Below are positions 1 through 64,000 of a stretch of 64,000 nucleotides of DNA, piece after piece (within the stretch, counting starts at the first letter, position 1; each line of letters begins with the position of its first letter). Under the pieces are notes generated by a model that saw only the letters and a list, made by a program, of their open reading frames with translations, did no database searches and was not told the DNA's origin. The position numbers and the translations under genes were made by a program. The DNA comes from Caldicellulosiruptor obsidiansis OB47 (GTDB lineage: Bacteria > Bacillota > Thermoanaerobacteria > Caldicellulosiruptorales > Caldicellulosiruptoraceae): positions 551,501-615,500 of the forward strand of contig NC_014392.1 in the NCBI RefSeq assembly GCF_000145215.1, in the 5' to 3' direction.

Positions 1-2
1 AA

Positions 3-479
3 AATAGTATAAGGCAAAATGCAAAGACTATAAAGGAAAAGTACATAGACCCGCCAAAAACAACAGATTTTGCTATCATGTTTTTGCCCTCTGAAGGACT
101 TTATGCAGAGGTGCTGAAGATACCCGGGCTGTTTGAGTCTGTGCAAAGGGAATACAAGGTGATCATTGCGGGACCCACAACAGTTGTTGCAATGCTCAAC
201 ACCATTTCGCTTGGATTTAAAACCTTTGCCATTGAAAAGCGAACAAGCGAGGTTTGGGAGCTTTTGTCTGCGGTCAAGACTGAGTTTTCGAGGTTTGCTG
301 AGATTCTTGAAAAGGTTAAAAAGAAACTTTCTGAGGCACAGGATACAATTGACACTGCAACAAGAAAGACAAGAACCATAGAAAGAAAGCTCAAAAGTGT
401 CGAGGTCCTCTCTTCAGAAAAAGACCCTGAAAAGATTCTTTATGATGAGGAAGCTATTGAAGAAGGTTCAGGAAAATAG
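3..479 (+). CDS. rmuC: RmuC family protein, C-terminal part
   Basis: The frame is open from base 3, so the gene starts upstream of the window and about 158 residues are visible. The segment around residues 25-80, with an FLPSE motif, a GPTT motif and then a long amphipathic helix region, is typical of the C-terminal nuclease-like core of RmuC proteins. These are implicated in limiting recombination and inversions at repeats. The tail is a predicted coiled coil followed by an acidic end (about residues 115-158). The gene ends before a 177-base gap that holds the promoter of the next gene. Family assignment is from recognised motifs; the biochemical role of RmuC is poorly defined. Confidence 0.85.
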   Translation, partial: NSIRQNAKTIKEKYIDPPKTTDFAIMFLPSEGLYAEVLKIPGLFESVQREYKVIIAGPTTVVAMLNTISLGFKTFAIEKRTSEVWELLSAVKTEFSRFAEILEKVKKKLSEAQDTIDTATRKTRTIERKLKSVEVLSSEKDPEKILYDEEAIEEGSGK

Positions 480-574
480 TCTCATTTATGAAGATTTTAA
501 ATTACCATCTTGCAAAAATCCGCTCAATATCTTAAAATATACTCTTGCGCAAAAGAACAATTTGCAATGTCCTA

Positions 575-603
575 TTGTCAAAAATGCAAAAGTAGAATAT
601 AAT
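575..603 (+). promoter_or_regulatory. Promoter of the Re-citrate synthase gene
   Basis: TTGTCA (575-580) and TATAAT (598-603) are separated by 17 bases, a near-consensus sigma-A promoter. Transcription should begin near 610, just upstream of a 20-base palindrome at 621-640. Confidence 0.75.
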
Positions 604-620
604 ATATCTCATAACACTTG

Positions 621-640
621 ATTGTATACATATATACAAT
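621..640 (+). promoter_or_regulatory. Candidate GntR operator, site 1
   Basis: ATTGTATACATATATACAAT has perfect 8-base arms (ATTGTATA/TATACAAT) around a 4-base centre. It lies between the predicted transcription start and the ribosome site (GGAGGG, 643-648), where a bound repressor would block elongation. A matching site at 2322-2341 overlaps the aconitase promoter. FadR-type GntR proteins commonly bind TTGTATACAA-like palindromes, and such a regulator is encoded at 5447. The pairing of regulator and site is inferred. Confidence 0.65.
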
Positions 641-656
641 GTGGAGGGAAGCTTAA

Positions 657-2054
657 GTGGCAAGAGTAGAATTTAATCCCAAGACAAACCTGATTGAGCA
701 GGCAGCGTATAAATATACACTCCAGGATGTTCCAGAGCCTAACCTCTATAGAGAGATTTTCCCGTACACAGAGATACCCAAGATAGCATTCAACCACAGG
801 CATGTCCCTATGTTTGTGCCTGATGAGATATGGATAACAGATACAACATTCAGAGATGGTCAGCAAGCAAGGTCTCCTTATACAGTTGAACAGATTGTAA
901 GGCTTTTTGATTATCTCCACGAACTTGACAACAATTCTGGCGTGATCCGTCAGACAGAGTTTTTCTTATATTCCAAAAAAGATAGAGAAGCTGTTATTAA
1001 ATGCATGGAAAGAGGTTATAAGTATCCAGAGGTTACCTCATGGATAAGAGCAAGAAAAGAGGATTTTCAACTTGTGAAAGAGATGGGCATCAAAGAGACA
1101 GGAATTTTGGTATCATGCTCCGACTATCATATATTCAAAAAGCTCAACATGACAAGAAAACAGGCAATGGAAATGTATCTTTCTATTGTTGAAGCCGCAC
1201 TTGAACATGGAATTATTCCGCGCTGCCATTTTGAGGACATCACAAGAGCAGACTTTTACGGCTTTGTTGTTCCGTTTGCAAATGAACTTATGAAACTTGC
1301 GCGCCAGGCAAATATGCCTGTAAAGATTAGAGCATGCGATACCCTCGGGCTTGGTGTGTCTTACCCGGGAGTTGCTCTGCCAAGAAGTGTTCAGGGAATA
1401 ATTTATGGGCTAAGGCATTATGCAGAGGTGCCGTCTGAGTGGCTTGAGTGGCACGGTCACAACGATTTTTACAAGGCTGTTGTTAACTCTGGTACTGCAT
1501 GGCTTTACGGTGCATCTGCAGTCAACTGTTCGCTTCTGGGTATTGGTGAGAGGACGGGCAATACCCCATTAGAGGCTATGGTAATTGAATATGCCCAGCT
1601 TAGAGGTACAACAAAGAATATGAGGCTTGAGGTAATCACTGAGATTGCAGATTACTTTGAAAAAGAGCTTGACTATGAGATTCCACCAAGAACTCCGTTT
1701 GTGGGAAGGGCATTTAATGCAACAAGAGCAGGAATTCATGCTGACGGTATTTTGAAGGATGAGGAGATCTACAACATCTTTGATACAAAGAAGATTTTAA
1801 ACCGTCCAATTGTCATTGCAGTTGATGCACACTCTGGGCTTGCAGGTATCGCTGCATGGATTAACACATATTTCAGGCTTGAAGGTGACAAGAAGATTGA
1901 CAAGCGTGACCCAAGAGTTGCTAAAATAAAAGAGTGGGTTGACAAGGAGTACGAAAATGGAAGAACAACTGTTATTGGCGACGATGAGCTTGAGATGGTT
2001 GTTCGAGAAGTCATGCCAGAGCTTTTCAAGATGCATGAAAGTAGGGTAAAATAG
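657..2054 (+). CDS. Re-citrate synthase (homocitrate synthase-like)
   Basis: A 465-residue protein of the DRE-TIM metallolyase fold, which also includes homocitrate and isopropylmalate synthases. The metal/substrate motif is DTTFRDGQ (about residues 62-69) and the HGHND metal-binding motif lies near residue 270. Length and sequence resemble the Clostridium kluyveri Re-citrate synthase more than 2-isopropylmalate synthase, and no C-terminal leucine-binding LeuA domain is seen. Aconitase and isocitrate dehydrogenase follow, and no Si-type citrate synthase is present, which favours citrate formation from oxaloacetate and acetyl-CoA. The GTG start is supported by GGAGGG at 643-648. Homocitrate synthase activity is the main alternative. 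Confidence 0.8.
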   Translation: MARVEFNPKTNLIEQAAYKYTLQDVPEPNLYREIFPYTEIPKIAFNHRHVPMFVPDEIWITDTTFRDGQQARSPYTVEQIVRLFDYLHELDNNSGVIRQTEFFLYSKKDREAVIKCMERGYKYPEVTSWIRARKEDFQLVKEMGIKETGILVSCSDYHIFKKLNMTRKQAMEMYLSIVEAALEHGIIPRCHFEDITRADFYGFVVPFANELMKLARQANMPVKIRACDTLGLGVSYPGVALPRSVQGIIYGLRHYAEVPSEWLEWHGHNDFYKAVVNSGTAWLYGASAVNCSLLGIGERTGNTPLEAMVIEYAQLRGTTKNMRLEVITEIADYFEKELDYEIPPRTPFVGRAFNATRAGIHADGILKDEEIYNIFDTKKILNRPIVIAVDAHSGLAGIAAWINTYFRLEGDKKIDKRDPRVAKIKEWVDKEYENGRTTVIGDDELEMVVREVMPELFKMHESRVK

Positions 2055-2276
2055 CTTTTACTTAGGTATTTAAAAAAAGATTGCTGTTTTTTTAGATTGC
2101 TCTTGCTGAATTAAAAATCTTTCTATTTCGGCTACTTTTTAAACGAGTATCTACTTTTTCACCTTGAACTAGCAGCTTATTCAATTAGCAAAAAATAATA
2201 GTGAAAAATCAACTTCTATTTCAATAAGCTCAACTTGTTTAAATTATCTTATTTATTAACGGCAAAATTCAGGCTG

Positions 2277-2310
2277 CCCCTTTCTGGCATAAAGTCAGGA
2301 AGGGGTTTTT
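2277..2310 (+). terminator. Rho-independent terminator
   Basis: CCCCTTTCTG and CAGGAAGGGG form a 10-base-pair stem (one G-U pair) around a 9-base loop, followed by TTTTT. It lies more than 200 bases after the citrate synthase stop codon and directly before the aconitase promoter, so the two transcription units are separate. Confidence 0.85.
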
Positions 2311-2321
2311 AAATTCACGCT

Positions 2322-2352
2322 CTTGTATACAGGTATACTTTAATGCTATAAT
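2322..2352 (+). promoter_or_regulatory. Aconitase promoter with GntR operator, site 2
   Basis: TTGTAT (2323-2328) and TATAAT (2347-2352) are 18 bases apart. The -35 element lies within CTTGTATACAGGTATACTTT (2322-2341), which matches site 1 at 15 of 20 positions and centres on two GTATAC units. Binding here would mask the -35 box. Regulation by the GntR protein at the end of this operon is inferred. Confidence 0.65.
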
Positions 2353-2407
2353 ATAAAAGGTATTTTTAACAATCACAATCAAAGTTTTTGGGAGGTTTAA
2401 AAGCAAA

Positions 2408-4339
2408 ATGGGTTTGACAGTTGCGCAAAAGATTATAAAGCAGCACTTAGTTAAAGGTGAAATGATACCAGGAAAAGAGATTGCTATCAGAATTGATCAG
2501 ACACTTACTCAAGATTCAACAGGTACAATGGCATATCTTCAGTTTGAAGCAATGGGTATTGACAGAGTAAAGACTAAAAGGTCTGTTGCATACATTGACC
2601 ATAACACTCTTCAAACAGGTCCAGAGAATGCAGATGATCATCTATACATACAGACTGTTGCCAAAAAACATGGAATATATTTTTCCAAACCCGGCAATGG
2701 AATTTGCCACCAGGTTCACCTTGAGAGATTTGCAGTGCCTGGTCAGACACTTTTGGGCTCAGACAGCCACACACCAACAGCTGGTGGGATAGGCATGCTT
2801 GCAATTGGTGCAGGTGGTTTGGATGTTGCAGTTGCAATGGGTGGTGGTGAATATTACTTAATTATGCCAAAGATTGTAAAAGTAAACCTCAAAGGTAAAC
2901 TTCAGTCTTGGGTTTCTGCAAAGGATATTATTTTGGAGCTTTTGAGAAGGCTCACAGTCAAGGGTGGCGTTGGCAAGATTTTTGAGTACACAGGTGAGGG
3001 CGTGAAGACTTTATCTATTCCAGAAAGAGCCACAATTACAAATATGGGTGCAGAACTTGGTGCAACAACTTCTATATTCCCATCAGATGAAGTGACATAC
3101 GAATTTTTGAAGGCGCAGGGAAGAGAGGCTGACTTTGTTGAGATTTTACCAGACCCCGATGCCCAGTATGATGAGGAGATTGAGATAGATTTATCAAGCC
3201 TGGTGCCGCTTGCAGCGTGCCCGCACAGCCCTGACAATGTTGTGCCTGTGAGCGAGCTAAAAGGTATAAAGGTTGACCAGGTTGCAATTGGAAGCTGTAC
3301 AAATTCATCTTACAAGGACCTTATGAAGGTCGCAAAAATTTTAGAAGGTAAAACCATTGCAGAGCATGTATCGCTTGTCATATCTCCAGGTTCAAAACAG
3401 GTTCTGAACATGCTTGCTCAAAACGGTGCGCTATCATCACTTGTTGCAGCTGGTGCAAGGATTTTAGAGTGTGCTTGTGGTCCTTGTATAGGAATGGGTC
3501 AAGCACCAAGAACAAATGGTATTTCGCTCAGAACATTTAACAGAAACTTTGAAGGCAGGAGCGGTACACCTTCTGCCAAAGTGTATCTTGTCTCACCTGA
3601 GACTGCAGCAGCATCAGCAATCACAGGGTATATCACAGACCCAAGGATTCTTGGTGATGAGCCGCAGGTTGAGATGCCAAAGAGCTTTTTAATAAATGAC
3701 AATTTAATAGTGCCGCCTGCTGAAAATCCCGACGAGGTTGAGGTTATAAGAGGACCGAATATAAAACAATTCCCGCAAGGAAAGCCTTTGCCGGAGGTTG
3801 TTGTGGGGAAAGTGCTAATAAAACTAGGAGATAATATTACAACAGACCATATTATGCCATCTAATGCAAAGCTCTTGCCATACAGGTCAAACATCCCGTA
3901 TTTGTCTGACTATTGCTTGACACCATGTGACCCTGATTTTCCTAAAAAGGCACGTGAGAACGGTGGTGGCTTTATTGTGGGTGGAGTCAACTATGGTCAG
4001 GGTTCATCTCGCGAGCATGCAGCACTTGTGCCGCTTTATTTGGGTATAAAAGGGGTTTTGGCGAAGAGCTTTGCACGAATTCACATGGCAAATTTAATTA
4101 ACAACGGAATCATTCCAATGGTGTTTGAAAATCCGAGCGATTATGATACAATTGAAGAGATGGATGAGCTCAAGATTGAAAATGCAAGAGAGCAGATAGA
4201 AAAAAGTGATGTTTTAATAATTGAAAATGTCACAAAAGGATTGAAATACAAAATGATTTTAAACCTGACAGACAGACAGCGTCAGATGATTTTGCATGGC
4301 GGGCTTTTGAACCTTACAAAAGCTATGGGTATGAAATAA
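2408..4339 (+). CDS. acn: Aconitate hydratase, short Aquifex-type
   Basis: A 643-residue aconitase that interconverts citrate and isocitrate in the cytoplasm. The three [4Fe-4S] ligands are visible: the cysteine of SCTNSS near residue 297 and the two of the CACGPC motif near 357-360. The swivel domain at the C-terminus has QGSSREHAA near residue 535. The length fits the compact aconitase group rather than the roughly 900-residue AcnA type. A homoaconitase or isopropylmalate isomerase role is less likely because the two domains are fused and an isocitrate dehydrogenase gene follows by 71 bases. The start ATG has GGGAGG 11 bases upstream. Confidence 0.88.
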   Translation: MGLTVAQKIIKQHLVKGEMIPGKEIAIRIDQTLTQDSTGTMAYLQFEAMGIDRVKTKRSVAYIDHNTLQTGPENADDHLYIQTVAKKHGIYFSKPGNGICHQVHLERFAVPGQTLLGSDSHTPTAGGIGMLAIGAGGLDVAVAMGGGEYYLIMPKIVKVNLKGKLQSWVSAKDIILELLRRLTVKGGVGKIFEYTGEGVKTLSIPERATITNMGAELGATTSIFPSDEVTYEFLKAQGREADFVEILPDPDAQYDEEIEIDLSSLVPLAACPHSPDNVVPVSELKGIKVDQVAIGSCTNSSYKDLMKVAKILEGKTIAEHVSLVISPGSKQVLNMLAQNGALSSLVAAGARILECACGPCIGMGQAPRTNGISLRTFNRNFEGRSGTPSAKVYLVSPETAAASAITGYITDPRILGDEPQVEMPKSFLINDNLIVPPAENPDEVEVIRGPNIKQFPQGKPLPEVVVGKVLIKLGDNITTDHIMPSNAKLLPYRSNIPYLSDYCLTPCDPDFPKKARENGGGFIVGGVNYGQGSSREHAALVPLYLGIKGVLAKSFARIHMANLINNGIIPMVFENPSDYDTIEEMDELKIENAREQIEKSDVLIIENVTKGLKYKMILNLTDRQRQMILHGGLLNLTKAMGMK

Positions 4340-4345
4340 ATAATT

Positions 4346-4370
4346 AAAGAGGGGAGTGCATCCCCTCTTT
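4346..4370 (+). other. Intercistronic hairpin between aconitase and isocitrate dehydrogenase
   Basis: AAAGAGGGG and CCCCTCTTT form a perfect 9-base-pair stem with a 7-base loop. Only one more T run is implied beyond the stem, so it is at best a partial terminator. It may stabilise or tune the bicistronic mRNA. Confidence 0.6.
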
Positions 4371-4410
4371 ATTGAGGCTATCACAAATCTTGATGTGAGG
4401 AGGACAAAGA

Positions 4411-5418
4411 ATGGCATACAGAATTACACTTATTCCTGGCGATGGTATTGGACCAGAGGTCACAGAGGCAGCAAGAAGAGTCTTGGATGCATCAGGTGTA
4501 AAAATAGAATGGGAAATTGTAGAAGCTGGCGAAAAGGTTATGGGGCAGTATGGGACGCCACTTCCTGACTATGTTTTAGAAAGTGTCAAGAGAAATAAAG
4601 TTGCACTCAAAGGTCCGATTACAACACCGGTCGGGACAGGGTTTAGAAGTGTGAATGTTGCGCTCAGACAGGCTCTTAACCTCTATGCTAATGTAAGACC
4701 TGTCAAGTCTTACGAAGGTGTTCCTGCAAGATACACAAATGTGGATTTGATAATTGTTCGAGAAAACACAGAAGACCTTTATGCAGGGATTGAATACATG
4801 GCTGGAGATGATGCAGCAGTTGGTGTTAAAATAATAACAAGAAAAGCAAGCGAGAGGATTGTCAGGTATGCATTTGAGCTTGCAAGAAGAGAGAAGAGAA
4901 GAAAGGTTACGGCTGTTCACAAGGCAAACATCCAAAAGCTTACAGATGGACTATTTTTAGAATGTGCAAGAAAGGTCGCGCAAGATTATCCAGATATAGA
5001 GTTTGAAGATATGATTGTTGATGCAATGAGCATGAAACTTGTCCAAAGCCCAGAAAATTACGATGTTTTGGTTATGCCAAACATGTACGGGGATATTCTG
5101 TCTGACTTGGCAGCAGGACTTGTGGGAGGACTTGGTATTGCGCCAGGTGCTAACATTGGCGAAGATGGAGCAGTATTTGAGCCAATCCACGGTTCTGCTC
5201 CAAAAAGAGCAGGTCAGAACTTAGCAAATCCAACAGCTACAATACTTTCTGGTGTCATGATGCTGAGGTACTTGGGTGAGCTTGAGGCAGCTGACAGAGT
5301 TGAAAAGGCGGTGGCTAAGGTTATAAAAGAAGGCAAAGAGGTTACATACGACCTTGGAGGTTCAACAGGTACAAAAGAGTTTGCAGATGCGGTTATACGT
5401 GAAATGGAAAAAATATAA
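4411..5418 (+). CDS. icd: Isocitrate dehydrogenase, IDH/IMDH family
   Basis: A 335-residue beta-decarboxylating dehydrogenase expected to turn isocitrate into 2-oxoglutarate. Visible features are the N-terminal GDGIGPE motif (about residues 8-14), the REN-TEDLY substrate loop near 113-120, the metal-site region DAMSMKLV (about 205), the [13 protein letters not shown] motif, and [18 protein letters not shown] near 256-275, which binds the cofactor. Length fits NAD-type enzymes of this family. 3-Isopropylmalate dehydrogenase is the alternative, but the neighbours favour isocitrate. The start ATG follows GAGGAGG (4397-4403). Confidence 0.82.
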
Positions 5419-5446
5419 ACTTGGTTAATATTGAAGGTGATTTTCG

Positions 5447-6145
5447 ATGGTGTATAATAATTACTCTGATGATAAAGATACAAGATATTCTCCTTTGTAT
5501 GAGAAGATTTTTGAAGTGATAAAAGAAAAGATTTTGATGGGAATTTTAAAGCCGGGAGACCCTCTTGTTGAGGTAAAGCTTGCTGAAGAGCTAGGTGTTT
5601 CCCGAACACCAATAAGAGAGGCATTGCGCCAGCTTGAACTCGAAGGGCTTGTATATTCTATTCCTCACAAAGGTGCGTTTGTAGCAGGTGTTACTGCTCA
5701 GGACATAGAGGATATATACACAATAAGAATGCTTTTAGATGGGCTTGCAGCGCGCTGGGCTGCCCAGAAGATTACAAAAGATGAAGAAGATGAACTTACT
5801 GAAATTATAACTCTTATGGAGTTGTATACAAAGAAAAAAGATATTCCAAAAGTGATGAAAACTGATTCGCAGTTTCACCAGCTTATTTACAAAGCATCGA
5901 AGAGCAAACCACTTGAACATGTTTTGTCAACCTTCCACAGCTATATAATCAGAGCAAGGGCAACCTCTTTTGAGACACCTGGTAGGCTTGAGGAGGCTAT
6001 GGAAGAACACAAGCTCATATTTGAAGCAATAGTCAGCAGAGACCCAGATAAGGCAGAAGAGTACATGAAACTTCATGTCAAAAATGCAGCAAAAAATTTA
6101 ATTGAGCAAAAGAAAATAGAAGAGAGGACAACGGCAGGGAAATAG
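5447..6145 (+). CDS. GntR-family regulator, FadR subfamily
   Basis: A 232-residue regulator. The N-terminal winged helix (about residues 15-85) contains the typical LAEELGVSRTPIREALRQLE recognition region. The C-terminal part (about 95-220) is an all-helical FCD ligand domain, whose members often bind carboxylates. It lies 28 bases after isocitrate dehydrogenase and is probably cotranscribed with it. Two similar palindromes stand before the citrate synthase and aconitase genes, so the simplest reading is that this protein controls both units and itself in response to a TCA-related acid. The effector cannot be read from sequence. Confidence 0.85.
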   Translation: MVYNNYSDDKDTRYSPLYEKIFEVIKEKILMGILKPGDPLVEVKLAEELGVSRTPIREALRQLELEGLVYSIPHKGAFVAGVTAQDIEDIYTIRMLLDGLAARWAAQKITKDEEDELTEIITLMELYTKKKDIPKVMKTDSQFHQLIYKASKSKPLEHVLSTFHSYIIRARATSFETPGRLEEAMEEHKLIFEAIVSRDPDKAEEYMKLHVKNAAKNLIEQKKIEERTTAGK

Positions 6146-6167
6146 AATTTTCCCTGCTTATTTTTTT
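6134..6167 (+). terminator. Terminator overlapping the gntR stop codon
   Basis: GCAGGGAAA and TTTCCCTGC form a 9-base-pair stem with a 6-base loop that contains the TAG stop codon, followed by TTATTTTTTT. It ends the acn-icd-gntR unit. Confidence 0.88.
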
Positions 6168-6241
6168 GCAGGTATTAGTCTTTTTTGAAGGGGGAAGAAT
6201 ACAAAATAAAATTATAAAATAAGGAGAGAAATTTTCTTGGG

Positions 6242-8467
6242 ATGAAAATTGAAAATATCAAAGTTTATAATAACAGAAATATCTATTCAGACAAAAAGGT
6301 AGCTGTATTAAAGGTAAAAGGAAAACCTGAAGAAGCAAGCAGCTTTGCCAAGCTTTGCATTCATATTCAAAATCTTATAGGATATAACTTGGTTGAATAC
6401 TGGGAATGCTTTAGTGTTGAAGATTATATTGATGTTTTGATTGAACATGATAATCCAATTATTGTGTACAAGGTTATTGAATTTGCGTTAGAATGTATGG
6501 GAAAAGGCTTTATACCTGAAGATTTTCCTGATAAGATTTCAAAGTTAAAGAAACTCACAATTGAAACAGAGCTTTCGCCAAATACAAGACTTTTGAAAAA
6601 TGCTTGCATGAAAAGAGGTATAAGGTTTACAAGAATTGGATATACAGATACGTTCATTCTGGGTGAGGGAAAATATGCAAAGCTCTTTGCAGGTCTTATA
6701 AGTGAACAAGACTTTAGTGTAGTAAGTATATCAAATGACAGAGAGATGGAACGTGAATTTTTAAAATTAAACTTTTTTCCTGTTGCACCGTTTGAAGTGA
6801 TCTTTACTTCAGACCAGCTAATGGAAAGTATAAAAAAGCTGGGATTCCCAATTTCGATAAAAGGTTGCAAAAAAGACTCTCCAAACATAGGGAATATTAG
6901 GACAAATCAACAAGCGTTAGAAGCATTTAATATGGTCAAAAATGTTGAAAATAGAGTAATTGTCGAGAGATATGTGCCAGGCAACAGTTATAAGATTCTG
7001 GTTGTGAATGGGAAAGTTGTGGCAGCTATTGAGAGAACCTCTCCATACATTATAGGCGATGGAAAAAGAAGAATTTTAGAACTTTTAGATCAAGGTGAGA
7101 AAAACAATAAATATATTCAAAAGAATATTTTAAAACAGGGATTTACTTTGGATGATATTTTACCAAAAGGAATGAGGGTATTTTTGAAGGAGCCAACAAG
7201 TTTTAAAACAGGTTGTATAACTACAGACGTTACAGAAAAGGTAGCATATGAAAATCAACAACTTTTTGTTAAGATTGCAGAAAAACTTGGATATGTAACA
7301 ACTGTCTTAGACTTTGTTACAGAAGATATTTCGCTTCCATATACTATTATAGGTGGTTATGTTGTTGATATTGAGACAAACTGTGATCTTCGAATATTTT
7401 CACAGACATGTAACAACGATGTATTCAATACTATACTGGATGTGTATTTTGAAAAGATTCCAAATCCATCTGTGCCGATAATTGCTGTGTCAGGGACATA
7501 TGGAAAAAGCACAATTTTGCAAATAATGAGGTACATTTTTCAAAGATGCGGATTGGAAGCGTCTATCGATAGCGAAATGGAGAATTTCTATCTGAGAAGT
7601 TTTGGAGATTTGTCGGACATAAAGCTGGTTGAATTCAATCCTGAAAAAGGTATTGAGGAGATAGAAATAGAACCTGAGGCAGGTATTATTACCAATACAT
7701 TTTCTCAAAATCAGATAGAAAAAAACCTTTTGTTTACCAGAAGCATTAAGGAAAATGGATATCTAATTTTAAATGTCAACGATGCTTATAAATACCTGTA
7801 CAGTGCAAAAGCTAAATGCAGAATTGTATTTACTTCGACTTCAAGTCATCATCCAGATTTAAAAGCGCATATGGAAATGAAAAAACCTTGTGTGTACCTT
7901 GAAAATGATATAATAAAAATATTTGACGGAAAAGAACTCTTTTCTTTTTGCAATATTAAAGAAATCCCTTATTCATACGATGGTAAGCTTATATTTGCAG
8001 TTGATAATATTCTTCAGACAGTTGCAGCACTGTATTTTTACGGGGTAGACAGTGAGATCATATATAAGTTTTTGATCGAATACAAGAACGACTCACATCA
8101 AAATCCTGGAAAGTTCAATATATTTGATATAAATGGTGTAAAAGTGATTATTGACAGCCTTCGAAAGAAAGAACATGTAAAAATGCTTACATTAAGTCTT
8201 AGCTCCATAGGTATCAGGAATCTTTATTTTGTGTGCGAACAGAGACAAAAACAAATTTTGGATTTTGTTGAAGATAAGAGTAGAATTATATCCAAGCAGA
8301 TAGAAAAGTTTTCAGATGTGGTTGAAATGGTCTCTGATGCCATAAGAAAGGCAAACAAGGGTGATGGAGTGTTTATTGTCCTGCCAGAACCTTTAAATAG
8401 AGATGTTACGTTTGAGATAAGAGAGGGACTGGCAAAAAGGAAAAAGAATTTTGTGAACAATGCTTGA
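6242..8467 (+). CDS. Cyanophycin synthetase-like ATP-grasp/Mur ligase protein
   Basis: A 741-residue protein with the layout of cyanophycin synthetase: an N-terminal domain (about 1-160), an ATP-grasp region (about 165-400, including IIGDGKRRILELLD near 275) and a Mur-ligase region (about 410-741). The Mur-type P-loop is SGTYGKST near residues 417-424. It is shorter than typical CphA enzymes of about 870 residues and its Mur half is divergent. No cyanophycinase gene is nearby, so its product may not be cyanophycin. AAGGAG (6221-6226) precedes the ATG at a rather long spacing. It stands as a single gene between two terminator-like regions. Confidence 0.6.
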   Translation: MKIENIKVYNNRNIYSDKKVAVLKVKGKPEEASSFAKLCIHIQNLIGYNLVEYWECFSVEDYIDVLIEHDNPIIVYKVIEFALECMGKGFIPEDFPDKISKLKKLTIETELSPNTRLLKNACMKRGIRFTRIGYTDTFILGEGKYAKLFAGLISEQDFSVVSISNDREMEREFLKLNFFPVAPFEVIFTSDQLMESIKKLGFPISIKGCKKDSPNIGNIRTNQQALEAFNMVKNVENRVIVERYVPGNSYKILVVNGKVVAAIERTSPYIIGDGKRRILELLDQGEKNNKYIQKNILKQGFTLDDILPKGMRVFLKEPTSFKTGCITTDVTEKVAYENQQLFVKIAEKLGYVTTVLDFVTEDISLPYTIIGGYVVDIETNCDLRIFSQTCNNDVFNTILDVYFEKIPNPSVPIIAVSGTYGKSTILQIMRYIFQRCGLEASIDSEMENFYLRSFGDLSDIKLVEFNPEKGIEEIEIEPEAGIITNTFSQNQIEKNLLFTRSIKENGYLILNVNDAYKYLYSAKAKCRIVFTSTSSHHPDLKAHMEMKKPCVYLENDIIKIFDGKELFSFCNIKEIPYSYDGKLIFAVDNILQTVAALYFYGVDSEIIYKFLIEYKNDSHQNPGKFNIFDINGVKVIIDSLRKKEHVKMLTLSLSSIGIRNLYFVCEQRQKQILDFVEDKSRIISKQIEKFSDVVEMVSDAIRKANKGDGVFIVLPEPLNRDVTFEIREGLAKRKKNFVNNA

Positions 8468-8544
8468 AAAACTCAATAAAGTTTAGTATCATATCGACTA
8501 TAGGAAGTTTTAAAAATTTATGGTGATTAGGAGTTGATTTTGCT

Positions 8545-8832
8545 ATGAGCCTACCACAGGTGTTTAGATATAGAGGAAGAGAAGTATACAAAATTAGAAA
8601 TAACCTTATCCACTATGGAAATCCAGACGACAAATTTGTTGCTGTGTTTGTGGTGCTGGGCACTGAAGAGTATAAGGGTTATAAGATATCCTCACCTATT
8701 TCAGTTGAACTTCAGATAAACAATCCAAAGCTCACTGTCAGAGAAAGAGTTGTGAAAAAAGCCGAGGCAGACAACCTTTACAAGGCACTTGAACTTGCTC
8801 ATGTATGGCTTGTTCAGGCAAACGGCAAGTAA
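8545..8832 (+). CDS. Small conserved-looking protein of unknown function
   Basis: A 95-residue soluble, charged protein that I do not recognise. It is rich in alternating hydrophobic residues in its first two thirds (likely beta strands), followed by a helix near residues 72-92. No signal peptide, membrane segment or metal motif is seen. TAGGAG lies about 10 bases before the ATG and codon use resembles its neighbours, so it is probably real. It lies directly upstream of the SRP RNA promoter. Confidence 0.6.
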   Translation: MSLPQVFRYRGREVYKIRNNLIHYGNPDDKFVAVFVVLGTEEYKGYKISSPISVELQINNPKLTVRERVVKKAEADNLYKALELAHVWLVQANGK

Positions 8833-8842
8833 ATTTTGGCAG

Positions 8843-8871
8843 TTGATTTTAAAAAGTTTTGAGAGTATAAT
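8843..8871 (+). promoter_or_regulatory. Promoter of the SRP RNA gene
   Basis: TTGATT (8843-8848) and TATAAT (8866-8871) are spaced by 17 bases. The RNA begins 7 bases after the -10 box, at G8878. Confidence 0.88.
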
Positions 8872-8877
8872 AAAATT

Positions 8878-9152
8878 GGCTGTGCTATGATGGGGAGGTA
8901 GCGGTGCCCTGTAACCCGCAATCCGCTATAGCGGGGTCGAATAGCCAGACTGAGGTATAACCCTTTTGGCATTGAGGGCAGGCCGGGGTGAGGATGGTTG
9001 TGTCCTGCGCAACGCGAGGGCTGTGAACCCCGCCAGGTCCGGAAGGAAGCAACGGTAAGCAGTTTTTCGCGTGTGCCGCAGGGGTGCATGACAGGAGCCT
9101 GTCAGGTCTGCTATTTCACCAGGAGGGTTATATCGAAGCTGGTCGCACAGCC
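8878..9152 (+). ncRNA. ffs: Signal recognition particle RNA, large type
   Basis: The RNA of about 275 bases carries the hallmark S-domain loop (GGTCCGGAAGGAAGCA, around 9036-9051) that binds Ffh. The 5' part has the Alu-domain pattern (GGGGAGGTAGCGGTGCCCTG and a following helix) seen in Bacillus and Clostridium scRNA. The termini GGCTGTGC (8878-8885) and GCACAGCC (9145-9152) pair perfectly and fix the ends. A T-rich run (9153-9167) follows and probably ends transcription. The RNA guides ribosomes making membrane and secreted proteins to the membrane. Confidence 0.97.
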
Positions 9153-9212
9153 ATTTTATTTTTTATCTTTCTTCAGCTTCCAGGAATAAAAATCTAAAAG
9201 TAAATAATTTTA

Positions 9213-9241
9213 TTGACAGGTACTTGGATTTAGAATATAAT
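9213..9241 (+). promoter_or_regulatory. Promoter of the 135-residue protein gene
   Basis: TTGACA (9213-9218) and TATAAT (9236-9241) are spaced by 17 bases, a consensus promoter. Transcription should start near 9248, which rules out an upstream TTG at 9224 as the start of the following gene. Confidence 0.85.
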
Positions 9242-9286
9242 ATAAAAAAGTATAACATAGGTTTACAAAGGGAGGATAAGATACAA

Positions 9287-9694
9287 ATGATAGTTCTTGA
9301 AGGACATGAACTTGTGACCTCCCGTGCTCTGACAGTTCTAAAACCCTATGTAGGCGAAGCTCATCTTATTTCTAGTATTCTTGTTCTTGCACACCTTCTT
9401 GAACTTGAGAAGTTTTCTTTTTTTGGAAGTGAAAAGTCTTACCAGCGACTCAAAAAACTTCTTTTTCCAAACGTTTGCGTTGAGTTCTGGCAGGAATCTC
9501 TTGAAGTTGTGTTTATCGATATTACTGCTATAAAAAAGTACTTTGTAGATTTAGGACATTTAAAAGGTTGGATTGAAGCTTTGCATGCAAACAAAAAAAT
9601 ATTGCTATATGAACTTTTCGTGGAAGGAAGTTTACTCTTTGACCTGAGCAACTTTATCTTAATTGCTGATGAGTTGTTCATGGTAGAAGGATAG
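9287..9694 (+). CDS. Unknown 135-residue protein
   Basis: I do not recognise this protein. The start at ATG 9287 is set by AAGGGAGG (9268-9274 region) and by the promoter just upstream. The product has mostly helical, leucine-rich sequence with one short hydrophobic stretch near residues 20-38 and no clear signal peptide or catalytic motif. It has its own consensus promoter and terminator, so it is expressed as a single gene, apparently strongly. Confidence 0.6.
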   Translation: MIVLEGHELVTSRALTVLKPYVGEAHLISSILVLAHLLELEKFSFFGSEKSYQRLKKLLFPNVCVEFWQESLEVVFIDITAIKKYFVDLGHLKGWIEALHANKKILLYELFVEGSLLFDLSNFILIADELFMVEG

Positions 9695-9712
9695 AGAATT
9701 GTTCGAAAAATC

Positions 9713-9742
9713 AAGGGAGATTTTCAAAAGTCTCCCTTTTAA
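9713..9742 (+). terminator. Terminator
   Basis: AAGGGAGA and TCTCCCTT pair across a 10-base loop, followed by TT and AT-rich sequence. It lies 18 bases after the stop codon of the preceding gene. Confidence 0.75.
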
Positions 9743-9834
9743 ATTTTCTTTGAAGTACGATATAATAAAAACAATCTTTTTTTCAGGAATATATTATTAA
9801 TAAGGAGAAAAACACAGAAGGAGTTCAGAAGACT

Positions 9835-11511
9835 GTGAATGTTGAATTAGAGTTTTGTTTGTACAAGCTTTTTGAAATAATAGGTGTTATTGCAGTAAGC
9901 GGAATATATATATTATCAGTCTTTCTGGGTAATGAATTGAAAAATGCTTTAATTTACAACTTTAGCAAAATATTTTTATCTCTTGTTGTTTTTAAATTCT
10001 TATATGTACTAAATTTAGAAAAAGAAGTTGTAAGTAAAAGTGAAGGTGTTCAGGTGGTTGTATTCTTGAATTTACTTTCAAAGTTTCTTATAATATATGC
10101 ACTTATATTTTCAGTTTTATGCAGGGAAAGGTTAAAAGAATTTTTATCTAAGGCATCAATATGGATAAACATAACTTTGATAATTGTAGTTTTTTTAATA
10201 TCCGAAAAGATAAAAAATGCAAAAATTAATATTTTATTACAATCTACTTTATCTACAACAAAACTATACTTTATTAGCGAATTACTGATAGTTTTTGGTA
10301 TTTTGTTTCTAATATACTTAAGCTTCTATAACTCTTACTTCAAACAAAATAATAGCTTTAAAGTTTTTGTATTGGCTTTTGCAGTTGGTGAGTTAATTTT
10401 GTCTCTTTTTAAGAGAAAAGGTATTCTTTTTACAGAAGCAGTTCAAAATGGAGCTATGCTTTATCTCTTTGTGGCAATATTTCTTGCTATAGCAAAACAG
10501 AGAGTAAAATTTTTGCACAGTTTAGCAAAATTTAGTACTGAGGTATTAAAAGAAAAGCTTGATTTGCAAAAAAGTTTTGAACTTCTTGTAGATTTTATTT
10601 ATGAAGCTTATTCAAAGGTATTTCCAAGAATATGTTTTTATTACATCATAGAAGATGGGAATTATAAACTTATTGTATTCAAGAGTGAAGAGGTGAGTGA
10701 TAAATTTGAAGATTCTTCTGCAGAAGTAAAAGTTGTAAGTAAACTTTTAGAAGAGGAGAATATTAGTACATTTGACATAAAAGATTTTGAAAACTTTTTT
10801 GAATGCAAGGCTTTAAAAAATAGGGTATTCAATAGTTTCCAAACAGTGGTATATGTTCCTGTTCACAGATACAACAGGCTTGTGGGTTTTCTTATTTGTT
10901 ATTCGAAGATTAAAAACTTTAACATAACTGATGAACTCCAGGATGGTTTTACAATCTTTATGAATTTTTCTCAAGCTCTTCTTTCTCAAATTGAAAGGAT
11001 TGAGAAGATAAAGAATTTATCAACAGAGGATGAACTTACAGGTCTTTATAACAGGAGATACTTTATGAAGGAATTGATTTTGGAGTCAATAGCTGCAGAT
11101 AGATATAAAAATAAGTTTTGTGTAGCTTTTTTTGATATGGATAATCTGAAACTTTTAAACGATGTTTATGGACACGGTGTGGGAGATAAAGCTATAAAAA
11201 TAATTGCCAGGATTATACGGGACAATATACGGAAAACAGATATTGCGGCAAGACTTGGGGGAGATGAATTCGCGGTTATATTCAAAAATTGTAGTAAAGA
11301 TGCTATAGAGGATAGAATTAAAAATATAAAGCAATTAATTGAAAAAGAGTCAGAGCTACAGCTTCCGAAAAAGATAAGAGTGAGCTGTGGAATTGCTGTG
11401 TATCCAGACGATACAACCAGTCTTGATGAGCTTATTAAGATTGCTGATATGAGAATGTATGAAGAAAAATTAAAAAACAAAGGGGGCGATTTTGATGCAG
11501 AAAGGCAGTAG
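9835..11511 (+). CDS. Membrane-bound diguanylate cyclase (TM-GAF-GGDEF)
   Basis: A 558-residue enzyme expected to make c-di-GMP from two GTP. About seven hydrophobic segments fill residues 1-225, a GAF-like sensor region follows (about 240-390), and a GGDEF domain ends the protein (about 395-555). The active site reads RLGGDEFAVIF, and RKTD five residues upstream is an intact inhibitory I-site, so product inhibition is expected. GTG 9835 follows AAGGAG (9818-9823); a TATAAT at 9761-9766 may be its -10 box. The stop codon lies inside the next gene, which suggests translational coupling with the kinase-like protein. Confidence 0.88.
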   Translation: MNVELEFCLYKLFEIIGVIAVSGIYILSVFLGNELKNALIYNFSKIFLSLVVFKFLYVLNLEKEVVSKSEGVQVVVFLNLLSKFLIIYALIFSVLCRERLKEFLSKASIWINITLIIVVFLISEKIKNAKINILLQSTLSTTKLYFISELLIVFGILFLIYLSFYNSYFKQNNSFKVFVLAFAVGELILSLFKRKGILFTEAVQNGAMLYLFVAIFLAIAKQRVKFLHSLAKFSTEVLKEKLDLQKSFELLVDFIYEAYSKVFPRICFYYIIEDGNYKLIVFKSEEVSDKFEDSSAEVKVVSKLLEEENISTFDIKDFENFFECKALKNRVFNSFQTVVYVPVHRYNRLVGFLICYSKIKNFNITDELQDGFTIFMNFSQALLSQIERIEKIKNLSTEDELTGLYNRRYFMKELILESIAADRYKNKFCVAFFDMDNLKLLNDVYGHGVGDKAIKIIARIIRDNIRKTDIAARLGGDEFAVIFKNCSKDAIEDRIKNIKQLIEKESELQLPKKIRVSCGIAVYPDDTTSLDELIKIADMRMYEEKLKNKGGDFDAERQ

Positions 11512-13159
11512 CACTGTTAGGGTATTTTTTGAGGATGTAAATATATGTGAAGATGTGGAGGTAGGAACTAATCTTTTGAGCTTTGTTCCAAGATTTGAGA
11601 GTTATTTTAAATCTCCTATAGTTGCTGCAAAGGTTGACAATGAGATAAAAGAGTTAAAATATGTAATTTCAAGGGATTGCAGAGTGAAATTTATTGACAT
11701 GACGCAAGAAGATGGTATGAGGATTTACAGAAGAAGTCTCATTTTTGTTTTGATTGTTGCAACAAGAATGCTTTTTAAAGAAGCTGTAAATGTGCAACAT
11801 TCTCTTTCAAAGGGACTTTACTGTGAGGTAGAAAACAGAAAACTAAGCAGCCAAGATATAGAACTTATAAAACAGAAGATGAAATGGATAATAGAGCAGG
11901 ATTTTCAATTCAAAAGAGAAAAGGTTTCAAAAGAGGATGCAGTTAAACTTTTTGAAGAGAAAGGGTTTTATGATAAAGCAAGAACAATAAAGTTTTCGGA
12001 AAATGAATATGTATACATTTATTACTGTGGAGATTATGTTGATTACTTTTATGGACATTTAGTCCCTTCCACAGGGTATCTTAAAATTTTTGACCTGATT
12101 CAATACCACGACGGGATGGTACTTATGTACCCCGACAAATCAGACCCATTTAAACTTCAAGAGTTTGTGGAGAACAAGAAACTGTTTGCGGTCTACCATG
12201 AGTACAAAAACTGGGGCAGGATACTGGGTGTCAGTAGCATTGGTGAGCTCAATGAGGTGATAGCAAGCGGAAAGATAAGAGAATTTATAAGAGTTTCTGA
12301 AGCATTGCATGAAAAAAAGATAGCATATATAGCAGACCAGATTTCTCAAAATCCACTGATAAAAGTTGTTTTGATATCAGGACCTTCATCATCCGGAAAA
12401 ACTACTTTTGCCCAGAGACTTTCTATCCAGCTTAAAGTAAATGGAAAAAATCCTGTCTATATAGGGCTTGATGATTATTTCTTTGAAGATAAAGTTCCGC
12501 TTGACGAAAATGGCAAGCCTGACTATGAATCGATTGAAGCTATTGATGTTGAGCTTTTCAATGGACAATTGAAAGACTTGATAGAGGGTAAGGAGGTTGT
12601 GCTGCCACGGTTTAATTTCATAGAGAGAAAGAGAACGTTTGAAAGACGTGTCAGGCTTGAAAAGAATGACATAATAATAATTGAAGGGATACATGGGTTA
12701 AATAACAGGCTTACTCCAATGATACCTGACGAAAACAAGTTTAAAATATATGTGAGTGCTTTGACACACCTGAACCTTGACAAGCACAACAGAATTCAAA
12801 CTACAGATTACAGGATTTTAAGACGAATTGTAAGAGATGCCAGGACAAGAGGTGCATCTGCTAAAAGGACAATTTCCATGTGGCCGTCTGTCAGAAATGG
12901 TGAGGAGAAAAATATTTTTCCCTACCAGGAAATGGCGGATGCTATGTTTAATTCAGCACTAATTTATGAGCTTGCGGTTTTGAAAAAATATGCTGTTCCC
13001 TTACTTAAAACAATTACAAGAGAAGATGAGGAATATAGTGAAGCGCAGAGGCTTTTGCATTTTCTGAGCTTTATCCTCACAATTGAGGACGAAAGAGAAA
13101 TTCCACCACAATCTATCATAAGAGAGTTCATAGGAGGGTCTTGTTTTTATGACTTTTAA
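11495..13159 (+). CDS. Uridine kinase-like protein with TGS/threonyl-tRNA synthetase-like N-terminus
   Basis: A 554-residue protein of a type common in Clostridia and Thermotoga. The N-terminal 60 or so residues resemble a TGS domain, and a segment like the second additional domain of threonyl-tRNA synthetase follows (about 75-230). The C-terminal half is a P-loop kinase of the uridine kinase/phosphoribulokinase family, with SGPSSSGKTT near residues 293-302 and a GLDDYFF motif about 30 residues later. Nucleoside kinase activity is likely but the substrate is not certain. The ATG at 11495 follows AAAGGGGGCG and overlaps the diguanylate cyclase gene by 17 bases. Confidence 0.82.
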   Translation: MQKGSSTVRVFFEDVNICEDVEVGTNLLSFVPRFESYFKSPIVAAKVDNEIKELKYVISRDCRVKFIDMTQEDGMRIYRRSLIFVLIVATRMLFKEAVNVQHSLSKGLYCEVENRKLSSQDIELIKQKMKWIIEQDFQFKREKVSKEDAVKLFEEKGFYDKARTIKFSENEYVYIYYCGDYVDYFYGHLVPSTGYLKIFDLIQYHDGMVLMYPDKSDPFKLQEFVENKKLFAVYHEYKNWGRILGVSSIGELNEVIASGKIREFIRVSEALHEKKIAYIADQISQNPLIKVVLISGPSSSGKTTFAQRLSIQLKVNGKNPVYIGLDDYFFEDKVPLDENGKPDYESIEAIDVELFNGQLKDLIEGKEVVLPRFNFIERKRTFERRVRLEKNDIIIIEGIHGLNNRLTPMIPDENKFKIYVSALTHLNLDKHNRIQTTDYRILRRIVRDARTRGASAKRTISMWPSVRNGEEKNIFPYQEMADAMFNSALIYELAVLKKYAVPLLKTITREDEEYSEAQRLLHFLSFILTIEDEREIPPQSIIREFIGGSCFYDF

Positions 13160-13163
13160 AAAA

Positions 13164-13207
13164 GAAAAGGGGCTTTTGGGATATATTCCCTCAAGCCCCT
13201 TATGTTT
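13164..13207. terminator. Bidirectional terminator between convergent genes
   Basis: AAGGGGCTT (13167-13175) and AAGCCCCTT (13193-13201) pair, with an inner GGGA/TCCC stem. TGTTTTTA follows on the plus strand and TTTTCTTTTTT on the minus strand, so it can serve both genes. Confidence 0.85.
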
Positions 13208-14095
13208 TTAAAATGTCACATTTGTTGAAGAGTTGTTTGTGTTCTGGTTTGTTCCCTGATTTGGCCAAAATCCTCTCATTTTTATACTAAATCCGCGCCT
13301 CATGGTACCGTCCATTCCTGCTGCACCTTTGAATTTTCTACCAAATCCTCGTGGAGCAAATCCCTTTGAAAGGTCCCAGTTTGAAATTTTTGTCTTGATA
13401 GCTTCTTTCATTTTGTCTGCCTGGTCTTTTGTTATTTTACCTTCATTAAGAAGCTTGTCAATCTTTGTTATTTGCATTGAGATTAATTTGTTTTTAAAGT
13501 CTGATTCAGAGATATTCTTGGATTTGATTAGGTCTGCAATGGTCTTTCCATTTTTCAGCTCGTTAAAAAGACTATCCTTTGTCATGCCGAGGATTGTAGC
13601 AATGTCACTGAACATATCGAGGTTATAAATGTCTTTTGAAAATGCTTTGATTTTAAAGCCAAAGAAAGGAAGCTTTCCGTCCCAGCTGTCTATCTTCTGT
13701 TTTAAACTTTGCTTTAGCTGTGCTGCTTTGTCGCTCGTTATTTTGTTGTTTTTAACAGCTTCATCAATCTTTGCATAAAGGCTTTCTAAAAGCTTTGATT
13801 TAAACTGGTCAAGTGTCAGGCCTTTGTCCTTTAAGATGTCTGAGAAAGCCTTTCCGCTCTGAATCTGTTTTTGAATATCCTCTTTTTTCATGCCAAGGAT
13901 GCTTTCAATTGTGCCAGCGATGTCAAGGTTTATACCTGCTGCACCTTTTTCAAATTTTCCGAAACAGAGCTTTGTGAGATTGCCCTTGAAAGCTACCGGA
14001 AGGCTTGCCTTTGAAGAACCTGCAAATGCAAGGCTTACACTTAAAATCAGAATTACAATAAGTCCTATACCAATTATTGTCTTTATCCTTTTCAC
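13208..14095 (-). CDS. Secreted protein with two helical repeats
   Basis: A 295-residue protein with an N-terminal signal peptide (about residues 1-26, ending near AFA). Two related segments of about 75 residues (about 60-138 and 160-240) each hold ILGM, a FxDLLK-like helix and a KIDxxxxxGKITxDxAxxMK helix-turn-helix pattern, similar to DUF2680-type surface proteins. The tail is rich in Gly, Arg and Asn. Function is unknown; an extracellular or wall location is expected. GTG at 14095 follows AGAGGTGAT, and a TATAAT -10 box (minus strand, 14139-14134) lies upstream. Confidence 0.75.
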   Translation of the reverse strand: MKRIKTIIGIGLIVILILSVSLAFAGSSKASLPVAFKGNLTKLCFGKFEKGAAGINLDIAGTIESILGMKKEDIQKQIQSGKAFSDILKDKGLTLDQFKSKLLESLYAKIDEAVKNNKITSDKAAQLKQSLKQKIDSWDGKLPFFGFKIKAFSKDIYNLDMFSDIATILGMTKDSLFNELKNGKTIADLIKSKNISESDFKNKLISMQITKIDKLLNEGKITKDQADKMKEAIKTKISNWDLSKGFAPRGFGRKFKGAAGMDGTMRRGFSIKMRGFWPNQGTNQNTNNSSTNVTF

Positions 14096-14287
14096 TTAAA
14101 AATCACCTCTTTTCATTTTGAATTTTTCTTTCAATTATATTATCCCACATAAAATTGGGTTTTGTGTTTCGCAATTGTAAAAATATTTTTAAGGAAAATT
14201 TTTACACAGAGATGTGTTTTTAAATGAATAGCAAAAGGGTATATTAGAATCGAAAAAAATTTTAAATAGGATGGTGAAATATAGAAG

Positions 14288-15982
14288 ATGAAGTATATAG
14301 TGATTGGTGCTGTTGCAGGTGGGATGACAGCTGCAATGAAAATAAGACGAAATGATGACAAAGCTGAAATTATTGTATATGACAAAGACACTGACATATC
14401 ATATTCTGGTTGTTCTCTTACGTACTATATTTCAGGTGTGATAGATAACAGGAAAAACATTGTTCCAAGAGATAGCCAATATTTTAAAAAGTTTAATGTT
14501 GATGTAAAAACAGCTCATGAGGTTTTAAAAGTTGACACGCAAAATAAGAAGGTGATTGTCAAGGATTTAACTACTGGTAATACCTTTGAAGATGGTTTCG
14601 ACAAGTTAATTATTGCAACAGGAGCACATCCTGTAGTGCCTAAAATTGATGGCATAGAGCTTGAGGGCATATTTGTCCTTCGAAATGTCAAGGATGCAGA
14701 TAGAATAAAAGAGTTTATAAACACTTATTTTCCCAAGAAAGCCTTGATAGTTGGTGGTGGGTACATTGGACTTGAAATGGCAGAAGCTTTGAAGGTTTTG
14801 GGGATAGATGTTGTTATCATAGAAAAACAAGAAAATATCCTTCCAAACTTGGATAGTGACATGGCAAGGCTTGTTGAGAACTATCTTAAAGAGAAAGGAA
14901 TTACAGTGAAAACCAGCACATCTGTGTTGAAGTTTGAAGGTGATAAGAGAGTAACAACGGCTATTTTGAGTGATGGTTCAAGATTGAATGTAGACTTTGT
15001 GTTAATTGCTGTTGGGGTAAGACCTTCTACCCAGTTTTTAGAAGGAAGTGGCATACAGCTTTTACCAAATGGAGCTATTAAGGTTGATGAGTATATGAGA
15101 ACTAATATTGAAGGAATCTTTGCAGCAGGTGACTGTGCTTCTGTGTATTTTAAGCTAAATGGTAAAACTATGTATATGCCACTTGGTTCAACTGCAAACA
15201 AGATGGGAAGAATAGCTGGTGAAAATGCAACAGGTGGTAGCATGAAGTTCAGTGGCATTTTGGCAACATCAATTTTCAAAGTTTTTGACCTTACAGTTGC
15301 ACAAACAGGTTACACAGAAAAGATGGCACAGCAGGATGGGATTGAATATGAAGTTGGGCACGTTACAAAACCGCATATAACAACAGCATATCCTGGAGCT
15401 GAGAAAATGACTATAAAAGCAATTGCAGAACTCAGTTCACGAAAAATTATAGGTGCTCAAATTATTGGCACAAAAGGAGTTGACAAAAGAATAGACATTT
15501 TGGCAACAGCTATCTTTGCAGGGCTTACAACAGACCATCTTTTCCAGCTTGATTTGGCTTATGCACCGCCATTTTCGTCTGCAAAAGACCCTGTTCACTA
15601 TGTTGGCATGGTTATGTCAAACTTTCTTGACAAGAGAAAATTTAATTGTACGCAGGAAAAGCTTTTGGAAAAGATGCAAAAAGGAGAAGATTTTGTTGTT
15701 CTGGATGTTCGAACACCTGATCAGTATAAAATCAAGCATATAAAGGGTGCTGTAAATATTCCTCTTGAGATGCTGCAAGAAAAAATGAATCTGCTTCCAA
15801 AAGACAAGCAGATAATTGTATACTGCAACAGTGGGGTAAGTTCAAATATTGCCCAAAATATCCTTCAGCAGAATGGGTTTAGAAAGGTTTATAACCTTTC
15901 AGGCGGTATTTTGAACGTGACTTTAGAGCAGCTGCTTGAAAGAAATACCTCAGACTCTTCTCCTTCTTCTCCAGACCTTTAA
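14288..15982 (+). CDS. CoA-disulfide reductase-like flavoenzyme with C-terminal rhodanese domain
   Basis: A 564-residue fusion. Residues 1-445 form an FAD/NAD(P)H pyridine nucleotide-disulfide oxidoreductase of the CoA-disulfide reductase/NADH oxidase group: an N-terminal FAD motif, SYSGCSLTYY around the expected single redox cysteine (about residue 43), a GGGYIGLEMAE dinucleotide fold near 156, and FAAGDCA near 282. Residues 460-555 form a rhodanese domain with an active-site YCNSGVS near 518. Such fusions reduce CoA disulfide, polysulfide or CoA persulfides. The start ATG has only a weak ribosome site. The 3' end overlaps the convergent DedA gene by 33 bases. Confidence 0.85.
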   Translation: MKYIVIGAVAGGMTAAMKIRRNDDKAEIIVYDKDTDISYSGCSLTYYISGVIDNRKNIVPRDSQYFKKFNVDVKTAHEVLKVDTQNKKVIVKDLTTGNTFEDGFDKLIIATGAHPVVPKIDGIELEGIFVLRNVKDADRIKEFINTYFPKKALIVGGGYIGLEMAEALKVLGIDVVIIEKQENILPNLDSDMARLVENYLKEKGITVKTSTSVLKFEGDKRVTTAILSDGSRLNVDFVLIAVGVRPSTQFLEGSGIQLLPNGAIKVDEYMRTNIEGIFAAGDCASVYFKLNGKTMYMPLGSTANKMGRIAGENATGGSMKFSGILATSIFKVFDLTVAQTGYTEKMAQQDGIEYEVGHVTKPHITTAYPGAEKMTIKAIAELSSRKIIGAQIIGTKGVDKRIDILATAIFAGLTTDHLFQLDLAYAPPFSSAKDPVHYVGMVMSNFLDKRKFNCTQEKLLEKMQKGEDFVVLDVRTPDQYKIKHIKGAVNIPLEMLQEKMNLLPKDKQIIVYCNSGVSSNIAQNILQQNGFRKVYNLSGGILNVTLEQLLERNTSDSSPSSPDL

Positions 15983-16555
15983 AAATATTATCCATGCTAT
16001 TATCACAATGCAAACCAGCACCAAAATGGCAAGCCAAAAAAGGAATATATCTTTTTTGTAAAGGAATTTAAAGAAGTTAAATCCGTACCAGTAAAAGTAC
16101 ACATAGAATGTTGCCCAGATGGTATTTCCAATAAAAGAAGAAATGATATATTCATAGAAATTCATTTTACTAATTCCTGCCAAGAAAATAACGGGGGTGC
16201 GTGGAACTCCTATTATTCTTGCTATTGGTACAGCAAATATTCCATACTTTACAAAAAAGTTATTGACGCTCTCAAGCGTCTCTTTTTTTATTCTCAAAAG
16301 CCTTTCAAAAAGGCTGATTATTTTCTTTCTGCCACTTCTGAGAAGAAGGTTCACAGCAACATTTCCACAAAGATTTCCTAATGCTATTACCATTATCAAT
16401 GTAAAAAGAGTGAATTTGCGTGAGTTTAAAAGTGCTACTGCGCCAAGGTAAGCAATCTGTGTTGGGAAAGGAATCCCAAGCCCTTCTATTGCCAATATCA
16501 AAAATATTCCCCAAAGTCCAAAATTGTCAATCATGTATTTCAAAAATTCAATCAT
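15950..16555 (-). CDS. DedA/VTT-family membrane protein
   Basis: A 201-residue integral membrane protein with about five hydrophobic segments. The central region with a RIIGVPRTPVIFLAG motif (about residues 113-128) and the preceding GxxxG-rich segment mark the VTT/SNARE-associated (DedA) family, whose members are lipid carriers or flippases, including undecaprenyl phosphate translocases. The substrate of this one cannot be told. The tail is strongly basic (WRRRRRV). It converges on and overlaps the flavoenzyme gene. Confidence 0.85.
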   Translation of the reverse strand: MIEFLKYMIDNFGLWGIFLILAIEGLGIPFPTQIAYLGAVALLNSRKFTLFTLIMVIALGNLCGNVAVNLLLRSGRKKIISLFERLLRIKKETLESVNNFFVKYGIFAVPIARIIGVPRTPVIFLAGISKMNFYEYIISSFIGNTIWATFYVYFYWYGFNFFKFLYKKDIFLFWLAILVLVCIVIIAWIIFLKVWRRRRRV

Positions 16556-16914
16556 ATTTCTATCATCTCTTAAAACAAGTTTTTACACTATCTATTTTAC
16601 TCTTTTTTTCATAGAATAAACAGAAAGATAAACTTTGGATTTGCTAATATGACTTTTCAAAATTTTGTTAAATATAAAAAAGAGCATTCAAACCAATGAA
16701 ATACTCTTAAGGCACAGAATGGCATAAAAATTAGTTTAAAGTTGATAAAATTTTTGTATAGAGTATGGACAAAAGGTATAAAATTCATATATGAAAGGTA
16801 TTGCAAGTCAAGAAAATTTCTTGACTTTTAAGGTTATTTGACAAAAAATTTTTTTTAAATTAAAATAACAAAGAAGTTTTTTAGAAAACAAATCCATTTT
16901 GTAGGAGGTTGATT
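16556..16914 (+). other. Regulatory region before the G5/3D protein gene
   Basis: A 359-base AT-rich gap between divergent genes. It holds a near-perfect palindrome at 16805-16827 (11-base arms AAGTCAAGAAA/TTTCTTGACTT, one central base) and a consensus promoter just after it (16838-16866). No ydaO-type riboswitch, often found before such genes, could be recognised. The first 240 bases show nothing clear. Confidence 0.5.
16838..16866 (+). promoter_or_regulatory. Promoter of the G5/3D protein gene
   Basis: TTGACA (16838-16843) and TAAAAT (16861-16866) are separated by 17 bases. The palindrome at 16805-16827 ends 10 bases upstream of the -35 box and could be an activator site or an upstream terminator. 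Confidence 0.75.
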
Positions 16915-17943
16915 ATGAATAAACTGAGGTGCCTTGTGGCAAGGCCAAGGGATATGAAGAAGCTTATCCTGGCTTTTGTCATTGTATTTGTTTTGTCAGT
17001 CCTGCTTGGCGCCATGACTGCACAGGCACTTGTGAAAGAGGTTAGCATAACAATTGACGGCAAGACGTTTTATTATAAAACAATTAAGTCCACAGTAAGA
17101 GAGGTCTTAGAAGAAAATCAAATTTACTTGACAAAAGATGACTATATCTCGCCTTCTTTGGACTCAAAAATAAATGAGAATACCCAGATAATAATAAAGA
17201 GAGCTTTTGAAGTGAAAATACTTGTTGGCGACGAGGAAAAGGTTGTGTATATTCCAAGCGGTACTGTTGAGGATGCAATAAAAAAAGCAGGAGTGGTCCT
17301 TGGGAAGTTAGATAAAGTAAATCTTCCTCTTTCTCAGCTTCTTGATAGGCCTACTGTCATTAAAATTACTAAGGTAACAGAGAAGGTGGTCGTGGAAAAA
17401 CAAAAGATACCTTTCAGTACAGTTACAAAGACGAACTACAATATGGACTACGGAAAGCAAAAGGTTGTCCAGCAAGGGCAGGATGGTATCAAAGAAAGAA
17501 GATATAAGCTCATATTGGAAGATGGCAACGAGGTTGAGAGGAAATTGCTTGGTGAAAAAATTGTCAAGCCACCGAAGCCAAAAATTGTTGAAGTTGGAAC
17601 AATAAGATGGTTCAAGACATCAAGAGGAGAAGTGGTCAGATACAGAAAGGTTTATACAATGATAGCAACTGCATATTCTTTAACCCCAAGTGATACAGGC
17701 AAAAGTCCATCTCACCCTGACTATGGCAGAACTGCAACAGGTCACAGAGTTCGGCGCGGTGTTGTTGCGGTTGACCCGCGGGTGATTCCGCTTGGGACAA
17801 GGCTTTATGTGGAAGGGTATGGTTTTGCAACAGCACTTGACACAGGTTCTGCTATCAAGGGAAACAGAATAGATGTGTTTGTTGAAAAGGATGCGTATAA
17901 ATTTGGTGTGCGGCGTGTAAAAGTTTATGTGCTTGCAAATTAA
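16915..17943 (+). CDS. YabE-like cell-wall protein (DUF348, G5, 3D domains)
   Basis: A 342-residue exported protein. A membrane anchor or signal segment spans about residues 15-38. Two DUF348 modules follow (about 40-90 and 95-140), then a G5 domain (about 148-225), then a 3D domain at the C-terminus (about 245-342) with TATGHRVRRGVVAVDPRVIP and a DTGSAIKG motif; three aspartates of this double-psi barrel are present. Relatives are resuscitation-factor-like muralytic proteins (YabE, YocH). Likely role: peptidoglycan turnover. ATG 16915 is set by TAGGAGGT; an earlier in-frame TTG overlaps that ribosome site. Confidence 0.88.
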   Translation: MNKLRCLVARPRDMKKLILAFVIVFVLSVLLGAMTAQALVKEVSITIDGKTFYYKTIKSTVREVLEENQIYLTKDDYISPSLDSKINENTQIIIKRAFEVKILVGDEEKVVYIPSGTVEDAIKKAGVVLGKLDKVNLPLSQLLDRPTVIKITKVTEKVVVEKQKIPFSTVTKTNYNMDYGKQKVVQQGQDGIKERRYKLILEDGNEVERKLLGEKIVKPPKPKIVEVGTIRWFKTSRGEVVRYRKVYTMIATAYSLTPSDTGKSPSHPDYGRTATGHRVRRGVVAVDPRVIPLGTRLYVEGYGFATALDTGSAIKGNRIDVFVEKDAYKFGVRRVKVYVLAN

Positions 17944-17962
17944 AAAATTGGAAAAAGAAAAC

Positions 17963-17993
17963 GAGGCCTCCTTCACAAAAAGGAGGCTCTTTT
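17963..17993 (+). terminator. Terminator
   Basis: GAGGCCTCCTT and AAGGAGGCTC pair with a single bulged base, followed by TTTTG. It ends the G5/3D gene. Confidence 0.8.
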
Positions 17994-18150
17994 GTTGTAA
18001 AAATACAACATATCATTTTCGAAAATTTTAAGAAAAGAATTGCAGGTTATTTTTTCAATTGAAATTTTCAAAAGTTAAATTAAAATTATGTTTTGAAGTT
18101 TCAAAAGAGAATCATTATAGTGAAAAACAAAGGGGGCGCAAGATACTTTT

Positions 18151-19044
18151 ATGTTTAAACTTCAAAGAGTGACAGACAAACCAGTTTTGAAGCCAAAGCA
18201 GGAAAATGAATGGGAAAGAGCAGCAGTTTTCAATGCTGCAGCTATATTTCACAGAGGACTTTTTCATTTGATTTACAGGGCGACAAACATTCCACCACAT
18301 AAGGACTATGGTGATTACGTTTCTACAATAGGATATGCTGTGTCAACAGATGGTATTAACTTTTACAGACTTGACAAGCCTGTGATGGTTGCAGAAAACG
18401 AACAGGAAAGAAGAGGAATTGAAGACCCGCGCATAGTTGAGATTGATGGGACGTTTTACATGACATACACAGGTTTTGGTGGCAGGTATGAAGGCGATTT
18501 TAGAATTATGCTTGCAAAGTCAAAGAACCTCATAAAATGGGAGAGAATAGGTATTGCACTTGATGAGCCAAACAAAGATGCAGCACTTTTCCCAGAGAAG
18601 ATAAATGGTAGGTATGTCATGTTTCACAGAAGATATCCCAATATGTGGCTTGCATTTTCTGATGACATGATAAACTGGACAGACCATGTTGAAATAATGA
18701 CTGTAAGAGAAAATTCATGGGAGAGCAGTCGTATAGGTATTGCAGGACCACCAATAAAGGTCAAGTTTGGCTGGCTTGTGATATACCACGCAGCAGACCA
18801 TAAGAATGTGTACAGGCTTGGAGCAGTACTTTTGGACGCAAAAGACCCAACAAAGATTTTGTCACGCTTTTCGGAACCAATTTTGGAACCCGAGCTTTCA
18901 TGGGAAGTGGATGGTTACATACCCAATGTTGTTTTCAGCTGTGGTCATGCAGAGGTTGGCGATGAGGTCTGGGTATATTATGGAGGTGCTGATACTGTAA
19001 TTGGTGTTGCAAAATTTAATAAAGAGAAGATAAAATTTGATTGA
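18151..19044 (+). CDS. GH130-family beta-mannoside phosphorylase
   Basis: A 297-residue five-bladed beta-propeller enzyme. The catalytic-aspartate region reads RRGIEDPRIVE near residues 88-98, and the FHRRYPNMW and SWESSRIGIAGPP segments (about 152-160 and 189-202) are also GH130-like. These enzymes cleave beta-mannosides with phosphate and release mannose 1-phosphate. The short length resembles the beta-1,2-oligomannan phosphorylases of Thermoanaerobacter more than the longer mannosylglucose phosphorylases, but substrate is inferred. No signal peptide is seen, so it acts in the cytoplasm. A dehydrogenase gene follows after 75 bases. Confidence 0.82.
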   Translation: MFKLQRVTDKPVLKPKQENEWERAAVFNAAAIFHRGLFHLIYRATNIPPHKDYGDYVSTIGYAVSTDGINFYRLDKPVMVAENEQERRGIEDPRIVEIDGTFYMTYTGFGGRYEGDFRIMLAKSKNLIKWERIGIALDEPNKDAALFPEKINGRYVMFHRRYPNMWLAFSDDMINWTDHVEIMTVRENSWESSRIGIAGPPIKVKFGWLVIYHAADHKNVYRLGAVLLDAKDPTKILSRFSEPILEPELSWEVDGYIPNVVFSCGHAEVGDEVWVYYGGADTVIGVAKFNKEKIKFD

Positions 19045-19119
19045 AGTGATTTTCAAGTAAGTAGTAAACTTTATATATAGAAAATCAAAAACTTTATCAA
19101 AGAGGGTTTAAAAAAGACA

Positions 19120-20097
19120 ATGAAAGCAGCCATATTTTATGGTAAGAGAAGCTTAAAAGTAGAAGATGTTAGCTTGCCCACAATAAAAGAGGGAGAGATA
19201 TTAGTCAAGGTTGAGGCATGTGGCATTTGCGGTACAGATGTGCATATATTCAATGGCGAAGAAGGGTCTGCAAAAGTCACACCGCCGATAATATTGGGAC
19301 ACGAATTTTGTGGCACTGTTGTTGAGACAAAATCTAAGCTTTTCAATGTAGGAGACAAGGTGAGCATTGACCCTAACATCTATTGTGGAGTGTGCAAGTT
19401 TTGTAGAAGTGGAAGGCCTCAGCTTTGCGAAAACTTAACAGCGCTTGGTGTGAACATAAACGGTGGGTTTGCCCAGTATGCCGCTGTGCCAGAAAAACAG
19501 GCGATAAGATTTGAGAACATAGATTTTGCTGAGGCAGCACTGGCAGAGCCTCTGGCTTGCTGTCTTCATGGTCTTGATAGAATAAAGATTTTTCCCACCG
19601 ATAAGGTTTTGATAATAGGCTTTGGTCCGATTGGTCTTATAATGCTTGAGCTTGTAAAAATGTATGGGGTTGACAATATCTTTGGCTATGAAGTAGATGA
19701 TTTTAGAAAAAATGTTGCTAAAAATTATGGAGTTAAAGATATTGTTGATGAAGATTGTAAAGAAGGAAGCTTTGATGTGGTAATAGAGTGTGCAGGGACA
19801 AAAGAAAGCATCGAAATGGCATTTGAAAAGATAGGGAAAGGTGGCAGAGTTTTGGTGTTTTCTGTACCGTCACCGCTTGTTGCTACTGAAATTTGTCCGT
19901 TTGAGATGTTCAGAAAAGAAGCACAAATTTTTTGGTCGTTTGTAAATCCGTTTACTCAAAAACTTGCAATTGAACTTTTGCAACAAGGAAAGATAAACTT
20001 AAAACATGTTGTCACACACAAAATTTCACTTGCTCAGTTGCCAGAGGCACTTTCAAAAAAGTTTGAGAATCAACTAAAAGTGATTGTCCAACCTTGA
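19120..20097 (+). CDS. Zinc-dependent medium-chain dehydrogenase
   Basis: A 325-residue alcohol/polyol dehydrogenase. Catalytic zinc ligands are in GICGTD (about residues 36-41) and GHEF (about 59-62). Structural zinc cysteines appear in the CGVCKFCRSGRPQLC segment (about 89-103), and the NAD fold begins at GFGPIGL (about 167). It belongs with sorbitol, threonine and galactitol-phosphate dehydrogenases; the substrate is unknown. Closeness to the GH130 gene suggests sugar or polyol metabolism. Its stop codon lies inside the -35 box of the tRNA promoter. Confidence 0.82.
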   Translation: MKAAIFYGKRSLKVEDVSLPTIKEGEILVKVEACGICGTDVHIFNGEEGSAKVTPPIILGHEFCGTVVETKSKLFNVGDKVSIDPNIYCGVCKFCRSGRPQLCENLTALGVNINGGFAQYAAVPEKQAIRFENIDFAEAALAEPLACCLHGLDRIKIFPTDKVLIIGFGPIGLIMLELVKMYGVDNIFGYEVDDFRKNVAKNYGVKDIVDEDCKEGSFDVVIECAGTKESIEMAFEKIGKGGRVLVFSVPSPLVATEICPFEMFRKEAQIFWSFVNPFTQKLAIELLQQGKINLKHVVTHKISLAQLPEALSKKFENQLKVIVQP

Positions 20098-20122
20098 CAA
20101 GCGCAAAAGGTTTGGGTATAAT
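20094..20122 (+). promoter_or_regulatory. Promoter of tRNA-Ser
   Basis: TTGACA (20094-20099) and TATAAT (20117-20122) with a 17-base spacer, a perfect consensus. The -35 hexamer contains the TGA stop codon of the upstream dehydrogenase gene. Confidence 0.92.
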
Positions 20123-20147
20123 AATTAATGTGCCATTTAAAGGGTGC

Positions 20148-20239
20148 GGAGAAGTACTCAAGTGGTGAAGAGGCGCCCCTGCTAAGGGCGTAGGTCGGGT
20201 AAAACCGGCGCGAGGGTTCGAGTCCCTCCTTCTCCGCCA
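20148..20239 (+). tRNA. tRNA-Ser (GCT anticodon)
   Basis: A 92-base type II tRNA. Acceptor arms GGAGAAG (20148-20154) and CTTCTCC (20229-20235) pair perfectly, followed by G and an encoded CCA (20237-20239). The anticodon stem-loop is CGCCC-CTGCTAA-GGGCG with GCT at 20181-20183, reading AGC/AGT codons. A long variable arm (GTCGGGTAAAACCGGC) and a GTTCGAGTC T-loop are clear. Confidence 0.97.
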
Positions 20240-20272
20240 GGAAATGAAAGATAAATTAGTTGAAATAAAAAT

Positions 20273-20315
20273 ATAACCTCTTCAAGTGAAAAGCTGAAGA
20301 GGTTATATTTTTTTT
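20273..20315. terminator. Bidirectional terminator after tRNA-Ser
   Basis: ATAACCTCTTCA and TGAAGAGGTTAT form a 12-base-pair stem followed by nine T residues. The right arm overlaps the last codons of the convergent sensor kinase gene. Confidence 0.88.
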
Positions 20316-21175
20316 GGCAGGATTACTCTAAAGGTTGTATATCCTTCTTCCATTTTGTCAAGAGCTCTGTATTCCGAAAAAACATCAATTTTACCTTTAT
20401 ATTTCTCTACTGTTGATTTTACAATGAAAAGACCCAGACCGCTTGAATTTTTTGTGGAGTATCCGAGTTCAAATATTTTATCCTTTTTACATTTGTCTAT
20501 ATATGACCCCGAATTTGTTACCGTGATTTCAATTTGATTACCTTCATCTTCTATATTAAGTCCGACATATTTTGAAAATGAAGATTTGGCGTAGTAAAGT
20601 GCATTATCAATTAAGTTTCCGCAGATGTTTATAAGATCCATAGAATCAAACTTGAGGTTGCTAAAATCTATACTGTAATGGAATTCAAAATTTATATCGT
20701 ACTTCTCAGCCAAAGCACTTTTTGCAAATATTAAAGCAGAAAGTTCTGCACACCCAAGCCCGTAAAATTTTGATGTATTTTTGAGGTTTTCGCTGATTTG
20801 CTCAATATAACGTACAGCGTCGTTGTATTTTTCAACACAAATAAGTCCCCATATAATTTGAAGGTGGTTGTTAAACTCATGTCTCTGGGCTCTTAAGATG
20901 TTTATAAAATTGTCCAATGATTTTATATTGTCTTTATAAACTTGCGTTGTCTTTAGTATACTTAGTGCTGAAAAAAGGTTTTTGACAGTATATAAGTTTA
21001 AGATTGCAAGCAGAGTAAAAGAATATATAACAAGCGTCCTTTGCCACTGAGGTATCTTTTGATGTTTTATGAATTCTGTGTTTATAAAGTATATCGAATA
21101 GATGAGCAAAAACATAATAAGGGCAAGCAAAAAGAGCATTGATATCAAAAGCTTTATATGGTCATTTTTCTTCAT
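20303..21175 (-). CDS. Sensor histidine kinase, Spo0B/CitA-like type
   Basis: A kinase of about 290 residues. Two membrane segments lie near residues 10-35 and 48-70 and a short coiled linker follows. The phosphoacceptor motif RAQRHEFNNHLQ resembles Spo0B, CitA and AgrC kinases. The ATP-binding part has the N-box NICGNLIDNALYYA and the G-box SSGLGLFIVKS. ATG 21175 follows GAGGT with good spacing; starts at 21187 or 21229 are possible. No response regulator gene adjoins it. The gene overlaps the upstream membrane protein gene by 14 bases, so the two are probably made together. Confidence 0.82.
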   Translation of the reverse strand: MKKNDHIKLLISMLFLLALIMFLLIYSIYFINTEFIKHQKIPQWQRTLVIYSFTLLAILNLYTVKNLFSALSILKTTQVYKDNIKSLDNFINILRAQRHEFNNHLQIIWGLICVEKYNDAVRYIEQISENLKNTSKFYGLGCAELSALIFAKSALAEKYDINFEFHYSIDFSNLKFDSMDLINICGNLIDNALYYAKSSFSKYVGLNIEDEGNQIEITVTNSGSYIDKCKKDKIFELGYSTKNSSGLGLFIVKSTVEKYKGKIDVFSEYRALDKMEEGYTTFRVILPKKI

Positions 21176-21677
21176 AGTTGACCTCATTCCCTTTTTCAGA
21201 TTGTGTAGGCAGTATTTTGCAAATTTCAAATACTAAGTAATTTTTGCTTTTTATCACTGTAAGTAAGATACTCATGATGGTTATTTCAATTACAAGCGTG
21301 GTTACATCACATACAAATACAGAGGGTGTGAAAGAAAGATTGCTTATGAGCGTGCTTATAATTGAATAACCCCCGAACTTCAAAGTGAGACACAAGGATT
21401 GCGAAATAAGTCCTAAAATGATACCATATAAGGGTAGAAGCTTTAGGTACATGATATATAAAAGTATCAAGCACAGTGTCATAAGCAAAAGTCCCAGCAT
21501 AAGATTGATATGGTTGTTAAAGACAATGGTATCCCAGAAAGCCTGGATAAAACTTACTACAAGAATTTTTTTGGTGCTATAACATATACCAAACAAACTC
21601 AGAATTAAACTTACCAGAAAAAATACCTTAAGGAAGTATAAGGAATATAGCACAGCGTATGTAACCATCCTAACCAT
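21162..21677 (-). CDS. Polytopic membrane protein upstream of a sensor kinase
   Basis: A 171-residue protein with about five hydrophobic segments and a short acidic tail. I do not recognise a family with certainty; the fold looks like the membrane input region of 5TM/AgrC-type sensors, here encoded separately. Its end overlaps the kinase gene by 14 bases. It could be a signal receptor or transporter partner of that kinase. Confidence 0.65.
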   Translation of the reverse strand: MVRMVTYAVLYSLYFLKVFFLVSLILSLFGICYSTKKILVVSFIQAFWDTIVFNNHINLMLGLLLMTLCLILLYIMYLKLLPLYGIILGLISQSLCLTLKFGGYSIISTLISNLSFTPSVFVCDVTTLVIEITIMSILLTVIKSKNYLVFEICKILPTQSEKGNEVNYEEK

Positions 21678-21774
21678 CCTTTATTATTCAAAATTACGAA
21701 GGTACTCTATATGATATTATATATTTTATTTGTGCTTTATTCAAAACTTTTGTATCGATATGGGGGTAGAAGGA

Positions 21775-22671
21775 ATGAAATTTTTCAAAATAGATATTTC
21801 AAACAAGCATATATTTGACGAATACTTTGCCATTTTTGAGCCTGAGATTGCTGACCTGACATTTACAAACCTTTTTATTTGGGATCCCTTTTATGATATT
21901 CATTTTACCGAAGAAGATGGATTCTTGCTCATCATGGCAAAGCCGTACAACCAGCCACCTTTTTTACATGGACCTGTTGGAATAGATTTAAACAAACTTC
22001 CTATTGTTATTGAAAAAGCCAGAAAATATTTTGAATCTGAGGGATATAGTTTCATTATAAAAAGAGCCTCTAAAAAGACAGTAGATATGCTTTCTGAGTG
22101 TGGATTGAAGTTTGAAAGTATTTTTGAAAGAGACATTTCTGACTATGTTTACAGGGTTGAAGATTTGGTTCAGCTAAAGGGAAAAAAATATCATCCCAAA
22201 AAAAATCATATTAACAAGTTTTTAAGACTCTATTCAGACAGATATGAGTGGAAAAAAATAGATGAGGAAATTGTAAAGCTTTGCTGGGACTTTGAATGTG
22301 AATGGTACGAAAAGAGAAATGGGAAGGAGGATATAGGACTTACATTTGAGAAAATGGCTATAGAAAGGGCGATAAAAAATTTTGATAAACTTTCTTATGA
22401 AGGTATGGTAATTTTTATTGATGGCAGAATAAAAGCCTTCACATTTGGGGAGCCTTTAAATAAAAATACAGTGGTCATACATATAGAAAAAGCAGACCCG
22501 GATATTGAAGGACTTTATGCTTTTGTTAACCAAAAATTTTTAGCAGAGTTCTGGCAGGATTTTGAATTCGTCAACCGTGAAGAAGATTTGGGGAAGGAGG
22601 GGATAAGAAAGGCAAAGATGTCTTACCATCCGTTCAAATTTGCAGAAAAGTTTACCATTCTTTTTGATTAA
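21775..22671 (+). CDS. DUF2156 family protein (LPG synthase C-terminal-like)
   Basis: A 298-residue soluble protein of the GNAT-like double fold seen in DUF2156 and in the aminoacyl-transfer domain of lysyl-phosphatidylglycerol synthases. The KKYHPKKNHINKF segment (about residues 136-148) and the C-terminal NREEDLGKEGIRKAKMSYHP region (about 261-280) are characteristic. It lacks the membrane flippase half, so lipid aminoacylation is possible but unproven. ATG 21775 follows a GGGGGTAGAAGG ribosome site; an ATG at 21760 is an alternative. The CotS-like genes follow 56 bases later. Confidence 0.78.
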   Translation: MKFFKIDISNKHIFDEYFAIFEPEIADLTFTNLFIWDPFYDIHFTEEDGFLLIMAKPYNQPPFLHGPVGIDLNKLPIVIEKARKYFESEGYSFIIKRASKKTVDMLSECGLKFESIFERDISDYVYRVEDLVQLKGKKYHPKKNHINKFLRLYSDRYEWKKIDEEIVKLCWDFECEWYEKRNGKEDIGLTFEKMAIERAIKNFDKLSYEGMVIFIDGRIKAFTFGEPLNKNTVVIHIEKADPDIEGLYAFVNQKFLAEFWQDFEFVNREEDLGKEGIRKAKMSYHPFKFAEKFTILFD

Positions 22672-22727
22672 CACTCAATACAGGTTTACCATATAATGAA
22701 ATTGAGCTTTAAAAAAAATAGATTTTC

Positions 22728-23729
22728 ATGAGGACACTTGAACTGAAATTAGTTGAAGATAATTATTCTATAAGGATAGAAAGAATAAAACAGATAAAAT
22801 CCAATGCCTATTTTATAAAGACAAAGGATGACAAAGAATATTTTTTGAAGGTCAGTAGAGTTGACAAAGAGCATGTTGATTTTATTCTCAAGATTTTTTC
22901 ACATCTGAAAAATACAAGTTTCAAAAGCCACCTGATTGATTTCCAAAAGACCGTTGATGGTGGCTTTTATTTTTTAGATGGGCCCAAAAGGGTTTATCTT
23001 CTATGTAAGTGGATAGATGGCAGGAGTGCAGATTTTAGAAATGTTTTTGACTTAAAAGTGGCAGTTTCAGTCTTGCATCACCTTCATAAAGCTTCACTTT
23101 CTTTTGCTGAAAAAATGGAAGACAGTTCTTATCCATCTTATCAGGAAGTATTTCGGAGAAAGTATTCACAAGTTATACAGATGAAGAATATTATACATCA
23201 AAAAGATAATCTTGGCTATTTTGATGAAATGTTCTTGAAGGTTCTAAGCAGATTTGAAGGCAGGTTTGTGGAAAGCATATATATGATGAAAAAGGTAGAA
23301 GAGCACTTCAAAAAAGAAAATCAAAGAGTATTAATTCATCATGACCCTGCTCATCACAATTTTATATTTTCTGAGACAGGGGTGTATCTCATAGATTTCG
23401 ATTATGCGATGGTAGACTATGACGTGCATGAGTTTGTGAACCTTGGCGTGAGAGTGTTGAAAACAAATGATTGGGACATCAATGTATTTCGGATTTATTT
23501 AAAATGTCTGGATGATAAAAATATTATAAAGAAATTCTGGTTGCAGACATTTTGGATTTTGATGTATTTCCCCCAGGAGATTTGGCAGGTAGGACTTCAG
23601 TACTATTTCGAAAAACAGCCGTGGACAGAAGAGTACTTTCTCAAAAGACTAAAAGGAGCAGAAAGAATACAAGTAGGGAAGGAGATGATTATAAAGAAGA
23701 TTGCAGGAGGGATTTTTAAATGGCATTGA
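22728..23729 (+). CDS. CotS-like aminoglycoside-phosphotransferase-fold kinase, copy 1
   Basis: A 333-residue protein related to the spore-coat kinases CotS and YutH. The catalytic loop reads LIHHDPAHHN (near residues 204-213) and the metal motif IDFDYA follows near 222-227, so the residues needed for phosphotransfer are present. The substrate is unknown. It is the first of three related adjacent genes and overlaps the second by 10 bases. Related proteins usually lie in sporulation gene sets. The ATG start has no strong ribosome site. Confidence 0.8.
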   Translation: MRTLELKLVEDNYSIRIERIKQIKSNAYFIKTKDDKEYFLKVSRVDKEHVDFILKIFSHLKNTSFKSHLIDFQKTVDGGFYFLDGPKRVYLLCKWIDGRSADFRNVFDLKVAVSVLHHLHKASLSFAEKMEDSSYPSYQEVFRRKYSQVIQMKNIIHQKDNLGYFDEMFLKVLSRFEGRFVESIYMMKKVEEHFKKENQRVLIHHDPAHHNFIFSETGVYLIDFDYAMVDYDVHEFVNLGVRVLKTNDWDINVFRIYLKCLDDKNIIKKFWLQTFWILMYFPQEIWQVGLQYYFEKQPWTEEYFLKRLKGAERIQVGKEMIIKKIAGGIFKWH

Positions 23730-24688
23730 AGAATATAATTAAGCTTCACTATGGCTTTGACATAAAAACTCTCAAACAGAGCAAAGATGGGCTGTTGGTC
23801 AAGACCATCAGGTCAGAATACCTTTTGAAAAAGACCAAAATGTCGCCAGCAGAAATTGTCTTTATATTTCACTGTCATCAGCATTTGAAAGACAACAAAT
23901 TTGTTAATTTTGAGAAGATTGTTCCCACAAAAGATGGTTGTCCTTACCTGATATTTAACAGAAACACATATGTGCTCATAGAACATTTTAAGAAAGAGCC
24001 TGTCGAATTTTCTGAAAAGCAACTGGCAAATTTAGTAGAGTTTATAAATGCTTTTCATTCAGCATCTATCAACTTAAAATCGGCTGTAGGTGCACGATAC
24101 AAGGTTCAATATGGAAAAGATAGGATTGCTGCACGAAATATGTATTCGATGTTTACCAAGCTAAAAGAAAATCCTCAGCTAATAAAGAATGAAAGGCTTA
24201 GGAATATTATTTTAAGCACAATTGACACAAACATTGAATATGTAAAAAAAGCATTAGAAATTTTAGAAGATGACAGATATCTTGAGGTGATATCGCGCAG
24301 CATGCAGGAAAATAGGTTCATACATGGCAAACTTGGTATTTACAACATCCACAAATGTTACGATAAATTAAGACTTGCCAATATGTTTGATTTAGAACTA
24401 AATGTCCGTGAAAAGGACATAGCCACGTTTGTGAAAAGCCTGCTCAAAATAGATAAAAATTTTGATTTTGAAGATTGCATAAGCAAATTTTATGTTACCT
24501 CATATGACAATTACAAAAAATGGTTAGTCTTAGCTATGATACTTCTGCCATATGAGTATTTTTCTCTTCTCAAAAAAATTATTAGGTTTAGAGATTTGGA
24601 CTGGGCATCTGAAGGATTTGAAGAGAAAATTAAAAAGATATGTGAAAAAGACCAGTACAAGTACAAAATTTTAGCCTCCCTGCATTAA
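23720..24688 (+). CDS. CotS-like protein, copy 2, probable pseudokinase
   Basis: A 322-residue protein with the same overall layout as its neighbours. At the catalytic loop it reads FIHGKLGIYN (near residues 198-207), with lysine in place of the catalytic aspartate. The DFD metal motif is replaced by FDLE. Loss of both acidic sites suggests it cannot transfer phosphate and has a binding, scaffold or regulatory role. GGAGG at 23707-23711 supports the ATG, and the 10-base overlap implies co-translation with copy 1. Confidence 0.72.
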   Translation: MALKNIIKLHYGFDIKTLKQSKDGLLVKTIRSEYLLKKTKMSPAEIVFIFHCHQHLKDNKFVNFEKIVPTKDGCPYLIFNRNTYVLIEHFKKEPVEFSEKQLANLVEFINAFHSASINLKSAVGARYKVQYGKDRIAARNMYSMFTKLKENPQLIKNERLRNIILSTIDTNIEYVKKALEILEDDRYLEVISRSMQENRFIHGKLGIYNIHKCYDKLRLANMFDLELNVREKDIATFVKSLLKIDKNFDFEDCISKFYVTSYDNYKKWLVLAMILLPYEYFSLLKKIIRFRDLDWASEGFEEKIKKICEKDQYKYKILASLH

Positions 24689-24734
24689 AAAAGGTGTTTG
24701 CTCATATAGTTTTTAATGGGAGGTGTTTTTTGTT

Positions 24735-25727
24735 ATGATTGCTCTGAGAGAGGAGATAACTCAATTTTTTGATATAGAGGTTTTTTATTTTATGCCTATC
24801 CGTGACATTTTAGTTCTCTCCACCGACAGTGGTCTTAAATGTTTTAAAAGAGTAGACTATTCGGTGGAAACGCTTTTGTTTATTCACGGGGGCAAAGAAC
24901 ACCTTGTTTCAAGAGGGTTTATAGACATTGACAGGTTTAACTTGAGCAAAGAAGGTCTACCTTATGTAATGTTAAACGATGAGATTTATGTCCTCACAGA
25001 CTGGATTGACGCAAGAGAATGTGAACTTGAAAATCCAATAGAACTAAAAGCTGCGACAGAAAAACTTGCTATGATGCACGAAGCATCAATAGGTTATACA
25101 AATGTCCCTGAGGGTGCAAGGGTTAGAGATGATTTGGGAAAGCTTCTGACTAAGTTTGAAAAGCGCTGCAACGAATTTTTGCGCATGAGAAAGATGGCAG
25201 ATAGAAAAAGAAGTATGTTTGATTATGAATATCTTTTTACATACTCATATTATTTTGACCTTGCAAAGGAAGCACTTGAAAAACTTAAAAATTCAAATTA
25301 TTTAATACTTTGTGATGAGGCAAGAGAAAAAAGAGGTTTTATTCACCGAGACTACTCTTACCACAATATTCTCTACACTCACGATGGTGATGTATATATT
25401 ATAGACTTTGATTATCTTACCTATGACCTTCGAATAGTTGACCTCACAAGCTTTATGCAAAAGGTATTAAAAAGGATTCACTGGGATATAAAAACAGGTG
25501 AGAGCATCTTGAACTGGTACTCAAATGTATCGCCACTGAGCAAAGACGAGCTTGAACTTGTCTATATAATCCTGCTTTTTCCCTACAGATATTGGAAAAC
25601 ATGCAACAGGTATTATAATGGTAAAAAGAGCTGGTCTGAGAAAGCATTTACAAACAAGCTTCATGAAGTTATTGCAGAAAAAGAATTTCACTATGATTTT
25701 GTCAGGTGGCTTGAAAAACAGATATAA
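24735..25727 (+). CDS. CotS-like kinase, copy 3
   Basis: A 330-residue CotS-family protein with an intact catalytic loop FIHRDYSYHN (near residues 204-213) and IIDFDYL metal motif. ATG 24735 follows GGGAGG (24718-24723); the GTG at 24723 overlaps that site. It lies 46 bases after copy 2 and ends before a strong terminator, so the three genes probably form one transcript, perhaps with the DUF2156 gene. Confidence 0.8.
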   Translation: MIALREEITQFFDIEVFYFMPIRDILVLSTDSGLKCFKRVDYSVETLLFIHGGKEHLVSRGFIDIDRFNLSKEGLPYVMLNDEIYVLTDWIDARECELENPIELKAATEKLAMMHEASIGYTNVPEGARVRDDLGKLLTKFEKRCNEFLRMRKMADRKRSMFDYEYLFTYSYYFDLAKEALEKLKNSNYLILCDEAREKRGFIHRDYSYHNILYTHDGDVYIIDFDYLTYDLRIVDLTSFMQKVLKRIHWDIKTGESILNWYSNVSPLSKDELELVYIILLFPYRYWKTCNRYYNGKKSWSEKAFTNKLHEVIAEKEFHYDFVRWLEKQI

Positions 25728-25733
25728 AAAGAA

Positions 25734-25785
25734 GGGGCAACAAAACCTGCTGTTTTTTTGAGGTTTTATTGCCCCATGTTTATTT
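25734..25785. terminator. Bidirectional terminator between copy 3 and coaX
   Basis: GGGGCAACAAAACCT (25734-25748) and AGGTTTTATTGCCCC (25761-25775) pair along 15 positions with one mismatch. ATGTTTATTTT follows on the plus strand. Confidence 0.82.
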
Positions 25786-25794
25786 TAGCATTTT

Positions 25795-26583
25795 TTAAAC
25801 TGACATCTGTTTATTTTTATAGTATATTATCCTGAGTCCTTCTAATGTCAGAGTAGGATTTACAATCTGAATTGTCTTTGACTCCTCAGCAATAAGCCTT
25901 GCAAGACCACCTGTTGCAATGACCTTTGCGTTTGCTTCATCCATCTCTTCTTTTATCCTGTTTACCATGTAATCCACAAGACCAACATAACCATAGAGGA
26001 TACCAGACTGCATGGCATGTACAGTGTTTTTGCCAATTACGCTTGGTGGCTTTTGAAGTTCTATTCTGTGAAGTCTACTTGCATGAGAAAAAAGAGCCTC
26101 TGCAGAAATTTTAATACCGGGAGCAATCGCACCACCCAAATATTCTGATTTTCTTGAGAGTGCACAGAAGGTTGTTGCTGTTCCAAAATCAATTATTACT
26201 GCAGGACCTCCATAAAGTTCATTTGCTGCAACAGCGTTGACAATTCTGTCTGAGCCAACCTCTTTCGGGTTTTCAGTTTTTATATTAAGGCCTGTTTTAA
26301 TGCCGGGACCTACCACCATAGGGTTTGTGCCAAAATACTTTTGTATTGCTCTTTCAAACGAATACATAATTGGTGGTACAACAGAAGAAATAATAACATC
26401 CATTATTTCAGCAGGATTTATACCATTGTAAAAGAGCATTTGTGTCATAAGTATTCCAAACTCATCTGCAGCTTTCTCTTTGTCTGTTTTCATCCTGTAA
26501 CTTGCTATCAAATCTTTTCCTTTATAAACACCAAACACAATATTGGTATTGCCAATGTCAACAACTAAAAGTTTGTCTTTCAT
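25795..26583 (-). CDS. coaX: Type III pantothenate kinase
   Basis: A 262-residue CoaX that phosphorylates pantothenate in the first step of coenzyme A synthesis. The N-terminal [10 protein letters not shown] phosphate motif (about residues 9-18), DRIVNAVAA (about 109-117), the IDFGTATTF motif (about 128-136) and GGAIAPGI (about 147-154) are all in place. Members of this type are not inhibited by CoA. It forms a minus-strand group with ybjQ and dapL. Confidence 0.93.
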
Positions 26584-26605
26584 TTTCTCTCACCTATTAA
26601 AGAGT

Positions 26606-26925
26606 TTATTCCACAACAACTGCAGTTCCTGTAACTGAAACCATCAACATACTTCCATTGGCGCCCAAAACTTCATAGTCTATATCAATTCCAACAACTG
26701 CATTTGCACCAATTAAAGCTGCTCTGTTTTGAAGTTCTTGCAAAGCTTCTTCTCTTGCCCTTATAAGTTCATTTTCGTATGTTCCAGACCTTCCGCCAAA
26801 TATGTCTGTGATTGATGCAAAAAAATCTTTTACCAGATTAACACCAACAATTACTTCACTGCTCACAATTCCTTTGTATTCCACAATTTTTTGCCCTCAA
26901 TAGAGGGAGTTGTTGTAACAATCAT
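26606..26925 (-). pseudogene. YbjQ/UPF0145 protein gene with a one-base frameshift
   Basis: The start is ATG 26925, 9 bases after AGGAGG (26940-26935). It encodes [13 protein letters not shown], the usual UPF0145 N-terminus, then the frame is lost in a run of six A residues (minus strand, around 26887-26892). The remainder, beginning [14 protein letters not shown], continues in the other frame to 26606. The full span is 320 bases, one short of 107 codons. A seventh A would restore an ordinary 106-residue YbjQ protein. It may be a sequencing error, a true mutation, or a slippage site. The function of the family is unknown. Confidence 0.82.
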
Positions 26926-26938
26926 CAAAAAAAACCTC

Positions 26939-28174
26939 CTAAAATTCAAATTCCACATCAGAAAGTCTTTTCTTGAGCTCTTCCATAACTCTTATTTCGT
27001 CCTCAGGTGTCTTTGCTTCAAATGTAACAGAAAATCTTACAAAATGTCCTGCGTCATCCCATGGAACTGTTGAGATGCACTTTTCTGTGATTAAGTATTC
27101 TGAAAACTCTTCAGCTGTCTCAAACCTTCGGCCATTCTTAATTCCCTTTGGAATCTCAACATACAAATAGAAAGACCCCTTTGGCTTTTGAGCGTCAAAG
27201 CCAAGCTCTCTTAATGTTTTCACAAGAAGGTCATGACGGCGTGAATATTTTTCATTGATTTTCTCAGTGATCTCAGGATGCTCCAGTGCATAAATTCCTG
27301 CTTTTTGTATAGCCTTGAACTGACCAGAATCGTTGTTGTCTTTGACAGCTGCAAAGGCCTTTACAACAAGCTCATTTCCTGCAACAAATGCAAGTCGCCA
27401 GCCGGTCATATTGTACGCTTTAGATAAAGAATGAATCTCAACACCAACTTCTTTTGCCCCTTCAACCGACAAGAAGGATAGTGGCTTGTAACCGTCAAAC
27501 ACCAAAGCTGCATATGCTGCATCGTGCACAACTATGATATTATTTTCGCTTGCGAATTTTACCACCTCTTCAAAAAACTCTTTTGTTGCAACAGCACCGC
27601 ATGGATTATTAGGATAGTTCAAATACATAAGTTTTGCCCTTTTTCTTATGTCGGCCGGGATTGACGACAAATCTGGTAAAAAATTGTTTTCTTTCAAAAG
27701 CGGGACGTTGTACACCTCACCACCAAGCCATTTTGTGATTGTTCCCAAAACAGGATAACCTGGCACAGTCATTATTGTTACATCACCAGGGTTTATAAAT
27801 GCATAGGGCAAAAGTGCTAATGCTGACTTTGAACCAATTGCATGGTTTACTTCAGTATCCGGGTTAATTCCCTTGACACCGTAAACTCTTTCTAAATACT
27901 TTGCGGCTGCTACCTTAAATTCATAAATTCCATTGTCAGCATATCCTCTGTTTTCATCTTTTCCTGCTTCATAGGCAAGTGTTCCAATTATACCCATGTC
28001 AGCTTTTTCATCAGGTTCACCGACACCCATATCAATGAGTTCCATGTCAGGGTGAAGCTCTTTTGCTTTTGCCTTTGCTCTTTTAATTTTTTCAAACTTG
28101 TAGAGTACTGTTTCTTTACCAAACTTGTTACCGCCAATTCTTTCTGCGAACATGTTTTGAATAAAACTTTCCAC
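26939..28174 (-). CDS. dapL: LL-diaminopimelate aminotransferase
   Basis: A PLP enzyme of about 411 residues that makes LL-diaminopimelate directly from tetrahydrodipicolinate, for lysine and peptidoglycan. The PLP lysine is in the HSLSKAYNMTGWR motif (about residues 247-259), and YLNYPNNPCGA (about 180) and the GIGEP-like GVGEPDEKAD (about 52-61) are typical. GTG 28174 is placed best relative to AAGGAGGG (28188-28181); TTG 28177 is the alternative. Its TAG stop overlaps the ribosome site of ybjQ, suggesting coupling. Confidence 0.88.
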   Translation of the reverse strand: MESFIQNMFAERIGGNKFGKETVLYKFEKIKRAKAKAKELHPDMELIDMGVGEPDEKADMGIIGTLAYEAGKDENRGYADNGIYEFKVAAAKYLERVYGVKGINPDTEVNHAIGSKSALALLPYAFINPGDVTIMTVPGYPVLGTITKWLGGEVYNVPLLKENNFLPDLSSIPADIRKRAKLMYLNYPNNPCGAVATKEFFEEVVKFASENNIIVVHDAAYAALVFDGYKPLSFLSVEGAKEVGVEIHSLSKAYNMTGWRLAFVAGNELVVKAFAAVKDNNDSGQFKAIQKAGIYALEHPEITEKINEKYSRRHDLLVKTLRELGFDAQKPKGSFYLYVEIPKGIKNGRRFETAEEFSEYLITEKCISTVPWDDAGHFVRFSVTFEAKTPEDEIRVMEELKKRLSDVEFEF

Positions 28175-28177
28175 CAA

Positions 28178-28502
28178 AATCCCTCCTTCAAAATTTGGTA
28201 TAGCATTGTTTTATGGTATTCTGATATTGTTATTATTCACAATTTTATTGCTGATCCAAATCGATAAGGTCAAAAATAGATTTAGTGATATTTTAACATA
28301 AAACATCAGATTTATGAAAGGGTAATTTAGTTTCGAAATTTACAGCAAAACTAAACTGATTGTGCAATTTAGAAAATTTATTTTTCACATTTATTAGCAA
28401 ATTTCATAAAGGCTTTCTAATTGACATACAATACCTACCCATGGTATAAAGAATATCTGAATTCCACATGATACAAAAGAAAAAGGTAAGGGGGTATCTG
28501 AC
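28178..28502 (+). other. Divergent promoter region between dapL and the membrane ferredoxin gene
   Basis: A 325-base AT-rich gap. On the plus side it has a promoter (28421-28450). ATACC and GGTAT arms (28431-28435, 28443-28447) face each other in the spacer, and a GGGGGTAT lies just before the next start. On the minus side only the dapL ribosome site is clear. Confidence 0.5.
28421..28450 (+). promoter_or_regulatory. Promoter of the membrane ferredoxin gene
   Basis: TTGACA (28421-28426) and TATAAA (28445-28450) are 18 bases apart. The small inverted repeat within the spacer could be a regulator site; this is a guess. Confidence 0.7.
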
Positions 28503-29177
28503 ATGGAAGTTCTGGAAAGAAAAAATGAAAAAAGATTGAAGATGGACAAAAGTCACATTGCAAAGATATTTTTGACTTTTGTATTTTTTGGAGTTTTAAT
28601 AGGCGGACTTTTTTATCCGAAAGTAGGTTTGTTTGCATTTGTGTGTATGATAGGTAGCGTTTTGCTAAGCTTGTATAAAGGAAGGTACTGGTGCTACAGG
28701 TTTTGTCCGAGAGGAGCGTTTTTAGATGAGTTTGTTGCAAAGGCAAGCTTCAATAAAAATATTCCTTCAGTTTTAAAATCAAAGGTTGCAAAAGCATTTA
28801 TGCTTACATTTTTTGTTGTGATGATGAGTGCGAATGCTTTATTGAGTTGGGGAGATTTGGAGAGGTTCGGAAAAGGTGTTGTGATGCTTTTATGGGTTAC
28901 AACTTTGATTGGAATAATTTTGGGAATTTTGTTTAGAGCAAGAACATGGTGTGTTTTATGTCCGATGGGGACAGTCAGCGGAGTTGTGGGCAAAAAAAGA
29001 GGGACGCTCAAGATAGATGCCCAAAAATGTGTCAGTTGCAAGCTTTGCAACAAAAATTGTCCGATGGAAGTAGAAGTTTGTTATTTCAAAGAAAATGGAA
29101 ACATTGAAAGTGTAAACTGTATAAGATGCGAAAGCTGCGCAGTAATATGTCCTAAAAATGCAATTGAAATAGCTTGA
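28503..29177 (+). CDS. Membrane-bound 4Fe-4S protein, NapH/CcoG-like
   Basis: A 224-residue electron-transfer protein with about four membrane segments (between residues 20 and 145). Two membrane-edge cysteine motifs are visible, WCYRFCPRG (about 62-70) and WCVLCPMG (about 149-156). Two classic 4Fe-4S motifs follow: CVSCKLCNKNCP (about 178-189) and CIRCESCAVICP (about 206-217). It should pass electrons between membrane and cytoplasmic partners; the partner is unknown and none is encoded alongside. Confidence 0.8.
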   Translation: MEVLERKNEKRLKMDKSHIAKIFLTFVFFGVLIGGLFYPKVGLFAFVCMIGSVLLSLYKGRYWCYRFCPRGAFLDEFVAKASFNKNIPSVLKSKVAKAFMLTFFVVMMSANALLSWGDLERFGKGVVMLLWVTTLIGIILGILFRARTWCVLCPMGTVSGVVGKKRGTLKIDAQKCVSCKLCNKNCPMEVEVCYFKENGNIESVNCIRCESCAVICPKNAIEIA

Positions 29178-29180
29178 GTA

Positions 29181-29220
29181 AAAGGCGGGCACCAATTTTT
29201 TAAAATATGCCTGCCTTTTG
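29181..29220 (+). terminator. Terminator
   Basis: AAAGGCGGGCA and TGCCTGCCTTT pair with one G-T position, followed by TG and further T runs. It lies 4 bases after the ferredoxin gene. Confidence 0.75.
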
Positions 29221-29246
29221 TGTTTTAAAAAATTTTTTGTTCCCCA

Positions 29247-29275
29247 TTGATTTGGAAATGAGGTTGGAATATAAT
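29247..29275 (+). promoter_or_regulatory. nrdD promoter
   Basis: TTGATT (29247-29252) and TATAAT (29270-29275) with a 17-base spacer. The -10 box lies inside the first NrdR box. Confidence 0.8.
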
Positions 29276-29316
29276 ATATTGTGCTAGACGAAAAATAACG
29301 ACACAATATATAGTGG
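29269..29316 (+). promoter_or_regulatory. Tandem NrdR boxes
   Basis: Box 2, ACACAATATATAGTGG (29301-29316), matches the NrdR consensus ACACWATATATWGTGT at 15 of 16 positions. Box 1, ATATAATATATTGTGC (29269-29284), is weaker. Their starts are 32 bases apart, three helical turns, the spacing typical of NrdR sites. The location over the -10 box and start site fits repression when ATP/dATP is plentiful. Confidence 0.85.
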
Positions 29317-29395
29317 TTATTGATTCATCAAAAGACTTTTGAGTTTTTAGAAACTTTTAAATTCTGAAAAAGCAATTGAAGGGAGAAAGATACCG

Positions 29396-31483
29396 ATGAT
29401 TACAAAGGTTATGAAAAGGGATGGGACAATAGTTGACTTTGACAGAAAGAAAATAGAAAATGCAATCTTTAAGGCTGCAAAGGCCGTTGGTGGTTCTGAC
29501 TACTCAATTGCTGAAAAGCTCACAGACCAAGTTATTGAAATCTTAGAACAAAAATTCGGCTATTCAATTCCGCATGTAGAGGATATTCAGGATATAGTGG
29601 AAAAGGTTTTAATTGAAAACGGTCATGCAAAGACAGCAAAAGCTTACATTCTCTACAGAAAACAGCATCAGGATATGAGAGAGTTCAAAAATCTCTTTTT
29701 GGACATTGAAAACACAGTTGACCAGTACATCGGAAAGATGGACTGGAGAGTAAATGAAAACAGCAACATGAGCTATTCACTTCAGGGACTTAACAACCAT
29801 ATATCAACAGCAGTTATTTCAAAGTACTGGCTAAACAAGATATACCCAAAAGAGGTTGCAGAGGCGCATATAAACGGCGATTTTCATCTTCATGATTTAG
29901 GTGTGCTTGGAGTATACTGCTGTGGCTGGGATTTGAGAGACCTTCTTTTAAATGGTTTTACTGGAGTTGAAGGAAAGGTTGCATCAAAGCCGGCAAAACA
30001 TTTTAGAAGTGCTCTTGGCCAGATTGTCAATTTCTTCTATACACTCCAAGGTGAGGCAGCAGGTGCACAGGCATTTTCAAACTTTGATACATACCTTGCA
30101 CCTTTTATATACTACGACAAGCTCACATACTCTGATGTAAAACAGGCTCTGCAAGAGTTTGTGTTCAATACAAATGTGCCAACAAGGGTGGGGTTTCAGA
30201 GTCCGTTTACGAATATAACCTTGGACTTGGTACCTCCTTCCACCTTGAAAGATGAGCCTGTTATCATTGGCGGCAAAATAATGGACAGAACCTACAAAGA
30301 GTTTCAGCGCGAGATGGATATGTTCAACATGGCATTTGCTGAGGTCATGATGGAAGGGGACGCAAAGGGAAGAATATTCTCATTCCCAATACCCACATAC
30401 AACATCACAAAGGACTTCGACTGGAACAGCCCGGTTGTAAACAAGATAATGGAGATGACAGCAAAGTATGGTCTCCCTTACTTCAGCAACTTTGTAAATT
30501 CGGATATGAAACCCGAAGATGCCAGAAGTATGTGTTGTAGGTTAAGATTGGATAATCGCGAGCTCAGAAAACGTGGCGGTGGGCTTTTTGGTGCAAATCC
30601 GCTGACGGGTTCAATTGGTGTTGTTACAATTAACCTGCCAAGAATAGGGTACCTGTCAAAGTCCGAAGATGAATATTTTGAAAGATTAGCAAGGCTCATG
30701 GACATTGCAAAGACAAGCCTTGAGATAAAAAGAGAGGTATTAGAAGATCTTACCAAAAAAGGACTTTATCCGTATTCAAGATTTTACCTGCGCGACATCT
30801 ATGCACGCTATGGTGAGTATTGGAAGAATCACTTCAATACAATTGGAATTGTTGGAATGCACGAAAGCCTGTTGAATTTCATGGGCGTTGGTATTGATAC
30901 AAAAGAGGGAAGAGAGTTTGCTATAAAAGTGCTTGACTTTATGAGAGAAAGAATAAGAAAGTACCAAGAAGAAACAGGTATTCTTTACAATCTTGAGGCA
31001 ACACCTGCAGAAGGAACATCATACAGGCTTGCAAGAAAAGATAAGCAAATGTTCCCGGACATAATTACATCAGGCAAGGACGAGCCATTTTACACAAACT
31101 CAACCCAGCTCCCTGTTGATTATACAGATGATATATTTACAGCTTTGGACCATCAAGAAGAGCTTCAGATTCGCTACACAGGCGGAACTGTTTTGCACGG
31201 CTTTGTTGGTGAGAAGATTGATGATATTGAGGTTTGCAAAGAGATAGTCAAAAAGATTGCGTACAATTATAGAATCCCATACTACACAATAACACCGACT
31301 TTCTCTGTATGCCCAGACCACGGATATGTTGCAGGTGAACACTTTAGCTGTCCAACATGTGGCAAGGAATGTGAGGTTTACTCAAGAGTTGTTGGATACT
31401 ACAGACCTGTCCAGTGCTGGAACAAAGGCAAGCAGGAAGAGTTTAAGTTTAGGAAAGAGTATAAGATTGCTGTGAGAAGGTAA
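29396..31483 (+). CDS. nrdD: Anaerobic ribonucleoside-triphosphate reductase
   Basis: A 695-residue class III reductase making deoxyribonucleotides without oxygen. An ATP-cone allosteric domain fills about residues 1-95. The glycyl radical domain at the C-terminus reads RVVGYYRPVQCWNKGK, with the radical glycine near residue 666. The zinc site cysteines are in CPDHGY and CPTCGKEC just before it. The catalytic cysteines lie in the SMCCRLRLD region (about 379-387). An activase (nrdG) is required, but it is not the next gene and is not seen in the window. Confidence 0.95.
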   Translation: MITKVMKRDGTIVDFDRKKIENAIFKAAKAVGGSDYSIAEKLTDQVIEILEQKFGYSIPHVEDIQDIVEKVLIENGHAKTAKAYILYRKQHQDMREFKNLFLDIENTVDQYIGKMDWRVNENSNMSYSLQGLNNHISTAVISKYWLNKIYPKEVAEAHINGDFHLHDLGVLGVYCCGWDLRDLLLNGFTGVEGKVASKPAKHFRSALGQIVNFFYTLQGEAAGAQAFSNFDTYLAPFIYYDKLTYSDVKQALQEFVFNTNVPTRVGFQSPFTNITLDLVPPSTLKDEPVIIGGKIMDRTYKEFQREMDMFNMAFAEVMMEGDAKGRIFSFPIPTYNITKDFDWNSPVVNKIMEMTAKYGLPYFSNFVNSDMKPEDARSMCCRLRLDNRELRKRGGGLFGANPLTGSIGVVTINLPRIGYLSKSEDEYFERLARLMDIAKTSLEIKREVLEDLTKKGLYPYSRFYLRDIYARYGEYWKNHFNTIGIVGMHESLLNFMGVGIDTKEGREFAIKVLDFMRERIRKYQEETGILYNLEATPAEGTSYRLARKDKQMFPDIITSGKDEPFYTNSTQLPVDYTDDIFTALDHQEELQIRYTGGTVLHGFVGEKIDDIEVCKEIVKKIAYNYRIPYYTITPTFSVCPDHGYVAGEHFSCPTCGKECEVYSRVVGYYRPVQCWNKGKQEEFKFRKEYKIAVRR

Positions 31484-31511
31484 AGATGAGAACTTTACTT
31501 TAAAAACAAAG

Positions 31512-31556
31512 AGAGCTAATCAGATGTGTTTTTTCACACACTGATTAGCTCTTTTT
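31512..31556 (+). terminator. nrdD terminator
   Basis: AGAGCTAATCAG and CTGATTAGCTCT form a 12-base-pair stem with an inner TGTG/CACA pairing, followed by TTTTT. Its right arm overlaps the stop codon of the convergent small membrane protein gene. Confidence 0.88.
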
Positions 31557-31949
31557 CATATTTCGACTTTTTATTTTTATATCAATTATGAGGACTGCTG
31601 CTATTGATAAAATTATTATGGTTATTGCTAACAGAATATAAGCCAACAAGATTTTGGGTTTATAGTTTACTAATACCACTGCTATGATAGCGCAGGCTAT
31701 AAACCATGATATTTTGGACATATTCCACATTTTAAGTTTAACAGGGATATTTGTAGTAAAATTTTTGACAATGGATTCAAAAAATAAAATACCGCTTATA
31801 CTAACAATTAAAAATATTTCAATAAATAACATATTCTTCGATGTTATTGAAAAATATATTCCAAAGATTAATAATAGAATTTGTGTTGTCCATACAAATA
31901 TTCTCAACAGTTTTACTATAGAACTTTTAGAAAGCTTTTGGTTTCTCAA
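31545..31949 (-). CDS. Small membrane protein, accessory module
   Basis: A 134-residue protein with four hydrophobic segments and basic ends. I do not recognise its family. It overlaps the upstream membrane protein gene by 23 bases and is the last of four minus-strand genes. Given the DUF4176 gene at the head of the group, it may be an immunity or export partner. Its stop codon is within the nrdD terminator, so the module seems to have been placed directly against nrdD. Confidence 0.6.
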   Translation of the reverse strand: MRNQKLSKSSIVKLLRIFVWTTQILLLIFGIYFSITSKNMLFIEIFLIVSISGILFFESIVKNFTTNIPVKLKMWNMSKISWFIACAIIAVVLVNYKPKILLAYILLAITIIILSIAAVLIIDIKIKSRNMKKS

Positions 31950-32409
31950 ATTTCTCAGTCCCCTCGAGATTTTTATTTTGCAGGTTTTTAGATATTAATT
32001 TGTGGATTAATTTATCTGCTATCAACACCAGATAAAACAACAAACCACTAATTGGGATACCAAAAAGGTAGAAGAAGTTTTTAGTTTCGATTGTTTTCAG
32101 GATGAAAATTAATGCTGCTGTACAAGAAGAAATTAATAACGCTATTCTAGTTAGTCTCCAAGATCTTAAAAAGTCAGGTTTTGCTTGAATACCAAATTGT
32201 TTCCATACTTCCTCAAATCCCTGTCTTCCAATAAGCAATGCTAATTCGGGTAAAAACAAATAGATAACTAAAACGCTTAACATTAATAGTAGACCACCAA
32301 TTGATTTATTAATAATGGAAAGAATAGTACCCCCGATAAAACCAATAAAAGCTGGAACTAAAGCAAAATATTTAAAAAAAGACTCGAATATCTTGCTAAT
32401 TAATTTCAT
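31927..32409 (-). CDS. Membrane protein, accessory module
   Basis: A 160-residue protein with two hydrophobic segments near residues 12-55 and two near 85-130, and a charged C-terminal tail. No family is recognised. AGGAAGAG lies before the ATG. It follows the glycine-rich protein gene by 42 bases and overlaps the next gene. A role as immunity protein for the glycine-rich product is a guess from order. Confidence 0.6.
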   Translation of the reverse strand: MKLISKIFESFFKYFALVPAFIGFIGGTILSIINKSIGGLLLMLSVLVIYLFLPELALLIGRQGFEEVWKQFGIQAKPDFLRSWRLTRIALLISSCTAALIFILKTIETKNFFYLFGIPISGLLFYLVLIADKLIHKLISKNLQNKNLEGTEKFEKPKAF

Positions 32410-32451
32410 AGTATCTCTTCCTTTATAAAGTGATTTTACAAATTATTTAAA

Positions 32452-32973
32452 TTACCATCTAATATCTATTATTGCGGCACCACCTATCCCAAGAGTTCCA
32501 CCTAATTTAAACTTAATTCCATTTTTACCAGCCTCGACTTTAAACTCTCCACCTCTACCAGCATTTAAAGAACCGCCTACTTCTACAGAAACTCCGCCAA
32601 TTTTGACTCCAATGGTGTTTTTCCAATCAATTAAATATGCTCCGACTTTTCCATTAAAACCAAAATTAGCATCTTTAAAATTTATTTCTGCTTTTCCACC
32701 AATTTCAGCTTTGCCCTGAGCAAGTGCAGTGTTCCAAGAAACAGGTCCAACTCCTACTGAAGCCTTTGCTTCAACTAATGTGGCTCCTGCTTTTGCTTCT
32801 ACACCAATTTTTTGGGTATTTGCTTGAGCAGATAATTTTGTTTCAGTTTTAAGTACACTTCCAGATGCATTGTAATTTATCGCACCAGATTTTCCACCAC
32901 CACTTACACTTAATGGAAAAGTGATAGTTTGATTATTTTTAGAGGAACCTGCATAAGCATAAACTGCATGCAT
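32452..32973 (-). CDS. Glycine-rich beta-repeat protein, candidate effector
   Basis: A 173-residue protein made mostly of Gly, Ala, Lys, Val and Ser in alternating polar/nonpolar strands, such as KIGVEAKAGATLVEAKASVG and FGFNGKVGAYLIDWKNTIG. This suggests a beta-rich or glycine-zipper structure. There is no classical signal peptide and no cysteine. Similar glycine-rich segments occur as C-terminal parts of polymorphic toxins, but this is a weak resemblance. ATG 32973 fits GGGAGG (32989-32984) better than the ATG at 32982. It directly follows the DUF4176 gene. Confidence 0.55.
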   Translation of the reverse strand: MHAVYAYAGSSKNNQTITFPLSVSGGGKSGAINYNASGSVLKTETKLSAQANTQKIGVEAKAGATLVEAKASVGVGPVSWNTALAQGKAEIGGKAEINFKDANFGFNGKVGAYLIDWKNTIGVKIGGVSVEVGGSLNAGRGGEFKVEAGKNGIKFKLGGTLGIGGAAIIDIRW

Positions 32974-32988
32974 ATTAACCATCCTCCC

Positions 32989-33243
32989 TTATTTTAACAT
33001 TTTTCTAAATTCAATTTCAACTTCATTTTCAAAACCTCTAAATAAAATTTTTTCAATATCTTCATTATTAAAAAAGAAATTAAAGTCGGATGCTATATTA
33101 CCTTCAGGCCATAGGCATCCTACATAATCAAATTCCTTTTGGGTTTTTACATTAATTTGTTTTCTACCAAAAATCATTAAAGGTTTACTACCATTTTTAA
33201 GAATAACAACGCTTCCTAATGGTAGCCACTTTTCTATTTTCAT
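32989..33243 (-). CDS. DUF4176 protein
   Basis: An 84-residue protein with the DUF4176 pattern: LPLGSVVILKNGSKPLMIFG (about residues 7-26), then a tyrosine/valine strand, then an SDFNFFFNNEDIEKILFRGF segment (about 52-71). Genes of this family recur in type VII secretion and LXG-toxin loci of Firmicutes, with no proven function. It heads the four-gene module; its stop codon overlaps the ribosome site of the next gene. Confidence 0.75.
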   Translation of the reverse strand: MKIEKWLPLGSVVILKNGSKPLMIFGRKQINVKTQKEFDYVGCLWPEGNIASDFNFFFNNEDIEKILFRGFENEVEIEFRKMLK

Positions 33244-33449
33244 TCACCCCACTTTTATGTAATAAATTTCTTTGTTTTCATAATATCAAAAAAAAAAAAC
33301 AATTCATGTAACTAACAAAAATATTTAATTTTTATGCAAACTTATTATGCAAAATATATAAAAATTGAAACTAAAAAGTCTATTTTACTTAATCCCTTTT
33401 TGTTGATATAATAAAATCAAAATCTTAGGGATTGGAAAGGAGAGAGAAG

Positions 33450-34400
33450 GTGTATTACATAGGAATTGACCTTGGAGGAACAAACATTGCAGCAGGAATT
33501 GTTGATGAGGAAGGAAAAATCATAAAAAAGGGATCTGTTCCAACAGGGGCACATAGGCACTACACAGAGATTATGAAAGACATGGCAGAGCTAAGTTTAA
33601 ATCTTGTAAAAGAGTGTGGGCTTTCTCTGGATGACATTCACTCGGTTGGTATTGGAAGCCCGGGTGCACCTGACAATGAAAAGGGAATGATTCTTTACAG
33701 CAACAACATTGCTTTTTTAAATGTTCCAATGAGAGATGAGATACAAAAATACATTCCAAAGCCTGTAAACATAGAAAATGATGCAAACTGTGCTGCTTAT
33801 GGAGAATATGTTGCAGGCGGTGCAAAAGGAGCAAGGATTTCTGTAACAATTACACTTGGAACAGGAATTGGCGGTGGAATTATAATTGATGGCAGAATTT
33901 ACACAGGTTCGCACCATGCAGGTGCTGAGCTTGGACACATGGTAATTTGTGTTGATGGCGAGCAATGCACATGTGGAAGAAAAGGCTGCTGGGAAGCGTA
34001 TGCATCTGCAACAGCTCTTATTCGCATGACAAGAGAGGCTGCAGCAAGGAATATAAATGGTACTATTATGAAACTTGTAAATGGGGATATTTCTAAAATT
34101 GATGCAAAAACAGCTTTTGATGCAAAGCGGATGGGAGACAGCATTGGTGCAGAAATTGTTGATAAATATGTAAAATACCTTGCTGAAGGTCTTGCAAACA
34201 TCTGCAATATATTTGAACCAGAGGTTATATGTATAGGCGGTGGAGTTAGCAAAGAAGGTGAGTATCTTTTAGAACCTGTGAGAAAGCTTGTGTATGAAAA
34301 ATTCTACTGCAAACAGGTTCCAATGCCCAAAATTATTCCTGCCGTTTTGGGAAATGATGCAGGTATAATTGGGGCAGCTCTTTTAGCAAAGCAGCTGTAG
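33450..34400 (+). CDS. ROK-family sugar kinase (glucokinase)
   Basis: A 316-residue cytoplasmic kinase. The ATP motif GIDLGGTNIAAG starts at residue 4, the sugar-binding NDANCAA and GTGIGGGIIIDG segments lie near 110 and 137, and the zinc motif CTCGRKGCWEAYAS near 174-187 is the ROK signature. Glucose is the likely substrate; mannose and other hexoses are possible. GTG 33450 is set by AAAGGAGAG (33435-33443); a TTG at 33432 lies before it. A TATAAT -10 box is at 33407-33412. The esterase gene follows by 39 bases. Confidence 0.88.
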   Translation: MYYIGIDLGGTNIAAGIVDEEGKIIKKGSVPTGAHRHYTEIMKDMAELSLNLVKECGLSLDDIHSVGIGSPGAPDNEKGMILYSNNIAFLNVPMRDEIQKYIPKPVNIENDANCAAYGEYVAGGAKGARISVTITLGTGIGGGIIIDGRIYTGSHHAGAELGHMVICVDGEQCTCGRKGCWEAYASATALIRMTREAAARNINGTIMKLVNGDISKIDAKTAFDAKRMGDSIGAEIVDKYVKYLAEGLANICNIFEPEVICIGGGVSKEGEYLLEPVRKLVYEKFYCKQVPMPKIIPAVLGNDAGIIGAALLAKQL

Positions 34401-34439
34401 AACATAAAGATTATAGTTTAATAGTTGGGGGAGTTAAAA

Positions 34440-35084
34440 ATGAAGATTGAAAATGGGAGCAAACTTCTTTTCATAGGTGATTCAATTACAGACTGTGGCA
34501 GAGCAAGACCTGTTGGAGAAGGTCTTCACTGGAATAACCTTGGCAACGGATATGTTTCTATTGTACAAGCACAGATTCTTACAAAGTACCCAGAAAGCAG
34601 AATAAGAGTTATCAATATGGGTGTTGGAGGAGATACAGTAAGGCATCTCAAAGCGCGTTGGCAGACAGATGTTTTAGATTTAAAACCTGACTGGCTTTCT
34701 ATCATGATAGGTATAAATGATGTTTGGAGACAGTTTGACAATCCACTTATTCCAGAGTGCCATGTGTATTTAGATGAGTACAAATCTACCTTGGATGAGC
34801 TTATAAATCTTACAAAGCCAAACTTAAAAGGACTTGTTTTGATGTCACCATTTATTATAGAGGACAACAAAGAGGATGCAATGAGGAAAAAGATTGATGA
34901 GTACAGGTTTGCAATGAAAGAAATAGCTCAAAAACACGGTGCTATATTCGTAGATGTTCAGGAAGAGTTTGATAATTTCTTAAAACATTATCATTCATAT
35001 GCACTTGCGCTTGACAGAATCCATCCAAATCTCACAGGCCATATGATTATAGCCAATGCGTTTTTAAAAGCAATAGAGTTTTAA
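34440..35084 (+). CDS. SGNH hydrolase, Axe2-like acetylxylan esterase
   Basis: A 214-residue serine esterase. The nucleophile is in LFIGDSITDCGRARP (about residues 10-24), the oxyanion glycine in MGVGGDT (about 61-67), the asparagine block in IMIGINDVWRQ (about 87-97) and the Asp-His pair in LDRIHPN (about 189-195). The whole protein closely resembles the Geobacillus intracellular acetylxylan esterase Axe2 as I recall it. No signal peptide is present, so it should deacetylate imported xylo-oligosaccharides. ATG 34440 follows GGGGGAG. Confidence 0.85.
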   Translation: MKIENGSKLLFIGDSITDCGRARPVGEGLHWNNLGNGYVSIVQAQILTKYPESRIRVINMGVGGDTVRHLKARWQTDVLDLKPDWLSIMIGINDVWRQFDNPLIPECHVYLDEYKSTLDELINLTKPNLKGLVLMSPFIIEDNKEDAMRKKIDEYRFAMKEIAQKHGAIFVDVQEEFDNFLKHYHSYALALDRIHPNLTGHMIIANAFLKAIEF

Positions 35085-35091
35085 ATAAACA

Positions 35092-35138
35092 AAAAAGGCA
35101 GGCTCACTAGAACTTTGAATCTTTGCCTGCCTTTTTAA
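35092..35138. terminator. Bidirectional terminator between esterase and glgP genes
   Basis: AAAAAGGCAGGC (35092-35103) pairs with GCCTGCCTTTTT (35125-35136), giving T runs on both strands. Confidence 0.85.
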
Positions 35139-35153
35139 GTTTTTTATGCAAGT

Positions 35154-37616
35154 TTAGTCTGGGATTTCAACCCTTTTTATATGCCAAATTTCATCAGCAT
35201 ACTTTTGAATGGTGTTGTCACTTGAAAAAATTCCAGATGCTCCTATGTTGATTATCATCATTTTTCGCCAGCGTTTTGTATCTCTATAAATCTTATCAAT
35301 CTTCATTTGAGCCTCATGATAAGAGTCAAAATCTTTCAATACAAAATATTCATCATTGTATGTTATCAAGTGATTATAAATATCCATAAACTCACCAGGC
35401 GGCACATCAAAAAAGTTTCCAATCAGCTGGTCAATAATTTTTCGGATTCTCAAATCCTTTTGATAAAGCTGAGTTGCACTATACCCTCCATTTTTATAAT
35501 AATCTAAAACCTCCTCAGCACGAAGACCAAATATTATAATGTTCTCATCACCAACAGCCTCTTTTATCTCCACATTTGCACCGTCCAATGTTCCAATGGT
35601 AATTGCACCGTTCATCATAAACTTCATGTTCCCTGTACCAGATGCTTCTTTTGAGGCGGTTGATATTTGTTCTGAGACATCAGCTGCAGGGATAATCTTT
35701 TCAGCTAAAGATACGCAATAGTTTTCAAGAAACACAACTTTGAGCTTGTCTTTTACATCTGGGTCTTTATTGACTTTGTCTGCGATTGAGTTAATGAGTT
35801 TTATAATTTTTTTTGCAAGTATATAACCTGGTGCTGCCTTTGCTGCAAAGATAAAGGTTCGCGGATAAATATCCAAGCCGGGATTTTCTTTTAGCATATT
35901 GTAAAGATGCAAAATATGAAGAGCGTTCAGAAGTTGGCGTTTGTAAGCATGAAGCCTTTTTGCCTGCACATCAAATATTGAGCGCGGGTCAACCACAATG
36001 TTGTATTTTTCTTTTATATACTTTGCAAGCTTCACTTTGTTGTTAAATTTAATGTTAGCAGCAAGTTCCTGTGTGAGCTTATCTTCTGCAAAATCTTTGA
36101 ATCTGAGCATAAGCATTGGTTCTTTTATCCACCTGTCTGTCTGCAATGTTTCCGAGATAAGCCTTGCTAAGTCCGGGTTTGCTTCAACAAGCCATCTTCT
36201 GTGGGTAATACCATTTGTCTTGCTGTTAAACTTTTCGGGATAAAGTGTATAAAAACATTTTAGTACTTCATTCTTCAAAATCTCTGTGTGAAGCTTAGAA
36301 ACCCCGTTTACAGAGCTACTACCAATAACAGCCAAGTGTGCCATGTTTATTTGACCGTCATGTATGATAGCAATATTACAGACATTTTGCCAATCACCGT
36401 TTGTTTTTTCAAGCATCTCGCCACAAAATCTTCTATTTATTTCTTCAATAATTGTATATATCCTTGGAAGAAGAGTTTTTACCATATCAATTGGCCACTT
36501 TTCAAGTGCTTCTACCATTATGGTATGATTAGTGTAAGCAACAGTTTTCGTTGTTATATCCCATGCATCTTCCCATGGAAGACCTTCTTCATCAATCAAT
36601 ATTCTCATAAGTTCTGGTATAACAAGTGCCGGGTGGGTGTCATTAATTTGAATCATTACATAATTTGGAAGTTCATAAATTGGCTTTCCACGTTTTTTGA
36701 ATGTCCTTATTATACTCTGAACTCCTGCTGATACAAAAAAGTATTCCTGTTTGAGCCTCAAAATCCTGTTTTGCTCGTTTGTGTCGTCTGGATATAAAAC
36801 CTGTGTAATTGACTGCACCATATACCTGTATTCCACCGCTTTGATATAGTCACCTCTTGAAAATGATGCAAAATCAAATACATTTTCAAACGGTTCTGCA
36901 CTCCAGAGTCTTAAAGTATTGACTGTATTACAACCATATCCAATTATAGGGATATCATAAGGTATTGCCCAAACGGGTTCATAGTTTTCATGAAAAGCTT
37001 TTAGTTTGCCATCAACAATGTCAAAACGCACTGTTCCACCAAACTTTACAATACAGGCTCTATCACTTCTTTTTACTTCCCACACATATTCTTCTGCAAG
37101 CCAGTTATCGGGCACTTCTACTTGATACCCATTTTGAATCTTTTGTTCAAAAAGACCATATCGATACCTTATTCCGTTCCCATGACCGGGAAGACCCATT
37201 GATGCCATAGAGTCTAAAAAACATGCAGCAAGCCTTCCAAGCCCACCATTTCCAAGTCCTGGTTCCCTTTCTGCCTCTTCGATGTCTTCAAGAGTTATAC
37301 CAAGTTCGTTTAAAGCTTCTTTGCATACATCACGGATTCCCAAGTTTATCAGGTTGTTGACAAGAAGTTTTCCAAGCAAAAACTCGATTGAAAAGTAATA
37401 CACTTGTTTGACATCATTTTGCTTGTAGTACTTGTTTGTCTGAAGCCATCTCTCAAAAGAATATTCCTTTATAACCTCGCCAAGAGCAAGGTATTGCTGA
37501 TAAGTTGTTGCTTCTTTCGGGTCAATTGCAAACATGGATATAATCTTTCGCTGAAAATCCTGTTTTATCTTTTCTTTAAGTTCCTGTTTCGAAAGTCCTT
37601 TAATTCCGCCTATCAT
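35154..37616 (-). CDS. glgP: Glycogen phosphorylase
   Basis: An 820-residue GT35 enzyme releasing glucose 1-phosphate from glycogen. The PLP-binding lysine is in EASGTGNMKFMMNGA (about residues 660-674), followed by a GTLDGANVEI motif. The N-terminal GLGNGGLGRLAACF signature (about 121-134) is intact. Its length is normal for the bacterial enzyme. ATG 37616 has AGGAGG upstream. It is the last gene of the glgB-C-D-A-P operon, 26 bases after glgA, which links glycogen breakdown to its synthesis. Confidence 0.95.
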   Translation of the reverse strand: MIGGIKGLSKQELKEKIKQDFQRKIISMFAIDPKEATTYQQYLALGEVIKEYSFERWLQTNKYYKQNDVKQVYYFSIEFLLGKLLVNNLINLGIRDVCKEALNELGITLEDIEEAEREPGLGNGGLGRLAACFLDSMASMGLPGHGNGIRYRYGLFEQKIQNGYQVEVPDNWLAEEYVWEVKRSDRACIVKFGGTVRFDIVDGKLKAFHENYEPVWAIPYDIPIIGYGCNTVNTLRLWSAEPFENVFDFASFSRGDYIKAVEYRYMVQSITQVLYPDDTNEQNRILRLKQEYFFVSAGVQSIIRTFKKRGKPIYELPNYVMIQINDTHPALVIPELMRILIDEEGLPWEDAWDITTKTVAYTNHTIMVEALEKWPIDMVKTLLPRIYTIIEEINRRFCGEMLEKTNGDWQNVCNIAIIHDGQINMAHLAVIGSSSVNGVSKLHTEILKNEVLKCFYTLYPEKFNSKTNGITHRRWLVEANPDLARLISETLQTDRWIKEPMLMLRFKDFAEDKLTQELAANIKFNNKVKLAKYIKEKYNIVVDPRSIFDVQAKRLHAYKRQLLNALHILHLYNMLKENPGLDIYPRTFIFAAKAAPGYILAKKIIKLINSIADKVNKDPDVKDKLKVVFLENYCVSLAEKIIPAADVSEQISTASKEASGTGNMKFMMNGAITIGTLDGANVEIKEAVGDENIIIFGLRAEEVLDYYKNGGYSATQLYQKDLRIRKIIDQLIGNFFDVPPGEFMDIYNHLITYNDEYFVLKDFDSYHEAQMKIDKIYRDTKRWRKMMIINIGASGIFSSDNTIQKYADEIWHIKRVEIPD

Positions 37617-37642
37617 AAATAATTTTCCTCCTGAGTTTGGAT

Positions 37643-39079
37643 TTATGAGTTTAAAAGGTTTTCATAAACCTTTTGATATTCGCAGGCAGAAGCATTCCAA
37701 GAATTGTCTCTTGTCATTGCCTGATGAACGATAGACCTCCACTGAGCTTTGTCGGGATATATGGAAAGTGCATATTTTATGATAGCAAAAAGTTCTGAAG
37801 GATCATAGTTTGCAAAAGAGAATCCCCAGCCCTCACCTGTAAACTGATTATAAGGTTTTACTGTATCTTTGAGTCCACCTGTCTCTCTGACAATGGGCAC
37901 ACTTCCATACCTCATAGCAATCAGCTGTGATATTCCACATGGCTCTGTCAAAGATGGCATAAGGTACATATCAGAGCCGGCATAAATTTTTCGTGCAAGT
38001 TCTTCGCTGTAACATATATTTGCTGAAACCTTCGAAGGAAATGCAAGAGCATAATGTCTGAACATTTGTTCATAGTGATAATCACCAGCACCTAAAATTA
38101 CTAACTGTATAGGGAGTGTTAAAATTTTACTTAAAATTCTTTCAATTAAATCAATGCCTTTTTCTTTAATAAGACGAGAGACCATACCAATTACCACTAT
38201 TTCATCAGAAACTGGAAGGTTCAGCATTTGCTGAAGTTTAAACTTGTTTTCCTTTTTACGGTTTTCAAATGTATTTGAATCATAATTTACAAAGATAAAT
38301 TTGTCGGTTGCAGGATTGTAAACATCATAGTCAATTCCGTTAACAATGCCTATTAATTTTTCTCCAATCCCAGACAAAAGTCCATGTAGTCCTTCACCGT
38401 AAGAAAGTGTTCTAATTTCGTTTGCATATGTTTTGCTCACAGTAACTACCTTATCAGAATAAATTATACCCCCTTTCAAAAATGAAATTGCATCATAGTA
38501 CTTGAGTTTGTTTTCATCAAAGTATTCATCAGTAAGGGAAAGAAGATCATACATAACTTCTTTTGGAAAGATACCCTGATATTTTAAATTGTGTATAGTG
38601 AGAACTGTTTTTATTTTCTGATGTTTTTCTGAGTGCATATAATGAGCTTTAAGTAAAACTGGGATTATACTTGTGTGCCAGTCATTAACATGAATGATGT
38701 CAACATCAAAGTCAAGATGATATACAGCTTCACATACAGCCCTTGAAAAGAAAGAAAATCTTTCTCCGTCATCGAAGTAGCCATAATATCCCGGTCTTTT
38801 GAAATAATATTCGTTGTCTATAAAATAAAATGGTATGCCGTCCAGGTTCAAGTACTCAATACCACAGTACTGATTTCGCCAGCCAACAGGGACGGTAAAA
38901 TGACAGAGATGTTTCATCTTTGTTGAAAAGTCAGGGCTAATATCAGCATACTTTGGCATAATAACTCTGACATCAATCCCAAGTTTTCTCAATGCTTTTG
39001 GCAGAGAATATGCTACATCTGCAAGACCTCCACTTTTAGCAAAAGGAAAGGCTTCTGCTGCTGCAAACAGAACTTTCAT
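37643..39079 (-). CDS. glgA: Glycogen synthase
   Basis: A 478-residue GT5 enzyme that elongates glycogen from ADP-glucose. The N-terminal KSGGLADV substrate motif (about residues 15-22) and the C-terminal SLTEPCGISQLIAMRYGSVP motif (about 375-394) are clear. The ATG overlaps the glgD stop codon by 4 bases, implying coupled translation. Confidence 0.95.
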   Translation of the reverse strand: MKVLFAAAEAFPFAKSGGLADVAYSLPKALRKLGIDVRVIMPKYADISPDFSTKMKHLCHFTVPVGWRNQYCGIEYLNLDGIPFYFIDNEYYFKRPGYYGYFDDGERFSFFSRAVCEAVYHLDFDVDIIHVNDWHTSIIPVLLKAHYMHSEKHQKIKTVLTIHNLKYQGIFPKEVMYDLLSLTDEYFDENKLKYYDAISFLKGGIIYSDKVVTVSKTYANEIRTLSYGEGLHGLLSGIGEKLIGIVNGIDYDVYNPATDKFIFVNYDSNTFENRKKENKFKLQQMLNLPVSDEIVVIGMVSRLIKEKGIDLIERILSKILTLPIQLVILGAGDYHYEQMFRHYALAFPSKVSANICYSEELARKIYAGSDMYLMPSLTEPCGISQLIAMRYGSVPIVRETGGLKDTVKPYNQFTGEGWGFSFANYDPSELFAIIKYALSIYPDKAQWRSIVHQAMTRDNSWNASACEYQKVYENLLNS

Positions 39080-40218
39080 ATTCTTTTCACCTCTTTTAAC
39101 TGGCTTAAATTTATAAAACTTTGCTTTTCCATAACAAGAGGGTTTTTGTTATGTCCAATCAAGGTAGCATTTTCATCTATCACAACATTCTTGTCTAAAA
39201 TTACATTTTTCAAAATAGCCCCGTTTTTAATAATACATTTTGAAAATATTATGCTATTTTCAACAATTGTATCTTTTTCTATAATAACGCCTCTTGAGAT
39301 TATGCTATTTTTCACCTTACCAGCAATAAGACATCCGTTTGATATAAATGAATTTTCAACTTCACATGTGGAAAAATACCTTGTTGGTGGCGAGTCATTG
39401 GACTTTGTATAAATGGGTCTTTGCTTTGAAAAAAGTTCACGCTGGATATCAACATTTAACATGTCCATTGATACTTTAAAGTAGGAGGAGATAGAATTTA
39501 TACATCCTACATATCCTTTGAACTCATAAGCTTTTAAGTTAATATTCTGGACATTTTTGTAGATAAAGTCTCTAAATGTTGTGCAGTTGCCATTTTCAAG
39601 ACATGTCAAAATACAATCAATTAAAAATTCTTTGCTGAGTACAAACATATCCAAAGATATATTAACAGTTGTGCGTCTTCCTATGTTTTTCCCAACTCCC
39701 ATTACATTTGAATTCTGGTCAATTATCAAAGTAGGAAGCTCAAGAAAAAATTCATCTTCATTTGCTATTTTTTTATATACAACTGTTACCTCGGCACCAC
39801 TTTCTTCATGGAATTTTGCTACGTCTTCAAAATCTATATTGCAAATCATATAAGATGAAGCAAAAATTACCATTTCTTTTTTACTGCGAAGTAAAAATTC
39901 CATATTACTTTTCAAAAGTTTTATGTCACTTGTGGAAGGTGGTTCATAGGAATAGTTGAAGATGTAAAGACCATCTACCTTGCGATTCAAATCCCAGGGT
40001 TTTCCTGTTCCAACATGGTCTATCAACGACCTTGATTTAGTTGGCACAAGAATTCCTACATTTGTAACACCTGCATTGACAAGATTTGAAAGCACAAAAT
40101 CGATAACTCTATATCTGCCAAATATAGGAATCGAAGCTAAAGGTCTTGTTGCTGTAAGACTTTTAAGTCTGTTTTCATTTTCTGTAAGGCTCACAATACC
40201 TAAGTAGTTTGTAAGCAT
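39076..40218 (-). CDS. glgD: GlgD subunit of ADP-glucose pyrophosphorylase
   Basis: A 380-residue paralogue of GlgC typical of Firmicutes. It has the nucleotidyltransferase fold and a left-handed helix C-terminus, but the N-terminal GGxGSRL loop of catalytic enzymes is absent, so it is expected to be a regulatory partner of GlgC. ATG 40218 is correct because an earlier in-frame GTG (40233) lies in the GGAGGAG ribosome site. Confidence 0.92.
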   Translation of the reverse strand: MLTNYLGIVSLTENENRLKSLTATRPLASIPIFGRYRVIDFVLSNLVNAGVTNVGILVPTKSRSLIDHVGTGKPWDLNRKVDGLYIFNYSYEPPSTSDIKLLKSNMEFLLRSKKEMVIFASSYMICNIDFEDVAKFHEESGAEVTVVYKKIANEDEFFLELPTLIIDQNSNVMGVGKNIGRRTTVNISLDMFVLSKEFLIDCILTCLENGNCTTFRDFIYKNVQNINLKAYEFKGYVGCINSISSYFKVSMDMLNVDIQRELFSKQRPIYTKSNDSPPTRYFSTCEVENSFISNGCLIAGKVKNSIISRGVIIEKDTIVENSIIFSKCIIKNGAILKNVILDKNVVIDENATLIGHNKNPLVMEKQSFINLSQLKEVKRI

Positions 40219-40237
40219 TTTAATCTCCTCCACTCGA

Positions 40238-41416
40238 TTATTCTGAAATTATGATGTCAGAGGTTACCTTTTTGTTTTCAGGGACAACTGCAATTTTACC
40301 CGGTTTTCCAATAACTTTGCAGCCTTTTGTAACTCTTGCCCCTGAACACACAATTGCATTTTCAACGATAGCACCATCTTCGATTGAGGCGCTGCTAAGT
40401 AAAACAGAGCTTATAACTTTGGCATTTTGGCCTACGTACACGTTGTATGACAAAACTGAATTATAAACCTCACCCCAGATACTGCAACCTTCTACTACCA
40501 TCGACTTTTTGACCTTTGCACAAGGGGCTATGTACTGTGGTGGATATGCAATTGATGAGGTATAAACTTTTGTTTCTTCATTATAAAGGTCTAAGGTGCA
40601 ACTTGGTATATCCAAAAGACACTCTTCATTCAAAAGGTCCATGTTTGCCTCCCAGTAAGACTCAACCGTTCCCACGTCCTTCCAGTAACCTTTGAACCTG
40701 TATGCAAATAATTTTTCACCTCCTTTTAACATCTTGGGAATTATATTTTTTCCAAAATCATGTGCAGATTCTTCGTCTTTTGCATCTTCTTTCAGATACT
40801 TCTTTAGCTTTTCCCAATTGAAAATATATATTCCCATAGAAGCAAGATTATTTTTAGGATGTTTTGGTTTTTCTTCAAACTCATATATTCTTCCATCTTC
40901 TTTTGTATTCATGATGCCAAATCTTGAAGCCTCTTGGATAGGGACTTCAATGCATGCAATTGTCACATCAGCCTTTTTTTCCTTGTGGAATTTGAACATC
41001 TCTTGATAGTCCATGATATAGATGTGGTCGCCAGAAAGTACTAAAAGATACTCAGGTGAGAACAACTCCACAAAGTTCATATTTTGGTAGATAGCATCTG
41101 CAGTGCCTTTGTACCAATTTCCACCACTGTCATTTGTATGAGGTGGAAGAATATAAACTCCACCTTTTGTACGGTCTAAATCCCATGCAGTTCCAATTCC
41201 AATATGGGTGTGCAGTGTAAAAGGCTGGTATTGAGTCAAAACTCCAACAACATCAATAGATGAGTTTGTACAGTTGCTTAGAGTAAAATCAATTATTCGA
41301 TATTTTCCGCCAAACTCCACAGCAGGCTTTGCATTTGTTTTGGTAAGCTCTTTAAGCCTACTTCCTTGCCCACCGGCTAAAATCATTGCTATAATCTCAC
41401 GCTTGGGACCGTTCAT
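40238..41416 (-). CDS. glgC: Glucose-1-phosphate adenylyltransferase
   Basis: A 392-residue catalytic subunit making ADP-glucose. The [15 protein letters not shown] nucleotide loop (about residues 11-25), [14 protein letters not shown], the [12 protein letters not shown] metal site (about 131-142) and the FEEKPKHPK substrate motif (about 185) are present. ATG 41416 is chosen from GGTGGTGATT just upstream; an in-frame ATG at 41488 would overlap glgB. Confidence 0.93.
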
Positions 41417-41429
41417 TTTAATCACCACC

Positions 41430-43382
41430 CTATGTCTGAATATTGTTGTCATTTTTATTCTTTTCTTCTTGAGTATTGAAAAATTCAACTGGTTTGAAAA
41501 TCAAACACGAAAGCGCAGGAAGCCTGAATTCTATGCACTGGTTATATCCATGCCATACTTCATCAATTGTTTTAAGTTTTTCTGTGTTTACTATATTATT
41601 ACCACCAAATTCAGCTTTATCACTGTTAAATACTTCCAAATACATACCCTTTCTTGGCACACCTATTTTGTAATTTTCATATGAAGCAAGACCAAAGTTG
41701 CAAATGACAACAAGGAAATCATCAGGGTCTTTTGAAAATCTCAGGTATGAGATAATGCTCTGTTGCCAGTTGTGAACATCTATCCATCTAAAACCATCCA
41801 TTTTGTGATCAAGCTCCCAAAGAGCTTTGTTTTCTAAGTAGAATCTGTTTAAGGTTTTGACATAGTGCTGAAGCGTTCTGTGCATAGGATAGTCCAAAAG
41901 CAGCCAGTCAAGTGATGCATAAAATCTCCATTCAATAAACTGACCAAACTCACCACCCATGAAAAGGAGCTTTTTGCCCGGATGTGTGTACATATAGCCA
42001 TAAAGAAGTCTTAAGTTTGCAAATTTCTGGTTGTAATCGCCCGGCATCTTGTCAAGCAAAGATTTTTTTCCATGGACAACCTCATCGTGTGAAAACGGCA
42101 GAATAAAGTTTTCAGAAAATGCATACATTATAGAAAATGTCAAAAGATTGTGATGATGTTTTCTCTCATCTGGATGTTTTTGCATATACTTTAATGTGTC
42201 ATTCATCCATCCCATGTTCCACTTGTAGTTAAAGCCAAGCCCTCCGTCGTATGTTGGATATGTGACCAGAGGGAATGCAGTTGACTCTTCGGCAATCATA
42301 AGGACATTTGGATGTTTTGAAAATATTGCACAATTTAGCTTTTTTATAAATTCGATTCCTTCTATATTTTCATGCCCGCCATATCTGTTTTTCTGGTTGT
42401 TGTTCATGTAAATGATGTGAGAAACAGCGTCTACTCTTATTCCGTCAATATGATATACATCAAACCAAAACATTGCACTTGAGATTAGAAAGCTATGCAC
42501 TTGTGGTTTTGAAAAATCAAATGTGGCAGTTCCCCATGTGTAGTTTTCTCTCAAAAGTTCATTTTCATATTCGTATAGAAATGTTCCATCAAATCTGTAA
42601 AGTCCATGCTCATCTTTGCAAAAATGAGCTGGTACCCAATCAACAATTACTCCAATTCCATTTTGGTGCATAAAATCAATAAAATACATAAAATCTTCAA
42701 TGTTGCCATAACGTGATGTGAGCGAAAAATATCCTGTTGGCTGATAACCCCATGACATATCAAGAGGGTGTTCCAAAACAGGCAAAAGTTCTATGTAGTT
42801 GTAATTCATTTCTTTTAAATAATCTACAAGCATATGAGCAAGCTCACGGTAATTATAAAATTCACCAGCTTTTTCTATACTTCCATCTTTTTTCATTTTC
42901 CAAGAGGCAAGATGCACCTCATAGATATTGATGGGTTTGTCATATGGTGGAGTTGTTTTTCTTTTTTCCATCCATTCCTGGTCATGCCACTCATAGTCTG
43001 GGATGTTTTTGACAATTGATGCTGTGTTGGGACGAAGCTCAGAGTAAATTGCATACGGGTCAGCTTTTAAAACCCTTTTACCATCAGCGCCAATAATCTC
43101 ATATTTGTAAAGCTCTCCTTCACCAATACCTTCTACAAACAGCCACCAAAAGCCACTCCCATAAACTCTGATCATTTTGTGTTTTTCGCCACACCAATTA
43201 TTAAAATTTCCAACAACAGACACGCTTTTAGCATTTGGTGCCCACACACAGAAAACTGTTCCAACCTTGCCTCTATAGTTTACAACTTTGCTTCCTAAAA
43301 ATTTGTAACTTTCAAAATGCTCACCTGATTCAAATTTTTTTATGTCAGATAGATAAATGGTAGACTTAACTTTTTTTATCAT
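41430..43382 (-). CDS. glgB: 1,4-alpha-glucan branching enzyme
   Basis: A 650-residue GH13 enzyme creating alpha-1,6 branches. After an N-terminal CBM48 region (about 40-130), the barrel has [13 protein letters not shown] with the nucleophile aspartate (about 311), AEESTAFP with the acid/base glutamate (about 363) and [12 protein letters not shown] (about 430). It lacks the extra N-terminal module of longer GlgB proteins. ATG 43382 follows GGAGGTGATT and is the first gene of the operon. Confidence 0.95.
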
Positions 43383-43690
43383 TATGAATAATCACCTCCG
43401 AAAAATAATTAGGTACTTGAGATTCAAAGATTGAAGGTACATAGAGAAATAACAGGTTTAAACAAAATGTAATAAGCAATATGATTAAAAATTTTTAACT
43501 GGATTATATAAAACAGACAAAAACCAATTTTAATTATAACATTATTGTAAAATTGAAGCAATCAAAAAATTTTTTCATATAAATTTTTTACCCAAAAACA
43601 AAGTTTTTGATTATTTTTTCTTCAAATTTGAGATGATATAATAAGATTAAAATTTCAAAAAAGGCTTAATTTTATGGAGAGTGTATAAAA
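43383..43690. other. Divergent region between glgB and radC
   Basis: A 308-base very AT-rich gap. On the minus side the glgB ribosome site is clear. On the plus side TATAAT at 43637-43642 is a likely radC -10 box without a good -35. No riboswitch, operator or further gene was recognised. Confidence 0.5.
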
Positions 43691-44383
43691 ATGGCTAACA
43701 ATCTACATGAAGGGCACAGAGAAAGACTAAAAAGAAGATTTATTGAACAGGGACTTGATGGGTTTGAAGATCACCAAGTGTTAGAATTACTTTTATTTTT
43801 CAGTATTCCAAGAAAAGATACAAATGATATTGCTCACAGGTTAATTTCAACTTTTGGAAGTATATCAAACGTGTTTGAAGCTCATCCAAAAGATCTCCAA
43901 AAAGTTAATGGTGTTGGCGAAAATTCTGCCATTTTGATATCTCTTATTTCTCAAATATCAAGGAGGTATCTTGCTGATAAAAATAGAAAAACATTTCAAC
44001 TTAGGAATGTGGAAGTAGCATCAGAGTACATAAAGAGCTTGTTTGTTGGTAGAAAAAATGAGGTGTTTTATGTTATTTGCCTTGATACGCAGCTGAATGT
44101 GATATATTCTGCACCGCTTTTTGAAGGTACAGTTAAAGAAGCAGTAGTATATCCACGAAAAGTTGTTGAGTGTGTTATTCGCTACAACGCAAGCAGTGTA
44201 ATTTTGGCTCACAATCATCCGGGAGGGTCGGTAAGACCTTCAATGGATGATATCAATACAACTCAAAAAATTGTCAATGCTTTATCGACAATAGGTGTTA
44301 CTGTCAATGATCATTTTATAGTAGCAGGGGATAAATACTATAGCTTTGCTCAAAATGGGATATTGCCACAACCGCAAATATAA
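43691..44383 (+). CDS. radC: RadC/JAB-domain protein
   Basis: A 230-residue protein with an N-terminal helix-hairpin-helix region (about 45-75, KVNGVGENSA) and a C-terminal JAB/MPN domain. The metalloprotease-like motif LAHNHPGGSVRPSMDD (about 174-189) retains histidines and aspartate. It is called a DNA repair protein, but its true role in bacteria is unclear. GGAG lies 12 bases before the ATG. Confidence 0.9.
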   Translation: MANNLHEGHRERLKRRFIEQGLDGFEDHQVLELLLFFSIPRKDTNDIAHRLISTFGSISNVFEAHPKDLQKVNGVGENSAILISLISQISRRYLADKNRKTFQLRNVEVASEYIKSLFVGRKNEVFYVICLDTQLNVIYSAPLFEGTVKEAVVYPRKVVECVIRYNASSVILAHNHPGGSVRPSMDDINTTQKIVNALSTIGVTVNDHFIVAGDKYYSFAQNGILPQPQI

Positions 44384-44396
44384 AAATATAATTTGA

Positions 44397-44428
44397 GGGG
44401 CTGCTATGTTGATTTTTTGAACAGCCCC
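44397..44428. terminator. Weak convergent terminator
   Basis: GGGGCTG and CAGCCCC form a 7-base-pair stem with an 18-base loop between convergent genes. The T run after it is poor on both strands, so it is a weak candidate. Confidence 0.45.
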
Positions 44429-44445
44429 CTGCATAAAATTTCACT

Positions 44446-45588
44446 TTATCTCAATCCTGCAGCGATTGAAACTGTTAGCTGATGCTGAGGGTCAATTTGA
44501 TTGTCTTTGTGACGAAGGCCATTTAACGTATACACATCAAAATGTCCATCCATTCCATTTACAATTGTATCAAGGTTTGGACCATAACCATATCCACCGC
44601 TTCTGTTTGCAACATTTTGGTTGTAAGGCACACCATCAACTCCTGCATGTGGCATGCCAGAAACTGACACAGCTATTCTTCTTCCTTTTACTTCAAGTAT
44701 GAACGGACGTCTTTCCCATGTCCAGCTTCCTCCGAATATCTCTTTCATAATTTGAGTATCTTTATAACTCAAAGTTTCTACGTCTGCATGACTTGCACCC
44801 ATTGTCCTTTTTGCAAAAAAGTATTTTCCCGTTTGAATATCGATAAACTTGCCAACACTGCCGATAGGGAATACATAATTACCCTGCGAAAACCAGTCGA
44901 GCATTTCAACTCCATTTTCGTTTGAATGCACAGCAATTGTATGAACAGGCACTTTTAAGGTTTGTCCTACATAGATGTATGAGTTTTCATTCAAATTATT
45001 TACCGACATAAGTTCATAGTCTGGTATTCCAAATTTTACCGCAATCGACCATATTGTATCTCCACTTTGCACTTTGTAGTATGAATATGTTACATAATCA
45101 CCTGATGTATCAACGGGTATAAAAGAGTAAAAGAAGTTGCTTGGTTTTGAATTATCTGTAATATCTTGTTTTATATCTACTGCCCATATTGAAACATAAC
45201 CGGTTCCTTTCGATGTTAAGATTTTATAAAAATCTAATTGTTTTCCAATAACATTTACAGTTTGCCCTTGAGTAAGATAAAATAGGTTCTGCGAAGATGA
45301 AGATGGTGCAGATTTTACATATGTCCACCACTTTATTGTCCCATTAATTTGGACAGGGTTGAGGCTTACTTTTTTTACAATTAACTTTTGTCCCACATAG
45401 AGTGTATCGTTTGTAAGATTATTAAAGCTCTTTAATGTTTCAATAGATGTACCGAAGGTTTGAGATAGTATCCAGAGTGAATCACCGCTTTGAACACTGT
45501 AGACTATGTAGTTTCCATTTGGCTTGAATATCATTCGTTTTCCAGAGATATAATGTCGAAATTCAAATAAATTTAAATAAGTTTTTAA
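44446..45588 (-). pseudogene. LysM protein gene, 3' part, cut off by an IS4 element
   Basis: This piece encodes two LysM modules (YIVYSVQSGDSLWILSQTFG and YYKVQSGDTIWSIAVKFG regions) with an SH3-like segment between them. A C-terminal domain of about 150 residues follows with conserved-looking HAGVDGV, DGHFDVY and HQ motifs. The domain resembles one found at the end of other clostridial LysM proteins, function unknown. Its open frame runs into antisense IS sequence (to 45762), giving a false N-terminus. The true 5' part is at 46705-47096, with which it is in frame when the IS is removed. Confidence 0.85.
45578..45588. repeat. Target site duplication, left copy
   Basis: TAAGTTTTTAA directly abuts the left end of the IS4-family element and is identical to 46705-46715. 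Confidence 0.88.
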
Positions 45589-45646
45589 TAGGTTGTTGAA
45601 TAAAAGAGATAACCATATTAGACAGATACAGTAATGGGTAAAAAAA

Positions 45647-45701
45647 TCCCCCTTGTGATATAATTTTAATTTGTAAAGACCAAACCAACACACAAGGGGG
45701 A
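45647..45701 (+). promoter_or_regulatory. Ribosome-site-sequestering inverted repeat of the IS4 element
   Basis: TCCCCCTTGTG (45647-45657) pairs perfectly with CACAAGGGGGA (45691-45701), which contains the transposase ribosome site AAGGGGG. A TATAAT -10 box (45659-45664) lies in the loop. Transcripts begun at that promoter lack the left arm and can be translated; transcripts from outside should fold and hide the site. Confidence 0.78.
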
Positions 45702-45709
45702 ATAAAGAA

Positions 45710-46654
45710 ATGTCTAAAATTATTAAAGCACAAAATGAAAAATTTTTAAAGCTCCTTTGCATAATAAAAAAGATTGCAGAAACTACAGTCCAAAGAAGGA
45801 AAAACAGTAAAAGAGGCAGACCAAGGAAATTTAGTTTGTTTCAAATAATAGCTTGTTTAGTTTACAAGGTCAAAAGAGGAATAGCAAGTTTTAGGGAATT
45901 AGAATACAGAATAAATCAAGATACAGAGTTCAAAAAGAGCATAGGATTAGAAAAAAGTCCAGATTATTCATACATAGCAAAATTAGCAGCAAAAATAGAA
46001 GAGGATTTATTGCAAGCTATCCGAGACGTGTTAATAGCAGAAATTAATCCAGATGTATCCATAACAATAGTAGATTCAACACCTTTGAGAAGTTCAAAGC
46101 AAGACAAAGAAGCAAAGATAGGAATACATGTTACTATAGGTTTTTACAAAGGATATAAATTACATCTTTTGTGTACAGGGAAAGAAGAAGTGATTCCACT
46201 TTTCTGGATTTTAACTACAGCAAACAAACATGACTCTACTCAAGAAGAACTTTTGTACAGGGCATGGAATTACAATTCGAAGATATTATTAGCGGATGCA
46301 GGATATGACTGTAACAGATGGTTTGATATTGCAAATAGACTTGAAATAAAATTTGTAGCAGGGGTAAATAGAAGGAATATGAGAAATGAGGAAAACGTAA
46401 AAAATAGATTTAGGGCAGAGAATATAAAATTTTTAGGTACAGAAGAAGGTAAGAAGTTATATAAACTCAGGATGAAAATAGAAAAACTTTTTAGCAAGTT
46501 GAAAGGTGAGTATAACCTTGAGAATATTAGGTTAAGAGGATTTAAAAGTTACAAAAGGCATACCGATTGGATACTAATTACTTTTTTGTTTGAACAGTTT
46601 CTCAGAAAATTAGAAGGCAAAAAATTTTCTTTTGCTTATGAATGGAATCAATAA
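45710..46654 (+). CDS. IS4-family DDE transposase
   Basis: A 314-residue transposase. The catalytic triad is visible as IVDSTPL (about residues 120-126), LLADAGYD (about 193-200) and the glutamate of YKLRMKIEKLFSKLK. The last segment fits the IS4 signature Y-2-R-3-E-6-K exactly. The N-terminal 80 residues are basic and probably bind the ends. No frameshift or stop is present. Confidence 0.93.
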   Translation: MSKIIKAQNEKFLKLLCIIKKIAETTVQRRKNSKRGRPRKFSLFQIIACLVYKVKRGIASFRELEYRINQDTEFKKSIGLEKSPDYSYIAKLAAKIEEDLLQAIRDVLIAEINPDVSITIVDSTPLRSSKQDKEAKIGIHVTIGFYKGYKLHLLCTGKEEVIPLFWILTTANKHDSTQEELLYRAWNYNSKILLADAGYDCNRWFDIANRLEIKFVAGVNRRNMRNEENVKNRFRAENIKFLGTEEGKKLYKLRMKIEKLFSKLKGEYNLENIRLRGFKSYKRHTDWILITFLFEQFLRKLEGKKFSFAYEWNQ

Positions 46655-46704
46655 TTATTATCTTTTTATTACTCTATTGGCAATAATTTTTATTCAACAA
46701 GCTA

Positions 46705-46715
46705 TAAGTTTTTAA
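46705..46715. repeat. Target site duplication, right copy
   Basis: TAAGTTTTTAA, identical to 45578-45588, directly after the right end of the IS4-family element. Confidence 0.88.
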
Positions 46716-47096
46716 AGTAGAATAGGGCACACAAATTCTATTTTGTATTATTTGCATTGGTCCATCCATATAAAAGTTTTTACCATTGAATATGACTACA
46801 TTGCTGTCGAGCTTAAATATAAATTCATTTTGGTCAATTAAAAACTTTGACTGAAGAAAGTTATAGTCTTTTGAGTCAAATGTAAAACTTCCACCCATTA
46901 ATCTTGAAATTTCATAAAGATAAATATACTCTACTGAACTTTTATTAATAATAGTGATGTAAGATGGGTTGCCATTTGCATCAAAAAATAGAGCTTCTTC
47001 TTTTTGCATATCAGAGGCAAATGAAGGAGAAACTATGACTAAAGATAAAATTATAATAATAACAACAAATAGCCAGAATCTTAATAAACTTTTCAT
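46705..47096 (-). pseudogene. LysM protein gene, 5' part
   Basis: Encodes a signal peptide (about residues 1-27, ending SFASD) and a domain resembling the copper amine oxidase N-terminal 'stalk' module (about 35-130), cut off by the IS4 element. The open frame continues 29 bases into the IS before a stop at 46674. Joining base 46705 to 45577 keeps the frame and gives a 507-residue exported protein: signal peptide, stalk domain, LysM, SH3-like, LysM and C-terminal domain. Both fragments may still be transcribed, but only this one can be exported. Confidence 0.85.
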
Positions 47097-47201
47097 AAAA
47101 GCCCCGCCTCTTTCATTTAAAGTTTTAATATATTTTCATTATAAAGGCAGGTTTTTACTCAGCTCAAATGAAATACTTTCCAAAATGACTAAACCTCATT
47201 T

Positions 47202-47669
47202 TTATAAAGAGATATTTTTCATCAAATTTGCCATCTCCAAGGCAGAAAGGGCTGCGTCAAACCCTTTGTTTCCTGCTTTTGTCCCCGCTCTTTCGATTGC
47301 CTGGTCAACTGTGTCGCATGTCAGAACACCAAATATAACTGGAACTTCTTGTTCCAAGGAGACATTAGCAATCCCTTTTGAGACTTCTGCGCTTACATAC
47401 TCAAAGTGTGGTGTGCTGCCACGAATCACTGCACCAAGTGCAATTATTGCATTGTATTTTTTTGACTTTGCAAGTTTTTTGCACACAAGAGGTATTTCAA
47501 AAGCACCTGGTACATAATATATATCGATATTTTCACTGTCCACATCATGCCGTTTAAGACCATCCAAACAACCTTTTAGAAGCTCATCTGTAATGAATGA
47601 ATTAAATCTTGAAATGACAATTGCAAATTTTAAATCTTTTCCACAAAAGCTTCCTTCAAAAGTTCTCAA
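47202..47669 (-). CDS. ribH: 6,7-dimethyl-8-ribityllumazine synthase
   Basis: A 155-residue subunit of the lumazine synthase capsid, making the direct precursor of riboflavin. The AIVISRFN motif (about residues 16-23), VPGAFEIP (about 54-61), [14 protein letters not shown] (about 79-92) and [14 protein letters not shown] (about 113-126) are typical. It starts at TTG 47669 after AAGGAGAGG and overlaps ribBA by 14 bases. Confidence 0.95.
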
Positions 47670-48864
47670 AGCTATCCTCTCCTTTTATTAAGATTTCATG
47701 CTTTTTCTTTAATATTTTCGAATGTATATATTTCCTGTTATACGGATTTACCACAATTGGAGTAGGTATTCTCTTTAAAATCTCAATTCCACAATCTTGC
47801 AAAAAAGAAATCTTTTCAGGATTGGATGTTGCAAGATTAATTTTACTTATACCAAAGAACCTTAAAATATGCAATGCATCGAAATAATCTCTTAAATCAT
47901 CGTCAAAGCCCAGAATATTGTTTGCCTCATAGGTATCAAAACCTTGCTCTTGATATGCATATGCTTTTATCTTGTTTGCAAATCCAATTCCTCTTCCTTC
48001 CTGGTCAAGGTAAATGAGCATACAGTTTTTGTTCTCTGACATAAACTGCAAGAAAAATTCAAGCTGTTGGTGACAATCACACCTCAAACTGTGAAAAATG
48101 TCTCCTGTCTTGCACGATGAGTGTATTCTTACATTTACCGTCTGGCTTGGGTTAAAAGTTTTATTTATCAGCACAGCATGTTCTTTTTGAGAAAAATAGT
48201 TTTTGAAAGCAAAAATCTTAAACTTTCCATACTGTGTGGGAAGTTCTGCCTCAGCTTCTTTTTGCACTGTGGGATGATTTAGTAGAATATATTTTTCAAT
48301 CTCCTCAATTGTGGTAACAGGTATTGAAAATCTCTTTGCTAAGCTTTTTACATACTCTTTGTTGTGACTGTCTCCTTTCTCGTCTAAGATTTCAACCATG
48401 ACTGCAGCCGGAAAAAGGCTTGATAGTCTGCAAAGGTCCACAGCTGCTTCTGTGTGACCTTTTCTTGCTAAAATACCTTTTTCATGAGCAACAACAGGAC
48501 TCACATGCCCTGGTATTTTAAAATCAGAAGCTGCAGCATTTGGGTTTGCAAGTTCTTTGCAGGTAATGCTTCTTTCTTCAGCTGATATTCCTGTTTTTGT
48601 ATTTTTGTGATCAACTGTAACTGTAAAAGTGCAGGTGTTTTGAGTATTATAAGGAACGTATAAATTCAAGCGCCTTTGAATTTCTTTGTCTATGGCAACG
48701 CAGAACATTCCCTTAGCGTGATTTAAAACAAAACTTATTTTATCAGCTGTTGAAAATTGAGCACCCAAGATTAAGTCTGCCTCATCTTCCCGGTTTTGGC
48801 TGTCAAATACTATTACAAACTCTCCATTTTTAAACTTCTGTATTACATCTTTCAAATCATACAT
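47656..48864 (-). CDS. ribBA: Bifunctional DHBP synthase/GTP cyclohydrolase II
   Basis: A 402-residue fusion supplying both starting units of riboflavin. The N-terminal DHBP synthase half has NREDEADLI (about 24-32) and [11 protein letters not shown] (about 136-146). The C-terminal cyclohydrolase half has zinc cysteines in [17 protein letters not shown] (about 249-265) and [12 protein letters not shown] (about 287-298). ATG 48864 fits GAGGTG (48876-48871); an in-frame GTG at 48873 lies in that site. Confidence 0.93.
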
Positions 48865-48869
48865 GTCTA

Positions 48870-49448
48870 TCACCTCAAATTTTCTTTCACAATCTTTGCA
48901 ATGTAGTCAAATTCAATGTTTACATAATCACCAACCTTTTTGTACTTCAAGGTAGTATTCTCTAAGGTGTGTGGAATCAAAGAGATTGTAAAGTATGTGT
49001 CAAAGCTATCGACAACTGTAAGAGAAATACCATCAATTGCTACAGAACCTTTTTTTACAATCAACCCTTTAAAGTTTTCAAAAGGCTTTATTCCGATTAT
49101 TCTACTTTTCCCATGAATTTTTTGCATACAGACTGTGCCAATACAGTCAACGTGACCAAGAACTATGTGACCACCAATTCTATCTCCCATCTTCAAAGCG
49201 GGTTGTAAGTTTACAGGCATTCCCTCTTTTAAAAATTTGAGTGTTGTCCTTTCAATTGTTTCGGGGGAAAGGTCAAAGTCAAATTTGCTATTTGCAATAT
49301 TTGTAACTGTCAGGCACACACCATCAACTGCTATGCTGTCACCAATTTTTGCTTCTATCTTTTTCACTTCTATACTCAGCTTTGCAATATCCTCAATTTT
49401 TTTCATTGTAATAACCCTACCAACCTCTTCAACAATACCGCTAAACAT
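48870..49448 (-). CDS. ribE: Riboflavin synthase alpha chain
   Basis: A 192-residue enzyme with two lumazine-binding repeats, MFSGIVEEVG to about 90 and HVDCIGTV (about 98-105) to 185. It dismutates lumazine to riboflavin. Slightly shorter than the usual 200-215 residues. The ATG overlaps the ribD stop by 8 bases and lies 5 bases before the ribBA start region. Confidence 0.93.
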   Translation of the reverse strand: MFSGIVEEVGRVITMKKIEDIAKLSIEVKKIEAKIGDSIAVDGVCLTVTNIANSKFDFDLSPETIERTTLKFLKEGMPVNLQPALKMGDRIGGHIVLGHVDCIGTVCMQKIHGKSRIIGIKPFENFKGLIVKKGSVAIDGISLTVVDSFDTYFTISLIPHTLENTTLKYKKVGDYVNIEFDYIAKIVKENLR

Positions 49449-50556
49449 AACTTATATCTCCTTCAATGATAGTAGAGTTTTTAAAAATTGTGACTTTTGG
49501 ATTTACAAGCTTTGGGAAAAACTCTTCAAAGCCTTCCGCACCAACTACACCTTTTGTGTTCTGACCCCCTATAAAAACATTGAATATCAATGAATACCAG
49601 TAATCAGCAATTCTTTTTTTCAAAAGAGAAAAGTTCAGCATACTTCCTCCCTCAACAAGAACTGATATTATCTTTTGCTGTGCAAGTTTTGAAAATACAT
49701 CTGAAAGTTCAAGATGACCATCTTCTGATTGCTTTGCAAAGATTATTTTTATTCCTTTTTGAGAAAGAAGTTTTATTTTCTGGGTATCATTTACATTTTC
49801 ACTGCACACAATGTAGGTAGAATACTCATCAGAGGTTTTTACAATATTGCACTCTAAAGGAATTCGAAGGTTTGTATCAATTACAACTCTTATAGGTTGT
49901 CTGATTATTTCACCATACCTCACATTTAAAATTGGGTTATCTGAAATTACAGTATTTACAGACACAAGGGTTGCCATATATTTTTGACGAAGGCTGTGTA
50001 CAAAGACGTTTTCGTCATCTGTGTTAAACAAAAATCTCTTATTTGAAGGTGTTGCAATTTTGCCATCAATGCTCTGAGCAACTTTTATGGCAATGTAGGG
50101 AATACCCTTTTTCATGTATTTAAAAAACTCTTTGTTGACACTTTCTGCTTCTTTTTGAAGCACACCTTCCACAACTTCAATCCCGTGCTGTTTTAAAATT
50201 TGTATGCCCTTGCCATTGACAAGGGGGTTTGGGTCTCTTGTGGCAATTATAACCTTTTTAATCCCACTTTTAATGATTGCTTCTGTACAAGGCGGCTGTT
50301 TGCCAAAATGACAGCAGGGTTCTAAAGAGACATACATTGTTGCATTTTTGAGCGAGTTGCCATTTTTTATTGCATCTTCGATTGCCAAAACTTCTGCATG
50401 CTTTTCACCATACTTTTGATGATATCCTTTTCCAATTATTGTTCCGTTTTTTACAATCACGCATCCCACTCTTGGGTTAGGCAGCACTAAAGGAGAAGCT
50501 TTCTTTGCAAGCTCGAGTGCCATATTCATGTAATAGCTGTGAGATAGGCACTTCAA
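49441..50556 (-). CDS. ribD: Riboflavin deaminase/reductase
   Basis: A 371-residue bifunctional enzyme. The deaminase domain has GEKHAEVLAI and the zinc motif SLEPCCHFGKQPPC (about 72-85); the reductase domain follows from about 145, with KVAQSIDGKIA near 155-165. TTG 50556 sits 6 bases after GGGGAGG, which makes it the likely start. It is the first gene of a ribDEBAH operon behind an FMN riboswitch. Confidence 0.93.
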   Translation of the reverse strand: MKCLSHSYYMNMALELAKKASPLVLPNPRVGCVIVKNGTIIGKGYHQKYGEKHAEVLAIEDAIKNGNSLKNATMYVSLEPCCHFGKQPPCTEAIIKSGIKKVIIATRDPNPLVNGKGIQILKQHGIEVVEGVLQKEAESVNKEFFKYMKKGIPYIAIKVAQSIDGKIATPSNKRFLFNTDDENVFVHSLRQKYMATLVSVNTVISDNPILNVRYGEIIRQPIRVVIDTNLRIPLECNIVKTSDEYSTYIVCSENVNDTQKIKLLSQKGIKIIFAKQSEDGHLELSDVFSKLAQQKIISVLVEGGSMLNFSLLKKRIADYWYSLIFNVFIGGQNTKGVVGAEGFEEFFPKLVNPKVTIFKNSTIIEGDISYV

Positions 50557-50589
50557 TAATATCCTCCCCTCCAACGAAAATTGATACAC

Positions 50590-50630
50590 AAAAAATTAAA
50601 GCCTCGAAAGTGTTTTTCCACCTTCGAGGC
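50590..50630 (-). terminator. Riboswitch-controlled terminator before ribD
   Basis: GCCTCGAAGGTG and CACTTTCGAGGC (minus strand) form a long hairpin followed by TTTAATTTTTT. It lies between the aptamer and ribD, so FMN binding should cause early termination. Confidence 0.88.
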
Positions 50631-50687
50631 TTTTTGGGCTTTTATATGATGTATAAGAAAATCTTCCTTACACATCCACTCCTTCTC

Positions 50688-50803
50688 CCATCCGGACTGT
50701 AACCGTTGGCACCGGAATTTCACCGGTTCTGCAAAAGCCTCGTTGGCTTTTGCTCGCGGGCTTTTACCGCCAGTGGGGAATTTCACCCCGCCCCGAAGGA
50801 TGG
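50688..50803 (-). promoter_or_regulatory. FMN riboswitch aptamer (RFN element)
   Basis: The minus strand carries the RFN core: GGGGTGAAATTCCCCA, CGGCGGTAAAAGCCCGCGAG-like sequence with CTGGCGGTAAAAGCCCGCGA, CCGGTGAAATTCCGGTGCC and ACAGTCCGGATGGGAGA. Outer arms CCATCC (50803-50798) and GGATGG (50693-50688) form P1. Only rib genes follow. Confidence 0.96.
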
Positions 50804-50839
50804 ACTTTTACCATTGGCTTATATTCGATTTTATATTTC

Positions 50840-50868
50840 ATTATATTCATAAGTTTTCAAAATTTCAA
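50840..50868 (-). promoter_or_regulatory. rib operon promoter
   Basis: On the minus strand TTGAAA (50868-50863) and TATAAT (50845-50840) are 17 bases apart, 36 bases upstream of the riboswitch P1 stem. Confidence 0.82.
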
Positions 50869-50871
50869 TAG

Positions 50872-50888
50872 CAAAATTTACCTTATAC
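50872..50888. repeat. 17-bp direct repeat, left copy
   Basis: CAAAATTTACCTTATAC, identical to 52151-52167. It lies just upstream of the rib promoter and 187 bases before the second transposase gene. Confidence 0.75.
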
Positions 50889-50965
50889 TCGAATAGGTGT
50901 AAAGATATTTACCACAGCGAAAGAATGTACGAAAACAATAATGAAAAGCCCATAAAAAGAATTGT

Positions 50966-51054
50966 GGCTGCCTCCCTCCTGTTTGATATAATAAAAAAGT
51001 GTAATATTCCATTCAAAAGAAACATCAAAAAACTACCAGGATGGGAGGGCAGCC
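50966..51054 (+). promoter_or_regulatory. Ribosome-site-sequestering inverted repeat of the IS481-like element
   Basis: GGCTGCCTCCCTCCTG (50966-50981) pairs with CAGGATGGGAGGGCAGCC (51037-51054), 16 base pairs with two single-base bulges. The right arm contains the ribosome site GGGAGGG. A TATAAT (50987-50992) lies in the loop, so only transcripts starting outside the element would carry both arms. Confidence 0.75.
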
Positions 51055-51058
51055 TACT

Positions 51059-52195
51059 ATGAATATTATACCATATCATGAACTCAGAAAAATATCTCCT
51101 GAAAAGGCCAGAGAATTAATTCGAAAAGTATTTGAGGCAAATAACAAAAACATATCAAAAACTGCTAAAATATTAGGTGTATCAAGACACACTGTAAGAA
51201 GAGCAGTATATGGTCCTGTTGAGGATAAGTCTAGAAAGCCTAAAACTTGCCCTAAAAAACTTTCTTCTGAGCTTGAAAATCTCATTATCCAAGAGGCTAA
51301 AAAAACAGGATTCAGATACAGACGTCTTTCTCTTTATTTATTCAGAAAATATGGCGTTAAAATAAGTGAAAACACGATAAAATCTATTCTCAAAAGAAAT
51401 AGTGTGCCGAGAAAGACAAGAAAGACGAAAAAGGGAGAAAGAAGTCTTTACGATTATGAGTCTCTCATCCCATTTTCTGAATTTCAGCTTGATACGAAAC
51501 ATCTTTTAGACAAAGAAAGCCTCCCAAAAGAAGTATATGAGCACATGATAAAATACAATCTACCGTGTTATGAGTGGAACATGATAGATGTTGCTACAAG
51601 GACAAGATTTACAGCTTATTCATATGAGCTTTCATCTACTTTTGGTTTTATGTTCATAACATTAGTAGTTTTATGGCTTAGGACACATAATGTAAGAAAC
51701 CCAATAAGGATAAGATTAGATAATGGAGCAGAGTTTTGTGGTGGGAGCGAAAAAAAGCTAAAGGAGTGGAATGAGATGTTGTCATTTTTGGGAGTAGAGC
51801 TAAATCCTATTCCACCAAAAGCAAAACACTTGATGGGTATAATTGAAAATTCACATAGAGCAGATGATGAATATTTTTTGATGATTCATGCTGAAAGATG
51901 CATAACAAAAGACGAATTTATGACAAGAGCTCAAAAATGGCAGGATACGTGGAATTTTTATAGACCTCACAATGGTAAAGGAATGAATGGGAGGACACCT
52001 TTCGAAAAGTTTAGAGATTCAAAAATTCTGGTCTCCTCCCATGTATTTCAATTTCCTACTTTACTTCTTGAAGACTTATTAAAGAAAGTGGGGACTTTTT
52101 ATTCTCTGTTCTGTAATAAATTAGGTGGTAAATATGTCTTCACCACGTGCCAAAATTTACCTTATACAAAGTTTGTAGACTACAGCAAGGCTTAA
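51059..52195 (+). CDS. IS481-like integrase-core transposase
   Basis: A 378-residue transposase with an N-terminal helix-turn-helix (about residues 10-55, KTAKILGVSRHTVRRAV), a second winged region (about 70-125) and an rve/RNase H-like core. Catalytic acids are in FQLDTKHL (about 142-149), RIRLDNGAEFCG (about 219-230) and the glutamate of GIIENSHRADDEYF (about 261). ATG 51059 is set by GGGAGGG; the ATG at 51041 lies in that site. The frame is intact. It ends 160 bases before an amidase gene fragment. Confidence 0.82.
   Translation: MNIIPYHELRKISPEKARELIRKVFEANNKNISKTAKILGVSRHTVRRAVYGPVEDKSRKPKTCPKKLSSELENLIIQEAKKTGFRYRRLSLYLFRKYGVKISENTIKSILKRNSVPRKTRKTKKGERSLYDYESLIPFSEFQLDTKHLLDKESLPKEVYEHMIKYNLPCYEWNMIDVATRTRFTAYSYELSSTFGFMFITLVVLWLRTHNVRNPIRIRLDNGAEFCGGSEKKLKEWNEMLSFLGVELNPIPPKAKHLMGIIENSHRADDEYFLMIHAERCITKDEFMTRAQKWQDTWNFYRPHNGKGMNGRTPFEKFRDSKILVSSHVFQFPTLLLEDLLKKVGTFYSLFCNKLGGKYVFTTCQNLPYTKFVDYSKA
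52151..52167. repeat. 17-bp direct repeat, right copy
   Basis: Identical to 50872-50888. It lies inside the last codons of the transposase reading frame. Confidence 0.75.
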
Positions 52196-52355
52196 TAGTA
52201 ATAATGCCCGAGTTTTGCAGCAAAAAATTATTATCAAATTTTAAACAATTTGATTTTACTGAGATAGAAAGTCAAAAAATTTTTAAAATTTTAGCAAATT
52301 TTTGTGGTGTTTTTTAGCAAAATGTGATATAATACTCTTAAAATATTAATTATGA

Positions 52356-52563
52356 GATATATTGAGAAAAGGTGCACTTATCCCATTTGATAAACAACGC
52401 GGTTGGTATTGTGAAAAAATGCTTTGGTGGTGGAATTGGGGGCAGGCTTGGAGTGTTGCAGATAGTCTAAGATATTGGTTACTTAGTGCAAATAATGCTA
52501 CATATATAGGGAGGTCACAACAGTTGAAAAAAAACAATGCAAAAAGGTATAATTTTGACCAGG
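52356..52563 (+). pseudogene. Amidase gene, left fragment
   Basis: An open frame of about 69 codons follows a stop at 52353. It encodes a tryptophan-rich segment, WYCEKMLWWWNWGQAWSVAD, like the middle of putative amidase-domain (Amidase_6) proteins that attack peptidoglycan. The usual N-terminal half, with the catalytic cysteine, is missing before 52356. The frame ends at an IS607-type element and resumes at 54760. Confidence 0.65.
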
Positions 52564-52572
52564 TGATATTAA

Positions 52573-53184
52573 ATGTTACTAAGTGTACAAAAAGTTAAAG
52601 AGATATATGGCATTAGTCGAAGGCTATTTCCTAAACTGGGAAAAGGAAGGGTTAATAATACCTCTCAGGCTCCCTAAGGGAAGGAGAAGGTATAAAAAAG
52701 AAGACATAGAAAAACTACTTGGCATGATAGAAGAAAAACCAAACCAACCGTTGTTTTGTATGCAAAACTCTCCACTAAAAAGCAAGAAGAGTACCTTAAA
52801 AACCAAATCAGAAGACTTGAGGAATACGCAGAGTCTCAAGGCTGGCAGTATTGAGGTTATATCTGAAATAGCCAGCAAAGTAAAATGAAAACAGGAGAGG
52901 GCTATTAAAACTTTTGAACAAAATCAAAAGAGGAGAAGTTGCAAAAGTTGTAATAGAATATCCTGACAGACTTGCAAGGTTTGGATTTGAATATCTTAAG
53001 TTTTTCATGGAGAGTTTTGGGGTAGAACTTGTAGTGTTAAATGGCAGAGAAAACGAAGAAGATATAAAAGAAGAACTGGCAGAGGACTTAATAGCGGCAG
53101 TATACATCTTTTGCAGCAAGGATTTATTGGCAAAGAGGTGCTAATAAAAGACATGGTAACAGTTCAGGCCAAGCTAATCTTTGA
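52573..53184 (+). pseudogene. IS607 serine transposase TnpA, multiply frameshifted
   Basis: Pieces in three frames assemble into a typical TnpA. They are a MerR-like helix-turn-helix (SVQKVKEIYGISRR, then NWEKEGLIIPLRLPKGRRRY), the serine catalytic motif VLYAKLSTKKQEEYLKNQI, EVISEIASKV, then NENRRGLLKLLNKIKRGEVA and VVIEYPDRLARFGFEYLKFF, and a SFAARIYWQRGANK tail. Frame changes are needed near 52640, 52760, 52850, 52885 and 53100. The gene cannot make an active enzyme in this state. Confidence 0.85.
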
Positions 53185-54691
53185 GGGCAGTGAAGATAAG
53201 CAAAGAGTATTAGACCTTATGAGAAGATGGTCCTCTTGTATGAGGTATGCATATAAGAGGCTTCTGGAAGGGCATAAAAGGAATGAACTCAAAAAGCAGC
53301 TGCAGGGGATTTTCAATCTTAATTCTCGATACGTTGATGATGCGATAATGAAAGCAAAAAGCATTTTGACCTCATGCAAAGAAAGAGGAGAAAATCCCAA
53401 GAAGGTTGTTTTTGGTGGCAGGCAGCTTTTTGAAAAACTCCAGAAGAGGCACATAAACGGTAAAGCGTACAAGAAACTTCAACTTAAGTGGCAGGAGAAG
53501 AGGAAAGGGAATCTGTACTCAAGAGGAGACAGGAGCAAGAAGGGGAATCTCAACACAAGGATTGAGATAGATGAAGATTGTACAAGACTTAGAATCAACG
53601 TAGGAGAAAGGGAGTACGTATATGCGAGAATACAGCCCGGATGGAAGATAAAAGATGGGAGGTATATTGATAGGAATCAACTTCTTGAGGCGATAAGTAT
53701 TTGTGGACAGCCATATTCTGTCCAGCTGAAACTTAAAAGTGGTGTAGTATATGCCTACTTTGCTATTGAAGAAGTTTTTCCTCAGCCTGCGATAACGAGA
53801 GCGAATGGAGTTATAGGGATAGACACGAACGCATATCCGAGGCACGTGGCATGGGTAGAAACAGATGAGCATGGACAGCTTCTGGGATATGGCAGAATAC
53901 CAATGCCAGAACTTGAGAGCGGGAGTTTTGAGAAAAAGGAGTATTACAGGTGGCAGTATGCACACATGATAGTACAGATGGCGAAAGAGAAGCAAAAAGC
54001 CATAGTGATTGAGAGCCTTAGCATAAAAGACAGGGGAAGAAGAGAAGATTTTTCAGGTAGAAGATCAAGACGAATAAGGCATTACTTTGGGTACAGATCA
54101 CTTCTGGAGAAGGTAAAACTTTTAGCAAAGCGAGAAGGGATAGAGGTTATAGAAGTAAACCCTGCATATACTTCGGTAATAGGGATGCTGAAGTATGCAC
54201 CGCAGTTTATGGTGAGCAAGGATGTTGCTAGCTCGTACGTGATAGCTCGAAGAGGGCTTGGCTTGAGAGACAGAATACCGCACAACTATATGATGTTTCT
54301 CGGTAGACTTGATGTAAACGAACTGGAGGAACTGAAGGAGTACGTAAGGAAGGTAGTTAAGAACACATACGTTAGGAAAAAGCAACTCAGAGAGATAGGT
54401 AGAGTGATAAAGTTTTTACAAAGCCTTGAGAGTGAGGCAGAGAGACTATCTGTACCACTGGATGGAACAAGTACAGGTAGTCGTGGCAAAAACCACAATC
54501 TCTGGCAAGTTCTCAAGGTAGCGGTGGTGACTCCACTCTCTCCTGAGAGGGTTTTAAGAGACCTCTCTGTCCTGAAATCGCTTTTGGTTTCGGGGCAAGT
54601 GGGGAAGACCTATAAAGGCGCAAGTTCCTGTTTCTTGGGACAGGGGCTATGGCTTTCCCAAATACCGCCTGCTGGGGCTGGGAAAGCTTGA
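53153..54691 (+). CDS. TnpB-family RNA-guided nuclease, zinc-ribbon-less variant
   Basis: A 512-residue TnpB-like protein with an open frame. The RuvC acids are in GVIGIDTNAYP (D near residue 224), IVIESLSIKD (E near 287) and MVSKDVASSYVIARR (D near 357). Between the second and third acids, where TnpB normally has a four-cysteine zinc ribbon after NPAYTS, there is no cysteine. The C-terminal 70 residues look non-protein-like and lie over the structured right end. ATG 53153 has GAGGTG at 53135. TnpB proteins use omega RNA to cut target DNA. Confidence 0.78.
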   Translation: MVTVQAKLIFEGSEDKQRVLDLMRRWSSCMRYAYKRLLEGHKRNELKKQLQGIFNLNSRYVDDAIMKAKSILTSCKERGENPKKVVFGGRQLFEKLQKRHINGKAYKKLQLKWQEKRKGNLYSRGDRSKKGNLNTRIEIDEDCTRLRINVGEREYVYARIQPGWKIKDGRYIDRNQLLEAISICGQPYSVQLKLKSGVVYAYFAIEEVFPQPAITRANGVIGIDTNAYPRHVAWVETDEHGQLLGYGRIPMPELESGSFEKKEYYRWQYAHMIVQMAKEKQKAIVIESLSIKDRGRREDFSGRRSRRIRHYFGYRSLLEKVKLLAKREGIEVIEVNPAYTSVIGMLKYAPQFMVSKDVASSYVIARRGLGLRDRIPHNYMMFLGRLDVNELEELKEYVRKVVKNTYVRKKQLREIGRVIKFLQSLESEAERLSVPLDGTSTGSRGKNHNLWQVLKVAVVTPLSPERVLRDLSVLKSLLVSGQVGKTYKGASSCFLGQGLWLSQIPPAGAGKA

Positions 54692-54759
54692 AGGGCGGGC
54701 TATAAATACTCCAGCCGCCAAACTCGTGCAATTTTGCACAGTTTGGTTGACCAGGTGGG
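54500..54759 (+). ncRNA. Candidate omega RNA at the IS607 right end
   Basis: GC-rich, hairpin-rich sequence in an AT-rich region, overlapping the 3' end of tnpB. Visible hairpins include CTCTCTCCTGAGAG and CCTGTTTCTTGGGACAGG, and a strong terminal one at 54718-54746 (CCAAACT/AGTTTGG outside GTGCAA/TTGCAC). It ends at the right boundary, so the guide would be read from the amidase flank. Boundaries are estimated. Confidence 0.5.
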
Positions 54760-55007
54760 ATTATAATTCTCAGTTAGACTTTAACTATTTATTGAAACCA
54801 GGAGATATATTATTCTATGATTGGAATTCTGACGGAACATATGATCATTCTGCTATTGTAGTGGTTTATGCCAGAGACCCTAATTCTGGGATAAACGGTG
54901 TTTTACAAGATCAACACACAACAGATAGAAAATGGGCTATATGGCACTTAAAGCCATATAATCTTAATCCTTGGTCTACAATTATATTTGCTGTTAGACC
55001 ACAATAG
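54760..55007 (+). pseudogene. Amidase gene, right fragment
   Basis: Encodes the C-terminal third of the amidase domain: LLKPGDILFYDWNSDGTYDH contains the catalytic-type histidine, and HLKPYNLNPWSTIIFAVRP ends it. An apparent start at 54726 lies inside the element. It is in frame with 52356-52563 after precise removal of the IS607 element. The gene still lacks its 5' part. Confidence 0.75.
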
Positions 55008-55026
55008 GATAGGGAGGAAAAATTTT

Positions 55027-55695
55027 GTGAAAAAAAGAAAATTATTTGTATTAGGTTTATTAGCACTTATTACAATAGTTGCAACTATAATTAGTTATAA
55101 TGCAAAAAGTATTCAGCAATTAAATAATGAGGAGGAAATAAAAAGAGTAGTGAAGAGTGCACTAAATATTTATAGTAAAATTGTGTATCCATCAGAGTAT
55201 ACAAAATCCCCAGATATTAAAATTCCTTCGCAGCTTATAGACAGAAAGATGAATGAAGTTACCCAAGAATGTGAGAAATATTACAGTGCAAAGTCAGGAA
55301 TTTTAGCAAATAAAATAAAGGTTTTTCAAACAGCTGTTTTAGGAGATGCTTATTCACCTTCTGATATAAGGACTGTTGAATGGAAAATAAATAATATAAA
55401 ATTTTTAGAAACAAGGATTGAAGGTGATACAGCAACAGTCATAGCAGATGTATATTGCGAAAACAAAATGATTGCGTTGATTCCAATTGATAATATAAAT
55501 GAAAATGTAAAGCCTGAAGAAATGACAATAGAATATCAGAAAAGGCTGTATGAAGAAACGCAAAAACTTCCAAAAAAATTGGTGACATATAATCCCAAAG
55601 GTGTAATGAGGTATTATTTTAATTTAACAAAAGAAAACGGAATATGGAAAATAACTTCAGAAAACTTTAATTACCTGCCAGGTTATGAGCCTTAA
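55027..55695 (+). CDS. Exported or membrane-anchored protein of unknown function
   Basis: A 222-residue protein with a basic start and one hydrophobic segment (about residues 6-25), then a soluble region. I do not recognise a family. The end has a beta-rich segment with a typical wall/stress lipoprotein-like pattern (WKITSENFNYLPGYEP). GTG 55027 is set by GGGAGG (55012-55017). It follows the amidase fragment by 19 bases and was probably in the same operon. Confidence 0.65.
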   Translation: MKKRKLFVLGLLALITIVATIISYNAKSIQQLNNEEEIKRVVKSALNIYSKIVYPSEYTKSPDIKIPSQLIDRKMNEVTQECEKYYSAKSGILANKIKVFQTAVLGDAYSPSDIRTVEWKINNIKFLETRIEGDTATVIADVYCENKMIALIPIDNINENVKPEEMTIEYQKRLYEETQKLPKKLVTYNPKGVMRYYFNLTKENGIWKITSENFNYLPGYEP

Positions 55696-56273
55696 TATTA
55701 TTTCAACTTCTGTTTTGTTGTATAAAAAGTTTCTATTTAAGGTATGTTAAAAGTTGTGTTAAAATTCAAGCTTCCTTTAGTGACAATAATGAAAAAAGAA
55801 ATAATTAAATAATTCCTACTAATCTGGCTCTTTGTCAAAAAGATGTTGATATTTAGAATTTCACACTACTTTTGACAAAGAGTCTTTTTCTTCTATTTTA
55901 CCTGCAAATCTCCTTTAATCAATATAGACAAAATATGGTCAATCAAGGCTTGTTAAGAATTTTGCACTTCCAATTTATAACGTTAGTTATAAAGTTAGGT
56001 TATATTGTTAATGCATTTTCTAATGCTGGGGACTCCATTTTTCCATTTTGTACGGCATAAGTTCTCTTCCTGTAAGTAAATATTAATTTCTAAAACTTCA
56101 ACAGACTGAAAGTATCCACCTGAATTTACTTCTTGCCTTTTCAATATCATGCTATTTACACATAAAGCGGTGTTTGTAGAAAGAGCTTCCTTAATTCCTC
56201 AGGGTATTTCATATGGACAGAATAAAACTCTGCTTTTTCTGATATTGCAGCAATAAAATCGAGGAGTGAGAAT
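55696..56273. other. Long intergenic region with IS-like remnants
   Basis: 578 bases without a convincing gene. It contains an inverted repeat at 55826-55884 that resembles ISL3-type ends. On the minus strand near 56160-56265 there is a short frame (MKYPEELRKLF) faintly like IS256-type transposases. Neither is proof of an element. Confidence 0.45.
55826..55889 (+). repeat. 15-bp inverted repeat, ISL3-end-like or terminator
   Basis: GGCTCTTTGTCAAAA (55826-55840) and TTTTGACAAAGAGTC (55870-55884) pair at 14 of 15 positions across 29 bases. TTTTTC follows. It could end transcription of the 222-residue protein gene, or be the fused ends of a deleted ISL3-family element. Confidence 0.55.
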
Positions 56274-56954
56274 ATGAAAATAAAAATATTTTTAATGATT
56301 TTGTTTTTTATTCTTTTGGGAATAATACTTTTCTTTGGTAATGGAGAACCAAGATACTTTATAGTTTTTCTTCTTGCTTTTTTTCCAATTGGAACTTTTT
56401 TATTTTTTGCAGGTGCGTATAAATTTCTTATCTTGTTTTTGCAAAAGAAAGGCAATACTCAAAATGTTAGTAAAATTAAAAAGTGGGTTGATGAGAATCT
56501 GAATTTTTTATTAAAAATGATTATTTATCACTTCGTCTGTATTTTGATATTCATAATTTACACTTCAGCTGCATGGGATAGTTTATTAAATTCATCTTCC
56601 ATTGATTCTTTTGTTATATACACACCAATACTAATTTATGAGATTAGAAACAATAGTTTTGTTTTAGTCCTTATATTGTTTTACATTTTTGCTCTTCCGT
56701 TTTGGATATCAATTGATATTTACATTTACAGTGTGGGATTTTTGATAACTTTTATTCAACACAAAATAAATATGCTTAAGTTTAATACTAAAATGATAGG
56801 TCCATTATCTCCATGGGAATATTGTATAGCAAGTTTTTTACAATTCGATTCACCGTTAACTATTTTAAACACTATTCTGCTCTATCTTTTTACACTGATA
56901 TTAACTTTTGCTTTTGTTAAATTATCTTTTTCAAAACTCAGAAAAATTATATAA
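56274..56954 (+). CDS. Unknown polytopic membrane protein
   Basis: A 226-residue protein with about five hydrophobic segments (near 4-22, 30-55, 82-100, 125-158 and 198-217). No family recognised. GGAGTG lies 9 bases before the ATG. It stands alone in an accessory-looking stretch between IS remnants and the LacI regulator. Confidence 0.55.
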   Translation: MKIKIFLMILFFILLGIILFFGNGEPRYFIVFLLAFFPIGTFLFFAGAYKFLILFLQKKGNTQNVSKIKKWVDENLNFLLKMIIYHFVCILIFIIYTSAAWDSLLNSSSIDSFVIYTPILIYEIRNNSFVLVLILFYIFALPFWISIDIYIYSVGFLITFIQHKINMLKFNTKMIGPLSPWEYCIASFLQFDSPLTILNTILLYLFTLILTFAFVKLSFSKLRKII

Positions 56955-57149
56955 GTTGTGATAAATAAACATAAAAATTGTTAAGAATTTAAAAGTTATT
57001 TTCAAAAAATTTGTGAAGTGGAAAAATCGACTGAATATACGATAAGAATATCAAGTGAAGTTTCAATATCCAAAGGTAAGTAGTAGTTTACTAAAATTTT
57101 TGTTGAAAAACCAAACAACAATGTGATAAAGTATATAACAAAGAATAAT

Positions 57150-57164
57150 CGAAATCGCTTACAA
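57150..57164 (-). promoter_or_regulatory. cre-like site
   Basis: On the minus strand TTGTAAGCGATTTCG matches the catabolite-responsive element consensus WTGNAANCGNWNNCW at all but the last position. It lies 51 bases upstream of the LacI-family gene. It may bind CcpA, or be an operator for the adjacent LacI-type protein. Confidence 0.5.
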
Positions 57165-57214
57165 CTTCTATATTTTATAAAATTGTGAAGCAAAATGAAA
57201 GGGGGTAGTGTATT

Positions 57215-58201
57215 TTGCCGTCAATTGAAGATGTTGCAAAAAGAGCTGGTGTTTCAAAGGCAACTGTATCAAGAGTTATAAATGGAACAGCGAATGTATC
57301 TGAAAAAAAGAAAAAGGCTGTTTTGGAAGCCATTAAAGCTTTAAATTATACTCCGAATGTAACAGCAAAGAATTTAGCAAGAAGAAAGACGGATACAATA
57401 GGAATAATAATCCAGCAACTGAGCAGCTGGTTTTACAGTGAAGTAGTTGCCTTGCTTAACCAGTATATAACTCAGCGTGGATACGGAGCTATATTTTGTC
57501 AACTAATAGATAATATTGACTACTTTAAGTTCCTTGTGGGAAGAGTGGATGGAGTTATAGTTTTTGGATATAAAACTATTAATAAACAAGCATTAAAACT
57601 ATTATATGCTAATAATGTTCCAGTTGTTCTTGCTGAGAACAACACTGAGTTTCCAAATGTTCCAAGAGTAAATGTAAACAATCTGCAAGGTGGCTACATT
57701 GCAACAAAGTACCTTATTGAAAAAGGTTGCAGGAAAATCGTACATATATCAGGTCCACTTGAGTCTTTTGAAAGTATTGCAAGATATGAGGGATACAAGG
57801 CAGCATTGAGAGATTTTGGTGTAGACTTTGATGAAGAACTTCTCATCGAAGGAGATTTCATGTTTCAAAAGGCATATGAAAGTATAAAAAAGCTTTTAAA
57901 AAACAAAAAAATAGATGGTATATTTGCAGCCAACGACCTTATGGCATATGCAAGTATGTATGCATTGGATGAGATGGGGATATCTGTTCCTGATGATGTA
58001 AAGGTGGTTGGATTTGATGATGTGGATTTAGTAGGACTTCAGCTCAGCAAGATGCCAAGACTTACAACAGTTCGTCAACCAATTGACCTTATGGCAAAGA
58101 CAGCTTGTGATATTCTTTTTGGAAAAATAGATGATCCAACCAAAAAATTTGAAAGTGAATATATTCTTGACACACAGCTTATAGTAAGACAATCTGCTTA
58201 A
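57215..58201 (+). CDS. LacI-family transcriptional regulator
   Basis: A 328-residue regulator. The N-terminal helix-turn-helix SIEDVAKRAGVSKATVSRVI (residues 3-22) and a hinge helix (about 50-60) are standard; the periplasmic-binding-protein-like sugar domain spans about 62-325 with a FAANDLMAYASMYAL motif near 230. It starts at TTG 57215 after AAGGGGG. A xylulokinase gene follows 37 bases later, so control of xylose or xylulose use is likely, perhaps with autoregulation. Confidence 0.88.
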   Translation: MPSIEDVAKRAGVSKATVSRVINGTANVSEKKKKAVLEAIKALNYTPNVTAKNLARRKTDTIGIIIQQLSSWFYSEVVALLNQYITQRGYGAIFCQLIDNIDYFKFLVGRVDGVIVFGYKTINKQALKLLYANNVPVVLAENNTEFPNVPRVNVNNLQGGYIATKYLIEKGCRKIVHISGPLESFESIARYEGYKAALRDFGVDFDEELLIEGDFMFQKAYESIKKLLKNKKIDGIFAANDLMAYASMYALDEMGISVPDDVKVVGFDDVDLVGLQLSKMPRLTTVRQPIDLMAKTACDILFGKIDDPTKKFESEYILDTQLIVRQSA

Positions 58202-58238
58202 TATATATTTTAAAATTCAAGAAAGGAAGGTGTTTTAT

Positions 58239-59747
58239 ATGTATTTTATTGGAATTGACGTTGGAACATCTGGGACAAAGACCATCTTAACTGACTCAAA
58301 AGGTAACATCTTAGCAACAGCTACATTTGAATATCCTCTTTATCAGCCTCAGATTGGCTGGGCTGAGCAAAATCCAGAAGACTGGTGGGATGCAAGTGTT
58401 AAAGGGATTAAAGCTGTGCTTGAAAAATCCAAGGTAAACCCTGAGGAAGTCAAAGCTGTGGGACTTACCGGGCAGATGCACGGGCTTGTAATGCTTGACA
58501 AAAACTACAACGTTATAAGACCATCAATCATCTGGTGTGACCAGAGAACGGCAAAAGAATGTGATGAAATAACAGAAAAGGTTGGCAAGGAAAGACTTAT
58601 TGAAATTACAGCAAACCCTGCACTGACAGGTTTTACAGCGTCAAAGATTCTGTGGGTAAGAAACAACGAGCCCCAAAATTATGAGAAGGTCTATAAGATT
58701 TTACTTCCAAAAGACTATATAAGGTTTAAACTTACAGGCGAATTTGCAACAGATGTATCTGACGCATCTGGTATGCAGCTTTTAGATATTAAAAACAGGT
58801 GCTGGTCTGATGAGGTACTTGAAAAGCTTGAGATAGACAAAGAGCTTCTTGGAAAAGTCTATGAGTCGCCACAGGTTACGGGAAAAGTGAGCAGGCAAGC
58901 AAGCGAAATTACAGGTCTTTGTGAAGGTACGCTGGTTGTTGCAGGTGGAGGAGACCAGGCAGCAGGTGCTGTTGGAAATGGCATAGTAAAGACAGGAGTA
59001 ATTTCATCTACCATCGGTTCGTCTGGCGTTGTGTTTGCTCATCTTGACGAGTTTAAGATTGACCCGCAAGGAAGGGTTCATACATTTTGTCATGCAGTGC
59101 CAGGAAAATGGCATGTGATGGGTGTAACACAAGGGGCCGGACTTTCTCTCAAGTGGTTTAGGGACAACTTTGCACACATCGAAAAAGCTGCGTTTGAGTT
59201 TATTGACAAAGACCCATACATTTTGATGGATCAGGAGGCAGAACTTGCAAACCCAGGCGCAGACGGACTTATTTTCCTGCCATATTTGATGGGGGAAAGA
59301 ACGCCCATTTTAGACCCGTACGCAAAAGGAATATTCTTTGGGATAACGGCAAAGCATACACGAAGAGAGTTCATTAGAGCTGTCATGGAAGGTGTTGTAT
59401 TTTCACTTAAAAACTGTCTTGATATTTTGTATGAGATGGGCATCGAGGTTAAAGAGGTGAGAGTTTCAGGCGGTGGTGCAAAGAGCAAGCTCTGGAGACA
59501 GATGCAGGCAGACATATTTGAGATGGATGTGTGGACGTTAAATTCTAAAGAAGGACCTGCGTTTGGTGCAGCTATCTTGGCAGCAGTTGGTGCAGGAGAA
59601 TATCAGAAGGTTGAAGAAGCCTGCGATACTATGATTCAAAAGGTAGATAGCTGCAGACCAAATGAAAAACTATTTGAAATATATAGAAAAACATATAAAC
59701 TTTACAACAGCATATATCCAAGGGTTAAGGATTTATTCAATATATGA
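58239..59747 (+). CDS. xylB: Xylulokinase
   Basis: A 502-residue FGGY-family kinase phosphorylating xylulose on entry to the pentose phosphate pathway. The N-terminal GIDVGTSGTKTIL (about residues 4-16), the GLTGQMHGLV substrate motif (about 75-84), the GGGDQAAGAVGNGI segment (about 233) and VSGGGAKSKLWRQ ATP motif (about 408) are all typical. ATG 58239 follows AAAGGAAGG. A terminator overlaps its stop codon. Confidence 0.92.
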   Translation: MYFIGIDVGTSGTKTILTDSKGNILATATFEYPLYQPQIGWAEQNPEDWWDASVKGIKAVLEKSKVNPEEVKAVGLTGQMHGLVMLDKNYNVIRPSIIWCDQRTAKECDEITEKVGKERLIEITANPALTGFTASKILWVRNNEPQNYEKVYKILLPKDYIRFKLTGEFATDVSDASGMQLLDIKNRCWSDEVLEKLEIDKELLGKVYESPQVTGKVSRQASEITGLCEGTLVVAGGGDQAAGAVGNGIVKTGVISSTIGSSGVVFAHLDEFKIDPQGRVHTFCHAVPGKWHVMGVTQGAGLSLKWFRDNFAHIEKAAFEFIDKDPYILMDQEAELANPGADGLIFLPYLMGERTPILDPYAKGIFFGITAKHTRREFIRAVMEGVVFSLKNCLDILYEMGIEVKEVRVSGGGAKSKLWRQMQADIFEMDVWTLNSKEGPAFGAAILAAVGAGEYQKVEEACDTMIQKVDSCRPNEKLFEIYRKTYKLYNSIYPRVKDLFNI

Positions 59748-59773
59748 GAGAGCCAAGTTTGGCTCTCTTTTTT
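59746..59773 (+). terminator. xylB terminator
   Basis: GAGAGCCAA and TTGGCTCTC form the stem, followed by TTTTTT. It begins at the xylB stop codon. Confidence 0.88.
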
Positions 59774-59851
59774 GTCATTTTGTTTGAAGGATTTTTGCGC
59801 CCTTTGTCGAAATAATAAGGTGTATGACTTTCTTGACAGGGGGACTGAAGG

Positions 59852-61339
59852 TTGAAACTTCGAAGGAGTTTGTGGTTGGGAGTTTTTGAGTTTTTTCTTT
59901 TCTTTTTAATAGGTTTTCCACTTGCAGTTCAGGTTGCTGAACTTTTTTTTCATATTAGAAAACCCATCATTGAATATTTTCAAATTGTAACCTTGTTTCT
60001 TGCAATTGTATTTTTTACAGTTTTTTATATTATTAGATATAGTGGTATGTTAAAGAAATATGAAGTATTTGAGAAAAAACAAAAGTTTATAATTAAGAAA
60101 CTAAAAGAGGAAAAGGACAATATTGAAAAAAGTTATTTTGATAGTATTCAACTGAACAAAGAGATGACAAATATTGTAAAGAGATTAATCGAAACAGAAA
60201 GAGATTTAAGAGAAAAAAATGAGTGGCTTAAAAATTTTTTTGAACTCTCGACCAGAATTATTAGTCTTTCAACTGTAGAAAATATAGTTGCAACTGTAGG
60301 TGAATATAGCCTTGGGAGTTTGCAATTTTTTCGCATGAGCGTTTATCATGATGGTGATGATAGGACCTTCAGAATCTTGGGGCAGTTTGGGCAAAAAGAT
60401 GCGCATGAACATCTGCTTTTGAACAGGGCGAAAGAGGATACAAATATTGCTTATAAAATAGAAAATAAAAACATAGTAAAGATAGCGATTCCAGTTGTTT
60501 CAGAAGAAAAATGTGAAGGTATTTGTTTTTATGGAATAAAATGCAAAAGCACTTTGAGCGAAGATATTGAATATTATATCAGCCTGTGTAATTTTATAAC
60601 TATAGCTATAAAAAATGCTATTTATTATTCAAATCTCAAAAAGCAAAAATCAGAAATTGAAGATTTATACGAAAAAAGCACTTACATGAACGAAAAGCTA
60701 AGAGAAACTGTGGAAGAATTAAATAAATCAAAAGCAGAACTTGAAAAGAAAAACAAAGAAATTGAGAAGTTTTTTTACGAAACAATCTTGTGTTTGTCTA
60801 AAGCAATTGAGTATAAGGATGTGTATACAAAAGGACACTGCGAGAGAGTGCAAAATATTGCTTTAAAGATTGCCGATGAGCTTTCACTTTCACAAGAAGA
60901 AAAGGATGTTTTAAAGGTTGCATGTTTGCTTCATGACATAGGGAAGATTGGTGTAAAAGAGGACATACTCAACAAGAGAGGTTCTTTAGAAGCTCATGAG
61001 TATGTAGAAATACAAAAACATCCTTTAATAGGTTATAATATTTTAAAAGATTTAGATTTTACCGAGAGAATCAAAAAGGTTGTGCTTCAGCACCATGAAA
61101 GGGTGGATGGCAGGGGTTATCCATTTGGACTGAAAGATAAAGAGATAGACCTTCTTGCCAAGATTGTAGCTGTTGCCGATGCATATGATGCAATGACCTC
61201 TGATAGACCCTACAGAAAAGCTTTTGATAAGGAGACAGCGCTAAGCGAGATGAAAAGATGTGCCGGCAGCCAGTTTGATACTACTATAGTAGAAAAACTG
61301 CTTAATTTAGCACAAAAAGGTTTAGTGATGTTTTTATAG
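59852..61339 (+). CDS. Membrane-anchored GAF/HD-GYP protein
   Basis: A 495-residue protein expected to break down c-di-GMP. Two membrane segments (about residues 8-30 and 42-65) are followed by a coiled coil, a GAF-like domain (about 125-255), another coiled coil (about 265-308) and an HD-GYP domain (about 312-490). Key motifs are GHCERVQ, LLHDIGKIG, HHERVDGRGYP and AVADAYDAMTSDRPYR. TTG 59852 is supported by GGGGG about 8 bases upstream. It pairs functionally with the diguanylate cyclase at 9835. Confidence 0.88.
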   Translation: MKLRRSLWLGVFEFFLFFLIGFPLAVQVAELFFHIRKPIIEYFQIVTLFLAIVFFTVFYIIRYSGMLKKYEVFEKKQKFIIKKLKEEKDNIEKSYFDSIQLNKEMTNIVKRLIETERDLREKNEWLKNFFELSTRIISLSTVENIVATVGEYSLGSLQFFRMSVYHDGDDRTFRILGQFGQKDAHEHLLLNRAKEDTNIAYKIENKNIVKIAIPVVSEEKCEGICFYGIKCKSTLSEDIEYYISLCNFITIAIKNAIYYSNLKKQKSEIEDLYEKSTYMNEKLRETVEELNKSKAELEKKNKEIEKFFYETILCLSKAIEYKDVYTKGHCERVQNIALKIADELSLSQEEKDVLKVACLLHDIGKIGVKEDILNKRGSLEAHEYVEIQKHPLIGYNILKDLDFTERIKKVVLQHHERVDGRGYPFGLKDKEIDLLAKIVAVADAYDAMTSDRPYRKAFDKETALSEMKRCAGSQFDTTIVEKLLNLAQKGLVMFL

Positions 61340-61400
61340 AAAAATAAAAAGGTGTATGTTAAAATTATTAAATAAGCTTTGATAGGAGCAAGGAACAGAA

Positions 61401-61985
61401 ATGTTCAAGGTCATATTGGCTATAAAAAACCAAAGACTATTTTCTATTGTAAAAAATACCTTTATTGAAAATGGCTATACCATTGCCGATACTGCTACAG
61501 ACTTTGCAGATTGCCTGAGAAAGATAAGAGTTTTAAAACCAGATATTGTTATTATGGAGTATGGGTTTAGTGTTGGCAGTATGGTGGAGATGATAGATAT
61601 TTTGAAAAATGATAGAATATGTCCTGTTGTCATCTTGGCAAACCAGGCACAAAGGTCTAATATAGAAAGCGTAATCTTAGAAGACGATGAGTTCAATATT
61701 TTTTTATACAGTCCATTCAATAAATGGGCGTTCATATCTTTTGTTGAGACTATTATAAAAAATTGGATGAGATTAAGAAAGTTAGAAGAGCAAATAAGAA
61801 AGCTTCAGGATGATTTAGAGACAAGAAAGCTTGTTGAAAGGGCGAAGGGAATTTTGATGAAGGAGCTAAAGCTTGATGAGGAAAGCGCAATGAAAAAGCT
61901 TCAAAAGCTCAGCATGGATCGTCAGATGCCTATTAAAGAAGTAGCAAAGAGAATCATAGAATGGAAACTGAAGAACAAAAAGTGA
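61401..61985 (+). CDS. ANTAR-domain RNA-binding regulator with altered receiver
   Basis: A 194-residue protein. Residues 1-120 have a receiver-like fold, but the acidic pair near residues 8-9 is missing and glutamate (E53, in DIVIMEYG) replaces the phosphorylated aspartate. A coiled linker follows, then an ANTAR domain (about 138-190, ERAKGILMKELKLDEESAMK). ANTAR proteins act as antiterminators by binding paired RNA hexaloops. Phosphorylation-independent control is likely. Its end may overlap the amidotransferase gene. Confidence 0.82.
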   Translation: MFKVILAIKNQRLFSIVKNTFIENGYTIADTATDFADCLRKIRVLKPDIVIMEYGFSVGSMVEMIDILKNDRICPVVILANQAQRSNIESVILEDDEFNIFLYSPFNKWAFISFVETIIKNWMRLRKLEEQIRKLQDDLETRKLVERAKGILMKELKLDEESAMKKLQKLSMDRQMPIKEVAKRIIEWKLKNKK

Positions 61986-61999
61986 ATAAGGTAAGTCTA

Positions 62000-62683
62000 A
62001 TGAATGTGCTTATATTTGGCGGGTTTGATACAGAGAGTGGAAAACTTTATGTTATGAATGAGTACATAGAGGTACTTGTGATGCTAAACGCAAAACCCAT
62101 AATTTTTCCTATAAGTATCTTGTCAACCGAGCTTTTAAAAGAGTACATACAGGTGTGTGAGTGTGTTCTTTTTTGCGGTGGTGAGGATGTTCACCCCAAA
62201 TTTTACGGCAAAGAACCTCAGTGGGGAATAAGAAGAATCAATCTTTTAAGAGATAAAATAGAGCTTGAGGCAATGAAAATTTCATATGAGATGGACAGAA
62301 GAGTTTTAGCAATCTGCAGAGGCGTGCAGGTTATGAATGTTGCGTTTGGTGGGACTTTGATACAGGACATAGAGAGAAAATCCTCCATCTCTCATTACCA
62401 GAATCTTAATGGTATGTATGGATATCATACTGTTGAAGTTGTTGGAGGGTTGTTCACTTGCATCTTTGGTTCCCAAAAGATTTTGGTAAACTCTTTTCAC
62501 CATCAGGCAATAGACCAGCTTGCACCTGGGTTTGAAATAGAGGCAGTGTCAACAGATGGTATTGTAGAGGCAATTTCAAAAAAAGATAGAAGTTTTTTTG
62601 TAGGTGTGCAGTGGCATCCTGAGCTTATGGCAAAAGATGATATGTTTCAAAGGAGGCTTTTTGAAAGATTTTTGAAGGAGTGA
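62000..62683 (+). CDS. Peptidase C26/gamma-glutamyl-GABA hydrolase-like protein
   Basis: A class I glutamine-amidotransferase-like hydrolase of about 227 residues. The nucleophile is in AICRGVQVMNV (C near residue 100) and the His-Glu pair in GVQWHPEL (near 200). Relatives split gamma-glutamyl bonds, as PuuD does in putrescine breakdown. The ATG at 62000 gives the usual short N-terminus; an ATG at 61961 would overlap the ANTAR gene by 25 bases. The pairing with ANTAR suggests nitrogen metabolism. Confidence 0.78.
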   Translation: MNVLIFGGFDTESGKLYVMNEYIEVLVMLNAKPIIFPISILSTELLKEYIQVCECVLFCGGEDVHPKFYGKEPQWGIRRINLLRDKIELEAMKISYEMDRRVLAICRGVQVMNVAFGGTLIQDIERKSSISHYQNLNGMYGYHTVEVVGGLFTCIFGSQKILVNSFHHQAIDQLAPGFEIEAVSTDGIVEAISKKDRSFFVGVQWHPELMAKDDMFQRRLFERFLKE

Positions 62684-62689
62684 TGTATT

Positions 62690-63472
62690 TTGAGTATTGA
62701 TAAAATATCTGAAATAATTTTAAAATACAGCGGAAAAATAATTTATTCATTAATAGTACTGATTGCAGGTTTTTTAATATTAAAATTCTCTAACAGAATG
62801 CTGGAAAAATGGAAGAAAAAACAGAGAAGTTCTGTATTTCCAATTAATCAAAAGAGAATTGACACTCTTGCAGCACTTTTCAAAAGTATTATAAAATACT
62901 CTATATACTTTTTAATTGTTGTACTCATTCTTGAAAACTTCAATGTTTCTATCAAGACAATCTTAGCTGTTGCCGGGATAGGCGGGCTTGCGATAGGTTT
63001 TGGTGCACAGAGTTTAATTAAAGATGTGATAGCTGGACTTTTTCTTATCATTGAAGACCAGCTATCTGTTGGCGATTATGTTACAATAGATGGAAGAAGT
63101 GGTACTGTTAAAGAAATGGGAATAAAAACAATTAAGATTCTTGACTATAACGGTTCAATTCACATTATACCAAACGGTTCCATAGGTGCAATTACAAACT
63201 GGTCGAGGCATAACTCAAAGGCGATTGTAGATGTTAAGCTCAATACAAAGATGAACTTTGATGAGGTATCTTTAAAGCTCCAAGAGGTGTTCAAAGAAAT
63301 TGAAGAAGAATTTAAAGAAGACATTGTCACACCACCACAGATTGTGGGTATAGTTGACACTAACTGGATAGAATATACACTCAGAATTGTGACAGAGACA
63401 AAACCTCTTCGCCACTGGGATTTAGAGAGGGCGATGAGAAAAAAGATAATTGAAAAGCTTTTTGTAAGCTAA
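62690..63472 (+). CDS. MscS-family mechanosensitive channel
   Basis: A 260-residue channel. Three membrane segments lie in the first 110 residues; the pore helix reads AGIGGLAIGFGAQSLIKDV (about 93-111) and is followed by the beta domain with DQLSVGDYVTIDGRSGTV (about 124-141) and PNGSIGAITNWSR. It opens on membrane tension to relieve osmotic shock. TTG 62690 has AAGGAG 9 bases upstream, and the gene follows the hydrolase by 6 bases. Confidence 0.9.
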   Translation: MSIDKISEIILKYSGKIIYSLIVLIAGFLILKFSNRMLEKWKKKQRSSVFPINQKRIDTLAALFKSIIKYSIYFLIVVLILENFNVSIKTILAVAGIGGLAIGFGAQSLIKDVIAGLFLIIEDQLSVGDYVTIDGRSGTVKEMGIKTIKILDYNGSIHIIPNGSIGAITNWSRHNSKAIVDVKLNTKMNFDEVSLKLQEVFKEIEEEFKEDIVTPPQIVGIVDTNWIEYTLRIVTETKPLRHWDLERAMRKKIIEKLFVS

Positions 63473-63511
63473 AAAAACTAAAAACTTGGAAAGGGGTAGT
63501 AACTAAGGAAG

Positions 63512-64000
63512 ATGAAAGTTTCAGAGCTTTTCATGCCAACCTTGAAAGAAACACCTTCTGATGCAGAGATAGAATCACATAAACTTATGCTAAGATCTGG
63601 TTTTATGAGACAGCTCTCCTCTGGCATCTATGTGTATCTTCCTCTTGGCTACAGAGTTTTGCGAAAGATAGAGAATATTGTCAGAGAAGAGATGGATAGA
63701 AGCGGTGCTCAAGAGGTTCATATGTCTGCACTTATGCCAAAAGAACTGTGGGAAGAGTCAGGAAGATGGGCAATATTTGGACCAGAGATGTTTAGAATAA
63801 AAGATAGAAATGAAAGGGAGTACTGTTTGGGACCTACTCACGAAGAAGCATTTACTTATATAGTCAGGAATGAGATTTCATCTTACAGGGACCTTCCAAA
63901 AATTTTGTATCAAATTCAAACAAAGTTTCGCGATGAAAGAAGGCCGCGGTTTGGTGTTATGCGCTGCCGAGAATTTACAATGAAAGATGCTTATTCTTTT
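63512..64000 (+). CDS. proS: Prolyl-tRNA synthetase, N-terminal part
   Basis: The first 163 codons of a class II prolyl-tRNA synthetase; the gene runs off the window. Visible are [20 protein letters not shown] (about 28-47), the tRNA/proline motif [10 protein letters not shown] (about 108-117) and [20 protein letters not shown] (motif 2, about 140-159), the normal bacterial pattern. ATG 63512 follows AAGGAA (63505-63510). No T-box leader fits in the 39-base gap before it, so it may be cotranscribed with the MscS gene. Confidence 0.95.

What the first reader, a model, noticed from the sequence alone, without database searches (positions are those of the whole stretch)
54500..54759. GC-rich, hairpin-rich right end overlapping tnpB: candidate omega RNA
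The last 190 bases of tnpB and the following 68 bases form many hairpins, including a 13-bp terminal one (54718-54746) just before the element boundary. The encoded C-terminal residues look like translated structural RNA. An RNA from here would read the amidase flank as guide.
Basis: inference. Interest (0 to 1): 0.6.

Follow-up and report, generated by a model that had tools for sequence, protein, structure and literature searches.

The report
Transposon guide RNA shared with gene leaders
The end of this jumping gene encodes a conserved folded RNA that very probably guides its DNA-cutting protein, and the core of that RNA also occurs without the cutting protein as a leader directly in front of essential genes in heat-loving bacteria, which as far as I could check has not been described.

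Summary
The right end of this IS607-family element (boundary 54755|54756) encodes a structured RNA overlapping the 3' end of tnpB. In 43 non-redundant copies, 70 pairs in 11 helices, including two pseudoknots, pair in 97.5% of cells; 19 pairs change on both sides (0/500 shuffles). Synonymous divergence of tnpB is halved where it overlaps the RNA. The last ~25 residues of the window's TnpB are unconserved RNA read-through. The TnpB keeps D238/E301/D371 in 47-48 of 48 full copies. No Rfam family matches, RAGATH-18 included. An omega RNA whose guide starts in the amidase flank is the best reading; transcription and nuclease activity are untested.

Two further results. (1) The element inserts seamlessly into Shine-Dalgarno motifs (GGAGG), 5-13 nt before start codons; 19 of 21 orthologous empty-site comparisons show GGAGG intact. 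(2) The RNA's 3' core (variable stem, two pseudoknots, usually a hairpin) occurs without TnpB directly upstream of host genes in thermophilic Bacillota and Aquificota (fusA, ftsZ, mreB, ftsH, hfq, rpoA, rpsT, rpmF). One Aquificaceae genome has 18 cores and no detected TnpB. In 63 TnpB-free copies, 14 of 20 pairs covary. This core looks like a free-standing 5'-leader RNA class that the transposon also carries.

The parts
52510..52514 (+). GGAGG target motif at the left junction (core GG 52513-52514); candidate TAM
   Evidence: Empty sites in relatives; GGAGG at 55 of 67 distinct left junctions
52524..52553 (+). Promoter-like TTGAAA-18-TATAAT just inside the left end, reading into the element
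   Evidence: Sequence; same motif in 56 of 69 copies, spacing 17 nt in 51
52573..53144 (+). tnpA (MerR + serine recombinase), frameshifted here; intact 197-202 aa in other genomes
53153..54691 (+). tnpB (ORF open from TTG 53111); RuvC residues D238, E301, D371 in 526-aa numbering
   Evidence: TIGR01765/TIGR01766; triad conservation; Cas12f/TnpB fold matches
54501..54755 (+). Right-end structured RNA (omega RNA scaffold), closed by TCTGG 54501-54505 with CCAGG 54751-54755
   Evidence: Covariation
54524..54648 (+). 5' half of the RNA, helices 2-7, overlapping the tnpB CDS (54524-27/33-36; 54537-43/54601-07; 54545-52/61-67; 54568-76/89-97; 54608-11/15-18; 54623-33/38-48)
   Evidence: reduced synonymous divergence
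54652..54687 (+). Helix 8: GCTTTCCC 54652-54659 with GGGAAAGC 54680-54687; all 8 pairs covary
54665..54698 (+). Pseudoknot A: CCGCC 54665-54669 with GGCGG 54694-54698
   Evidence: Compensatory GCGCC/GGCGC, CCGCT/AGCGG, TCGCC/GGCGA in relatives
54671..54715 (+). Pseudoknot B: GCTGGGG 54671-54677 with CTCCAGC 54709-54715
   Evidence: Compensatory GCCGGG/CCCGGC, GCGGGG/CCCCGC, GCCGAG/CTCGGC and others
54717..54747 (+). Terminal hairpin, 13 bp with one G-U pair, bulged C54725
54754..54755 (+). Right-end core dinucleotide GG; element ends here
54756..54775 (+). Predicted guide (first ~20 nt of the interrupted Amidase_6 gene)
   Evidence: Inference from IS607 TnpB architecture; boundary; 20 nt guide as in PMC11061315
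54756..55007 (+). Right part of the interrupted amidase gene
   Evidence: PF12671; uninterrupted in L047-L049

Best explanation
The right end of this SD-targeting IS607-family element encodes an omega RNA of about 255 nt. Its 5' half is folded inside the 3' part of tnpB; its 3' half is a double-pseudoknot core plus a hairpin ending at the GG crossover dinucleotide, so that RNA reading past the end carries target-gene sequence as guide. Shown: boundaries, seamless insertion at GGAGG, RNA structure by covariation, dual coding, intact triad. Inferred: transcription from the left-end promoter through tnpAB and out of the right end, processing and binding by TnpB, and cleavage of the GGAGG-flanked empty site (TAM = GGAGG) after excision, which would favour re-acquisition of the element. 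The core is also a module that works without TnpB. It stands alone just before start codons of host genes and is kept by compensatory mutation in genomes with no detected TnpB. I therefore think the core is a cis-acting 5'-leader RNA that presents the ribosome-binding site. The transposon carries it so that splitting a gene's Shine-Dalgarno is tolerated, and relic right ends have been retained as leaders.
For: Covariation of the full RNA, of elements plus orphans and of 63 TnpB-free cores. Synonymous constraint. Stop-codon scatter. Triad. Fold match to Cas12f and ISDra2 TnpB, low-confidence model. Empty sites. SD bias: ATG 5-13 nt downstream in 49 of 78 insertions against 22% of all GGAGG and 5.6% of all GG in the window. 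Orphan cores next to start codons: 51 of 52 Aquificota copies without the transposon tip. No TnpB domain in 7 core-bearing genomes: G424, G425 (18 cores), G428, G433, G434, G280, G073. Orthologous vertical inheritance: 5 of 5 tip-free cores of G426 shared with G436, htpX in G427/G430 with unlike stems, hfq in G425/G429. uxuA-GH2 core diverges 0.035 against 0.272 in the adjacent spacer.
Against: No transcript, RNP or cleavage data. Elements lacking exactly the core exist (L050, L051, L117, L118), one with an intact TnpB, so the core may not be essential to the omega RNA. The tip CCAGG is a weak Shine-Dalgarno, so rescue of the downstream gene is unproven. tnpA is broken in the window and in its full-length siblings in this genome. 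Shuffle controls do not model phylogeny.
Confidence: 0.78

Rival explanations
1. The omega RNA proper is only helices 1-7 plus the terminal hairpin and tip; the double-pseudoknot core is an independent leader-RNA cassette picked up by some elements.
For: Four copies in four species lack precisely the core while keeping both flanking parts; free cores lack helices 1-7.
Against: Almost all copies carry the core, including distant genera with TnpB; three of the four core-less copies have no intact TnpB in the DNA examined.
Confidence: 0.3
2. Free cores are passive relics of decayed insertions at Shine-Dalgarno sites, not yet eroded, with no function.
For: They sit exactly where right ends land, and a continuum exists from right ends with ACCAGG tips to tips turned into ordinary SDs. 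Some cores within one genome are very similar (L351, L352, L354, L355).
Against: Core divergence 0.035 against 0.272 in the adjacent spacer over 8 species; compensatory replacement of whole stems at orthologous genes (htpX) and of pseudoknot pairs (hfq); 97.7% pairing in 63 TnpB-free copies.
Confidence: 0.2
3. The right-end hairpins act only as DNA, as transposase or recombinase binding sites, with no RNA role.
For: Element ends are bound by TnpA during IS607 transposition (PMC6188088, seen as an abstract).
Against: Two pseudoknots and 19 covarying pairs have no DNA-level rationale; helix sequences are freely replaced; the pattern persists in TnpA/TnpB-free leaders.
Confidence: 0.04
4. The RNA is a transcription terminator or read-through block at the end of the element.
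For: Stable 3' hairpin.
Against: No U-run after the hairpin; the hairpin is followed by the GG core and then the target gene's start codon.
Confidence: 0.03

Closest known systems
RAGATH-18-derived reRNAs of IS607 TnpB (ISFba1; PMC11061315)
   Same: IS607 right-end RNA, two pseudoknots, ~20 nt guide beyond the end, AG-rich TAM (AGGAG/GAGGG) matching the left-end flank
   Different: RAGATH-18 model RF03064 finds nothing in these genomes (its controls were silent too); longer TnpB (~480-526 aa) of the TIGR01765 type; scaffold largely inside the tnpB CDS
ISXfa1 TnpB/reRNA (PMC10711439)
   Same: Serine-recombinase element, GG crossover, right-end RNA spanning the boundary
   Different: TAM GGG there; here target GGAGG at Shine-Dalgarno motifs
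ISDra2 TnpB omega RNA (PMC8612924; details from own knowledge)
   Same: Right-end RNA overlapping the 3' end of tnpB, guide from the flank
   Different: IS200/IS605 transposition chemistry; different TAM and fold
IStrons (PMC4227781)
   Same: An IS carrying an RNA module that would make insertion harmless to the host gene
   Different: IStrons splice out by a group I intron; here (inferred) the RNA serves as a replacement leader
TldR and guide RNA (PMC13418256)
   Same: Domestication of TnpB-system parts for host gene control
   Different: TldR keeps protein plus guide; here the RNA core persists without any detected TnpB
Ribosomal-protein leaders and riboswitches
   Same: Structured 5' leader directly before start codons
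   Different: One core before dozens of unrelated genes; no Rfam match

Membership tests
IS607 family element | Serine-recombinase TnpA with N-terminal MerR-type HTH | tested here: met
   MerR_1, Resolvase and NF033518 hits on the two tnpA fragments; frameshifted in the window, intact in L052, L096 and others
IS607 family element | No target duplication; crossover at a dinucleotide (GG) | tested here: met
   Joined flanks up to 100% identical to empty sites
TnpB RNA-guided nuclease | RuvC D-E-D triad and TnpB/Cas12f-like fold | tested here: met
   Triad in 47-48 of 48; Foldseek best hits Cas12f, ISDra2 TnpB at E 2.4e-3, from a pLDDT 61 model; no PDB hit by sequence
TnpB omega RNA (reRNA) | Conserved structured RNA at the right end, overlapping or adjacent to the tnpB 3' end | tested here: met
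TnpB omega RNA (reRNA) | Scaffold ends at the right boundary so that the flank is the guide | tested here: met
   Helix 1 closes with the terminal CCAGG; boundary exact; geometry only
TnpB omega RNA (reRNA) | RNA is transcribed, bound by TnpB and directs cleavage next to a TAM | not testable with these tools
   No RNA-seq or biochemistry; TAM candidate GGAGG from left junctions only
RAGATH-18 RNA | Match to the RF03064 covariance model | tested here: not met
   No match in the window up to E = 10 nor in 5 genomes, G000 and G007 among them
Any Rfam 15 family | Match to a curated model over the RNA | tested here: not met
IStron | Group I intron in the element | tested here: not met
   No Rfam intron match in 52200-55800
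TldR system | Nuclease-dead TnpB-like protein | tested here: not met
   Triad intact

The most novel reading that the evidence does not exclude
The double-pseudoknot core is a new, widespread class of cis-acting 5'-leader RNA in thermophilic Bacillota and Aquificota, found before core genes (fusA, rpoA, ftsZ, mreB, ftsH, hfq and others). An RNA-guided transposon carries it as a module of its guide RNA, and uses it to make insertion into Shine-Dalgarno sites tolerable. This would make it a shared RNA of gene expression and of a TnpB system, with repeated domestication of transposon ends as gene leaders.
Probability: 0.6. Interest if true: 0.88.

Novelty: new variant of a known kind. Interest (0 to 1): 0.77.

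Why it matters
It gives a TnpB clade without a structure or a defined omega RNA a complete, covariation-supported scaffold and a predicted TAM (GGAGG). It shows an IS607 element with strong preference for Shine-Dalgarno motifs, although the family is described as having minimal target specificity (PMC4058570, abstract). It reveals a structured leader RNA in front of essential genes of thermophiles, outside Rfam 15, whose sequence and fold tie it to a transposon guide RNA. Whether transposon RNA ends become gene leaders, or a gene leader was captured as a guide RNA scaffold, becomes testable.

Tried and rejected
Rfam scans of the element, the orphans and the Aquificota leaders gave no family over the RNA. 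PDB searches by sequence found nothing. A 2014 survey of Aquificales ncRNAs was searched and its section on novel ncRNAs read; it describes no such motif there (supplements not readable). Literature searches for IS607 with Shine-Dalgarno, and for TnpB with leader RNA, gave no precedent in the held library; the library lacks most subscription journals and preprints. I first took the uxuA-GH2 copy for a one-off relic; the TnpB-free genomes made that untenable. The AlphaFold model is low-confidence (pLDDT 61; the last ~80 residues 22-29), so its fold match is only supportive.

Full report
WHAT THE ELEMENT IS. The window's genome (2.53 Mb, one contig; a Caldicellulosiruptor-type organism by my own inference) carries eight copies of this element. 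Its relatives, including Thermoanaerobacter-type genomes, carry many more. The window copy interrupts an Amidase_6 gene (PF12671). Orthologous uninterrupted sites in three relatives place the junctions at ..ATAGGGAGG (52514) and CCAGG|TGGG (54755|54756). tnpA is an IS607-type serine recombinase, frameshifted here but intact (197-202 aa) in copies such as L052, L054, L056, L072 and L096. TnpB is the TIGR01765/TIGR01766 type. Its RuvC residues D238, E301 and D371 are conserved in 48, 48 and 47 of 48 full copies. A low-confidence AlphaFold model matches Cas12f best and ISDra2 TnpB at E = 2.4e-3. No solved structure is found by sequence.

THE RNA. On 43 non-redundant right ends, RNAalifold and a named structure with two pseudoknots give 70 pairs in 11 helices. 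97.5% of cells are paired and 19 pairs have changes on both sides (10.3 in shuffles, 0/500). Sliding the partner by one column drops pairing to 50-55%. Helix 8 (54652-54659 with 54680-54687) covaries at all 8 pairs; for example GGCTTTCCC/GGGAAAGCC is replaced wholesale by GGTTGTTCC/GGAACAACC and GGAGTGCTT/GAGCACTCC. The first bases, TCTGG, pair with the terminal CCAGG that includes the crossover GG, closing the scaffold exactly at the element end. The 5' half lies inside tnpB. There, fourfold-degenerate sites differ 0.24 against 0.44 elsewhere in the gene, so the DNA carries two messages. Most relatives stop at about aa 498, while the window's ORF runs on through helix 6-8 because of a frame-changing indel.

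WHERE IT INSERTS. The left flank reads GGAGG in 55 of 67 distinct junctions (five more are GGAGGTAGG where the script chose the later GG). A start codon opening a frame of at least 50 codons lies 5-13 nt beyond the right end in 49 of 78 insertions (ATG), or 59 of 78 (any start). The same criterion holds for 22% and 33% of GGAGG sites, and 5.6% and 13% of GG sites, in the window. A joined-flank query recovered intact empty sites in relatives, one identical over all 140 nt. Of 21 empty-site comparisons, 19 contain GGAGG. So the target, and by the IS605/IS607 rule the candidate TAM, is the Shine-Dalgarno sequence, and the predicted guide spans the start codon of the target gene. [quoted passage not shown] Survivor bias (insertions inside genes being lost) can contribute to the enrichment. 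A promoter-like TTGaaa-17-TATAAT sits just inside the left end in 56 of 69 copies, oriented to read through tnpAB and out of the right end. The readout is inference.

THE CORE WITHOUT TnpB. A 62-nt piece of the right end (54656-54716) recurred once, without the element, in eight of the twelve genus members (the window's own genome included), between uxuA and a glycoside hydrolase gene. Diverged copies at the same place turned up in two more species (L203, L128). Over the first eight species the core differs by 0.035 per site, against 0.272 in the spacer upstream and 0.05-0.07 in the neighbouring coding DNA. A covariance model of the last 112 nt found the RNA in 21 of 399 phylum genomes, 10 genera, and in 9 of 9 genomes of one family. 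Many copies have no TnpB upstream.

TnpB-FREE GENOMES. The clade's TnpB profile finds nothing in G114, G280, G073 and G009. The general TnpB domain TIGR01766 finds nothing in G424, G425, G428, G433, G434, G280 and G073. G425, an Aquificaceae MAG, has 18 cores, before genes whose products match ribosomal S20 and L32, Hfq, inorganic pyrophosphatase, ThiS, M50/RseP-type protease, Fe-S assembly protein, FtsZ, TatA and a TrpB-like enzyme. Elsewhere they precede genes that I read as EF-G, MreB, TrxB, FtsH, HtpX, RpoA, ACP, Hsp20, L21 and HPF (named by inspection of the sequence, not by a profile). Of 52 Aquificota copies lacking the transposon tip, 51 have a start codon within -25 to +20 nt of the RNA's end; 36 have an SD-like motif just before it.

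SELECTION ON THE FREE CORE. In 63 TnpB-free copies, 97.7% of cells pair and 14 of 20 pairs change on both sides, with 257 double-change cells against 71 in shuffles (0/500). Pseudoknot A occurs as CCGCC/GGCGG (53), GCGCC/GGCGC (9) and CCGCT/AGCGG (1). Pseudoknot B occurs in several sequence types, nearly all fully complementary. The aligning model contained no pseudoknots, so these counts are not circular. All five tip-free cores of G426 are at orthologous genes in G436, while G436's two copies with the transposon tip have no counterpart there. htpX leaders in G427 and G430 (92% identical proteins) have wholly different helix-8 sequences that still pair. hfq leaders in G425 and G429 differ by compensatory changes in both pseudoknots. 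Independent insertion at the same gene cannot be excluded for hfq.

MODULARITY. Four copies in four species (L050, L051, L117, L118) lack precisely the core but keep helices 1-7, the terminal hairpin and the tip. Free cores lack helices 1-7. The core is therefore a cassette, and it is an open question whether TnpB needs it.

INTERPRETATION. The window feature is, most likely, the omega RNA of this TnpB, with the amidase flank as guide (inferred steps: transcription, binding, cleavage). The core functions, I infer, as a 5' leader that presents the ribosome-binding site. Inserting an element whose right end is such a leader into a Shine-Dalgarno site may spare the target gene, and deletion of the rest leaves a leader. 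The direction, transposon end domesticated or host leader captured, is not settled. The shuffle controls ignore phylogeny, Aquificota MAG completeness is unknown, and nothing here measures expression.

Noticed in passing
L050, L051, L117, L118: Elements lacking exactly the helix-8/pseudoknot core of the right end but keeping the rest; L050 still encodes an intact TnpB.
   Followed up: partly
L044:1761-1868, L045, L046, L122-L126, L203, L128: Orphan core in the uxuA-GH2 spacer in ten species of the genus; downstream CTTGAG/CTCAAG repeats allow an alternative hairpin in most of them.
   Followed up: partly
L188:2174-2241 (-): Near-threshold NiCo riboswitch match (36.1 against 37 bits) upstream of the gene preceding an orphan core.
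   Followed up: no
window 51041-52195: Intact IS481-like transposase just upstream of the element.
   Followed up: no
L042, L043, L064, L067 and similar: Shorter elements (1.7-1.8 kb) in which no tnpA was found between the left end and tnpB, apparently TnpB-only derivatives.
   Followed up: no
L386, L387, L389, L392: Aquificota mobile copies with a distinct pseudoknot B (GCCAGTG/CACTGGC), further compensatory evidence not included in the counts.
   Followed up: no
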